A DNA stretch of 34,431 nucleotides from a virus. The position numbers and the translations under genes are program-made. Positions 1-34,431 of this stretch are shown here, in pieces (the stretch's first letter is position 1; every line of letters starts with the position of its first letter). The notes beneath the pieces are model-generated. The model searched no databases. It worked only from the letters and a program-made list of their open reading frames with translations, and had not been told where the DNA came from. The DNA lies in the IMG/VR virus record IMGVR_UViG_3300046514_000307, positions 1-34,431 of that record. One strand, given 5' to 3'.

Positions 1-733
1 TTTCCCTGCCGTAGGTGTCAATCTGGTGCTGCGCCCAGGCCTTGTCAATGCGCGGGCTGCGCATCGGGTCATCGGGATCGCCGGTCACTTTGATCACGTG
101 CCATTGATGCGCGAGGACGGTGGCCGCGGCGTAAAGCATGCCCTCAAGGCTCACCGGGTTGCCGGCTTGCAGAATCTTCCCGAAGAGGCAGTTACTCAGG
201 GCCTGCTCGGCGGCTCGTAACACGGTGGCCGGGATCGCACCCGATTCGTCAATGACCGAGAGCACGTATTTGCTATGCAGGCCGGAGAGTGTCTTGCCCT
301 GTTCCTCCGGGGTGGCGGATTTGGGCCAACTGCGCGCGGCGAAGAACCATGTTTCCGGGTGGTCATTCGCAAAGACGCGGGTCTTCGTCCACGTAAACGC
401 CGCACTGAGAAACGGACTGCGGGTCTGCCACTTGGAGAGCTCGGGCCAGAGATTGTTATCGAGGTTGTCGCCGGTAATGGATACCGCGGCGCCTTTGGGG
501 TGTTCGCCCCGGTCAGCGTAGCAGGTGAGGAAGTTCCAGATACACCAGGCGAGGAGGGCGGTTTTGCCGGGGCCGGCGCAGGCTTGGAGGCTGATGCGCT
601 GGAGGTCTGGGACGGCAAAGACACGCAAGGCATCGGCTTGCCAGGCGTCGGGATCCACGCTGAATTGGTCCCTGACAAAACTGACAGGATCATCGCGCCA
701 GCGTTTGATGCGGGATTGGGCCTCAGTCAACAC
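1..733 (-). CDS. terL: Terminase large subunit (TerL), 3' part missing
   Basis: ATPase motor that packages DNA into the prohead and, through a C-terminal nuclease, cuts concatemers. Only the N-terminal 244 codons are inside the window; the gene runs off the left edge. The frame opens after a TGA (736-734) with GTG at 733, preceded by GGGAAG. Visible are WQADAL near residue 31 (a terminase adenine-motif-like region), a Walker A motif CAGPGKT at 52-58, and a Walker B strand VLSVIDES at 157-164 with D162/E163 as the acidic pair. FFAARSWPKS and the following EEQGKTLSGLHSKYV are also typical of terminase ATPases. The nuclease domain lies outside. The start overlaps the end of the preceding gene by 11 nt. 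Identification is confident from motif order and from the terminase small subunit candidate about 0.9 kb upstream. Confidence 0.9.
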   Translation of the reverse strand, partial: MLTEAQSRIKRWRDDPVSFVRDQFSVDPDAWQADALRVFAVPDLQRISLQACAGPGKTALLAWCIWNFLTCYADRGEHPKGAAVSITGDNLDNNLWPELSKWQTRSPFLSAAFTWTKTRVFANDHPETWFFAARSWPKSATPEEQGKTLSGLHSKYVLSVIDESGAIPATVLRAAEQALSNCLFGKILQAGNPVSLEGMLYAAATVLAHQWHVIKVTGDPDDPMRSPRIDKAWAQHQIDTYGRE

Positions 734-947
734 TCACTTCCCAAAACCTGGCGCCGACAATACGAGAGGGCGGACAGTGTAGCTTCGTCGCAAGGTATTC
801 CGCTTGCGTCACTTCGCGCAAATAGACAATCGGCACATTGTGATAGGTCTGTCCATCCGGTCGATCCCAACTCACGAGTTCACGTTCACCGATAACATGC
901 GATTCCCAATCTGCGACGATTTCACTCATTTGTTGGGCCTCAGTCAC
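723..947 (-). CDS. Hypothetical protein, 74 aa
   Basis: I do not recognise this protein. It is acidic to neutral, with an amphipathic N-terminal segment (MTEAQQMSEIVADWESHV) followed by a stretch that looks like beta strands (TYHNVPIVYLREVTQ). No membrane segment or metal-binding cluster is visible. Its ATG overlaps the stop of the upstream 80-residue gene (ATGA) and its 3' end overlaps the GTG start of terL, so it is translationally coupled into the packaging operon. A small terminase-adjacent accessory role is possible but unsupported by any motif. Confidence 0.6.
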   Translation of the reverse strand: MTEAQQMSEIVADWESHVIGERELVSWDRPDGQTYHNVPIVYLREVTQAEYLATKLHCPPSRIVGARFWEVSVD

Positions 948-1186
948 TGCATGAGGTAAGGGCTGGGATTCGGGTAGGGCTGGGCATGCACGACGGCGCG
1001 GGCGAGGTCCACGAGCCCATACACGAGCGACTCTTCATGGTTCTCGGCCCAGGCCTCCCGACGCCGGAGGGCTTCGGCATGCTCCTCACGATAGGCATCG
1101 AGCGCCACCACCGCCTCGCGTAAATCTGCGAGACTCGCCGGTGGACGATCCGCATTTTCCTTCAGCAATTCGTTAATATCGACCAT
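944..1186 (-). CDS. Hypothetical helical protein, 80 aa
   Basis: Unrecognised. It is almost entirely charged alpha-helix (VDINELLKENADRPP, then LADLREAVVALDAYREEHAEALRRR), giving a likely helical hairpin or short coiled coil. The LREAVVALDA segment resembles LRQAVRALDA in the 65-residue gene at 2756-2953, and both contain a C-terminal helix of the LARA/AARA type, so the two may be distant paralogues; this is a by-eye comparison only. It overlaps the next gene by ATGA and lies between a 58-residue microprotein and the pre-terL gene. Confidence 0.6.
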   Translation of the reverse strand: MVDINELLKENADRPPASLADLREAVVALDAYREEHAEALRRREAWAENHEESLVYGLVDLARAVVHAQPYPNPSPYLMQ

Positions 1187-1189
1187 TGG

Positions 1190-1366
1190 CTAGTCCTCAA
1201 TCCATTCTGGTATGCACGGCAGCGCATCCTTCTCAAAACGGCAAATGTCACCATTACACTTAAACGCGAGTGAGGCTTCACGAGCCTGCTGGAGCGTCGA
1301 ATAAATACCGACGGGATAGTCTTCGTCAGCAGACTCGCCTCGGCGTATGAGGAGATATAGCGTCAC
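1190..1366 (-). CDS. Small hypothetical protein, 58 aa (GTG start)
   Basis: A short frame that opens just after the stop of the upstream 71-residue gene and fills what would otherwise be a 195-nt gap in an operon with no other gaps of that size. The only usable start is GTG at 1366, with GAGGGG about 10 nt upstream. The product begins MTLYLLIRRGE, contains YSTLQQAREASLAFK and ends WIED. The beta-then-helix pattern and two cysteines (KCNGDIC) look like a small folded alpha/beta domain. Function unknown; the coding call rests on gap filling, start context and sensible residue composition. Confidence 0.5.
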   Translation of the reverse strand: MTLYLLIRRGESADEDYPVGIYSTLQQAREASLAFKCNGDICRFEKDALPCIPEWIED

Positions 1367-1381
1367 GGGCTGTTTTCCCCT

Positions 1382-1597
1382 CTAGCCGATCCGCATCCAT
1401 GCGGATTTCAACTCGTCCAATTGCGCTTTCAACGACCGCAGGCAATCAAGGACGCCATGTTCAAACTCCACGATAGTCTCGCCATCGTCCGTCGTCCACG
1501 TATCGCCAATCTCTAATTCAGCCCCGCACCCCCGGCAGATACGAATCGTGCCATGCTCAGCATCATACCGTTGGACGAAGGGGATAGCCGTCGACAT
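1382..1597 (-). CDS. Small protein with CxxC motif, 71 aa
   Basis: Unrecognised small protein. RICRGCGAELEIGD (residues 19-32) gives a CxxC knuckle, with a third cysteine in LDCLRSLK near residue 52; a single metal site or a redox pair is possible. The second half is helical and coiled-coil-like (SLKAQLDELKSAW). It directly follows the terminase small subunit gene with a 4-nt gap. Ribosome-binding signal before the ATG is weak (GAAAGA), suggesting reinitiation after the upstream stop. Confidence 0.6.
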   Translation of the reverse strand: MSTAIPFVQRYDAEHGTIRICRGCGAELEIGDTWTTDDGETIVEFEHGVLDCLRSLKAQLDELKSAWMRIG

Positions 1598-1601
1598 ACG
1601 C

Positions 1602-2003
1602 TTAATCTTTCGGTTTGCTGCCCACCACGAGGTCCTCGAGGCTCACGGATAGCGTGACATCGTGCGTTTCCTTGGGCTTATCCAGTGCACGGTTCAACAG
1701 GTCCGTAAACGCCTGGACGCTCGGGTCTTTCTCCCAGACCTCGATGGTATCTTCGTCCTGATTCACAGCCTCGAGGGCGGTGACGCGTTCAAACTTGCCG
1801 CTCTTCTTGTCCCGATACACCAGATACTGCAAGCCTTTGGCATTGGCCACTTGCGAGGCGATGAGCTCTGGGAGATGTTCCGTGATGGCCTTGCGGACCA
1901 GTTCGCGGGCGGCTTCTTTGGCGAGGGTGGAGGGCCACTTCATCCCCTTGGGACGACCAGAGCCAGGACGCGGACCGCCGTGTTTACCGGGAGGGGTTTT
2001 CAT
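1602..2003 (-). CDS. terS: Putative terminase small subunit (TerS)
   Basis: Proposed DNA-recognition subunit of the packaging motor. The N-terminus is a basic, glycine-rich segment (KHGGPRPGSGRPKG) of the GGxRPGxGRPKG type often seen at the start of phage terminase small subunits and AT-hook-like proteins. A long helical region follows (AARELVRKAITEHLPELIASQVANAKG), then QAFTDLLNRALDKPKE, a motif common near the C-terminus of small-subunit homologues. I chose ATG at 2003 (133 aa); a GTG at 2036 in the same frame would add 11 residues and overlap the upstream gene. Neither start has a strong Shine-Dalgarno. TerL lies about 0.9 kb downstream, separated by four small genes rather than adjacent, which is unusual. 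Confidence 0.7.
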   Translation of the reverse strand: MKTPPGKHGGPRPGSGRPKGMKWPSTLAKEAARELVRKAITEHLPELIASQVANAKGLQYLVYRDKKSGKFERVTALEAVNQDEDTIEVWEKDPSVQAFTDLLNRALDKPKETHDVTLSVSLEDLVVGSKPKD

Positions 2004-2011
2004 GTTACCAA

Positions 2012-2031
2012 CTGTGGTTATTTCACCACAG
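2012..2031 (-). promoter_or_regulatory. 7-bp perfect dyad upstream of terS
   Basis: CTGTGGT and ACCACAG form perfect 7-bp inverted arms around a 6-nt centre, about 9 nt before the ATG at 2003. In mRNA this makes a compact hairpin just ahead of the terS start, overlapping the last codons of the upstream membrane-protein gene. It could be an operator or a translational control hairpin; there is no T-run, so a terminator is unlikely. Confidence 0.4.
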
Positions 2032-2232
2032 CTCACGACCCATTTCTATGAACATGCCGGCCACCAGAGCCAGGACGCCAGGGGCGAAGAGCAAGAACCA
2101 TGTCGGATGGGGCGGGTCAGGGGCGAGGAAAATAAAGACGAAGAAAAAGCCGACTAAGCAGGAGATCAGCCACATCAGGCCAAGAATAACGAGCCGAGAG
2201 GCCCAGCGAGGAGCGGTATGGTGGAGTTCCAA
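2023..2232 (-). CDS. Small two-TM membrane protein, 69 aa
   Basis: Two hydrophobic segments are obvious: LVILGLMWLISCLVGFFFVFIFL (about residues 14-36) and WFLLFAPGVLALVAGMFI (about 45-62), joined by a short proline-rich turn (APDPPHPT). This hairpin topology resembles small holins, but the gene sits next to terminase, not the lysis block, so I leave the function open. The frame starts with TTG at 2232, which has AAGGATG at a good distance upstream. Confidence 0.55.
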   Translation of the reverse strand: MELHHTAPRWASRLVILGLMWLISCLVGFFFVFIFLAPDPPHPTWFLLFAPGVLALVAGMFIEMGRELW

Positions 2233-2275
2233 TCTGCATCCTTCCCGGCGCGATGCCGTTGTCAGAGCCTACGTG

Positions 2276-2728
2276 CTAGTTAACCTGCACACCGGTGGGG
2301 ACGGCCGGGCTTAGGGCGACATGATCGAAAGGGCCCGACGTCGCACTCCAGGCCGTCACCGTCGTGGCACCATGGTTCCGGATGGCCACGGTAAACCCTG
2401 TGCCGAGGGGCACCGCGGCGAAAATGGCTGTGCTCGAGGCCCTGGGAATCTGGCATTGTTTGGTGCCATCCGCGGGATCATCGAGGCGAATATCGAGGGG
2501 ATTGACGGCCGGCGAGAGCGGGGCCAGGCGGGCCAAGCCGCAGGTGGTCGCACTCGCCAGGACGTTGGTCAGGGGCGCCACGGGGGTGCCGGTATTGGGC
2601 GCGATGCCGGCGGCGAAGACGGCCACATCGCGCGACACGATAGCTTCGGGCGTCTGCGCCAAGGCGCTCGAGGCGCACAGGAGGACCCCGATCACAACAA
2701 CATATTTCATTGCGGCCGAGTTTAGCAT
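2276..2728 (-). CDS. Secreted hypothetical protein with signal peptide, 150 aa
   Basis: Begins with a clear Sec signal peptide: MKYVVVIGVLLCASSALAQ, with an alanine-x-alanine cleavage site. The ATG at 2710 would give exactly this signal sequence; the upstream ATG at 2728 adds six residues. The mature part is beta-rich, with PLGTGFTVAIRNHGATTVTAW recalling other small phage surface proteins, and has two cysteines (TTCGLARL and KQCQIP) that could form a disulfide. No catalytic motif is visible. A periplasmic or secreted product encoded next to packaging genes is unusual. Confidence 0.65.
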   Translation of the reverse strand: MLNSAAMKYVVVIGVLLCASSALAQTPEAIVSRDVAVFAAGIAPNTGTPVAPLTNVLASATTCGLARLAPLSPAVNPLDIRLDDPADGTKQCQIPRASSTAIFAAVPLGTGFTVAIRNHGATTVTAWSATSGPFDHVALSPAVPTGVQVN

Positions 2729-2755
2729 TTTCTCATCGACAGATGGGCGACTGTC

Positions 2756-2953
2756 CTAAGACACAAGGGCACGAGCGGCCTCCACGACATCCCATTGGGG
2801 TTGGTCGAGCCAATGCGCGCGCGCCTCTCCACGATCAACTTCAGCCTGCAAGGCATCCAGCGCCCTGACCGCCTGACGGAGCGCGTCAAGTCGAACGCGA
2901 TTCACATATTCGCCTTCGGCTCGGTCAAATACATCTAATTTACGGTCAGTCAT
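2756..2953 (-). CDS. Hypothetical helical protein, 65 aa
   Basis: The start at 2953 (MTDRKLDVFDRAEGEY) is chosen because it overlaps the upstream stop as ATGA; longer frames add only low-complexity sequence. The product is charged and helical (LDALRQAVRALDALQAEVDRGEA), similar in style to the 80-residue gene at 944-1186. No metal-binding or membrane features. Function unknown. Confidence 0.6.
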   Translation of the reverse strand: MTDRKLDVFDRAEGEYVNRVRLDALRQAVRALDALQAEVDRGEARAHWLDQPQWDVVEAARALVS

Positions 2954-3315
2954 GGCTGGTCGTCCTCGGGAGGGAGCAGGGCGGGCGGATTCTGAGCCGA
3001 CTCGTCTGGAAATTGCATGATATGGGGTCCTGCGTGCCCAGATACCAACAGGCACGGATTCACGCCGATCATATAGTCGCAGAAGACGCCCGTGACCACG
3101 GTAGGGTCGGGCGGGTGCGCGTGCAGGAGCGCAGCTAGTTCGTTCGCCAACTGCTCAAGGCAATAGGCACGCGAGAGCACCAGGGCGCCTTGTGGATACT
3201 GAAAATCAATCTTCGGAGATCGTAGCACCTCCGCCCGCGCCCGTTCCTCGATTGCCGTCTGTCGCCATTTTGCGATCTGTCGTTCCAGTCCTACCCGGAG
3301 TCCGTCCGCGCTCAT
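2950..3315 (-). CDS. Hypothetical protein, 121 aa
   Basis: Unrecognised. The N-terminal half is helical and basic (VGLERQIAKWRQTAIEERARAEVL). A middle segment LEQLANELAALLHAH follows, and the C-terminal half has three cysteines or histidines in FCDYMIG, PCLLVSGHAGPH. The tail is proline-rich (PPALLPPEDDQP). It overlaps genes on both sides by ATGA, so it belongs to the dense small-gene operon read from the 4.9-kb promoter. Confidence 0.6.
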   Translation of the reverse strand: MSADGLRVGLERQIAKWRQTAIEERARAEVLRSPKIDFQYPQGALVLSRAYCLEQLANELAALLHAHPPDPTVVTGVFCDYMIGVNPCLLVSGHAGPHIMQFPDESAQNPPALLPPEDDQP

Positions 3316-3488
3316 GGCTGCCTCCGCAGATTCTCAGCAATCACGGTATGCAAATGACGCATCGCACCCCACTGAATCAACTGCTCCGTCGTGACCGTTG
3401 GTTTTGGGTCAGGCACGGGAAAGAAACAGCCGCAGCGCAGGGCATAGAGCGTGGCTTCGGCAATCGCCTGGGCTTGTGCGTTCGTCAT
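3312..3488 (-). CDS. Small hypothetical protein, 58 aa
   Basis: Fills a gap of about 170 nt exactly, with ATGA overlaps at both ends: its ATG overlaps the stop of the 213-residue gene and its TGA overlaps the ATG of the 121-residue gene. The product is MTNAQAQAIAEATLYALR, then CGCFFPVPDPKP and a C-terminal helix (EQLIQWGAMRHLHTVIAENL). The perfect double overlap makes it a convincing gene despite its size. Function unknown; the CGC pair might bind metal. Confidence 0.6.
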   Translation of the reverse strand: MTNAQAQAIAEATLYALRCGCFFPVPDPKPTVTTEQLIQWGAMRHLHTVIAENLRRQP

Positions 3489-4126
3489 GGCTGCACCGGA
3501 GGATCAGGGAGTGGCATCCGACGAGCAATAGCCTGTGACGTGCAGGCGTAGAACGCGACCATCACCGTCGTCAGCTTCGTCACGAGGTTATCGTCAGCAG
3601 CTTCCGGCGCGTCAGGCCGCAGCCACTCTGACGCAAAGCCACGAGCCAAGCTCTGCACCAGATGCGGATCGTGCGGTCGGGGCGTCGGCGGGTCCCCCTC
3701 GGTGTCCGCGACTGGTGTGGCCAGTTCCTTCGGCAGTTCACCCCAAGCCTGCGTAAACGCATACGCAGCATCCTTGCCGTGCTCGTAGGCCACTATATCC
3801 TCCGCGCGGGCTAGCACCCATTCCAACTCTGCAATCTTTTGGCTGGTCTGTCGGTCCCCCTCGGTGTCCGATTTCAGAATCCCGAGCACATCAGCCGCAC
3901 TCGGCAATGTCGTGTCATCCTCCGGTCGGTCCCCCTCGGTGTCCGCGATTTTGCTCTGATGCATCGGATAACCCATAGACCTCATCTCTTGAACGACGTC
4001 GGCTGGCTCCTGTCGGTCCCCCTCGGTGTCCAGCACGGCCAGCATGTCAGACCTTTTCACCCATGCATCCCCGGCAAAGAAAGATACGGCGAGCTCTCGG
4101 AGTCGTCGGGTGCGCTCGTCAGTCAT
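3485..4126 (-). CDS. Hypothetical protein with four DTEGDR repeats, 213 aa
   Basis: Starts MTDERTRRLREL, closely matching the start of the 130-residue gene at 4975-5367 (RTRRLREL, then AVLDTEGDR), so the two are paralogues at their N-termini. DTEGDR or DTEGD occurs four times, near residues 33, 62, 87 and 141, splitting the protein into dissimilar segments (for example QKIAELEWVLARAEDIVAYE is helical). The repeat is almost identical at DNA level (see repeat entry). No known domain. Between genes with ATGA overlaps on both sides. The segments could be independent small modules tethered by the repeat, but this is inference. Confidence 0.65.
   Translation of the reverse strand: MTDERTRRLRELAVSFFAGDAWVKRSDMLAVLDTEGDRQEPADVVQEMRSMGYPMHQSKIADTEGDRPEDDTTLPSAADVLGILKSDTEGDRQTSQKIAELEWVLARAEDIVAYEHGKDAAYAFTQAWGELPKELATPVADTEGDPPTPRPHDPHLVQSLARGFASEWLRPDAPEAADDNLVTKLTTVMVAFYACTSQAIARRMPLPDPPVQP
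3691..4031 (-). repeat. Four copies of a 17-20 bp in-frame repeat
   Basis: The plus-strand core GGTCCCCCTCGGTGTCC is identical at 3691-3707, 3853-3869, 3928-3944 and 4015-4031. Three of the four also share the preceding GTC, giving 20 identical bases. Spacing is irregular (162, 75 and 87 bases) but always a multiple of three, and all copies encode DTEGD(R). Identity at wobble positions suggests recent DNA-level copying rather than protein-level convergence. Confidence 0.85.
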
Positions 4127-4413
4127 GGCTGTTCAATCCACTGCTTCCAAAGGTTCAACGTCACGGAGCGCACGGACAGCCCTCGTTTTTTCACCTTGGC
4201 CTTCAGGGCGTCCGCGAGCATCGGCGGCACGCGGTCGATGTCAATCTTGATTCTCCTCTCGGTGCGCGGGGTGAAGTCGCGGCTGTAGCCTCGCTTGGTC
4301 ATAGCCGAGATATTAGGGCATTGCGCGAGGATGGCTTTCTCGGAAATTGAGGCCAAACACCGATCGCATTGACCCGCTCGCTGCCCAATAGCATGCGAGG
4401 CATGCACAATCAC
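4123..4413 (-). CDS. Putative ribbon-helix-helix-like DNA-binding protein, 96 aa
   Basis: I place the start at GTG 4413 because GGAGGATCA sits just upstream and the GTG overlaps the previous stop (GTGA). The N-terminal third carries CDRC and a later cysteine (AQC), a possible metal knuckle. The C-terminal 55 residues read RRIKIDIDRVPPMLADALKAKVKKRG, then LSVRSVTLNLWKQWIE: a basic beta strand followed by two helices, the pattern of Arc/CopG-type ribbon-helix-helix repressors. An ATG at 4302 would encode this domain alone. It lies second in the operon behind the dual-operator promoter at 4.93-4.97 kb, so autoregulation is an attractive inference. Confidence 0.5.
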   Translation of the reverse strand: MIVHASHAIGQRAGQCDRCLASISEKAILAQCPNISAMTKRGYSRDFTPRTERRIKIDIDRVPPMLADALKAKVKKRGLSVRSVTLNLWKQWIEQP

Positions 4414-4925
4414 GACTGATCCTCCGGGCACTGTGACGCCTCGCAGCGCCCGAAAACGAGTGCCTCGCCGCCTGAGCCTATCCACCGCAGCGCCGACATC
4501 GACGCGGGCCAATGCTCAGGCTTGCGGTTGAGGCATCGAGCCGACGGCTGCATCGGTTCGATGTTGAGGGCATTGGCTGAACGATGGAGGAAGGCCGGAA
4601 CGACACGCGATCCACACGTCTCGCTGCGCTCGTTCCAGGACTGTTGAATGCCGGCAAGCGCCTGCCCTGCGCCGTCCGGACTATTGGGAACACCGGGCAG
4701 CCCCTTCGTGGTGTCGGGAATCCGGGAGAACCGCTCAAGGCGGCCTCCCTTTGAGAGCGCGTTGAGAGAGGCCTGACGATAGGCCTCTTCGTAGAGATCG
4801 GAACGGAGGCCCGAACGGACCTCGATCCGACCGGAGCCGGCCCAATTGCCGGCCTGATCCGTGAGGGTGAGAATGGCGGCCCGTTGGCCGCTTAGAAACT
4901 CGATGGTGCCGTAAAACTTAAGCAT
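4410..4925 (-). CDS. Hypothetical protein from a leaderless mRNA, 171 aa
   Basis: The start at 4925 (MLKFYGTIEFLSGQRAAIL) is set by the promoter: the -10 box ends 6 nt before this ATG, so the message should begin at or next to the start codon, and no Shine-Dalgarno exists. A longer frame from 4982 would read through the promoter. The first 80 residues look like an alpha/beta fold (AAILTLTDQAGNWAGSGRIEV, DLYEEAYRQASLNAL). The remainder is less structured, with scattered cysteines and tryptophans (PEHWPASMSALRW). The 3' end contains the ribosome-binding site of the next gene. Function unknown; as the first gene behind a controlled promoter it could be an early regulator. Confidence 0.5.
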   Translation of the reverse strand: MLKFYGTIEFLSGQRAAILTLTDQAGNWAGSGRIEVRSGLRSDLYEEAYRQASLNALSKGGRLERFSRIPDTTKGLPGVPNSPDGAGQALAGIQQSWNERSETCGSRVVPAFLHRSANALNIEPMQPSARCLNRKPEHWPASMSALRWIGSGGEALVFGRCEASQCPEDQS

Positions 4926-4931
4926 GAAAGG

Positions 4932-4960
4932 ATTATACACAATACCTGTATTGATGTCAA
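4932..4960 (-). promoter_or_regulatory. Consensus sigma70 promoter (leaderless)
   Basis: On the minus strand TTGACA (4960-4955), a 17-nt spacer, and TATAAT (4937-4932): a perfect match to the bacterial sigma70 consensus in both hexamers and spacing. The ATG of the 171-residue gene begins 6 nt after the -10 box, which places the transcription start at about the A of the ATG. It directs leftward transcription through the small-gene and terminase operon. Confidence 0.85.
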
Positions 4961-4973
4961 GTATACCGGTATT
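4941..4973. promoter_or_regulatory. Twin operator-like palindromes
   Basis: AATACCTGTATT (4941-4952) lies in the promoter spacer and TATACCGGTATT (4962-4973) abuts the -35 box upstream. Both fit the dyad AATAC-N2-GTATT, the second with one arm mismatch. Their centres are 21 bp apart, two helical turns, so two bound dimers would lie on the same DNA face and cover the -35 element. This is the layout of a repressor-controlled promoter. Confidence 0.7.
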
Positions 4974-4974
4974 C

Positions 4975-5367
4975 CTAATCATTCTTCGTATCTTGCGGGA
5001 GGACGGTTCGTTGTAGTCCTTCGTTTACAAACGCCCGTAATCGCGTCAAGCTTGGCCCCTGCGGCAGCGCATCGAGCAAATCGGCGCGTAGCAATACCGC
5101 CACATCCGCGCGAACTACGTTCTTTCGAGATTCTGCTTGTAACCACTGGCAACCATCCTCGGCGCACGATGGATTGAGGTATTTCGCGGCTCGCATGTTG
5201 GCTAACGGATCTGGCCGTCGGTCCCCCTCGGTGTCCAGCACGGCCGCGAGTTCGTCAGCGCAGTAGCCATAAATCCGCAATTCAGCCTCATCGTTGCTGC
5301 GAGCGTAGCCGCGCCAAGTTTCCAGTAGCTCTCGGAGTCGTCGTGTGCGGCGATCCTCGGTGGTCAT
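4975..5367 (-). CDS. Hypothetical protein with one DTEGDR repeat, 130 aa
   Basis: Paralogue of the 213-residue gene over its N-terminus: MTTEDRRTRRLRELLETW, then ADELAAVLDTEGDRR. The latter half (YLNPSCAEDGCQWLQAE, RADVAVLLRADLLDAL, LTRLRAFVNEGL) is mostly helical, with a Cys pair. Start ATG overlaps the preceding TGA (ATGA). Its stop is immediately followed by the twin operators and promoter of the next transcription unit. No known family. Confidence 0.6.
   Translation of the reverse strand: MTTEDRRTRRLRELLETWRGYARSNDEAELRIYGYCADELAAVLDTEGDRRPDPLANMRAAKYLNPSCAEDGCQWLQAESRKNVVRADVAVLLRADLLDALPQGPSLTRLRAFVNEGLQRTVLPQDTKND
5220..5236 (-). repeat. Fifth copy of the in-frame DTEGDR repeat
   Basis: The same 17-bp core as in the gene at 3485-4126, here 1.2 kb away and again in the DTEGDR frame; the 20-bp extended form (with preceding GTC) is complete. 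The next nine bases (AGCACGGCC) also match the copy at 4015, consistent with gene duplication of that particular copy. Confidence 0.8.
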
Positions 5368-5486
5368 GGTTGCGCCTCAAAATCAAGCCGTAACTGCCCC
5401 TCACACTGCGGACAACCTTTGCTCGTCCCAATCGGTGGCTTGAAATGGTCCAGCCACGGCACGCCGTAGTAGCACGTCAGCGTCAC
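5364..5486 (-). CDS. Microprotein with CPQC motif, 40 aa
   Basis: GTG at 5486 overlaps the preceding stop (GTGA) and has a GGGGG ribosome-binding run upstream. The product (MTLTCYYGVPWLDHF, then KGCPQCEGQLRLDFEAQP) has a C-terminal CPxC knuckle and one more cysteine, suggesting half of a zinc ribbon. Its stop overlaps the ATG of the next gene. A longer in-frame reading of 88 residues exists but would duplicate the coding strand of the 37-residue gene in another frame, so I prefer the short form. Confidence 0.45.
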   Translation of the reverse strand: MTLTCYYGVPWLDHFKPPIGTSKGCPQCEGQLRLDFEAQP

Positions 5487-5596
5487 AGGAACCCCCGATA
5501 CCAGGCACGTAGACACGGCAAACAGAAATAGGTCGCCCCGTCTGGGCCGTGCGTGACCATCTTGCCCGTCTGCTGGCACACAGCGCAGGCCGTCAT
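5483..5596 (-). CDS. Zinc-ribbon microprotein, 37 aa
   Basis: MTACAVCQQTGKMVTHG, then YFCLPCLRAWYRGFL: two CxxC knuckles (residues 4-7 and 25-28) with a beta-hairpin-like spacing of 17 residues, a classic small zinc ribbon. The ATG overlaps the upstream nuclease stop (ATGA) and the stop overlaps the next gene's GTG. Paired CxxC motifs and exact coupling on both sides support it. Probably a nucleic-acid or protein-binding accessory. Confidence 0.55.
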   Translation of the reverse strand: MTACAVCQQTGKMVTHGPDGATYFCLPCLRAWYRGFL

Positions 5597-5934
5597 AACA
5601 ACAGCACCTTGAGCGTCTCCAGACAATCACCCTTCGCCAGTTGGGCCGGTGTATAAATCAGCACCCGGAACCCCGCCAATTGGAGCAGGTTATTCCGCTC
5701 ATAATCGCGCAAGAGACCCGTCCCGCTCGAGTGCCCGCCTTTCGTCCAGATGCCCCCATTGCGTTCCACGACAAGCCGGGCCTCCCGAAAGAAATAATCC
5801 ACCCGAAACTTGCGCCCCGGCACCAAGCCCTCGACTTCCACCTCCGGCCGCGGTAAGCCGTGCCGCATGCAGAGCTCGGGGAACGGATCAAATCGGACTC
5901 GATCGCGCGCCTTCGCCTGGCTGGTGGCGTTCAC
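5593..5934 (-). CDS. PD-(D/E)XK nuclease, DUF559/Vsr-like, 113 aa
   Basis: Small endonuclease of the restriction-endonuclease fold. HGLPRPEVEVEGLVPGRKFRVDYFF followed by ARLVVERNGGIW is the signature of the phage family usually written FDFAW...AVEIDGG: the aspartate at about residue 46 and glutamate at about residue 57 would be catalytic. HSSGTGLLRDYERNNLLQLAGFRVLIYTP is the conserved second half. The usual acidic/Asp-Gly after the glutamate is here ERNGG, a mild deviation. Homologues act as nicking or repair-like nucleases and often lie in phage replication-recombination blocks, as here. Start GTG at 5934 overlaps the upstream stop. Confidence 0.8.
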   Translation of the reverse strand: MNATSQAKARDRVRFDPFPELCMRHGLPRPEVEVEGLVPGRKFRVDYFFREARLVVERNGGIWTKGGHSSGTGLLRDYERNNLLQLAGFRVLIYTPAQLAKGDCLETLKVLLL

Positions 5935-6137
5935 CAGTCCATCCGCGCTGAAGTCCGTGGTTCGCCCTTGTAGACCCTAGAGGCCGGCGTCAGCACGGTG
6001 CCGAAGAGGGCGGCGAGACGTTCGCCTTCCGCCCGAGTCAAGTGCTTCGCCTCGAGCGCATCCTCGATCTGCGTCCGTTGATGGCAGGCCACCGGGTTGG
6101 TCGTGGGACAGGGAGGCCGATGCGGGCAATCCTTCAT
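5931..6137 (-). CDS. Hypothetical protein, 68 aa
   Basis: Begins MKDCPHRPPCPTTNPVACHQ, with three cysteines and two histidines in 20 residues, a plausible small metal site. The rest is helical (RTQIEDALEAKHLTRAEGERLAALF). ATGA overlap with the upstream 84-residue gene and GTGA overlap with the nuclease downstream. Not assigned to a family. Confidence 0.6.
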   Translation of the reverse strand: MKDCPHRPPCPTTNPVACHQRTQIEDALEAKHLTRAEGERLAALFGTVLTPASRVYKGEPRTSARMDW

Positions 6138-6388
6138 CGCCGCACCCGTTCCGCCGCGGCCACGAGCGCCTTAAACCGGTCCTGATAGCCCCCGGTGCCG
6201 TAGGCTGTCGCATACGTGCGGGCCTGGGCCAGATTCGGCATGGTCAAGAGGATGCTATTGGTGCGTCGATCCAGTGTCCGCACAATATCCCGCAACAGCC
6301 GTTGATGGCCGCCGTTGCCGACAATCGAACGCGTCACCAGCATCAATTCAGCCGCGGTCAACGTGGCGCGCACCGGTTCCCAGTTCAT
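6134..6388 (-). CDS. Hypothetical helical protein, 84 aa
   Basis: Start taken at ATG 6388 (MNWEPVRATLTAAELMLVTR), which overlaps the preceding TGA as ATGA; two further ATGs lie 6 and 27 nt upstream. The product is basic and helical (HQRLLRDIVRTLDRRTNSILL, DRFKALVAAAERVRR). No recognised domain. Confidence 0.6.
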   Translation of the reverse strand: MNWEPVRATLTAAELMLVTRSIVGNGGHQRLLRDIVRTLDRRTNSILLTMPNLAQARTYATAYGTGGYQDRFKALVAAAERVRR

Positions 6389-6555
6389 CGCCATCGCCGG
6401 AGCCCCCGCCACCATTCCAGTTGCCGGGCGTCGTGGTCATGCGTGATGACCCACGAGGCACTCATGGGCTGAGGCCAGATCGGTCGCCGCGGCCACCAGC
6501 GCCACAACGCAAACACGCAGGCCGCCGAGAGGGTGAGCAAGATCGACAGTTGCAT
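6385..6555 (-). CDS. Small single-TM membrane protein, 56 aa
   Basis: MQLSILLTLSAACVFALWRWW is an N-terminal membrane anchor followed by a basic, tryptophan-rich cytoplasmic tail (WPRRPIWPQ, ARQLEWWRGLRRWR). The start at 6555 overlaps the HNH stop by one base (TGATG). Function unknown. Confidence 0.5.
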   Translation of the reverse strand: MQLSILLTLSAACVFALWRWWPRRPIWPQPMSASWVITHDHDARQLEWWRGLRRWR

Positions 6556-6818
6556 CAGTGACAACCTTTCGTGTGGCGGTCTGCATGGCATTGGCTACAC
6601 AGATATTCGATGTTGTCCAACGTCCACTTGCCGCCGCGGCTTCTCGGTTTGATGTGATGCGCGTGGCCCCATGTCCCCGTCCACTTCCCGCACGCCTCGC
6701 AACTGAAATCCGCCCGCTTCACGGCTTGGTGCCGCACGGTGTTCCGGACATAGCCCTTCATGCGGTCCATCCGCGCGTGCATCCGTTTCCGGGATTCAGG
6801 CTTTGGTTGGGGATGCAT
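6555..6818 (-). CDS. HNH endonuclease, 87 aa
   Basis: Complete HNH domain: CEAC zinc knuckle (residues 40-43), HAHHIKPRSRGG with the catalytic histidine pair, LDNIEYLC, and CSQCHADRH as the second knuckle. This is a metal-dependent DNA nuclease. Free-standing HNH proteins of this size in phages often assist packaging or act as homing-type nickases; here it sits in the replication-recombination block. The start at 6818 is chosen over a longer frame because it overlaps the upstream stop (TGATG) and the longer extension is the shadow of the membrane-protein gene. Confidence 0.85.
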   Translation of the reverse strand: MHPQPKPESRKRMHARMDRMKGYVRNTVRHQAVKRADFSCEACGKWTGTWGHAHHIKPRSRGGKWTLDNIEYLCSQCHADRHTKGCH

Positions 6819-6994
6819 CACAACCACATCGCTGCCAGGATGACCAACAGCACACAGGCGCCGAGCACATCCGCGGCTCCATATGTTTTGGGCGCCTGCT
6901 CGGCCCCCATCAGACCTTTCCAAATCATGCTGACGCATCCGTAGCCTATTGAGAACGTCACCACGCCGAGCGCAATCCATTGATGGGTCTTCAT
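6818..6994 (-). CDS. Small two-TM membrane protein, 58 aa
   Basis: MKTHQWIALGVVTFSIGYG and ADVLGACVLLVILAAMWL are two membrane segments linked by about 20 polar residues (WKGLMGAEQAPKTYGA). ATGA overlap with the upstream gene, TGATG overlap with the HNH gene. Exact coupling at both ends supports a real gene. Holin-like topology, but the replication-block location argues for another role; unassigned. Confidence 0.6.
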   Translation of the reverse strand: MKTHQWIALGVVTFSIGYGCVSMIWKGLMGAEQAPKTYGAADVLGACVLLVILAAMWL

Positions 6995-7239
6995 GATGCA
7001 TCGCTCGCCACGGGAAGAATCACCCCATGCAGTTGTCGTGTGCCTCCATCGTATTGCACGGAGAGTTCCGGCCGGCCATGGAGTCCGTCATGCCGCTCAC
7101 ACAGAGAGGCGAGCCACGCATCGCGCGTCCAGACCACGAAACTAGTAAACGTGCCCCGCTCCTGCACGGCAATCGGAAACACGCCATTCGGCTTCCGGTC
7201 CCAGACGGCCTTGATCGTGACTCGCTTCGTGACCGTCAC
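6991..7239 (-). CDS. Hypothetical protein, 82 aa
   Basis: Alternating beta-type sequence: VTKRVTIKAVWDRKPNGVFPIAVQ, TFTSFVVWTRD, ELSVQYDGGTRQLHGVILPV. Composition is that of a small beta-barrel or OB-like fold, but no family is recognised. The start overlaps the stop of the NinB-like gene (ATGA). Confidence 0.6.
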   Translation of the reverse strand: MTVTKRVTIKAVWDRKPNGVFPIAVQERGTFTSFVVWTRDAWLASLCERHDGLHGRPELSVQYDGGTRQLHGVILPVASDAS

Positions 7240-7658
7240 AGGTCATCCACGGGGGTCATGACGCCCAGTTCTTCCGCGGCGAATCGCTGCACCTGCTTGA
7301 CGTATTTCATAAACTCCACGACGGTCAGGCTCCGCGTGGACCCGCCCATTACCAACTGGCCCCGCACGTCCCCGTTACCATCCAGAAAGGCCAGTTCCTT
7401 TGGGAGAAACATCTGCTTCATCGCCTCGTGCGTTTCGTTGGGGGTATAGCCCGTATACTCCGCAATCGGCCCGATGACACATTTCCAGTAGTGTCGATTT
7501 TGCGGCAAGCTCCGGTTGGCCTGCAGCCGCTGCACGTGGATCTCATAGTGGCCATCTTTCAGTTGCTGGGCGAGCGCCTGGAAGATGCGCTTGTCGTAAG
7601 AGAACACGCCCCGCCTGGCCTCTCCGAGCACCGTGAAATCCGCCGCCACGCCAGCCAT
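7236..7658 (-). CDS. NinB-like recombination protein, 140 aa
   Basis: Resembles the NinB/YbcN-type family of phage recombination mediators (single-strand DNA binding, lambda Orf-like). Key segment: LPQNRHYWKCVIGPIAEYTGYTPNETHEAMKQMFLPKE, the QNRxYW...MHEAxKxxFL pattern common to this group, and STRSLTVVEFMKYVKQVQRFAAEELGV at the C-terminus. The first 60 residues carry the expected strand-helix region (FSYDKRIFQALAQQLKDGHYEIHVQRL). It lies next to the SSB-like gene, in keeping with a replication-recombination role. No catalytic nuclease motif is expected or seen. Confidence 0.6.
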   Translation of the reverse strand: MAGVAADFTVLGEARRGVFSYDKRIFQALAQQLKDGHYEIHVQRLQANRSLPQNRHYWKCVIGPIAEYTGYTPNETHEAMKQMFLPKELAFLDGNGDVRGQLVMGGSTRSLTVVEFMKYVKQVQRFAAEELGVMTPVDDL

Positions 7659-7660
7659 GA

Positions 7661-8047
7661 CTAGAACGGGATGTCGTCGTCGGTTAACGGCTCGTCCATC
7701 GTCTCCACCGGCGGCGGAGCCGTGGCCTTGGGCGCCCTGACGCGAATCCCTCCGACCCGCTTGCCGGCATACATCACGTTCGGATCGGTGTAGAGCACGA
7801 GCCGTTTGCCCGTCCAGTGGTCTGTGTCATCCGACCCGAAAATCTCCTCGCAGATCTGGATGTTCGTGAAGTTCAGCACGAACGGCTTCTCCATTTCGCG
7901 GAAGATCAGGCACCACTTCTTTTCCTCGCCTGCGCCTTCGGCCGCGACGTTCTTCTGCATGACGGCCCGCACCGTCACCAGCGCCCCCGAGCCGACGTCT
8001 TCTTTCTTGAGAAACTTGCTTTCACGCATCTCGCTCGTTTTCGGCAT
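7661..8047 (-). CDS. SSB-like protein with DDDIPF tail, 128 aa
   Basis: Single-strand DNA-binding-like protein. It ends in DEPLTDDDIPF, the acidic tip by which SSB proteins recruit replication partners. The body is beta-rich and OB-fold-like: GALVTVRAVMQKNV, KKWCLIFREMEKPFVLNFTNI, KRLVLYTDPNVMYAGKRVGGIRVRAP. The final segment (LYxDPxVxxxGKxVGGIRVR) is a recurrent pattern in small phage proteins of this type. Ribosome-binding site AGGAGA. Adjacent to NinB-like and close to the initiator-like gene, so replication is the likely context. Confidence 0.65.
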   Translation of the reverse strand: MPKTSEMRESKFLKKEDVGSGALVTVRAVMQKNVAAEGAGEEKKWCLIFREMEKPFVLNFTNIQICEEIFGSDDTDHWTGKRLVLYTDPNVMYAGKRVGGIRVRAPKATAPPPVETMDEPLTDDDIPF

Positions 8048-8056
8048 CGTCGTCTC

Positions 8057-8269
8057 CTAATTCCGCTCCGCCACTTCGCCATACCACGCGCCGCGGCAGT
8101 GGGCCGATCCGCAGGTCGCATCTTCCACGCCGTTGTGATCGAGCTCGCCGCTCAAGTCGCCCCCGCACGAAGGGCACGTTGGCGTGTCCTCAGCCTGAGC
8201 CTTCAGCGTTGGCATGGTGCGGGCCGAGGCTACCATCATGTCGAACAGTTCGCGGGAAAATCGGTCCAT
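8057..8269 (-). CDS. Zinc-ribbon protein, 70 aa
   Basis: An N-terminal helix (RFSRELFDMMVASARTM) is followed by TCPSCGGDLSGELDHNG and ATCGSAHCRGAWYG: CPSCG and C-x4-C knuckles that form a probable zinc ribbon. Stop and start are coupled with the SSB-like gene (9-nt gap) and the 86-residue gene (TGATG). Confidence 0.6.
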   Translation of the reverse strand: MDRFSRELFDMMVASARTMPTLKAQAEDTPTCPSCGGDLSGELDHNGVEDATCGSAHCRGAWYGEVAERN

Positions 8270-8529
8270 TAGCGTTCACCTCGGTATTCTTCCCAAGTAT
8301 CACAACCCGCATCGGCTAAGGCCTGCAGGCGTTCCTGCCGCGTCAGTTTTGGCGCCACAACCGGATCTGCGTCCTCGTCTGGTCGCTCGTCTGTGACCTC
8401 AGCGTCGAGAGAGACGATATCGGCCTTCTTCGCATGCGCCAGCGCATGTGTGATGAAGCCGTAGGCTTCGTGCTGATCGTCGGCTGAGACTTCGACGGTG
8501 ACAAGCACGGTATAGATGCGAGTGCCCAT
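8269..8529 (-). CDS. Hypothetical protein, 86 aa
   Basis: N-terminal half YTVLVTVEVSADDQHEAYGFITHALAHAKK is a strand-helix unit similar to small alpha/beta domains; the C-terminal half is acidic then helical (KLTRQERLQALADAGCDTWEEY). Strong AAGGA site 8 nt before the ATG. No family recognised. Confidence 0.6.
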   Translation of the reverse strand: MGTRIYTVLVTVEVSADDQHEAYGFITHALAHAKKADIVSLDAEVTDERPDEDADPVVAPKLTRQERLQALADAGCDTWEEYRGER

Positions 8530-8530
8530 G

Positions 8531-8809
8531 TTAATGATCCTTTCGAGTGGACGCGTGCATAATGAGGTGCATCCGACGTTCGGCCGCCATCTGGTCGTCG
8601 GTCAGGTCGCGGTGGCGCCACGTCCTCAGTCGGTCGTCTCGCCGCGCGTAACGGGCGTTCTCGGCCATGATTGCGTCAATCTGCCGCTGCCGCCACGCCC
8701 GGCCGGCAAACTCGCAGAACCAAAAGACAGCCTCGAGCAGCAGGGCGACGGCCAACAGGCCCCCGCAGATTTTCGCCACCAGCACCACATCCGTCCAGAT
8801 GGTCATCAT
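8531..8809 (-). CDS. Single-TM membrane protein, 92 aa
   Basis: The start is at 8809 (MMTIWTDVVLVAKICGG), overlapping the preceding stop as ATGA and following a GGAGG site. The segment VVLVAKICGGLLAVALLLEAVFWFCEF is one long or two closely packed membrane helices; the remainder is a basic helical cytoplasmic tail (RAWRQRQIDAIMAENARYARR). A second ATG 3 nt later is possible. Function unknown. Confidence 0.6.
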   Translation of the reverse strand: MMTIWTDVVLVAKICGGLLAVALLLEAVFWFCEFAGRAWRQRQIDAIMAENARYARRDDRLRTWRHRDLTDDQMAAERRMHLIMHASTRKDH

Positions 8810-8913
8810 GCGGCCTCCTTCCACTTGCGCGACTTGCAGGCCGGGCACATTTTCACCACCGGCACCCGGGGCACCCAGACATGGCCGCACCGCTTACAGT
8901 TGATCGTCTTCAT
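8806..8913 (-). CDS. Zinc-ribbon microprotein, 35 aa, leaderless
   Basis: MKTINCKRCGHVWVPRV, then MCPACKSRKWKEAA: two CxxC knuckles (residues 6-9 and 23-26) with the GHxW turn typical of short zinc ribbons. The ATG follows a TTGACA-type promoter by 6 nt and lacks a Shine-Dalgarno, so translation is predicted to be leaderless. Small paired-CxxC proteins like this are common in phages and may bind nucleic acid or RNA polymerase; that role is inference. Confidence 0.65.
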   Translation of the reverse strand: MKTINCKRCGHVWVPRVPVVKMCPACKSRKWKEAA

Positions 8914-8919
8914 GGAGAG

Positions 8920-8948
8920 AGAATATACCTATGATAATAGGCTGTCAA
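8920..8948 (-). promoter_or_regulatory. Leaderless promoter with dyad in the spacer
   Basis: Minus strand: TTGACA (8948-8943), 17-nt spacer, TATTCT (8925-8920), then 6 nt and ATG (8913). The -10 matches four of six consensus bases; TATATT two bases upstream matches five but gives a 15-nt spacer. The spacer contains CCTAT-N4-ATAGG (8928-8941), an operator-like dyad at nearly the same place as in the 4.9-kb promoter. Confidence 0.65.
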
Positions 8949-8957
8949 GCGGAATCG

Positions 8958-9191
8958 TCACCGGGTTTCAATTATTTGCTGATGCCGGCGATACCAGGCA
9001 ATCCACTGGACGCACTGGTCAATCGACTGGCACGGCGCCGTATGTGGACACCGGTCCTTGCGTTTCAGCTTCGGATCAGGGAACACGGACTGCCGTAACG
9101 CCAGCGCCGAATCAAGCTCGTCGTGCGAAAACCACTCCGCGGATGGATCCCACTGGCCATCCGCACGCCAATTACCGGATTCGATAGCCAT
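8958..9191 (-). CDS. Hypothetical protein, 77 aa
   Basis: AAGGA lies 8 nt before the ATG, inside the end of the initiator-like gene (20-nt overlap). Sequence is tryptophan-rich (WRADGQWDPSAEWF) with DRCPHTAPCQSIDQC in the middle, a Cys-His cluster, and a C-terminal helix (VQWIAWYRRHQQI). No family recognised. A roughly 45-nt gap to the next gene holds the leaderless promoter. Confidence 0.6.
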   Translation of the reverse strand: MAIESGNWRADGQWDPSAEWFSHDELDSALALRQSVFPDPKLKRKDRCPHTAPCQSIDQCVQWIAWYRRHQQIIETR

Positions 9192-9723
9192 GATTTTTCC
9201 TTCGGAGGGGATTATTTTTCTTATAACGGCTAATAGCCGCGGCCACGGAGGCGTCGGCTTCTGTATTAGCTAGTTGCGTATTTGTTCTTTGCTCTTCTGT
9301 TTCTGATCCTGATCCTGCTTCTGCTCTTGCTTCTGATGGTGTTACCGATGCGTTACTGGTGCGTTTCTTTTCGCGATGTTTACTGACGCGTTGGCGCGTC
9401 TGCTCTTGAATGACCGCCCGCGTCACGAGCCGCCGATGTTTTTCGGCATTGAGCACGATCCACCCACCAGGCACACGCTCAATCCGGCGTCCGTCGTTAT
9501 CAGGATCGCCAGATTCGTCGTCCGGTCCCTCGAGCGCTTTAATAGCCTCCTTCGCTTCATCAAGGCTGACCCGTGCTCGGCCGGCCACATTCCCGACCGC
9601 GGAAAAGTGAACGAATCCCGTTTCGTCCATGCAGGCAATAAATGTGAGCCAGACAATACGGGTCGGCATCGATTCCAGCCAAATAGACGAATCCAGAATC
9701 TTGGTAAATAATTTGTTATACAT
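9172..9723 (-). CDS. Replication initiator-like protein (lambda O-type wHTH), 183 aa
   Basis: N-terminal 100 residues match the phage replication-protein type: YNKLFTKILDSSIWL, TRIVWLTFIACMDETGFVHF, then VGNVAGRARVSLDEAKEAIKALEGPD and RRIERVPGGWIVLNAEKHRRL. This is a winged-helix DNA-binding module like those of lambda O-like and DnaD/DnaT-like proteins. A basic helix (RQRVSKHREKKRT) and a Ser/Thr/Glu-rich linker follow; the tail is basic (RYKKNNPLRRKNHG). No helicase or primase motif is present, so it would load host machinery. The iteron-rich region directly upstream is the expected binding target. The start has no Shine-Dalgarno and abuts a perfect palindrome. Confidence 0.7.
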   Translation of the reverse strand: MYNKLFTKILDSSIWLESMPTRIVWLTFIACMDETGFVHFSAVGNVAGRARVSLDEAKEAIKALEGPDDESGDPDNDGRRIERVPGGWIVLNAEKHRRLVTRAVIQEQTRQRVSKHREKKRTSNASVTPSEARAEAGSGSETEEQRTNTQLANTEADASVAAAISRYKKNNPLRRKNHGYRIR

Positions 9724-9726
9724 GAA

Positions 9727-9952
9727 GCGTTACGGTAACGCTCAATGCGTTACATGTCAATAGCGGAGAGCGCGCAAGGATGGTCGTGGACTGTCATTGA
9801 CATGTCATTGACATTGCTGACATCGAATACACGCGTGTCAGCGATACAGTGTAACGACGCACTGCGTTACTACTGCGTTACTGATGCGTGTCGCCGTGTC
9901 GGTAACACGGTTGTCGCGTGTCGGCGTGTCAGTCACGCCGTGTCGATGTGTC
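9727..9952. repeat. Iteron-rich region, candidate replication origin
   Basis: Non-coding and repeat-dense. Family 1: GCGTTAC, at 9727, 9747, 9864 and 9875, with inverse copies at 9735 and (six of seven bases) 9851; 9727-9741 is a perfect 15-bp palindrome GCGTTACGGTAACGC, and ACTGCGTTACT is an 11-bp direct tandem at 9861-9882. Family 2: TGTCATTGACA, itself a palindrome, in perfect tandem at 9792-9802 and 9803-9813. Family 3: GTGTC, seven times, six of them as three doublets spaced 8 bp (9888/9896, 9918/9926, 9940/9948). ACACGCGTGT (9829-9838) is also palindromic. Repeat arrays beside an initiator-like gene are typical of theta origins. Confidence 0.6.
9732..9760 (-). promoter_or_regulatory. 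Candidate promoter for the initiator-like gene
   Basis: TTGACA (9760-9755), 17-nt spacer, weak -10 TACCGT (9737-9732), then 8 nt and the ATG at 9723. The spacer lies within the dyad GTAACGCTCAATGCGTTAC (9735-9753). Geometry resembles the two leaderless promoters, but the -10 matches only three consensus bases, so confidence is lower. Confidence 0.4.
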
Positions 9953-10057
9953 AAGCGTGCATTGGCCCCGTGCGGCGACGAGCCCCCATGCATCCGATGG
10001 TCGGGGAGGGCCACCGGTTCCCAGCTGGAGCGCCTGCGGCCCGCACAGGGCCAACCC
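9953..10057. other. Intergenic spacer
   Basis: About 105 non-coding bases between the iteron array and the two-TM gene. It holds a short GGCCC/GGGCC stem with a 5-nt loop near 10037-10052 and, over the stop codon of the two-TM gene, ACCCT-T-AGGGT (10054-10064). No T-run follows either, so I do not call a terminator. Confidence 0.35.
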
Positions 10058-10375
10058 TTAGGGTGCCTTCTCGAGCGGCACCACATTGACCACGGGCACC
10101 ACGGCCGGATCGCTCTGTTGCCCGCTGGATTCCAGCTTCGATGTCAAGGTCGTGGACCCGCCCTGTTGCTCCCGGTTGCTGGTCACCGTGCGCAACATCA
10201 AGAGCAAGGCGCCAAAGGCCCCGGTCACGAGTTCGCCGCTCTTCATGGCCGACCACTCAAAGCGAAGGCCGAGAAAGCCGGTGACCATAATGATGACGAG
10301 AATGAGGATGTGGCCCCCGTTCGTGTCGAGGGAATCGAGAAACAACGGCCACCAGCCCAAGGCGCGACGGTCCAT
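10058..10375 (-). CDS. Two-TM membrane protein, holin candidate, 105 aa
   Basis: Start at 10375 (MDRRALGWWPLFLDSLDTNGGH) overlaps the preceding TGA (TGATG). Two membrane segments: ILILVIIMVTGFLGLRF and LVTGAFGALLLMLRTV, then a Gly/Ser/Gln-rich polar tail (REQQGGSTTLTSKLESSGQQ). The FLDSLDTNGGHxLxL start and GALLxxxR end occur in small phage membrane proteins near lysis genes. A holin or holin-like role fits topology and location, but nothing proves pore formation. Confidence 0.65.
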   Translation of the reverse strand: MDRRALGWWPLFLDSLDTNGGHILILVIIMVTGFLGLRFEWSAMKSGELVTGAFGALLLMLRTVTSNREQQGGSTTLTSKLESSGQQSDPAVVPVVNVVPLEKAP

Positions 10376-10569
10376 CACTGCGGCCGTTCCAGCCAGCGGC
10401 AGATGGCGCAGCCCACGCCCGCACACACGTGAGGAAAGCGATCCGGCTCGACAACGACGACGCCCTTGACCCACCGCTGCGGCTTGGGGCGCTCGGCGTC
10501 CCGTCTGTCTAATTCCCGACCGACCAGTTCAGGCCAGGTCATATAGACTGCCTGCCGGTTTTTCGGCAT
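10375..10569 (-). CDS. Small Cys-containing protein, 64 aa
   Basis: Ends RFPHVCAGVGCAICRWLERPQ: three cysteines in CxxxxCxxC plus a histidine, a likely metal site. The first half is basic and helical (MTWPELVGRELDRRDAERPK). A shorter start at the second methionine (tenth codon) is possible; neither start has a strong ribosome-binding site. Coupled to the holin candidate by TGATG. Confidence 0.5.
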   Translation of the reverse strand: MPKNRQAVYMTWPELVGRELDRRDAERPKPQRWVKGVVVVEPDRFPHVCAGVGCAICRWLERPQ

Positions 10570-10632
10570 AGCTCATGCAGAGAGGAGATGCCCATGACCG
10601 TCTGGTTTCCCGCGTTACCGCCGTTTCGCTGG

Positions 10633-10797
10633 TCACAGCCACCGGCAGACACACGTCAGGGTCGGAAAGCCCTCCTGCACGAAGGCCTCCATGCGCGCCT
10701 GCCAGAGCCGCAGAATGGCGTCCGCGTCCGATCCGACAATGCGCAGCACGGCGGGGGCCGGCCGCCCGACATGCCGAAAGGTGACCTCGAGCGTCAC
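10633..10797 (-). CDS. Small hypothetical protein, 54 aa (GTG start)
   Basis: GTG at 10797 overlaps the lipoprotein stop (GTGA). MTLEVTFRHVGRPAPAVLRIVGSDADAILRLWQARMEAFVQEG reads as a strand-strand-helix unit, ending LTCVCRWL. The longer in-frame reading (118 aa) enters the lipoprotein gene and is arginine/glycine-rich shadow sequence, so I prefer the short form. Function unknown. Confidence 0.5.
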   Translation of the reverse strand: MTLEVTFRHVGRPAPAVLRIVGSDADAILRLWQARMEAFVQEGFPTLTCVCRWL

Positions 10798-11126
10798 GCC
10801 GGCACCGCGAGGGCCGTCACGAGCCAGGCCAGATACGGCCGCACGCGCGCCTCCGCCGGCAGCTTCGCCAGCGCATCGGAGAGCGACTGACGCACGGCCA
10901 ACAGGGCGCCTGGCTGATTCTTGGCGGCAATGGCGGCCGCGGCCGTCAAGGCATCCTGGCCGAACAGACACCCATCCGGGGGCACCCACTGTTGGCTACA
11001 GGCCGCCAGAAGGCTCCATTGGGCATCCGTGACCAGGGCCACGATATTGAGCGAGCCGTTCGCCTGCCGCAATGAGGCGCAGCCAACGGTGGTGCTGAGG
11101 ACCAGCGCGAGGATCAGACGTTTCAT
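10794..11126 (-). CDS. Small lipoprotein, 110 aa (o-spanin or lysis accessory candidate)
   Basis: MKRLILALVLSTTVGCASLRQ is a lipoprotein signal with lipobox TVGC, cysteine at residue 16. The mature part is helical (LVTDAQWSLLAACSQQW, QDALTAAAAIAAKNQPGALLAVRQSLSDALAKLP). It lies among small membrane proteins and next to the 410-residue hydrolase-like protein, so an outer-membrane lysis component (o-spanin-like) is a reasonable inference, although it lacks the proline-rich linker common in o-spanins. Confidence 0.6.
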   Translation of the reverse strand: MKRLILALVLSTTVGCASLRQANGSLNIVALVTDAQWSLLAACSQQWVPPDGCLFGQDALTAAAAIAAKNQPGALLAVRQSLSDALAKLPAEARVRPYLAWLVTALAVPA

Positions 11127-11135
11127 CAGGCTCCT

Positions 11136-12368
11136 TTAGCAGACGGACCGACAGCCCATCGCGGTGAAATAGTCGCGGGACGTCTGCACTTGGGCCGCGG
11201 TCACCTGGCCGCGGGTCCATTGATAGGTCGCGTATTCATACGCGCAGTAATACACCGGCCCTCGAGGATTCTCATGCGCGAGATAAAACGGCGGATTCGG
11301 ATCGTCGCCAGCCGGCTGATCAGGCGGGCGGTGGTAGGGATGTGTTAGGCGTCCGACGACTTGCCAGACCTGATCGCCCGTCGTCGGCCAATTGAATTCC
11401 GACAGCACGGCGTCATAGACCATCATCCGACCATTCGGCGCCCAATCCGAACCACCCTCTCCGACAGGAATCTTCCCCGTTGAATGTTCGATCCCGAGGT
11501 AACCGTCCGGTAAGACCTGACGAAAGAGCTGGCCAAAGTGGACGACACGATCCGGCTGGTGGTCGGGAGACTCCCCGCCGGCCGGGCTCCATCCGTAGAA
11601 CACGCCGTCATAGCCTGGAACAAAGAGGCAGTATTGCGTGAGGTCCCCGTAAGGATTCTCCCGCTGCAGATAGGTGCCGATGTGTGGGAAGGCTTGACAG
11701 AGCCATTCATAGCCATAGGTGTGTCCGGTCGGGTCATTATACGGGTAGCTCCCATCGGGATGCGGCGGCCTCGAGAGCCCATCGCCAGCCAGAAAGACGC
11801 ACACGGCTTTGAAGTGCTGCAGCATGATCACAATCCGGCGCGCGAGCTCCGGCAGATCCTGCGTCAAATCCCGGCCGGGCACCGGCATGAGAAAGCCCGG
11901 CTCGTCATACCGCCATGAGATCGCAATCTCCCCGTGCGTCCAGCCGCGAGCCGCCAGTTGCGCGCAGTAGGCCCGGAGATCGTTATCCGAGAGCGACGTC
12001 GTCTCCGGGCCAAAGGCCGGGAACGCGCCAAATTCCTGGGTCGTGACCGTCTCGCCCTGAAAGCCCACACGCACGGCGAGGATCTCATCGCGTGTGGGCG
12101 GGGGAAAAGGCAACGTCGTTGGCCCCGGCGGCGCCTCGAGCGGCGGCAAGCCGTATTGCGCCCGGTATTCGTTCAGATGCTTCGTCTTCGACGTCTCCCA
12201 CGGCAACCCGCCCACGTAGTAATCCCAGGCCGCGCGCTGGCTCATCACGCTCGTCATCCCGCCGTCGTTGATGCGCGTGCCGTGCAGGGCGAAATATTCA
12301 TCATTCGCCGCATTAATGCCGGTCCCGAAGTCCACCGCTTTCGATTCATCGTAGGCAATGACTGCCAT
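11136..12368 (-). CDS. Large hydrolase-like protein, 410 aa, lytic-enzyme candidate
   Basis: Not assignable to a named family. The N-terminal 80 residues are helical (NAANDEYFALHGTRINDGG, HLNEYRAQYGLPPLEAPPG), then a proline linker. Residues about 90-400 show the alternation of a (beta/alpha)8 barrel: DEILAVRVGFQGETVTTQEFG, HGEIAISWRYDEPGF, LARRIVIMLQHFKAVCVFLAGDG, YCLFVPGYDGVFYGW, DGYLGIEHSTGK, GRMMVYDAVLSEFNW. Acidic residues at strand ends (YDEPG, EHSTG, YDAVLSE) could be catalytic. No signal peptide; two C-terminal cysteines (CRSVC). GGAG ribosome-binding site. As the only large enzyme-like protein in the lysis region, where no known lysozyme, amidase or peptidase motif is visible, it is the leading candidate for the wall- or capsule-degrading enzyme. 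Confidence 0.5.
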   Translation of the reverse strand: MAVIAYDESKAVDFGTGINAANDEYFALHGTRINDGGMTSVMSQRAAWDYYVGGLPWETSKTKHLNEYRAQYGLPPLEAPPGPTTLPFPPPTRDEILAVRVGFQGETVTTQEFGAFPAFGPETTSLSDNDLRAYCAQLAARGWTHGEIAISWRYDEPGFLMPVPGRDLTQDLPELARRIVIMLQHFKAVCVFLAGDGLSRPPHPDGSYPYNDPTGHTYGYEWLCQAFPHIGTYLQRENPYGDLTQYCLFVPGYDGVFYGWSPAGGESPDHQPDRVVHFGQLFRQVLPDGYLGIEHSTGKIPVGEGGSDWAPNGRMMVYDAVLSEFNWPTTGDQVWQVVGRLTHPYHRPPDQPAGDDPNPPFYLAHENPRGPVYYCAYEYATYQWTRGQVTAAQVQTSRDYFTAMGCRSVC

Positions 12369-12370
12369 CG

Positions 12371-12586
12371 TTACTCCACGGCCGTATGGGCCACGAGGTC
12401 AGGTGACCATTCGGCGGAACACACGCCGCACCAGGCGATGCCAGCCTCGTTCAATTCGATCATCGGTTTCCGAAAGAGCGCCGGCGGTTTCTTGGGCGGG
12501 GCATGATTGATCTCGCCGCATTTGGGACACAGCGCCGTCGCGAGCCAGTTCGCGCGCTGCACGAGGGAGAGCATCGAAGGCCTCAT
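12371..12586 (-). CDS. Zinc-ribbon protein, 71 aa
   Basis: Start at 12586 overlaps the upstream stop (ATGA). ALCPKCGEINHAPPKK and IAWCGVCSAEWSP give CPKCG and CGVC knuckles with a 30-residue connection, a rubredoxin-type zinc ribbon. The N-terminus is a short helix (LSLVQRANWLATA). Lies between a two-TM protein and the hydrolase-like gene; role unknown. Confidence 0.65.
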   Translation of the reverse strand: MRPSMLSLVQRANWLATALCPKCGEINHAPPKKPPALFRKPMIELNEAGIAWCGVCSAEWSPDLVAHTAVE

Positions 12587-12774
12587 CGCAGCCGCCACGT
12601 CGGGGGCAGGACGCTGATCCCCTGAATCAGCCAGAGCAGAAACAACAGGGCCAGAATCAGCCCCACCACCATCTGGATGTTCTGCGGCACGCCGAGTTGG
12701 GCCATCGCCCACTTGACCACCAAGGCCACGAGCACGAACAAGAGCACCATGATCAAGAGACTGATGATCGGCAT
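12583..12774 (-). CDS. Two-TM membrane protein, holin candidate, 63 aa
   Basis: PIISLLIMVLLFVLVALVVKWAM and MVVGLILALLFLLWLIQGISVL are two membrane helices separated by AQLGVPQNIQ, a hairpin typical of class II holins in size and topology. AAGGA lies upstream of the ATG. The location beside the hydrolase-like gene supports a lysis role; with the candidate at 10058-10375 there may be a holin/antiholin pair. Confidence 0.65.
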   Translation of the reverse strand: MPIISLLIMVLLFVLVALVVKWAMAQLGVPQNIQMVVGLILALLFLLWLIQGISVLPPTWRLR

Positions 12775-12783
12775 ATCGGTCCT

Positions 12784-13005
12784 TCATTTGTAGGGATGCT
12801 GTTGGACGTAGACGATGAAATCCTCGATCAACCCCTTGGGCACGAGCGTAAAGAGGTCCACGAGGCGCTGGGCAATCTGGTCGGCCTGGTCATGACTGAC
12901 GCCCGGCGCGGCCTGCCGCACGACCTTCGACAAGGCCGTGAGTTGCTTCGGCATATCGCAGCAAATGCCCCCAGCACAACAGACTTCTGCGGTATCGTCG
13001 CCCAT
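12784..13005 (-). CDS. Cys-rich N-terminus hypothetical protein, 73 aa
   Basis: Start at 13005 is fixed by GAAGGAG just upstream. MGDDTAEVCCAGGICCDMP contains two CC pairs, unusual in a phage protein; then a helical bundle (QLTALSKVVRQAAPG, ADQIAQRLVDLFTLVPKGLIEDFIVYVQQ). The CC-x3-CC motif might bind metal or be modified. Function unknown. Confidence 0.6.
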   Translation of the reverse strand: MGDDTAEVCCAGGICCDMPKQLTALSKVVRQAAPGVSHDQADQIAQRLVDLFTLVPKGLIEDFIVYVQQHPYK

Positions 13006-13006
13006 G

Positions 13007-13153
13007 TCACTCCTTCTCTTGGATCGTCCGGATCCGATGTTGCATTTCCTGCTGCCATCGATGCCGGCGCCCTTCCGCCAACCACGCATAGACTAAACTG
13101 ACAATCTGCCCCACGATAATCACCACATGCAGCGGGATAATGTGATCGGGCAT
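13007..13153 (-). CDS. Single-TM microprotein, 48 aa
   Basis: MPDHIIPLHVVIIVGQIVSLVYAWLAEGRRH: one membrane helix followed by a basic amphipathic tail (RWQQEMQHRIRTIQEKE). TAAGGA precedes the ATG and the frame exactly fills the gap between its neighbours; its 3' end carries the ribosome-binding site of the next gene. Topology is compatible with an inner-membrane lysis accessory (i-spanin- or pinholin-like), but this is inference. Confidence 0.6.
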   Translation of the reverse strand: MPDHIIPLHVVIIVGQIVSLVYAWLAEGRRHRWQQEMQHRIRTIQEKE

Positions 13154-13161
13154 CCCGGTCC

Positions 13162-13608
13162 TTACCGTCGCTGGAGGCCGATGACCATTTTCGTCAGCGA
13201 CTCCGTTTGCACCCGCTGCATCGCCGCATCTTTCTTGATATCGTCCATCGTTGCCTTGAGCGTCAGGATGCGCTCATCCTGCAACCGGGATTCCGCAGCC
13301 GATTGCGTGGCCTGATCGTGCATATCCGATTTCACGCTATACGCCGACCCGATGACCGCCGCGGCGAGGGCAATCGTCGCCAACCAGAATTTGGCCGGCA
13401 AGACACTCTGCGACAGGTCCGTCCGGCGTTCTTTCAACCCCGCCACGTCCCCCCGCACCGTCGCGAGATACGCCTCGTATTCCTGAATCCGTTCCCCGAG
13501 TCCCGTCAACGTCTCGCGCAACCGTTTATGACCGCGTTCGGCATCATCCGCCCGGCGCCAAGCGTCGTGCACCATCTGCACGAGCGTCTCGTCACTCGGC
13601 GGGCTCAT
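13162..13608 (-). CDS. Coiled-coil membrane protein, 148 aa
   Basis: Start at 13608 (MSPPSDETLVQMVHDAW) follows GAGAGGG; an in-frame ATG at 13665 lacks a ribosome-binding site. A helical, heptad-like N-terminal segment (ADDAERGHKRLRETLTGLGERIQEYEAYLATVRGDVAGLKERR), one membrane helix (FWLATIALAAAVIGSAYSV), and a second coiled coil (QDERILTLKATMDDIKKDA). This cytoplasm-TM-periplasm coiled-coil layout recalls i-spanins and XhlA-like hemolysis accessory proteins. In the lysis block, so a lysis role is likely. Confidence 0.65.
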   Translation of the reverse strand: MSPPSDETLVQMVHDAWRRADDAERGHKRLRETLTGLGERIQEYEAYLATVRGDVAGLKERRTDLSQSVLPAKFWLATIALAAAVIGSAYSVKSDMHDQATQSAAESRLQDERILTLKATMDDIKKDAAMQRVQTESLTKMVIGLQRR

Positions 13609-13671
13609 GCGTGCCCTCTCCCAGCCCGATGGGGACACCAGCGCCAGCGCGACATCATGCACCATACGTCG

Positions 13672-14742
13672 TCATGCTAGTTCGAGGCTCACGGTGAAAA
13701 ACACACTCGTCGTATCGGTCGCCACCGCAAAATTCGCCCCGGAGGAAATGAAAATCCCGAGATGCGTGCTATCCACCGGCGTGCAATGGGCCGGCCGCTG
13801 CGTCCCGTTATCACTCAGAAACGCCACCGGGTTGTAATTCACGGTCGTGAAAAACATCCCCGTCGGAATCTGGATCCGCAGGGAGATCGGCGTGCTGCTC
13901 ACCGTCGTCGTTTGCGCGGCAAAGTTCCAGAGCAACGCTTTATTGTGAATGGCATACCGGTTCTGCAGCACATCCCCAGACACGAGCGTCCAAGTGCCTG
14001 CACTCGCCGTAAAGTTCGCGGCATCGAACGGCACCACGATCCACCCGCTGGAGGCCGCGGCCGTGAGGGCGAAGAGCGTGCTCTGAATGTTACTCAGCGG
14101 GTCTTGATTTGGCGCGAGCACGATCGAGGTCGCACTATCCGCCCGCCCGACATACCGCGTCGAGGTGCCGGGCTGCAGTTGCCCCACCGCCCCGATGCAC
14201 TGATCCTGCCCGACGCCTAAGCCATTGAAGCCCGTCACCTGCCCAGCGATCCGCACCGAGCCCACTTGGCCGGCGGAGATGTTCGAGGAGACCACGATCC
14301 CCACGATCGGCAGCGTGCTGCTGTAATCATGGGCCGTATCCCACAGATACCAGCGCCCCGGCGTTTTACTTCCCGATCCGTCCGAGAGATAGACGCCGTT
14401 CCCGCTGCCCAGATCCTCACCGGCCAGCGCCGGCACTTCCACACCCGCCAGCGCATCTGGCACGGCGAGGACATTCGGTGCGGACCAGACTTCTTTCCCG
14501 TCGGCCGTCTTCAGCACTTGCGTGACGCTCTGCCCGGGGGACATGAAGATTTCGGGGAACCGCCCGGCCGCATCCGCCACGACCGGATTACTCAGGGGCA
14601 CCGTCAAGCCGACGTCGGCGTAGAGCGTGGCGGGTGTCGACGTGCCGGCCGTGAGGAGATAGAACAACGCGCCGGGAATGATCTGCCCATCATCATCCAG
14701 GGGCTGTTGGAGTGCGACTGGAAGAAGCGTGCCCTGACTCAT
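13672..14742 (-). CDS. Tail fibre protein, 356 aa
   Basis: The first 95 residues match the common phage fibre base domain: LQQPLDDDGQIIPGALFYLLTAGTSTPATLYADVGLTVPLSNPVVADAAGRFPEIFMSPGQSVTQVLKTADGKEVWSAPNV, the pattern GxLYxYxAGTxxPxxTYxDxxxxxPxxNPVxxDxxGRxPxIxL. The remainder is beta-rich with glycine turns (AGEDLGSGNGVYLSDGSGSK, AGTWTLVSGDVLQNRYAIHNKALLWNF) and a hydrophobic C-terminal strand pair (TTSVFFTVSLELA). Likely attaches to the virion through its N-terminus and binds host surface through its C-terminus. It directly follows the ejection genes (ATGA overlap). Confidence 0.75.
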   Translation of the reverse strand: MSQGTLLPVALQQPLDDDGQIIPGALFYLLTAGTSTPATLYADVGLTVPLSNPVVADAAGRFPEIFMSPGQSVTQVLKTADGKEVWSAPNVLAVPDALAGVEVPALAGEDLGSGNGVYLSDGSGSKTPGRWYLWDTAHDYSSTLPIVGIVVSSNISAGQVGSVRIAGQVTGFNGLGVGQDQCIGAVGQLQPGTSTRYVGRADSATSIVLAPNQDPLSNIQSTLFALTAAASSGWIVVPFDAANFTASAGTWTLVSGDVLQNRYAIHNKALLWNFAAQTTTVSSTPISLRIQIPTGMFFTTVNYNPVAFLSDNGTQRPAHCTPVDSTHLGIFISSGANFAVATDTTSVFFTVSLELA

Positions 14743-15833
14743 GGTGTCTGTTTTCCATATTTCGGCATGAGCGACTTTTGCCCACGCACGGCCCGGCTGG
14801 CCATGTCGGCGTTCATTTGATCCTCCGAGACCCCAATCCCCCGATCGAGGAGGGCTTGCGCGGGATTCGCCTGACTCTCGCGTAATGCTTTGATGGCCGT
14901 CACGGCACCAGGCGCCGTGGTCGCGCCCCCATGCACCAATTGCGCGGCCGCGGCTTCTTCTTCCGGCTTCAGGGTCATGCCGGCCCGCTTCGCCCAGATG
15001 GCGAGCTCGTTATAGATCTTCGGGGCAATCTTGCCACTCGCCGCCGTGGCCGGCGGTTGATAAGCGCCGCCGGTCTGGTCGCGAACAGATTGGGCCGCCG
15101 GATCCAGGATAGGACCGGTAGGCCGCACGGCTGGCGCGGCAGCCTCGGCCGTTGGCGCCGCCTGGAGCGTGGCCGCCAGATCCGGCTTGACGTTCCCCGC
15201 CTTCGCGGCATTCTCAATCGTCAGCACCTTCGTAAGATCTTTCGAGCTCAAGGTATTCGGGCGGCCAATCCCCGCCGGCACCGGCGGCATGGGCTTCGGC
15301 CCAGCGGCGGGCACCGGGTCCGGCACATTCGGGGCACTCGGGCCATTCGGAGACCACGCCGAAAAGGCCATCGCGGCCATCGACGCGAGCGGGGAGGGCA
15401 CGCCCATCTTCTCAAGCGTCGTTTTCGCCAATTCGTATTTGATGGCCGGCGCGGCCTGGCTCATCGTGGCTTTGAGCCCCGCCCCCACCTTCGCCGCGGT
15501 GCCACCGGCGCCCGTCACCGAGCGCAGAATCATGCGACCGGCCTGAGCGCCCATCAGCGCATCTTCCGGGGCAATCCCCTGACCTTCGTCCGTGCCGATC
15601 ATGTTGCTGTCGGGTCGTGGCTGATCCCCGACCATCGTCACCGGCACGCCGAGAATGGACGTCTTTTTTGAGGGCGGCGCCGTCTGGGCCTTTTGATACG
15701 TGTTATAGGCCTGATTTTCCTCAGGCGTCATCTTCTTGACGAGCGCCGTCACTTCCGCCCGATCGGCGGGATTCTCCGAGCGGCCCTGTTTATAGAGCCA
15801 CTGATAATCGGCGTCCGTCAGGGTATCAGCCAT
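14739..15833 (-). CDS. Ala/Pro-rich internal virion protein, 364 aa
   Basis: No named family. The N-terminus MADTLTDADYQWLYKQGRSENPADRAEVTALVKKM is helical; residues 95-155 contain a glycine-alanine hydrophobic region (MILRSVTGAGGTAAKVGAGL, LASMAAMAFSAW) able to enter a membrane; then proline-rich linkers (VPDPVPAAGPKPMPPVPAG) and a helical C-terminus (KPEEEAAAAQLVHGG). Long low-complexity Ala proteins with a membrane-prone segment, positioned after gp10-like genes, are typical ejection proteins of P22-type phages. Assignment is by context. Confidence 0.55.
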   Translation of the reverse strand: MADTLTDADYQWLYKQGRSENPADRAEVTALVKKMTPEENQAYNTYQKAQTAPPSKKTSILGVPVTMVGDQPRPDSNMIGTDEGQGIAPEDALMGAQAGRMILRSVTGAGGTAAKVGAGLKATMSQAAPAIKYELAKTTLEKMGVPSPLASMAAMAFSAWSPNGPSAPNVPDPVPAAGPKPMPPVPAGIGRPNTLSSKDLTKVLTIENAAKAGNVKPDLAATLQAAPTAEAAAPAVRPTGPILDPAAQSVRDQTGGAYQPPATAASGKIAPKIYNELAIWAKRAGMTLKPEEEAAAAQLVHGGATTAPGAVTAIKALRESQANPAQALLDRGIGVSEDQMNADMASRAVRGQKSLMPKYGKQTP

Positions 15834-17557
15834 TACTTGCGATTCCTCAGCGACTGAATCCCTGGCGGAGCAGAGAGTGAGGCGGGCTCCGGTGGTCCCG
15901 TGGGCGGCTTCTCCGGCACGAGCGCCGACCGGTCACGCACGAGGGACGAGTTCTCGATGTTGTCGAGCATCTTATTGATATTGGCGATCTTCTGCTGCGC
16001 CGTGCCGAGCGTGTCAGTTAAGTTCGGGATATCGTTCTGAATCGCCATGTCGATTTCCGAACGATTGATCCGCAGTCCTTTACTCCCGGCCGTCGCGCGC
16101 ATGGTTTGGATGGCCGATGTGCGCCAGGTATTAAACGCGGCGATCTGGTCATTCGTTTGAAAGATGCGCTCGAGCGGAACCGTCAATTTCGATCCCAATC
16201 GCCCGACGGTCGTTTTCGGGAGCAAGTCTTGAATCTGCGCCAGAATATCGGCCTGATTCGCACGGGCGGTATCGAGATCTTGGAGACCCGAGGCCGTTTC
16301 CTTACTCACGGGAATCGCGCCCGCCTTGTTCGCGGCCTCGCGTGCCCGGTCTCGTTCGCCCACGCCGTAGAGACTCAAATCCACAAACTGATGGCCCGTG
16401 CGCGAAGTCTGGATATCGGGCGCAATGTCGAGCGGCTTGTTCTTTTCCTTCAGCGCATCCAGACGTGCTTGGGCCGCTTGTTGGTTGAGATTGCGTGCTT
16501 CCGACAATTGCGCGAGCGCGACCGGATCCCGGCTCGCCGCCGCGGCGGCCTGTTTCGTCGCGATAATCTGATCCCGCTTCTGCGTATCGCCGCTGGCAAT
16601 GGCCTCGAGCAGTTGTTCATCGATCGAATGCGGCGCTTTCTCCGGAGTGGGCTTCAAGCGATCCATCGCGGCCGCGGCCACCGGATCGCCACCCGCCGCC
16701 GCGAGCGCAATAGACGCCTCCGTTGGCTTCTCGACAGGCACCGGCTTCGGATTCGACGCGAGCACGTCCCCATACCGCCCGACTTCTGTCGCGCCTTCCG
16801 CCAGCGTCTTGGGCCCGCTCGCCTTCGAGGCCGCATCCTTCAAGCTGTTCAGCGCCGCATCCTGCTGCTCCGGCGGCAGATTCACGAGTTGGGCTTTAAT
16901 TTTCGCGAACTGCTGCGGATCGAACCGCTGCGTGGCGAGTCCCGGCGCCGCGGCCAGATCGAGCGCCTGGTCGAAGGGAAGCCCGCCCTTGACGAGCTTC
17001 TGGACCCCATCGGCCATGTCGCCATACATCACCGTTTCGGCCGCGCCCAGATCGGCTTGCCGCTTCTGATGCTGGAGAATGGACTCGTTGATCGATTCCG
17101 CCCCTTTCAGCAGATCCGGCGTGAGATGCGCCATCCCGCTCGAGGCCAGCACATCGCTCAATTTGGGAATATCGTAGAGCCCCTGGGCATCAAGGTAGGG
17201 GTGCTGCGCGGGCGCCGGGCCCGCCCCTTCCGGTTGCGGCCCGCTCGGCTGATAGGGCGTCAGGGCCTGGTCGACGACACCCTGCCCCTGCTCGAGCTGC
17301 TGGGCCTGCCGGAGGCGCATGTCATCGAGCTTCCGCCGCGGGTCCGTCGCCTGGAGGAGCGCGTTCGAGACATCGCCCCCGACGTGATTGAGCGCCGCGG
17401 CATACGCTAAGCCGGACTGCTGCGCGCCCTGCCCCTGAATCTGTCCGATGCGGAGCGCGGCCTCGGCGGGGATCTCCCCTTGCCGGCGGATGATATCGGC
17501 AATGGAGCCGACCCAGGCCGGCGCGTTGAACGATCGGTCGTAGCGAAATTCAGCCAT
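15833..17557 (-). CDS. Large internal virion / DNA-ejection protein, 574 aa
   Basis: Predominantly helical with Gln/Ala/Leu heptads (RRKLDDMRLRQAQQLEQGQGVVDQAL, AQLSEARNLNQQAAQARLDALKEKNK, DTARANQADILAQIQDLL). The N-terminus FNAPAWVGSIADIIRRQGEI and C-terminal helices (NDIPNLTDTLGTAQQKIANINKMLDNIENS) are typical of podovirus internal proteins. No transglycosylase motif is visible. By position it corresponds to the gp20/gp16 class injected with the genome. It abuts the following gene with a one-base overlap. Confidence 0.6.
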   Translation of the reverse strand: MAEFRYDRSFNAPAWVGSIADIIRRQGEIPAEAALRIGQIQGQGAQQSGLAYAAALNHVGGDVSNALLQATDPRRKLDDMRLRQAQQLEQGQGVVDQALTPYQPSGPQPEGAGPAPAQHPYLDAQGLYDIPKLSDVLASSGMAHLTPDLLKGAESINESILQHQKRQADLGAAETVMYGDMADGVQKLVKGGLPFDQALDLAAAPGLATQRFDPQQFAKIKAQLVNLPPEQQDAALNSLKDAASKASGPKTLAEGATEVGRYGDVLASNPKPVPVEKPTEASIALAAAGGDPVAAAAMDRLKPTPEKAPHSIDEQLLEAIASGDTQKRDQIIATKQAAAAASRDPVALAQLSEARNLNQQAAQARLDALKEKNKPLDIAPDIQTSRTGHQFVDLSLYGVGERDRAREAANKAGAIPVSKETASGLQDLDTARANQADILAQIQDLLPKTTVGRLGSKLTVPLERIFQTNDQIAAFNTWRTSAIQTMRATAGSKGLRINRSEIDMAIQNDIPNLTDTLGTAQQKIANINKMLDNIENSSLVRDRSALVPEKPPTGPPEPASLSAPPGIQSLRNRK

Positions 17558-17560
17558 CAG

Positions 17561-18355
17561 TTAGGCCGTTGCGCCCTGGTAGTATTTGGTCCACGCGTCG
17601 TTCTGCCAGTTGCGGTAGTTCGCGGCGTCGTCTTCCCACTTGCGCAAGCTCTGCGTATTCGCGAATTCGTTCGCCCGCTGCGTGGCCGGGAGCAGGGTCT
17701 GCCACGCGGCCATCTGCGGCTGGAATTGCTGCTGCGCATTGGCGAAGTTCAGCCCGTAGGTGTTCGCCGCCCGGTTGTAGACGTTGCCGTATTCCTGGCT
17801 CGCGGCGTTCTGGCCGTAATCGAGGATGTCTTTCAGCGTCATGCCGGTATTGAGAATCCCGCGCTGGGCCGCGCCGTGCTCGAGCGTGTCGCGTCCCTGC
17901 TGGAGCCGGAATTGATAGCCCTGATCATTGAAGGCGTCCGCGGCCGAGGGCGCGACGAAATCTTTGAACGAGAACGAGGGCGCGGTCGGATAGGGCGTAT
18001 TCGTCGGAGGCGTCCACTGCCCCGCGAACGGGGCCGTCAGGGGCCCATAGCCAATGGGCCCTCCAGCGGCACCACCCGTGCCGCCACCGGCGGGCGGGGG
18101 AGGCGCCGGCGGTGTGGCCGCGGGCGGAGGCGTGGCGGCCGGCGCGGCCGTCTGGGCCTTGAACGCATCGGATCCGGCGGTATTGCTATACACCGTCCCG
18201 TCCGGCCCGCGCACATTCCCCCGCCCGTTATCGCTCCCCGGATAGGGCAGCCATTGCCCGGTCCCCGGATCCTGCACTTCCCAATCCCCGGTGCCGGCGC
18301 CATTGGGAGTCGCGGGCGGGCCGGTCGGATTCGGGTCGGTTTGATTGATGGCCAC
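17561..18355 (-). CDS. DNA transfer/ejection protein (p32-like), 264 aa
   Basis: The first 130 residues are low-complexity Pro/Gly/Ala (TPPPAATPPAPPPPAGGGTGG). The C-terminal half has the hallmark of phage DNA-transfer proteins: NDQGYQFRLQQGRDTLEHGAAQRGILNTGMTLKDILDYGQNAASQEYGNVYNRAANTYGLNFANAQQQF, the PGYxFRLxxGxxAL...GxxxGGTLKxLxxYGQxxASxEYxNAYNR pattern. Start is GTG at 18355 with GAGGT upstream. Likely carried in the particle and ejected with DNA. Confidence 0.75.
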   Translation of the reverse strand: MAINQTDPNPTGPPATPNGAGTGDWEVQDPGTGQWLPYPGSDNGRGNVRGPDGTVYSNTAGSDAFKAQTAAPAATPPPAATPPAPPPPAGGGTGGAAGGPIGYGPLTAPFAGQWTPPTNTPYPTAPSFSFKDFVAPSAADAFNDQGYQFRLQQGRDTLEHGAAQRGILNTGMTLKDILDYGQNAASQEYGNVYNRAANTYGLNFANAQQQFQPQMAAWQTLLPATQRANEFANTQSLRKWEDDAANYRNWQNDAWTKYYQGATA

Positions 18356-18359
18356 GCCG

Positions 18360-19115
18360 TTACCTCACCATTTGCGCAAACGAGTAGGGCGACGGGGCCG
18401 TCAGCGCCGGCGTAATCGGCGCGGTCGGCGGGGGCAGGAATGAGGAGGCAAAGGACATCGGCGCGGCCGGGGCGGCCGGCTTGGCCCCACCTCCAGCCCG
18501 CTGCGTAATCTGCCAGCCGTTCCCTTCCTGCGAGATATAGCTATCTGGCAATCCGATGACCGCCTTGCCGCCGGTGGCCCCGCTGGGGGCGTAATAGGCG
18601 GCCTGCGAGCCGGTTTGGAGGTTAAATTGCGCGTTGGTCTTCGCCGCGGCCTGCTGCGGATCCATGCCCTGATCGAGCAATCCTTTCAGATAGGCCGAGG
18701 GGCTCCCCGAAGGCGCACTGCTCGAGGCCGACGCTCCCGTGCCTGCCGGCGTCGACGAGGGCAAGGGAGCGGCCCCGGACGTGAAGCCTGGATCGATCCC
18801 CGGCTGAAAGGCCGGAATCTCGCGCGGACCCAACCCAAGCAGCGCCCCGAGGCCGCTTTTGCGTCCTTCCGCGGCGGCCCACTGGTCATAATTCGCCCGG
18901 TTCGTGACCTGGCTGTTTTGCCAGTCCGTTTCGGCTTGGGCCTTCTGGAAGGCGAGCGCGTCCGCGGCCGACTTGGCCTGGAGGTCTGCCGCATGGTTCT
19001 GGGCATCCACTTGGAGTTGGGTAGCTTTGCCGGTCGCATTCGAGCTGAGTTTCGCGCCAAACAGGCCCGCGAGGGCCGGTCCAGCGGCGACGGCAATCGG
19101 CACGGCAGCCGGCAT
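18360..19115 (-). CDS. Internal virion protein with N-terminal hydrophobic segment, 251 aa
   Basis: PAAVPIAVAAGPALAGLFGAKLSSNATGKATQLQVDAQNHAADLQAKSAADALAFQKAQAETDWQNSQ: a hydrophobic glycine-alanine start, then a long helix, the usual layout of small ejection proteins (gp7-like class). The middle is Ser/Ala/Pro low complexity, and a C-terminal segment (DSYISQEGNGWQITQRAGGG) is more ordered. The pattern supports a role in genome delivery; no enzymatic motif. Confidence 0.6.
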   Translation of the reverse strand: MPAAVPIAVAAGPALAGLFGAKLSSNATGKATQLQVDAQNHAADLQAKSAADALAFQKAQAETDWQNSQVTNRANYDQWAAAEGRKSGLGALLGLGPREIPAFQPGIDPGFTSGAAPLPSSTPAGTGASASSSAPSGSPSAYLKGLLDQGMDPQQAAAKTNAQFNLQTGSQAAYYAPSGATGGKAVIGLPDSYISQEGNGWQITQRAGGGAKPAAPAAPMSFASSFLPPPTAPITPALTAPSPYSFAQMVR

Positions 19116-19483
19116 TATTTCACTCCCATCGGAATCACAAAATGTTGTCCCGGCAACGGCACGGCGCCCACATGCTCGAGGAGGCCGCAGACGCGTTCAT
19201 CCATCGCACTGGTCACCAGACCCGTCACGCCCGAGGCGCGCACCATGCCCCGCACGCCCGCCCAGAGCCGTCGCCCCACGCTCGATTTGCCCCGGTGATC
19301 CGGATGGATCCACAACCCATCCGCATGTAGCACATAGTAGAGCACATGACAGCCAATAATCTGGCCGTCTTGTTCGACCACCACGATCGAGGTCGTCTCC
19401 GGATTCAGCACCGGCCACACCGATTCGGCTTCGGTGCCCTCGAGCCGCGCCCATTCCGACGGAGGCAAAATGCGTGTCGTCAC
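19115..19483 (-). CDS. GNAT-family acetyltransferase, 122 aa
   Basis: Acetyl-CoA-dependent N-acetyltransferase fold: TTSIVVVEQDGQIIGCHVLYYVLHADGLWIHPDHRGKSSVGRRLWAGVRGMVRASGVTGLVTSAMDERVCGLLEHVGAVPLPGQHFVIPM. HRGKSSVGRRLW is the acetyl-CoA-binding motif A (Q/RxxGxG/A class), preceded by the usual strand LWIHP. Length is at the short end for GNAT. The gene is embedded among ejection genes with overlaps on both sides. Substrate unknown: modification of a virion or host protein is possible. Confidence 0.8.
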   Translation of the reverse strand: MTTRILPPSEWARLEGTEAESVWPVLNPETTSIVVVEQDGQIIGCHVLYYVLHADGLWIHPDHRGKSSVGRRLWAGVRGMVRASGVTGLVTSAMDERVCGLLEHVGAVPLPGQHFVIPMGVK

Positions 19484-19989
19484 GACAAATGCTCCACGAA
19501 CAGATCGAGTTCAAACGTCATTGGCGTCACCCCGCTGCTATGCGTGGCCACAGCATAGGTGAGATCCGTTAGCGCATCGGCATGCGCGAGGACCGTCTCG
19601 CCCTGCACCGTCGCCGTCGTATTTCCGGTGACGATCGGCAAGGTCTCGATGATCGTCACCCCGGCCCGCACCCAGGAGAACGTCACCTGCACATCGCTGC
19701 TGACCGTCGCGGCCTGCGAAATCCGCAGCAAGCAGGAGATGCGATAGAGGCCGGCAAACGGCACCGTGTAGAGCGTCCGTGTCGGAATGTCGCCGGTGCC
19801 GGCATCGGTCGTGTTCGGGACCGAGACGGTCTGCACCCGGCTAATACTGGCCTGCACGCCCGCCCCGAGGGCATCTTGAAACCAGACCATCCACGGCTTG
19901 GCCACGTAGAATGGTTGTTTCCGCCCGACGGATCCATCGAGTTCAATGATGGAATCCTGTGACGGCGGCGGCGCCAGCGTGCCGCTCAT
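19480..19989 (-). CDS. Beta-rich tail/neck protein, 169 aa
   Basis: Mostly beta strands: YVAKPWMVWFQDALG, TRTLYTVPFAGLYRISCLLRISQAATVSSDVQVTFSWVRAGVTIIETLPIVTGN, TAVQGETVLAHADALTDLTYAVATHSSG, FELDLFVEHLS. The pattern ATLYTVPxxGLYRxSxYxxxTxAAT is recurrent in small phage tail or knob-like proteins with a TNF-like jelly roll. It occupies the place of the gp26 needle in P22 but has no coiled coil, so it is not an obvious needle. Confidence 0.6.
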   Translation of the reverse strand: MSGTLAPPPSQDSIIELDGSVGRKQPFYVAKPWMVWFQDALGAGVQASISRVQTVSVPNTTDAGTGDIPTRTLYTVPFAGLYRISCLLRISQAATVSSDVQVTFSWVRAGVTIIETLPIVTGNTTATVQGETVLAHADALTDLTYAVATHSSGVTPMTFELDLFVEHLS

Positions 19990-21428
19990 GCCGCGGCCCC
20001 GCGCGCCTGCACCGAGGCGCCCACGATCCGCACCGGCACCGGGTCACTGATCACCAGTTCCGGCACCCAGGTGGATCGGGTGCTGCCGAGCCGCGACCAA
20101 AAGACCAATCGATCCCGCTGCCCCATCGGCCCAATCGAGCGCGCCGATTCCGAGCCCCATGTCTGCCCGTCATCATGGCTGATACGCAAGAGGGCCACCG
20201 GATCGGATCCTTGCCCCGTGGCCGTCCCCAGTCCGCGTTGGATCCCGAGCTCGAACCGATCGACATAGAGGCGCCCGCCGTCGGCGGCGCGCAAGGCCGG
20301 CGGAATCCGCAACCGGCGAATGGGACTCCCATCAGCTTCAGTCCCCACCCGCTCATCGAGCACCGAGATCATCGAGGTGGCGCGTTCCCCGATCACATGC
20401 TGACCAAACGCGTAGGTGATGGCGCTCGGATGCCACGCATCATAGCGGTTCTGTCCCGCATTCCATTGCCCGAGTTCCGTCCAGGCGCCCGTTCTCAGGT
20501 CGTAGGCCCACGTCGCATTGGCGGCCGGGAAGTTCAGCACGTAGAAAATGTGCCCTTTCCACTGAAAGACCAGCGCCTCGGCGTCGGTAATACCCGGTCC
20601 CGCCGCATAGCCAGCAATGGCGGCCTCGAGGGCCAACGAACTGACCGGCTGCGGGACGAACCCGCGTGCCTGCACCACGATCCCCGCGCCATCAGCATTC
20701 TGGGTCAACCAGAGCACGGAATCCCCCGCCGAAGCCAGGGACTGATACGCCGCGATGCCGTATTTGAAGGTCGCGCCCGGCCGCGGGGCAAAGGGAAAGG
20801 GCGCCGTGCCGACATCCATCCAGACATCGCCGGTTTGCTCGCCAATCAGCCAGATATCCGGGGCATTGACGATCATCGCGAGCCAGTCATCCGGGGCCGA
20901 CGTGCGGAGGGCGAAGTTCGACGGATCCCAGGTCGTGAAATCATTGAGGGCTGAGACTTGGAGCTTGCCCGAGGCGGCAAAAAAGGCGAGCCCAGAGCCG
21001 TCCAACATGCCGATCTGGGTCACCCCGCCCGTCAGCACGGCGGCCGACACGAGATTCGTCAACAGGTCGAGCACATAGACCGACCCGGCCGACACAATCG
21101 CGACTTGCGCGCCGGTCGTCCCGTTGCCCACCATCGGCGTCAGATGCCCATCGAGGGGCACCGTGCCGCGCAGCACGGCCGATCCGTTGCTGAACACCTC
21201 ATAGACGCCCGCCCCCATGACGATGAACGTGCGGCCGTTGAGGGTCAGGGAGCCGCGCATGCCGACATGCGGCACAGCAAACCAATTCCGGGCGCCAGGT
21301 GTGGAATAGATCGCCGGCTTGCCCGAGGCGATGTCATTGGGCTCGTAATAGAGATTCACGAGGCGTTCACAATCCGCTCCCGGCGATTGGGAAGGGTTAC
21401 TCGGCCCGACGAAGCCCCTATATTCCAT
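19986..21428 (-). CDS. P22 gp10-like DNA-stabilisation / tail hub protein, 480 aa
   Basis: Closes the portal after packaging. Length (480) matches P22 gp10 (472). Typical features: ADCERLVNLYYEPNDIASGKPAIYSTPGARNWFAVPHVGMRG near the start, repeated beta-propeller blades (FIVMGAGVYEVF, VAIVSAGSVYVLDL, LAFFAASGKLQVSAL), DDWLAMIVNAPDIWLIGEQTGDVWMDVG, and near the end RLYVDRFELGIQRGLG, RISHDDGQTWGSESARSIG, RLVFWSRLGSTRSTWVPELVISDPVPVRIVGA. The position next to the gp4-like gene agrees with P22 order. High confidence. Confidence 0.85.
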   Translation of the reverse strand: MEYRGFVGPSNPSQSPGADCERLVNLYYEPNDIASGKPAIYSTPGARNWFAVPHVGMRGSLTLNGRTFIVMGAGVYEVFSNGSAVLRGTVPLDGHLTPMVGNGTTGAQVAIVSAGSVYVLDLLTNLVSAAVLTGGVTQIGMLDGSGLAFFAASGKLQVSALNDFTTWDPSNFALRTSAPDDWLAMIVNAPDIWLIGEQTGDVWMDVGTAPFPFAPRPGATFKYGIAAYQSLASAGDSVLWLTQNADGAGIVVQARGFVPQPVSSLALEAAIAGYAAGPGITDAEALVFQWKGHIFYVLNFPAANATWAYDLRTGAWTELGQWNAGQNRYDAWHPSAITYAFGQHVIGERATSMISVLDERVGTEADGSPIRRLRIPPALRAADGGRLYVDRFELGIQRGLGTATGQGSDPVALLRISHDDGQTWGSESARSIGPMGQRDRLVFWSRLGSTRSTWVPELVISDPVPVRIVGASVQARGAAA

Positions 21429-21434
21429 GAGCCC

Positions 21435-22667
21435 TCATCGCCATGAGCCGGTCCGAAAATCATAGAACACGCCGCCCAATCGGCGGCCCGGGATGCCGGC
21501 ATCCTGCGTGCTGATCCGTGGCGGCGGGCGGTTATTGCTAAACACCCGCGCCCGCGCCTTCGCGGCCTGCAGGGGCAGTAAGGGCGAGACTTGCGCGCTC
21601 GGATAACTCGGCATCAACGACTCACACAGCGTCAACACCAAGGCATCTTGGTAGCCCGGCGGCAATGACAGGTTATCCATCAGTTGCACGCCGGCGAGCT
21701 GCACGCGCGCCAGCAAATCGACCTGATAGGCGGTGATGGGCACCGGATAGAAGAACAATCGGCCATTCGGCCACGCCGGTTCGTAAAAACACTCCGTCGG
21801 AATCCCCGGCAAACTCGGTTGCGCGAGCGCCGCATACCGCAGCGGATCGAGGTAGACCTCGATGTCCGTGAAAATCTGCCCACTGAGCCACGCGAGGGAT
21901 TCAATCGTGACCGGCCGCTGCGTCATCACCCAGGAGCCGGTCGGCCCAATCGTATGGGGCGAGAGATTCGGCACCAGCGTAAAGGACGTGGTTTGCGTGC
22001 AGTAAACGGCCTGCCGTTCGGCGTTCCAGTTGTCGAGAATGCGGTTCAGTTCCTCGAGGCCAAAGGCCGCGTCTTCCGGCGCGAGCGCGTCGAGCGCCCC
22101 GAGCACCGAGAGCTTGATGAAGGCCGATTTAATGAGGTGACTGACGGGCGGTTCGGTGACGAGCGGGCTGACCGTCTCGACCTGAATGGCCGCGCCAATC
22201 GCCCCCACCCCGATAAACGAATAGGCAATGATCCCGAAATCGGTTTCGGCGGCGGTCGGTTCGTAGGTGTAATAGCCGTGGCCCTTGAGTGTGACCGTGC
22301 CCGTGCCCAGCACTTCGCTGCCGGCATCGCCCGTCACAAAGACCGTGACCAGGCCACCGAAGGCGTCCCCGGTGTCGACGCGGTTTACTTGGGCGCCGCA
22401 GACTTGTCCCGCACTCCGCCGCATAAACGGCGCATTCGAGACGGTCGTGACCGGAACCGCCCCCGCGCCGATAAACGTATAGGCATTCCAGCGCCCGCCC
22501 CGCTCCGTGGCGGCGGGCGTGAAGGTATAGAGGCCGTTGCCCTCGTTGGTGATGACACCGGCCACGGGGAGTTGCGCGGCGGTATCCAGCGTGGCAAACA
22601 CCGACACGGACCCCGTATAGGCGAAGCCCGTGGTTGCGTCAATGAGTTGAGCGCCGATCGGCACCAT
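21435..22667 (-). CDS. P22 gp4-like tail accessory factor with N-terminal duplicated beta domains, 410 aa
   Basis: The C-terminal 230 residues match the gp4 head-completion family: IKSAFIKLSVLGALDALAPEDAAFGLEELNRILDNWNAERQAVYCTQTTSFTLVPNLSPHTIGPTG, then RPVTIESLAWL, RLFFYPVPITAYQVDLLARVQL, LPPGYQDALVLTLCESLMPSY. P22 gp4 is 166 residues. The first 175 residues are two related beta domains: SVSVFATLDTAAQLP...GLYTFTPAATERGGRWNAYTFIGAGAVPV and VTVFVTGDAGSEVLG...GYYTYEPTAAETDFGIIAYSFIGVGAIGA. They resemble phage surface domains often appended to virion proteins, so this gene is a fusion. No stop or frameshift separates the parts. Confidence 0.8.
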   Translation of the reverse strand: MVPIGAQLIDATTGFAYTGSVSVFATLDTAAQLPVAGVITNEGNGLYTFTPAATERGGRWNAYTFIGAGAVPVTTVSNAPFMRRSAGQVCGAQVNRVDTGDAFGGLVTVFVTGDAGSEVLGTGTVTLKGHGYYTYEPTAAETDFGIIAYSFIGVGAIGAAIQVETVSPLVTEPPVSHLIKSAFIKLSVLGALDALAPEDAAFGLEELNRILDNWNAERQAVYCTQTTSFTLVPNLSPHTIGPTGSWVMTQRPVTIESLAWLSGQIFTDIEVYLDPLRYAALAQPSLPGIPTECFYEPAWPNGRLFFYPVPITAYQVDLLARVQLAGVQLMDNLSLPPGYQDALVLTLCESLMPSYPSAQVSPLLPLQAAKARARVFSNNRPPPRISTQDAGIPGRRLGGVFYDFRTGSWR

Positions 22668-22670
22668 ACG

Positions 22671-25600
22671 TTATGCCACCCGCTGATTGCTGTGACTCGC
22701 CCATGCCGGCTTAAAGTTACTCGGCACCACCACCCCGCCCACCGCCACCGCGGTGGACGTGCCCGCCGCCGATCCAACCGAAATCGCATTCCCGCCTTGT
22801 CCCAGCACCAGGGCGGCCCCGAGGGCGGTGCCCGTGCGCACCAATAGGGCCGTGCCCACCGCTTGCACCACCGCATCCCCTTGCGCCACGCCGCGTCCGC
22901 TCCCGCTACTGACCGCGAGCACGGAGGACGAGGCATTGACGACGCCGATCGCCGTGCTGAGGCCAACCCCCACCGCGACCACCGCCGATCCGCCTTGGGC
23001 ATCCCCCGTCCCAACCGAGAACGATTGTCCCACGCCGACGACGGTGGCCACGCCCGCCACCACCCCAATCGAGCCGAGCGCCGGGGCGCCCGTGACCGTG
23101 GCGGTGCCCGTGACCGTGCCCACACTCAGCGCGGCGCCCGCCCCGATCCCGAGGACGACGGCTTGTCCCGTCGCCGCGGCCCCGCGCACCACCACGCCGG
23201 TGCCCACCGCGGTAACGGTCGCGCCGCCGAAACTCTGCGCCTGATTCCCGAGTTGCTTTTGCCCATCCGCTCCAGCCGCTCCGACCGCAATCCCCACGCC
23301 CGACGCACTGACCGTGCTCGCCCCCAGGGGAGTCGCCACGCCGACCGCCGCGCCAATGCCTTGGCCCGTCCCGCTGATCGACCCGCCCACCGCCGTGACG
23401 GACGCCGCGCCACTCGCGGCGCCAAGGGTCACCTGCGTCAAGAGCCCCACCCCGAACACATCCGCATGCCCATCGACGGCCCCATCGGCCTCGCTATTGG
23501 GCGTGACCGGCAGGGTCGGCGTGGCCACGATGGCAGTGGTGCTGTTGAGGGCGGCTCCCGGCACCGTGTCGGTAATGGTCTCGAGCGCCGAGATGGCATA
23601 CGTGGGCAACGCCGGCAACGTAATCGTCACCACCGTCGACGACGTGCGCACGACCGCCGTATCAGGAATCAACGCGCGAATCGCATTCCAGCCATGCGTT
23701 TCGCTTTGCGCGCTGACCAACCCATTCAGGATCGGCCGCCGCGCATCCACGAAGGCGCCATAGCGCCCCACCACCGAGGCCGTCCCGAACGAGGCCCCGA
23801 TGGCTTGCGAGAGGGGTTGCCCGACCGCCAGCGCGGTCGCCGTGCCCACACTCGCGCCCGGCTGGGCCGAGGTAAAAACGCCCGCCCCTTGCACGAGCGA
23901 GCCGGGAATGGTGGCACTAAAATCATCGAACCGCGGCAAGGTCGCCGCATCCCCCATCACGCCCATACAGCCCGGTTTCCCGCTGATCAGGCTCGTATCA
24001 CTCTGCGTAAACAGTTGCGTGCCGTTCGCCAGGACCGTGAGCACGGACCCGGCCACGCTGATCCGGAATTTGGTCAGCGTATCGAGCGGCGTCGTGACGG
24101 CCGCACTGTTCAGGAGGGTTTCCACGCCGAGCACGCGTTTATAGAGCGAGACACTCGAGGAGAGGATGCGCAGATAATAGCCACTGCCCACGCCATCCAT
24201 TCGGACAGCGGGACCGGCCTGCGAGGCCACGAACACGCCAGGCGTCGGCACGTCGGTGAACACTTCCGCGAACTGATCATCGACAAAGGTGCCCCGCACG
24301 CGCACCGCCGTCGAGGCATTCGCGGTGACCGGTTTCAGATAGAGCGAGCTGGCGGTCACCCAGGCCGTGCCAAGGGTCGTCTCCCACGTAAAGCCGAGTG
24401 AGCCCCGATTGAAATCGTCCGTAAAGGGCACCGCGCCGATCCCGAGCGAGGAGGCCGCGCCCACCCCGCTGACGGTGGCTACCCCGGCCGACACCGCATT
24501 ACTCGCGCCCGTCTTGACACCTAAAACGGTGGCGCCCCCGGTCGCCGCGCCGACGCTGACGGCCGTGGAGAGGCCGATCATGGCGGCCGTGGCCAAGCCC
24601 GCGATCGTGCCCGCACTCACCGAGGTGGCACGTCCCACCCCCGTGGCCGTGGCCGTGCCGGATGAGGCGCCGCTCGAAACGGCCGTCGACAGGCCCACCG
24701 CCGTGACCGTCGCCTGGCCCGACACGGCGCCCACATTCAGGGCCGTAATCCCGAGCGTCGGCGTGGCGATCGCATCGATGCCACCCGCCAGGGCCACCCC
24801 CGGCACCGTGTCAGTAATCACCTCCGAGGCCGTGATGTCGTAACCGGAGACGGCCGGGAGCGTAATCGTCACCACCGTGGCCGAGGTGCGGACGACGGCC
24901 GATTCCGCGATCGTCGGTTTCTTGGCGTCCCAGCCCGTGCCCTCCGCTTGCGCCGAATCGAGTCCATTCAGGATCGCGCGCCGGAAGCTGGAGAACGACG
25001 CCACGCCGGTCGCCGTGCTCGCCCCCGCCACCACGCCAATGCTGGCAATTTCTGACAGAGCCAGGGCCACGAACGCGACGTCATCGGAGACCGCCGTGCC
25101 ACCGATCGCGAAATCTGCCGTGCCGGCCGTCGTTTGCCGAATCACGCTGGAATAGAACGCACTCGCGCCAATATTGAACGTCTGGACCGTCGTGCAGTTG
25201 CCGTTCGGGGTGAAGGCCGCCGACGTCGCACCACCGCCATAGAGCGCGGCGACCGCGATCGCCGTGCGCCCCCCATAGGCCAGCGTGACGGACGGATCGG
25301 CCTGATTCTCACTCACGCTGCCCGTGACAAAGGCCGTCGTATCCCCAGGCGCCCCGAAGGACATGCTCACAAAATGCATGTCGTCTGTCGTATTGGTATT
25401 GAGACTCGCGCTGACCGTTTGATTGCCGGTCGGAATGCCCGCGCCGAGGAACCATAATTCCGCGGCACCCGGCTCGGTGACGGTATCGGTCGCGCGAATC
25501 TTTCGGGTCATCGCCACGCCACCATACGTGACGGCCGAGACATGATCCGTGCTGCTCGTGCCGTGGACAATCGCCACGACAATCGCTTTCGCCGTGCCGC

Positions 25601-25679
25601 TGGGCACATGCGTCCACGTCTGCGGGTTCGTCGTGCCCGTGCGCTCGACTTCAACCGAGTTGAGGAAGGTGATCGCCAT
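22671..25679 (-). CDS. Modular repeat tail/surface protein with lectin-like domain, 1002 aa
   Basis: Domains in order. Residues 1-215: beta domain (WTHVPSGTAKAIVVAIVHG...YGGVAMT, ELWFLGAGIPTGNQTVS). 233-309: a 77-residue module (RRAILNGLDSAQAEGTGW, VVRTSATVVTITLPAVSGYDI). 315-410: about five 20-residue repeats of GxxxGxATVxxVGLxTAV type. 418-590: concanavalin/LamG-like domain (DDFNRGSLGFTWE, YYLRILSSSVSLYKRVLGVETLL, FRISVAGSVLTVLANGTQLF, PRFDDFSATI), probably carbohydrate-binding. 647-723: second copy of the module (RRPILNGLVSAQSETHGW). 732-985: about a dozen Gly/Ala/Val repeats. Probably a host-binding surface protein. TGATG overlap with the upstream gene. Confidence 0.65.
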   Translation of the reverse strand: MAITFLNSVEVERTGTTNPQTWTHVPSGTAKAIVVAIVHGTSSTDHVSAVTYGGVAMTRKIRATDTVTEPGAAELWFLGAGIPTGNQTVSASLNTNTTDDMHFVSMSFGAPGDTTAFVTGSVSENQADPSVTLAYGGRTAIAVAALYGGGATSAAFTPNGNCTTVQTFNIGASAFYSSVIRQTTAGTADFAIGGTAVSDDVAFVALALSEIASIGVVAGASTATGVASFSSFRRAILNGLDSAQAEGTGWDAKKPTIAESAVVRTSATVVTITLPAVSGYDITASEVITDTVPGVALAGGIDAIATPTLGITALNVGAVSGQATVTAVGLSTAVSSGASSGTATATGVGRATSVSAGTIAGLATAAMIGLSTAVSVGAATGGATVLGVKTGASNAVSAGVATVSGVGAASSLGIGAVPFTDDFNRGSLGFTWETTLGTAWVTASSLYLKPVTANASTAVRVRGTFVDDQFAEVFTDVPTPGVFVASQAGPAVRMDGVGSGYYLRILSSSVSLYKRVLGVETLLNSAAVTTPLDTLTKFRISVAGSVLTVLANGTQLFTQSDTSLISGKPGCMGVMGDAATLPRFDDFSATIPGSLVQGAGVFTSAQPGASVGTATALAVGQPLSQAIGASFGTASVVGRYGAFVDARRPILNGLVSAQSETHGWNAIRALIPDTAVVRTSSTVVTITLPALPTYAISALETITDTVPGAALNSTTAIVATPTLPVTPNSEADGAVDGHADVFGVGLLTQVTLGAASGAASVTAVGGSISGTGQGIGAAVGVATPLGASTVSASGVGIAVGAAGADGQKQLGNQAQSFGGATVTAVGTGVVVRGAAATGQAVVLGIGAGAALSVGTVTGTATVTGAPALGSIGVVAGVATVVGVGQSFSVGTGDAQGGSAVVAVGVGLSTAIGVVNASSSVLAVSSGSGRGVAQGDAVVQAVGTALLVRTGTALGAALVLGQGGNAISVGSAAGTSTAVAVGGVVVPSNFKPAWASHSNQRVA

Positions 25680-26434
25680 CAGGACGGAATGAAGGTATCT
25701 CCGACGAGCGTAATCACGATCGTTTTGCCCCCGGCCACAATGTCGGCTTCGGTAATGCTCGCGAGTGCCGTGCCGGATAACGTGGCCCCCGCGGCGGCCA
25801 CGGCTTTGAAGGTCGCGATCCCCGTCAGATAGGTATCGAAATTCCCGCCCGTTTGGGTAAAGGTCGCCGCCACACTCCCGGCCACGGCTTTCGAGGCATA
25901 TTCGACCGCGAAACCGCCAGGGTTCTCCGGATGACTGAAGCCCGTGCCGGCCGCAATGCCGCTGGTCGATCCCTCTTCATCAAACGTCGCCCCGATCACG
26001 TCCTCATTCGCGGTCGTCGTCGTCACCGAGGAGGAGGTCACCCCATCGGCGCCGCCCGCGGCTGGATCCGTGACTTGTTTATTCGCGGCGATGGACTGCC
26101 CGAGCGGAAGCGAGGGATCACGTCCACTCAATTCATGGGCGGCTATCGAGACGTTGCCGGGCGTGCCAGTCCACGTAAACGTGATGATGGTCTGTCCGCC
26201 CGTGAGGTTCTTCGCGTAGAACGTGCTCAGGGCCCCGACCGTGCCATCGGTCGATTGTTGGATGGCCGTGAACGATTCGCCCGTCATCGTGACGGCGACT
26301 GTGGCATTCGTCCCCTGCGTCCAGGACGCCACGGCGCAGATCAGATTCCCCGCCGTTGTGGCACTGCCAAAGGTGAGGGTCTCGACGCCCCCCGTCGCAA
26401 ACTGACGACCGGAAATCGATTGAACGAAGGCCAT
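25679..26434 (-). CDS. Beta-rich surface protein, 251 aa
   Basis: AVASWTQGTNATVAVTMTGESFTAIQQSTDGTVGALSTFYAKNLTGGQTIITFTWTGTPGNVSIAAHELSG is a jelly-roll-like domain similar in kind to the N-terminus of the 1002-residue protein (ISMSFG/HELSGxxP pattern). The protein ends GTALASITEADIVAGGKTIVITLVGDTFIPS, which is the first half of a module whose second half (xxILNGLxSAQxExxGW...) occurs twice in the next gene. It may therefore be a split or shuffled receptor-binding module. No signal peptide. Confidence 0.6.
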   Translation of the reverse strand: MAFVQSISGRQFATGGVETLTFGSATTAGNLICAVASWTQGTNATVAVTMTGESFTAIQQSTDGTVGALSTFYAKNLTGGQTIITFTWTGTPGNVSIAAHELSGRDPSLPLGQSIAANKQVTDPAAGGADGVTSSSVTTTTANEDVIGATFDEEGSTSGIAAGTGFSHPENPGGFAVEYASKAVAGSVAATFTQTGGNFDTYLTGIATFKAVAAAGATLSGTALASITEADIVAGGKTIVITLVGDTFIPS

Positions 26435-28690
26435 TTATGGTCCGTAACAGGTCACGCGGTTAAACGCTTTCGGCGTGGTATCGCTAAACGCGATCCCCAT
26501 CGTCGTCTCGGCGCAGACGCGCGCCGGGTTCCGCCAGACATGGCCGCCGAGATTAGCCACATCCCCGCCCGCCACATCCGGGCCAATCCCCGGCCACGTC
26601 AGCGATTGGAAAAACGACGGCTTGGCGCTGAGATAGAGCGAGGCGGGCAGCGTCGTGCTCCCCGGAATCGGATTGCCATAGGGACTCAGGGTGCTCGGCA
26701 CTTCGGTCGTGTCAAATTTCGTGGTGGCCGTGACCGTATCGTAATTCCCCCACCGGAACAAACTGTCTTTCGTCAGCGGGTCATACGCGCCTGTCGAGGA
26801 ACACGTCGGGGGGTTGAGGCAAAAGTGATTCAGGAGCGCAATCGTGCCCCCGCCATTGCCCGTATGGCCGAGGGTGTAGATCGACGTGTTCCCGCTGCCG
26901 CAGGCCGCTGCGGACGGCGGGCATTCGTAATTATTGTGATAGCCGCTGCGGCCGAGCACGTTCCCCAGGAGATTGAAATACCGCGACGACGCATACAGAT
27001 GCACCGGCACCGTCTGCGCCGAGCAGGCCACGCCATTACACAGTTGCTGCCAGCCCGCATAGGCGTTCCTGAAGAGTGTCGTAAAATGATGCGTCCCGTG
27101 GACGTTGTCCGCTTCAAACCCGATCGAATCGTTGCCCTCTCGGAGCCAAAAGTCATACCCCGAGGCATGCTCGTAATCGTTGGGTTGCATCCAGCCGTTG
27201 GCCGCAAAGAGATCATTGATCGTGAAGTTATAGGCCGCGACACTCCCCGCGCCGCCGCCGTTGTTGTTCGGCGTCGAATCCGTCACCCGTTGGAAAATGT
27301 TGTTCTCGAGGAGCGCATCAGACGACCCCGCGACCAATTCGATCCCGTAACTCACGCTGGCATGAGAGACGGACTCGAAAAAGTAACTGTCCCGCACCGT
27401 GCAGTGGAAGCACTCAAAGAGCGCCACGTGGTTCCGCGAGGCCCACATCGACCGCACGCCTTTCACCCAACACCCCGAACAGTTCATCAACGTGATATTC
27501 CAGACGCATTGCCCGAGCGCGGCACAGTTCGCATTCGACACGCTCGTATCGATCGAGAGGTCTTCGATCCCCATCCCCGTCGCCGTCGTGGTCGCCCACC
27601 ACGCGCCCGGACTCTGCGCGCTGCGCCAGTTCGGCATGTAGAGCCCCGGCGTGATCGTCAGGACCGTCGACGCATTGACATTGCACGCGGGCGCGCACGC
27701 CGTGACGAGCACTTCCTGCTGCTGCGAACAATACCCCGCCGCGCAATTATGGTCGTGCCGCGCAAACCCGCCCGATCCCACGGGGTTATTCGCGCATTCG
27801 TTCCCGCCTTCCGAGTCCCCACGCAGACAGTTCCAGATGTTCCCCGTATCGCTCGTCTCGTCCAGTTGGTCGAGGTTGAGGAACGTCACCCCCGCCACGA
27901 TGTTCAGCGAACTCGACACGGTGATCGACGTCGCCCCGCGCGCATACCCCGCCGTCCACGTCGCCCAATTTTCCTGCGAGAAGCCGGTGTCCGGATTCGC
28001 CCCACTGCCGCAGAGCACGACGCCCGTCCACAGGCCGTTACAGAACCCGTGATCGGTCGTGTTGATCAGCGTCTGATTCGCGCCATCGCCCCGGATCGTG
28101 ACGCCGCTTTTTCCCACGAGCGCCCCCGCGAGCGTATACGTGCCCGCACTGAGGCGCACCGCCTGCCCATTCGGGCAATTCTGGATGGCGGTATTGATGG
28201 CGGCCAAACTACTCGCGGCGGTCATCGTCTGGCAAATGAGCGTCCGAGGCGGAATCCCCCCGACGACGCCTGCTGTTGACCAGTCGATTTTTCGCGCTGG
28301 ATCAATCGGATTGCTCACGACGCCAGACACCGTAAACGTGACCCCCGCACTCGCGAGGGCATTCTGTGTCACGATGACCGGACCCGTCGTCGCACTCGGC
28401 ACCGTGGCCGTGATGCTGGTCGCACTCCACGCGGTGGTATTGGCCACCACGCCGTTAAAGGTGACCGTCGCCGTGCCTTTGACGGACCCAAATCCGACGC
28501 CCGTAATCGTGACGGAGGAGCCGATCGCGCCGGTCGAGGGACTCAGGAGCGTAATGGACGGCGTGCCCGACGCATTCACGATCACACCCGTGGCGGGCGG
28601 AGGCGTCTGGGCCTGCACAAAGCCCCAGATGCCCACGACGAGCAGCAGGAGCACCGCGAAGAGCATCCGTAAGCGAATCATGCCGGTCAT
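26435..28690 (-). CDS. Secreted beta-helix protein with IPT/TIG domain, 751 aa
   Basis: N-terminal Sec signal peptide (MIRLRMLFAVLLLLVVGIWGFVQAQ), then an IPT/TIG immunoglobulin-like domain at about residues 44-122 (SPSTGAIGSSVTITGVGFG, GTATVTFNGVVAN, SATSITATVPSATTGPVIVT). The remainder is a right-handed parallel beta-helix of the pectate-lyase type: AINTAIQNCPNGQAVRLSAGTYTL, GVTIRGDGANQTLINT, then NITLMNCSGCWVKGVRSMW and FECFHCTVRDSYFFES, IELVAGSSDALLENNIFQRV. More than 20 cysteines suggest disulfides in an extracellular protein. A signal peptide is not expected on a virion protein. It could be a secreted polysaccharide-active or adhesive protein acquired from bacteria. Confidence 0.7.
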   Translation of the reverse strand: MTGMIRLRMLFAVLLLLVVGIWGFVQAQTPPPATGVIVNASGTPSITLLSPSTGAIGSSVTITGVGFGSVKGTATVTFNGVVANTTAWSATSITATVPSATTGPVIVTQNALASAGVTFTVSGVVSNPIDPARKIDWSTAGVVGGIPPRTLICQTMTAASSLAAINTAIQNCPNGQAVRLSAGTYTLAGALVGKSGVTIRGDGANQTLINTTDHGFCNGLWTGVVLCGSGANPDTGFSQENWATWTAGYARGATSITVSSSLNIVAGVTFLNLDQLDETSDTGNIWNCLRGDSEGGNECANNPVGSGGFARHDHNCAAGYCSQQQEVLVTACAPACNVNASTVLTITPGLYMPNWRSAQSPGAWWATTTATGMGIEDLSIDTSVSNANCAALGQCVWNITLMNCSGCWVKGVRSMWASRNHVALFECFHCTVRDSYFFESVSHASVSYGIELVAGSSDALLENNIFQRVTDSTPNNNGGGAGSVAAYNFTINDLFAANGWMQPNDYEHASGYDFWLREGNDSIGFEADNVHGTHHFTTLFRNAYAGWQQLCNGVACSAQTVPVHLYASSRYFNLLGNVLGRSGYHNNYECPPSAAACGSGNTSIYTLGHTGNGGGTIALLNHFCLNPPTCSSTGAYDPLTKDSLFRWGNYDTVTATTKFDTTEVPSTLSPYGNPIPGSTTLPASLYLSAKPSFFQSLTWPGIGPDVAGGDVANLGGHVWRNPARVCAETTMGIAFSDTTPKAFNRVTCYGP

Positions 28691-31251
28691 CCTGTCAAGG
28701 CCGGTGTCGTGGCCGCCAGGACGGCGGGAATATCCGCCCCGAGATCCAAGCCATCCGACCCGGCGAGGTGATAGGCGCTCGTGGGCTTCAGGCGGAAATC
28801 GGCGCCCTCGCCACTGGCCACGTAGTTCACAAATTCCGCCTCCCAGAGGGCGCGGGCTTCATAGAAGTTCGTCGCGCCATCGCTCGCCGCGGTCGCATCC
28901 GCGACCGCATTCTTGCTGTAGGTGAAGCCCCCCGTCGTGCAGGCCGTGAGAGAGGCGGTGCCAGACGCGAATGTGGCCGCCTTGATGCCGTTGGTTTCCT
29001 TCCTGAGCATACAATTCGTGAGGCTAAACCCCGTGACCTGGAACAACTGCGCTGGGTCCATCGTGATCAGGCCGCCGCCCGTCAGGTTCGTCGTGTGAAT
29101 CACCGTGTTGTGATCGATGATCAGGCCTTGGATGCCGTTGCTGATGTTCATCGCAAAGATCTCAAAGCCCTGTCCCCATTGCGGCCCCGAGTCATACACC
29201 AGATTGTTGCGCACCGTGAGATTGACCATCGGCCCGGGATAGGGGAACCCCGATCCACTAGGAATCTCGGTGCCATGCACCTCGAGCCAGCCATCGCAGT
29301 GCCGATAAATGTTCTTCTCGATGACCACGTTTTTCGTCTGCAGGTAAGATCCGGCGCCCTCTTGATTGACGGTTTTGATCCACGTCCCCCACCCGTTGCT
29401 GGCGCCCTTCCAGTGATATTGGAAGATGTTGCTATCGATCTGGGCGTTCTGCACGGCCTTGAGCTCGAAGAGATTCTTGACGGTATGCTGGGTCGCGCCA
29501 AAGGGCGTGGCCGCAATCATCGCCGTGCCGTCGTCCACATACGAGGAGCCCGTCGCGTCATGGTATTGCGTGCGCGCCCCAGGCGTCACGCCCCGCCAGA
29601 CGCGGAAGATCGTTGCCAAGGGATCGGGCGTCCATGTCACCGTGATATGTCCCGTCGCACCCAAGGTCGCGCGCACTTCAATCGACTCGTCGCTATTGAC
29701 GTAGAACACCGGATTGGCTTGATAGCCGTTCGGATTGAAGCCCTGGACCGTATAAAAATAGGTGCCCGCCGCCAGCGTGCCGCCACTCGCCGCGGCGACG
29801 GCTTGCACATTCACCGGCGCCTGCAGGTTGCCGTTAAACCATTCCTTGGCATTTCCACAGAGGTTCTGTCGGAAAATGAGGCCGAAGCCCGGCCCCTCCA
29901 TCCCCAGCGTCACCCCCGCCCGTAAGCCGCCCGGCACATCCACCGATCCCGCGACCGGCGCAAACGACACCACCCCCGACGCGCCTCCACCCGTGATCCC
30001 CGTGATGGTCGTGAACGTCCAGGCGCCCCCGACGAGGATACTGAGGCCCTGGCCGACGGTCAGTTCAGACAGCGTATGGCCCGCTTCCGAACACGTCACA
30101 TTCACCGCCGTGGCAGTCAGAATGCTCGTGACGGTCATGTAGGTGCGCACGTTCGGATCGGCCCCGCCGAGCATGAAGGGTTCGGTCCCGCCTCGAATGA
30201 AATTGTTGATGACCGTCAGCGGCCCGTGGCCATTCGATCCGCTAATGGATTGGCTGTCCTGGCCGACCGATTTGATCTGGTCGATGTAGTTATTCGTAAT
30301 GGTGATATAGCGGCCGTGCGTCCAAATCCCGATCTTCTGGCCGCAGACGTCCCCGCCGTGGATATAGCACTGATCGACGGTGATATGGTGCGGCTCATCC
30401 GCGTAAAATTGCTGCGTGCTGTCATTCGCGCCAATTTTGATGATGGCATTGAAGCCAAACGGCACGCCGCCGACGTTCAAGTGTCGCAGCACGTAGTTAC
30501 TCGCGCCGGGCGCGATGATGATCGACGAAATGCCACTGCCCGGTGAGACGATCAAGGGCATGAGCGGCGCATACGAGGGATTCGTGCGACGGCCGGCGCG
30601 CGGCAAGAGACTCAGATCGGCCGCCGTGGTCAAGGTGATCGGCGCCGCCAACGCGCCTTTATTGGGGAGCGTGACGTTTTCCGTATAGGTGATGTTCGGG
30701 TCGATAAGAATCGTATCCCCGGCCACCGCGGCCGTCACCGCCGCCTGCACGGTCGCATAGGTCTTGCCCGGGCCCACCGTCTTGAAGGTGCCTGTGGCGA
30801 CCGTCAGCGGCAGGATAAACGGCGGCGACACGCCCGAATCCACCACGCCCGTGGGATAGGTAATCGCGATCGACGTCTGATAGTTATCCGCCGCCCGGCC
30901 CGCAAAGAGCGCGGTGCAATCGGCCGTAATCACGCCGTAGGCGTCCGGCGTCGGCAACCCGAGACTCAGCGTGCCGATAACCGTGGGACTATTCGCGATG
31001 CGCAGCCGCACGGTGTAATTGGTGATGCCGGTCAGGACGGCGGGCGCCGTAAAGGCAATCCAGCCGGCCGGCACCCGGCCGACGCTCGCGGGACTCACGA
31101 TCGCACTCGCGGCATAGGCGTAGGCTCCATCAACGTAGCTTTTGACCGCCACGGCATCAGCGGGCGTCATGCTGAGCCCGCTCGCGGACGCCGCTTGCAC
31201 CCCCGCCACCATATCGGCGGCCAGTTTGGCCCCGATCTGCGCGGGCGTCAT
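28687..31251 (-). CDS. Tailspike-like beta-helix protein, 854 aa
   Basis: Residues 1-60 form a helical base (AKLAADMVAGVQAASASGLS, AVKSYVDGAYAYAAS); 65-150 a beta domain; from about 155 a right-handed beta-helix starts with FKTVGPGKTYATVQAAVTAAVAGDTILIDPNITYTENVTL, followed by rungs ITVDQCYIHGGD, ITITNNYIDQIKS, LTVINNFIRGG. About residues 480-580 are an inserted fibronectin-type unit (GTLAAGTYFYTVQGFNPNGY). The helix resumes (VVIEKNIYRHCDG, LTVRNNLVYDSG, LIIDHNTVIHTT) and the C-terminus ends DGLDLGADIPAVLAAT, common in beta-helix proteins of environmental bacteria. Likely a host-surface polysaccharide-binding or degrading spike. No signal peptide, unlike its neighbour. Confidence 0.7.
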   Translation of the reverse strand: MTPAQIGAKLAADMVAGVQAASASGLSMTPADAVAVKSYVDGAYAYAASAIVSPASVGRVPAGWIAFTAPAVLTGITNYTVRLRIANSPTVIGTLSLGLPTPDAYGVITADCTALFAGRAADNYQTSIAITYPTGVVDSGVSPPFILPLTVATGTFKTVGPGKTYATVQAAVTAAVAGDTILIDPNITYTENVTLPNKGALAAPITLTTAADLSLLPRAGRRTNPSYAPLMPLIVSPGSGISSIIIAPGASNYVLRHLNVGGVPFGFNAIIKIGANDSTQQFYADEPHHITVDQCYIHGGDVCGQKIGIWTHGRYITITNNYIDQIKSVGQDSQSISGSNGHGPLTVINNFIRGGTEPFMLGGADPNVRTYMTVTSILTATAVNVTCSEAGHTLSELTVGQGLSILVGGAWTFTTITGITGGGASGVVSFAPVAGSVDVPGGLRAGVTLGMEGPGFGLIFRQNLCGNAKEWFNGNLQAPVNVQAVAAASGGTLAAGTYFYTVQGFNPNGYQANPVFYVNSDESIEVRATLGATGHITVTWTPDPLATIFRVWRGVTPGARTQYHDATGSSYVDDGTAMIAATPFGATQHTVKNLFELKAVQNAQIDSNIFQYHWKGASNGWGTWIKTVNQEGAGSYLQTKNVVIEKNIYRHCDGWLEVHGTEIPSGSGFPYPGPMVNLTVRNNLVYDSGPQWGQGFEIFAMNISNGIQGLIIDHNTVIHTTNLTGGGLITMDPAQLFQVTGFSLTNCMLRKETNGIKAATFASGTASLTACTTGGFTYSKNAVADATAASDGATNFYEARALWEAEFVNYVASGEGADFRLKPTSAYHLAGSDGLDLGADIPAVLAATTPALTG

Positions 31252-31451
31252 CGCCCCTCGTTAATGGCCTGTAGTTCTGCCTCGTGGGCCGCTTTCATCC
31301 GATCCCGAATGACGTCCGCATCGCCATCCGCCGAGAGGCCATCGGCCAGGCACCGATGGATCTCGGCATTGATGGCCGCTTGGAGACGCGCATCGCGCGG
31401 ATCGCCAGACTCCTGCCCGACCGCCATGCCAATCGCCGTAACAATCGGCAT
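31248..31451 (-). CDS. Small helical hypothetical protein, 67 aa
   Basis: Charged and helical (ARLQAAINAEIHRCLADGLS, DVIRDRMKAAHEAELQAINEG). ATGA overlap with the spike gene downstream. Possibly a chaperone or capping accessory for the adjacent spike, an inference from position only. Confidence 0.55.
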   Translation of the reverse strand: MPIVTAIGMAVGQESGDPRDARLQAAINAEIHRCLADGLSADGDADVIRDRMKAAHEAELQAINEGR

Positions 31452-31892
31452 TTAGGTCTCAGTGACCGTCGAGGCCGTGGAGAGCGAGGGCGTGACGCCA
31501 GCACCACACGCGATGTTGGGCGTGATCGTGCCCGAGTAGAACCGGACACCGGCGCCGGACGTCAGCGAGCCGAGCGCGAAGTGTGTGGCCGTCGCACCCG
31601 AGCCCGACACACCGGCGGGGAACGTGATCGCCGCCACCGGGGAGACGCTGTTCGTCGTGACCGTCCAGCCACCCGAGGTGCGCGCGACCGATACGCGGGC
31701 GTAGGTGTTATACGCGCCCGTGGTCATTTCGTTGGTCGTCTGGTCGCCGGCCGTGCCGGGATCCGACGTATGGAGACTCGCAAAGATGCTCGTGATGGGT
31801 GAGCTCGTCGCGTTGATCGCCACGTTCGCGTAAAGCGTGGCATTGAACATCAAGAGGAGGAAGGAATTCGCGTGGACCGCACTTTTTGCCAT
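31452..31892 (-). CDS. Phage tail-fibre-type beta protein, 146 aa
   Basis: AKSAVHANSFLLLMFNATLYANVAINATSSPITSIFASLHTSDPGTAGDQTTNEMTTGAYNTYARVSVARTSGGWTVT: the pattern LLLxFNATxxxNIAxNAxxSPLTxxxxALHTxDPGxxxxQxTxExxYxxYARVxVxRxSGGW is recurrent in small phage structural proteins. The remainder is beta-rich (VAAITFPAGVSGSGATATHFALG). AGGAG site upstream. Exact place in the particle unknown. Confidence 0.7.
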   Translation of the reverse strand: MAKSAVHANSFLLLMFNATLYANVAINATSSPITSIFASLHTSDPGTAGDQTTNEMTTGAYNTYARVSVARTSGGWTVTTNSVSPVAAITFPAGVSGSGATATHFALGSLTSGAGVRFYSGTITPNIACGAGVTPSLSTASTVTET

Positions 31893-31913
31893 CGGGAGAC
31901 TCCTGCGGCCTTC

Positions 31914-32138
31914 TCAGGTCCGCGTCAGGGTTTTCAGTAAACTTTTTCCGCGGAATCCGTCGCGCACGACCGGCTCGTGCAGCACCGTGCGCACCATGTC
32001 GGGCTGTTCCACCGCGTAATGCAGCAGGACCGCACAGGCCAAGCCGATCGCCGTCTGGGCGGGGAGCTCGAGCAGGGTTTGCCCCACGACATGCGCCCGA
32101 ATCGCCTCGAGTTCGCCCGAGTCATAGGCGAGGCTCAT
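31914..32138 (-). CDS. Small hypothetical protein, 74 aa
   Basis: Start at 32138 overlaps the preceding stop (ATGA). SLAYDSGELEAIRAHVVGQTLLELPAQTAIGLACAVLLHYAVEQPDMVRTVLHEPVVRDGFRG is helical with one moderately hydrophobic helix (TAIGLACAVLLHYAV). Function unknown. Confidence 0.55.
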   Translation of the reverse strand: MSLAYDSGELEAIRAHVVGQTLLELPAQTAIGLACAVLLHYAVEQPDMVRTVLHEPVVRDGFRGKSLLKTLTRT

Positions 32139-32560
32139 GGGGCGTAAAACCCCGTGATGACCCACGCTTTACTACCCGCGGTCGAATTGATCCAGCACAC
32201 ATCCACGTTGGGCGGCAACCGGATCGGCGTCACGCGGTTATCCACGACCGTCGCCTGCGTGGCCGCCGTGGTATACGCGAACCAAAAGACCGTCGTGCCC
32301 GTGCCGCAGGTGGTGCCCGTGCCGTATTTCAACGTGTTGTAACTGTCGGCCGCAATCCCCGCCGCATTCGTCACCGAGAGAATATCGGTGATATTCAGCG
32401 AGAGGCCTGGGCGCGCCGCGCAGTCGCCGCCCACGGCCGTCAACGAGGTCGCCGTCGAGACCGTGACGACGCACCGCACAGGATCGCCTTTCTGCTGCGC
32501 GTGGACCGGCGCGAGGAGCGCCAGCCAGACGAGACAGAGTGCGAGGACCGCCCGTGTCAC
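32135..32560 (-). CDS. Secreted hypothetical protein with signal peptide, 141 aa
   Basis: MTRAVLALCLVWLALLAPVHAQ is a clear Sec signal peptide with A-x-A cleavage. The mature protein is beta-rich with four cysteines (VRCVVTVS, GDCAARPG, TTCGTGTT, VCWINST), so disulfides are likely. It sits between head-decoration and tail genes. This is one of three Sec-signal proteins in the window, a curious concentration for a phage. Confidence 0.65.
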   Translation of the reverse strand: MTRAVLALCLVWLALLAPVHAQQKGDPVRCVVTVSTATSLTAVGGDCAARPGLSLNITDILSVTNAAGIAADSYNTLKYGTGTTCGTGTTVFWFAYTTAATQATVVDNRVTPIRLPPNVDVCWINSTAGSKAWVITGFYAP

Positions 32561-32796
32561 TTGACCACCGGCGTGGCCTTGGGCGCCTCGCCTTTCGGGG
32601 GAGGCGGCGCGGTCGGCGGCTTCGGCGGCAAGGTGCCCCCCGGATTCGCCGGATCGGGCACATTGTTCCAGTCCTTCGGCGCGTCATCTTTCCAGCCGTC
32701 ACCCTTGGCGCGGTCGTATTCGTCCTTGTCCGTGACCAGACAATGCTCGCCCTCCGGTTTGTAGAGGACGCGCGGAAAGGTCAGTGCTACAGCCAT
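32557..32796 (-). CDS. Small hypothetical virion-region protein, 79 aa
   Basis: Start at 32796 (MAVALTFPRVLYKPEG) follows GGAG. The segment VLYKPEGEHCLVTDKDEYDRAKGDGWKDDAP is the recurrent phage pattern YxxxGExxxVxxxxEyxxAxxxGWxdsP; the tail is Pro/Lys-rich (PPKPPTAPPPPKG). Overlaps the signal-peptide gene downstream by ATGA. Role unknown. Confidence 0.6.
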   Translation of the reverse strand: MAVALTFPRVLYKPEGEHCLVTDKDEYDRAKGDGWKDDAPKDWNNVPDPANPGGTLPPKPPTAPPPPKGEAPKATPVVK

Positions 32797-32815
32797 GTCG
32801 TGCTCCATCGGTGAA

Positions 32816-32845
32816 GAGGCCCGCCCCCGAAAGGGCGAGGCCCCT
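32816..32845 (-). terminator. GC-rich hairpin after the decoration-protein gene
   Basis: GGCC(C)GCCC and GGGCGAGGCC fold into a strong stem with one bulge and a short loop. On the leftward transcript it follows the stop of the 149-residue gene, but only a weak pyrimidine stretch (CCTCTTC) follows, so it may be an attenuating or mRNA-stabilising hairpin rather than a full terminator. Confidence 0.35.
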
Positions 32846-32858
32846 GAGTGTGACGCGT

Positions 32859-33308
32859 TTACGCGACCGCCGCCGCCGTGCTCCCGAAGGCCCACACCGT
32901 CACGGCTTCCGAGCCGGGCGTCGTGGTCGTCACGATGAACTTGAACCGCTTGCTCACCAAGGTCACCATCGTCAGGACGGACGACACGGTGGCAATCGTG
33001 GTCTTCGTCACGCCGGTGCCGAGCGCCAGCGTCAGCGTCGTATCCCCGTAATTGACCACATCGAGGTCAAACGCGGTGCCGACCTGGCAACCGGGAATGG
33101 CCGCAACAATCTGCGCCGCGGTCGGGGTCGTGATGCTGCCGGCATCCTGGCAATCGACTGGCAACAGGCCCTGAAAGAGCTGGGCCGTCGTCATCTGCAC
33201 CGGCGTGGTCGCCGTGGTGACGGTCATCTGCGTGGTGGCATTCGTCGGGTAGACGATGCTCGAGAACTGCGCGTAGGTTTTCGCGGGAACGGCTGAAATG
33301 ATGCTCAT
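32859..33308 (-). CDS. Small beta-rich head/decoration protein, 149 aa
   Basis: SIISAVPAKTYAQFSSIVYPTNATTQMTVTTATTPVQMTTAQLFQGLLPVDCQDAGSITTPTAAQIVAAIPGCQVG: beta and Thr-rich, typical of small phage head proteins encoded directly after the coat gene. The rest (VVNYGDTTLTLALGTGVT, KRFKFIVTTTTPGSEAVTVWAFGSTAA) resembles proteins often called head fibre or decoration in metagenomic podoviruses. Assignment is by pattern and position. Confidence 0.65.
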   Translation of the reverse strand: MSIISAVPAKTYAQFSSIVYPTNATTQMTVTTATTPVQMTTAQLFQGLLPVDCQDAGSITTPTAAQIVAAIPGCQVGTAFDLDVVNYGDTTLTLALGTGVTKTTIATVSSVLTMVTLVSKRFKFIVTTTTPGSEAVTVWAFGSTAAAVA

Positions 33309-33319
33309 GGGTCTGTCCT

Positions 33320-34431
33320 TTATGCGGAGGCAACAGCCACGCTGTCGCGGTCATTCCAGAAGTTACCGAAGCCATAGGCACAGTCGATCCGGTTGATCCA
33401 CCGCATGAGCGTCGGCTCGAACATGCGCAGCACGCCGACCGACAAGCCGCTATTCGGATCGCGGGTCTGCGAGGAAATGACCACCGAGCCCCCCACGGGT
33501 GGGAGATCAAGCGGCACGCCCACGAGCGCAAACGCGTTCTTGCCCATCGCGATGTTGACCGCGCCGACTTTGCCGTTGGGCGACGAGGTGCCGGGCCAGA
33601 GCGTCAGCAACGACGTGGCGACCGGGAGCGCATCCACATTCTGGAACGGCGATCCGGGCCCGTAGATATCCGGCGTGAAGGTGATCGTGGCCGACGTGCC
33701 GGAAATCGTCTGGTTGACGCCCGTATACACGAACTGCTTCAGCGTGCCCGTCGAGCGCTTCGTGTCGTAGTTGACATCGTTCACCAGGGCGATGTTGAAC
33801 CGGTCGCCGGTCTTGAACGTGTCGCCGTTCGTGCAGGTCAGGGTGAGCGAGTTGATCGCCGCCGTGCCGGTCTGGGTCGTGGTGATCGACACGTTGCCGG
33901 CCCATGTGCCGGCCGTATGCCGGTAGACGAAGGCCGACTGATACGTGTCGAAGCCGTTCGCCTCGCCAATCGAGCCCGACTTCCACATCTTGGAAATCGC
34001 ATCGGGCGGATTGAACTGCGACACGACTGTGGCTCGGAGGGCACGCGTGACACCCGGCGTCAGGAACATGCCGTGGTCGCCGGCAATCCCGCCGACTTCC
34101 GCAATGCGCTGACCCGCGGCGCCATACACCGCATCGAAGCTGGCCGGGTTCGTGCCGAGAATGCCCACGACGTTTGGCGTATTCAGATACGCCCACTTCG
34201 CACAGTCGCTCTCGATCTTCGCGAGCAGCGCGCGCTTCGCCGGCATGATGATGTTGCGCTGAATCGCTTCCTTGGGCCGCGGCAGCCTGAGCGCCGCTTC
34301 GAGCGCATCCCACTCGAAATGCACCTTGGCCACGCGGTCCAGCGTCACCGTCGCATGCCGTGAGGCGATCGGCTGGGGTGTGTAGCCGAGCGTGTTGTCA
34401 TCGTTGGGCAGAAAGGCCTTCGGAAAGGGCA
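33320..34431 (-). CDS. P22 gp5-like major coat protein, 5' end missing
   Basis: Forms the icosahedral shell. The gene runs off the right edge, so 370 codons are visible; P22 coat is 430 residues. Visible from the edge: a segment ending NDDNTLGYTPQPIASRHATVTLD, then FEWDALEAALRLPRPKEAIQRNIIMPAKRALLAKIESDCAKWAYLNTPNVVG, GDHGMFLTPGVTRALRATVVSQFNPPDAISKMWKSGSIGEANGFDTYQSAFVYRHTAG, an insertion-type beta region, GKVGAVNIAMGKNAFALVGVPLDLPP, and the C-terminal SGLSVGVLRMFEPTLMRWINRIDCAYGFG. This order matches the P22 coat family. Scaffold and portal would lie beyond the right edge. Confidence 0.85.
   Translation of the reverse strand, partial: PFPKAFLPNDDNTLGYTPQPIASRHATVTLDRVAKVHFEWDALEAALRLPRPKEAIQRNIIMPAKRALLAKIESDCAKWAYLNTPNVVGILGTNPASFDAVYGAAGQRIAEVGGIAGDHGMFLTPGVTRALRATVVSQFNPPDAISKMWKSGSIGEANGFDTYQSAFVYRHTAGTWAGNVSITTTQTGTAAINSLTLTCTNGDTFKTGDRFNIALVNDVNYDTKRSTGTLKQFVYTGVNQTISGTSATITFTPDIYGPGSPFQNVDALPVATSLLTLWPGTSSPNGKVGAVNIAMGKNAFALVGVPLDLPPVGGSVVISSQTRDPNSGLSVGVLRMFEPTLMRWINRIDCAYGFGNFWNDRDSVAVASA

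Follow-up and report, generated by a model that had tools for sequence, protein, structure and literature searches.

The question raised by this locus is what a perfect sigma70-type promoter, accompanied by two palindromes, does in front of a pair of small phage genes. The stretch of DNA analyzed here, called the window, is a viral record 34,431 bases long with a GC content of 63%, and its recognizable genes lie on the minus strand. The PHROG matches in the window include a P22-type major head protein, the head closure protein Hc3, a scaffold protein, NinB, and HNH. On the minus strand, the elements are arranged in the order GAATACCGGTATAC-TTGACA-TCAATACAGGTATTGTG-TATAAT-CCTTTC-ATG. The promoter and the dyads occupy a 49-bp gap between the open reading frame (ORF) that ends at 4975 and the one that starts at 4925, and the gap is 65% AT in a genome of 63% GC. 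The dyads are centered at 4946.5 and 4967.5 and are therefore 21 bp, or two helical turns, apart. The sequence-only reading had described these elements, all of which are present on the minus strand, and every element that it named was right except the length of the ribbon-helix-helix (RHH)-like protein encoded behind them. The features are listed in Table 1.

Table 1. Features of the promoter-operator and the two genes behind it (window coordinates).
Feature	Position	Strand	Basis
Operator dyad O1 (putative), directly upstream of -35	4962..4973		Minus strand AATACCGGTATA; L013 AATACCGGTATA at 2668-2679
-35 hexamer TTGACA	4955..4960	-	Sequence; kept in L013 at 2681-2686
Operator dyad O2 (putative), inside the -35/-10 spacer	4941..4952		Minus strand AATACAGGTATT; L013 AATACCGGTATT at 2689-2700
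-10 hexamer TATAAT, 17-nt spacer	4932..4937	-	Sequence; L013 has TACAAT with equal spacing
CCTTTC then ATG; predicted transcription start on or beside the A of ATG 4925	4923..4931	-	Sequence, no Shine-Dalgarno; 6-nt spacing recurs at 8948 and in G002
First gene, 171 aa	4410..4925	-	Unlike its L013 counterpart; structure model
Second gene, 59-aa RHH-like protein, proposed repressor	4123..4302	-	66% identity over 58 aa to L013 3112-3291; weak fold matches

The promoter and dyads exceed chance. This is the sole 12/12 sigma70-type promoter in the window, whereas about 0.001 such sites are expected per window (order-0 model, three spacers, both strands) and none occurred in 60 order-2 simulated windows. 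Only two sites within one mismatch of AATACCGGTATT exist in the window, both at this promoter, and there were none in eight first-order simulations. Since near-perfect dyads are absent elsewhere in the window, the regulator appears to be dedicated to the cassette promoter. A repeat of another kind lies in the two ORFs that flank the cassette. It is GTCGGTCCCCCTCGGTGTCC-like, has five copies (3684-4032 and 5213-5237), and reads in frame as the peptide DTEGD(R), with four copies in the ORF at 3485-4126 and one in that at 4975-5367; accessory ORFs of G002, the colinear relative described below, carry a similar AEGD-type repeat.

A second instance of the arrangement came from a search of IMG/VR with a degenerate pattern of two dyads 21 bp apart, in which no TTGACA, promoter, or gene was required. 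The pattern occurs in four contigs; three of them have no promoter of the cassette form, and the fourth is a phage contig of 13,294 bp, IMGVR_UViG_3300046791_000240 (L013). It reads GAATACCGGTATAC-TTGACA-ACAATACCGGTATTTGC-TACAAT, with a -35/-10 spacing of 17 nt. The promoter-operators of the window and L013 are identical at 37 of 43 nucleotides, and at 18 of the 24 positions that the search left free; the identity of the dyads was imposed by the pattern, and dyad conservation therefore cannot be set against a neutral rate. A wobble-position test of dyad conservation was not used as evidence because the pattern fixed 19 of those positions. The TTGACA between the dyads is conserved, although the pattern did not require it. 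Moreover, the second gene behind the L013 promoter encodes a protein of 60 residues that is homologous to its window counterpart (2e-29) and played no part in finding the contig. A third copy of the dyad, AATACCGGTAAA, is located at 3091-3102 in L013, directly before the ATG of this gene. The search for conserved AATAC-N2-GTATT pairs in relatives, which the sequence-only reading had suggested as a check, thus had a positive outcome: L013 has such a pair and has kept the RHH-like gene as well.

Comparison of the two DNAs with blastn gave only two clearly significant matches, namely, the RHH-like gene (72.7%, 2e-23) and the operator-promoter (94% over 34 nt, 3e-8). Outside the region of the RHH-like gene, no protein matches in L013 were obtained for the window ORFs. 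The intervening genes of the window and L013 are unrelated; therefore, the regulator and its operator are what stays together. The cassette is known from these two instances. The L013 region that separates the cassette from the terminase genes carries ORFs for sialic-acid-type biosynthesis (5555-8056; NeuB-, NeuC-, and NeuA-like by eye).

The homology to the L013 protein begins at ATG 4302; therefore, the second gene product most likely consists of 59 residues, and the 96 residues assigned to it earlier are too many. By eye, its sequence follows the pattern of a strand (IKIDID), a helix, a G-L-S turn, and a second helix, directly after which the protein ends without a C-terminal neutralizing tail. 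Neither the window protein nor the L013 protein matched an RHH family profile in Pfam, PHROG, or NCBIfam (E up to 1-10, HMMER filters on), a search that a divergent member may escape. The AlphaFold monomer model is poor (pLDDT 61), and the expected N-terminal strand was built as a helix. With this low-confidence model, about 25 of 30 Foldseek matches were known RHH proteins, including Arc, CopG, AvtR, CdbA, NikA, VapB, TacA, and MazE9, all with E>3, and VIA-align gave Z scores of up to 4.5 (TacA2 4.4, CopG 4.1, and Arc 4.1). The weak structure matches and the sequence pattern suggest that the protein is likely to have an RHH fold. It is also likely to be the repressor that binds the dyads, as judged from their co-occurrence. 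The sequence-only reading had put forward the second gene product as the candidate repressor, and the retention of both the gene and the twin operators in L013 supports this. A degenerate peptide search for the RHH-like protein returned no further members, and its patterns missed even that of L013; tblastn searches with the RHH-like proteins against phage and plasmid records gave no significant match.

The first gene, which we regard as the cargo, differs between the two phages. Homology between the two first genes was considered and rejected, because their products are unrelated, and no relatives of the window product were found in IMG/VR or phages. Residues 1-70 were modeled with middling confidence as a beta-beta-beta-alpha-beta arrangement of RNase H-like topology, and residues 71-171 were modeled as disordered. 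The Z scores against RNase H-fold proteins (6.6-7.3) are too low to tell more than a common arrangement. The order of the secondary structure elements had prompted a HicB-like reading, which was set aside; the matches are RNase H-fold proteins, and HicB is absent among the matches listed. PHROG and Pfam searches gave no match for the first gene or for the 213-aa gene that follows the regulator.

The distance from the -10 hexamer to ATG 4925 is 6 nt, where the transcription start is expected, and no Shine-Dalgarno sequence precedes the codon (the best match to AGGAGG is 2/6). The mRNA structure around the start codon is ordinary (z -0.73). A second promoter in the window, on the minus strand at 8948-8913, reads TTGACA-N17-TATTCT-CTCTCC-ATG and also leaves 6 nt before the ATG of an ORF of 35 residues, which has a zinc-ribbon-like CxxC...CxxC pattern. 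Likewise, G002 has TTGACA-N17-CATACT-CTCTGC-ATG at 36858, with the same 6 nt and at a similar distance before NinB. The -10/ATG spacing looks like a habit of the window's phage group. The geometry makes leaderless initiation at ATG 4925 likely, as the sequence-only reading had claimed. However, the L013 cassette has a leader with a GGAGG Shine-Dalgarno sequence ahead of its first gene; therefore, leaderlessness is neither part of the cassette nor essential to it. The spacer of the promoter at 8913-8948 holds a dyad of its own, CCTAT-N4-ATAGG. Another intergenic stretch of the window, a 334-bp gap at 9724-10057, contains many GACACG, GTAACGC/GCGTTAC, and TGACA repeats immediately upstream of a gene with weak similarity to a replisome organizer; it resembles a region of iterons or an origin, and TTGACA lies close to the start codon.

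The closest colinear relative of the window, G002 (40,160 bp, 74% identity in Hc3), has neither a perfect or near-perfect promoter nor a twin dyad. Because this colinear genome lacks it, the cassette stands outside the backbone of the window's phage group. Within the 1002-aa ORF at 22671-25679, a segment of about 200 bp is repeated with 71% identity (23548-24983), and this repeat is matched in G002 too. In wider searches, the exact 33-nt operator was not found in IMG/VR, and no promoter with a dyad in its spacer and a perfect -10 was found. The promoter pattern with spaced dyads had only one match in 84,980 species genomes, in Terrimonas, which was rejected because it lies inside an open, coding-like stretch and has no -10. 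BLAST matches to the 43-nt promoter in MT835608 and in Vibrio phage 1.249.A, both of which have no twin dyads and no RHH-like neighbor, and in Pasteurella F108, where the match is weak and within a tail fiber gene, were judged to be due to chance. Sampling of Bacteroidota yielded no match, a result that carries no information.

We consider it fairly probable, from the arrangement of the sequence, that the locus is a negatively autoregulated expression cassette in a short-tailed phage with a P22-like coat protein. Upon infection, the host sigma70 holoenzyme would transcribe the cassette at once, translation of the cargo ORF would start on a leaderless mRNA, and the RHH-like protein would be made next. 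Its dimers would go on to occupy the two dyads; cooperative binding is probable, because the dyads share one face of the helix. The bound dimers would cover the -35 hexamer and the spacer and turn the promoter off, and occupancy of either dyad would be expected to block the polymerase. The cargo protein would consequently be made in a brief burst early in infection, comparable to the action of Arc at the P22 Pant promoter. The sequence-only reading had seen in the operators a hint of a phage regulatory switch. A switch of the lysis-lysogeny type is not supported, as the colinear G002 lacks the cassette and PHROG and Pfam scans of a subset of the ORFs detected no integrase or CI-like gene; the anatomy appears to fit a self-limiting accessory cassette better.

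Other explanations of the promoter and its dyads have to be weighed. The position of the cassette, on a single coding strand between recombination genes and terminase, is equal in both phages: it is flanked by NinB (7239-7658) and a TerS-like gene (1605-2036) in the window and by exonuclease/RecT (594-2108) and TerL (9055) in L013. It might thus be a promoter that times late gene expression, with the RHH-like protein delaying late transcription, and no terminator-like site directly follows the cassette. However, G002 has the same late genes without the cassette promoter, and a repressor inside the operon would limit the late genes when they are most needed, which makes this account unlikely. 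We also regard as quite unlikely a toxin-antitoxin-like pair, in which the first gene would encode a toxin that differs per phage and the RHH-like antitoxin would repress the operon through the twin palindromes. The two-gene operon, the RHH-type regulator, the promoter palindromes, and the swapped first partner fit type II modules, and antitoxins are among the structure matches. Nevertheless, the first gene has no significant match to a toxin family in Pfam (window gene only), NCBIfam, or PADLOC, which new toxins could escape, and its model, with the disordered tail, has no evident toxin fold. In addition, the regulator ends after its second helix, without the tail that would neutralize a toxin.

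The dyads may instead be operators for a host repressor that places an accessory gene under host control, with the RHH-like protein doing something else. The sigma70-type promoter implies the host polymerase, and AATACNNGTATT was not recognized as the site of any named regulator, which leaves room for such a repressor. A host regulator would usually have sites in host genomes, and yet the promoter pattern with spaced dyads is absent from the species genomes searched apart from the Terrimonas coding stretch. Moreover, the RHH-like gene is the sole gene common to both operator-bearing contigs, and host control is therefore distinctly improbable. A coding origin of the dyad repeat also had to be weighed, because a frame of 190 residues, starting at an ATG farther upstream (4982), runs through both dyads and reads NTGI-LDI-NTGI. 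If the twin dyads were this peptide repeat, the promoter match would be accidental. In its favor, no stop codon interrupts the frame, whose ATG overlaps the end of the preceding ORF at its stop codon, and the 21-bp distance corresponds to seven codons. However, a perfect promoter would then be an event of about 0.001 expectation, and the GC3 is 37% in 4926-4982 against 72% in the ORF from 4925. In L013, the corresponding frame ends after 61 residues and does not resemble the product of the window, and the first gene uses a different frame, with a Shine-Dalgarno sequence ahead of its start. This explanation is hardly credible.

The negatively autoregulated cassette remains our preferred reading, and it ties an orphan family of small proteins, which was named by no family library tried, to a defined DNA target through co-conservation. 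A single 60-residue protein and a single 33-bp DNA would suffice for a direct test of the regulator-operator pair. A tentative extension, which we hold to be possible rather than probable, is that the cassette is portable: the operator-promoter and its dedicated RHH-type repressor would move together between unrelated phages, the cargo would be exchanged, and the same brief early pulse would result. If this cargo swapping is true, the cassette is a marker for phage genes with a brief early pulse of expression, among which host-takeover and anti-defense proteins might be expected.

Known systems share parts of this design. Type II toxin-antitoxin operons with an RHH antitoxin consist of two genes, encode an RHH-type DNA-binding protein, and have palindromes over the promoter. 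The cassette resembles them in its two-gene operon, its RHH-like protein, and its promoter palindromes, but it has no detected toxin and no C-terminal neutralizing region, and the cargo genes of its two examples are unrelated. The C proteins of restriction-modification systems act at twin operators about two turns apart at their own promoter and often have leaderless starts. The window cassette shares the operator spacing and, probably, the leaderless start; however, the C proteins belong to the helix-turn-helix activator-repressors, and none of the cassette genes was identified as one for restriction or modification. The structure of one such protein, C.Csp231I, has been described (PMC4321490).

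The closest likeness in mechanism that we propose is with Arc and Pant of Salmonella phage P22. In the P22 record (NC_002371, checked), Pant reads TTGACA-N17-TATATT, the Arc operator (14798-14818) lies in the spacer, and the arc coding sequence follows at 14861-15022. An operator in the spacer of a sigma70-type promoter whose operon encodes the RHH-like protein, here as the second gene, is likewise found in the window and L013, as anatomy only. BLASTP of the regulator gave no alignment with Arc and an insignificant one with Mnt (E 0.042 in a two-sequence search); because no sequence homology to Arc was found, the cassette may be said to work like Arc/Pant but not to be a member of that system. 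It also differs in having two equal dyads 21 bp apart, one of which is upstream of the -35 hexamer, in the order of its genes, with the cargo first and the regulator second, and in its probable leaderless start, and no antirepressor (Ant), Mnt, or sar gene is seen in it. The two systems nevertheless share a consensus TTGACA promoter with a dyad in the -35/-10 spacer and an operon that encodes a small protein, of RHH type in P22 and probably so here. Negative autoregulation, which is proposed here for the cassette, and the form of an accessory cassette in a P22-like virion background are further parallels. The immunity I region of P22, the ant moron, has been described as an independently expressed moron (PMC2629481), and the presence of the cassette in the window phage and its absence from the colinear G002 fit that description.

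Follow-up and report, generated by a model that had tools for sequence, protein, structure and literature searches.

The locus formed by a repeat-rich non-coding stretch (9727-9952) and the gene adjoining it is quite likely the control region of an autoregulated phage replication initiator, with the origin embedded in the initiator's own gene. It was found in a window of 34,431 bp (the whole stretch of DNA analysed, a virus record of about 62% GC). The core origin is probably located within the gene, at about 9258-9360; lambda O, TP901-1, Tuc2009 and SPP1 offer precedents. This placement is suggested by conserved in-gene iterons, followed by the longest run of T at every third base. The main genes of the window lie on the minus strand, and those recognised include a major head protein, head closure Hc3, NinB and an HNH nuclease. 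The stretch 9727-9952 separates the structural block from the early genes, and is non-coding, save for overlapping spurious ORFs.

The initiator gene and its relatives

The initiator gene (9172..9723, minus strand), defined by its ORF, its relatives and a predicted structure, encodes a protein of 183 aa, composed of a winged-helix-like N-terminal domain, an iteron-coding linker and a short C-terminus. It overlaps the next ORF (9172-9191, within 8958-9191). The protein is a winged-helix-like initiator, from a family without a Pfam entry. Searches of Pfam, PHROGs and PDB sequences gave no assignment: PHROG matches are insignificant (e.g. "replisome organizer", E=0.04), the PF09681 profile (Phage_rep_org_N) is not matched, and the hhalign comparison with PF09681-type proteins, at a probability of 3.7%, is not significant. 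Membership of the lambda O family was likewise not found, the protein having no Pfam match. AlphaFold predicts, with block-mean pLDDT of 86-98 over residues 11-120, a helical domain with a two-stranded wing; the top Foldseek matches in the PDB are mostly winged-helix DNA-binding proteins, none of them significant.

Relatives were gathered from IMG/VR as 19 loci, then 53, plus the best 80 sister-group loci. About 110 of the relatives are non-identical, all from IMG/VR and none from isolated phages; relatives were found at 43-71% identity, and one belongs to an Acidobacteria MAG. When isolated phages were searched by tblastn, the window initiator gave one weak match, in the linker region, and the sister group none. 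Four loci fetched via a neighbouring early gene (L087-L090) contain no recognisable member of the family. The C-terminal region of some longer relatives matches phage primosomal/replisome-organizer proteins; the window initiator is shorter, and lacks the region of this kind found in many relatives. The sequence-only reading had placed a winged-helix initiator-like gene next to the repeats: the predicted fold and the replisome-organizer-like C-termini of some relatives both agree with it.

Repeats of the non-coding stretch

Three repeat families had been described in 9727-9952, and all are found at those positions. The first consists of GCGTTAC (plus strand, starts 9727, 9747, 9864, 9875) and GTAACGC (plus strand, start 9735), and includes a tandem of ACTGCGTTACT (two copies, 9861-9882) and the sequence GCGTTACGGTAACGC (9727-9741); the latter, reported as a perfect 15-bp palindrome, does feature two perfect 7-bp arms, but these are separated by one central base. 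The second is a tandem of TGTCATTGACA (two copies, 9792-9813, plus strand), with GTCAxTGACA repeated at 11 bp, a class of iteron recognised from database loci in initiator linkers. The third is made of three GTGTC-N3-GTGTC doublets (9888-9900, 9918-9930 and 9940-9952, plus strand), with an extra single GTGTC at 9835.

The density attributed to the stretch is confirmed by counting repeated 7-mers on both strands: 41 are present, whereas 1000 dinucleotide shuffles average 11.6 and reach 25 at most, and none of the other 226-bp stretches sampled over the length of the window exceeds this count. Its proposed extent proved too narrow: the repeats do fill 9727-9952, but the GTAACGC family goes on in the gene, at 9341-9356.

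The stretch is probably composed of an operator and an auxiliary upstream array, with a tandem iteron of the second class. The auxiliary array (9851..9881, minus strand) includes GTAACGC at 9881-9875, GTAACGC at 9870-9864 and an inverted GTTAC at 9855-9851; an additional GTTAC half-site is found upstream (9902..9906, minus strand). Arrays resembling 9851-9881 are also present upstream in five other loci (L049, L054, L064, L179, L028).

A predicted promoter operator

The operator (9727..9753, minus strand) is formed by GTAACGC at 9753-9747, an inverted GTTAC at 9739-9735 and GTAACGC at 9733-9727, and overlaps the initiator promoter. The -35 box of this promoter, TTGACA (9755..9760, minus strand), occupies a TTGAC position conserved in relatives, while TACCGT (9732..9737, minus strand), 17 bp after TTGACA, is a possible -10, a weak match judged by sequence; a generic sigma-70 promoter/terminator scan was uninformative, and did not report it. 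An inverted GTAAC pair, with a distance of 13-15 bp, lies upstream of the initiator in 24 of the 49 loci surveyed, against 0.025 expected, and TTGAC is found 7-8 bp before the operator in 17 of the 19 loci having TTGAC within 20 bp. The inverted pair between the -35 and the -10 of the initiator's own promoter is the predicted operator. In three relatives (L001-L003) the iteron operator precedes a small GIY-YIG-like gene, followed by the initiator, apparently in one operon.

Iterons within the initiator gene

Across the 49 loci surveyed, 48 of them relatives and one the window itself, two conserved places are occupied by GTAAC/GTTAC sites: the promoter operator and a tandem array within the gene. 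An alignment of relatives had been proposed as a way to look for conserved iterons; the relatives do show GTAACGC/GCGTTAC iterons, kept in both places. The in-gene array, which the sequence-only reading had overlooked, falls in the linker that follows the DNA-binding domain (about +355 to +450), where it encodes "NAxVTxxNAxVT". Linker sites in this family number 149, against 55.8+-5.3 in synonymous shuffles, while the N-terminal part of the gene is depleted (9 against 25). Their spacing peaks at 10 and 11 bp: an alternation of the two would keep the array helically phased and open, as one frame would make TAA stops. GTAACGC/GCGTTAC, the first of the described families, is the iteron of the initiator, which is predicted to bind it.

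The window features two in-gene iterons, fewer than most relatives: GTAACGCATCG (from 9356) and GTAACACCATC (from 9345), 11 bp apart, which encode SNASVTPS (9341..9356, minus strand); one of them is imperfect (GTAACAC). Sites of the initiator type are thus repeated within coding sequence, as in origins of the in-gene type. Most relatives carry the operator alone upstream, and the array in the gene; some have no GTAAC sites in either operator or linker. In four loci (L057, L059, L103, L107) the linker of the initiator is interrupted, immediately ahead of the iterons, by a GIY-YIG-like domain, which gives the impression of a nuclease domain inserted into the origin; the domain is MUG113/T5orf172 in L057, while the other loci were assigned by resemblance.

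Co-variation of operator and in-gene half-sites

In some relatives GTAAC is replaced by GTAAT or GTGAC, in the operator and in the in-gene array together. For 31 loci the matched fraction between operator and in-gene half-sites is 0.81, against 0.61+-0.03, and none of 5000 permutations reached this value. Variants with GTAAT or GTGAC occur in separate parts of the tree, with at least three changes each, so that simple shared ancestry does not explain the co-variation. These data support the action of one DNA-binding domain on both operator and in-gene array. In matching the iterons and co-varying with them, the operator half-sites behave as expected of an autoregulated initiator of the iteron-plasmid type. 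L108-L110 depart from this pattern, their operator being GTAACG and their in-gene iteron GTCAATGAC: one protein with one specificity does not, therefore, explain every locus.

A candidate unwinding element

Directly behind the in-gene iterons, a T is found at every third base for 17 triplets (9295..9343, plus strand), corresponding to A-ending codons on the coding strand. This candidate triplet unwinding element is the longest such run in the window, the maximum in 100 shuffles being 9. It overlaps a candidate DNA unwinding element of about 44% GC (9258..9337), the fourth least stable 80 bp of the window; the least stable (4912-4991) is located where two early genes meet. An unstable, AT-rich element thus lies beside the iterons, as in origins of the in-gene type, and a base is fixed at every third position beside initiator sites, as in elements of the DnaA-trio/DRE type.

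In the window initiator 17 of the 19 informative codons at positions 131-150 end in A, against 19 of 91 at positions 1-118. A peak of A-ending codons after the iterons is shared by the two sets of relatives: their fraction is 0.56 in one set, where each gene's own codon usage would give 0.30, and 0.63 in the other, where it would give 0.34. Of 114 loci, 41 have a linker triplet run of at least 7. The longest A-every-third run of L049 is located upstream, beside the upstream array, and falls within a 32-codon ORF (2377-2475); since this ORF is linker-like, the run is not a clean proof of independence from codons. The same ORF, which reads like an initiator linker (SVTPASEYEYENEY), is a possible relict of an in-gene origin. 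The sister group (L121-L186) features other linker repeats, namely GTCCAC, GTCGAC, GTTAGC and TGTCCC, often with an A-rich element of the AGAAGCAG type behind them.

The second and third repeat families

An exact scan of viral contigs for the TGTCANTGACA tandem and for GTCAATGACA tandems found 30 loci, 27 of which are in linkers of initiator genes, a count including several near-duplicates and one locus assigned via a linker-like peptide only. Given this location, the second family is a class of iteron of phage initiators. The owners of these linker iterons belong partly to the sister group, partly to the PF09681 replisome organizers. When isolated phages were searched by BLASTN with the TGTCAATGACA tandem, weak matches only were obtained, mostly to T4-like fibritin. 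A long GTCAxTGAC/ATTGAC array was also observed in a 93-kb contig (L104, around 2333-2530), with no initiator ORF recognised around it.

In the window phage the second family may be bound by the window initiator, may be bound by the initiator of another phage, or may be a relict. It is quite possible, and compatible with an in-gene origin, that the TGTCATTGACA tandem is the site of the initiator of another phage or prophage, or what is left of a replaced module. Elsewhere the sequence is indeed an in-gene iteron of other initiators, it is absent upstream of the relatives of the window initiator, and three initiator HMMs, run over six frames, found no second or relict initiator in the window. 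Against a foreign or relict site, both iteron classes are found together at one initiator locus in L108-L110, as in the window.

The GTGTC doublets are absent upstream of all relatives checked; a link between them and a third class of iteron, sought in the sister group, was not found. The coexistence of several repeat families had been taken to mean several binding proteins. This is borne out in part, as other initiators do use the second family as an iteron; on the other hand, neither the six-frame initiator HMMs nor family scans of about twenty window genes turned up a second initiator or a partition gene, and the GTGTC doublets have no support in relatives.

Probable location of the origin

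From the sequences, their conservation and phasing, the synonymous excess and the co-variation, the following mode of action may be proposed. The winged-helix-like N-terminal domain would bind the GTAACG half-site. On the inverted pair between -35 and -10 the initiator would repress its own promoter, while on the helically phased direct repeats of the linker it would build an initiation complex; this, in turn, would open the neighbouring A-rich/T-periodic element, where helicase loading would start. Several points stand against an in-gene origin: the in-gene iterons of the window are few, the protein is short, no helicase loader was recognised among the window genes scanned, L108-L110 do not conform, and some relatives are devoid of GTAAC sites. 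In addition GC skew, whose computation had been suggested as a check, shows neither a switch at this locus nor an origin signal.

It is unlikely that the non-coding stretch is the main origin, with the in-gene sites playing a secondary role, as the sequence-only reading implied. In its favour, the window phage has fewer GTAAC sites in the gene than upstream of it; L049 and L054 lack an in-gene array but carry arrays upstream, and it is behind such an upstream array that the longest A-every-third run of L049 is located. In relatives, in contrast, what is conserved upstream is the operator, mostly the operator alone, and the array is in the gene, ahead of the unwinding candidate; the triplet element of the window itself adjoins the in-gene iterons, not the upstream ones, and the L049 run, contained in a linker-like ORF, may be a relict.

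Even less probable is a role in transcriptional control alone, where the region would include an early promoter and operators for one or more regulators, and no origin. The conserved geometry of TTGAC, operator and gene, and a position between structural block and early genes, would fit such a role; tandem iterons that are phased and exceed synonymous expectation, and the in-gene triplet run, would be left unexplained. Finally, repeats that arose by chance in GC-rich non-coding DNA are very improbable, and so is a role in packaging or partition: the GTGTC doublets have no conserved counterpart, but the 41 repeated 7-mers exceed the shuffle maximum, conservation in relatives disfavours both for the first two families, and no partition gene was recognised in family scans of about twenty window genes.

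Relation to known systems

An origin within the initiator gene, as favoured here, is an arrangement of an already known kind. In lambda O four in-gene iterons are followed by an AT-rich region (PMC7466680). The lambda analogy drawn in the sequence-only reading holds in that iterons are found beside and within a winged-helix-like initiator gene, and in lambda (L187) they are similarly placed, in a mid-gene linker and before an AT-rich unwinding region. No common sequence family, in contrast, is recognisable between lambda O and the window initiator; the lambda iterons are 18-bp dyads, while GTAACG units spaced by 10/11 bp are found here, and the window adds an iteron-matched operator in the gene's own promoter and a triplet-periodic element.

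RepE of F and RepA of pPS10 initiate at direct-repeat iterons, and inverted half-sites of the same sequence form the operator for autorepression. The window locus shares both direct-repeat iterons and an inverted half-site operator with these plasmids, but its iterons are inside the gene.

The replisome organizers TP901-1 ORF13, Tuc2009 Rep and SPP1 gp38 bind repeats within their own genes (PMC8965321, PMC6316719), direct repeats as in the window; SPP1 has a second repeat set (oriR) elsewhere. Initiator linkers of phi11, phiEf11, A500 and SM1 carry GTAACG arrays and an A-rich triplet stretch; the window protein differs from PF09681-type proteins (phi11, phiEf11, SM1) in having no match to that profile.

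The triplet element resembles the DnaA-trios/DnaD element of Bacillus oriC, where 5'-TnnT-3' is bound by DnaD opposite the DnaA-trios (PMC10201434): in both, a T is found at every third base of one strand, beside initiator sites. The other two positions of the triplet differ, and runs of the window type are not present in all relatives.

What appears to be new is an undescribed initiator family, an iteron-matched operator co-varying with the predicted origin, a putative triplet element and, in the window phage, an upstream array of two iteron classes. More tentatively, these may be features of a large undescribed family of phage initiators with a two-part origin in their own reading frame: switchable iterons, phased at 10.5 bp and co-evolving with the operator, and a more constant triplet unwinding element, which would work like the DnaA-trios/DnaD recognition element. 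Linker codons would then be set by DNA function, and the window phage would have a second, upstream array with two iteron classes.

Sequence alone thus allows a provisional placement of the origin in a group of uncultured phages. Natural variants that change protein, operator and iteron together may make the recognition code readable. If the triplet run is indeed an unwinding element, phage origins would be tied to the triplet-based opening of Bacillus oriC, in a very small system where this could be tested.
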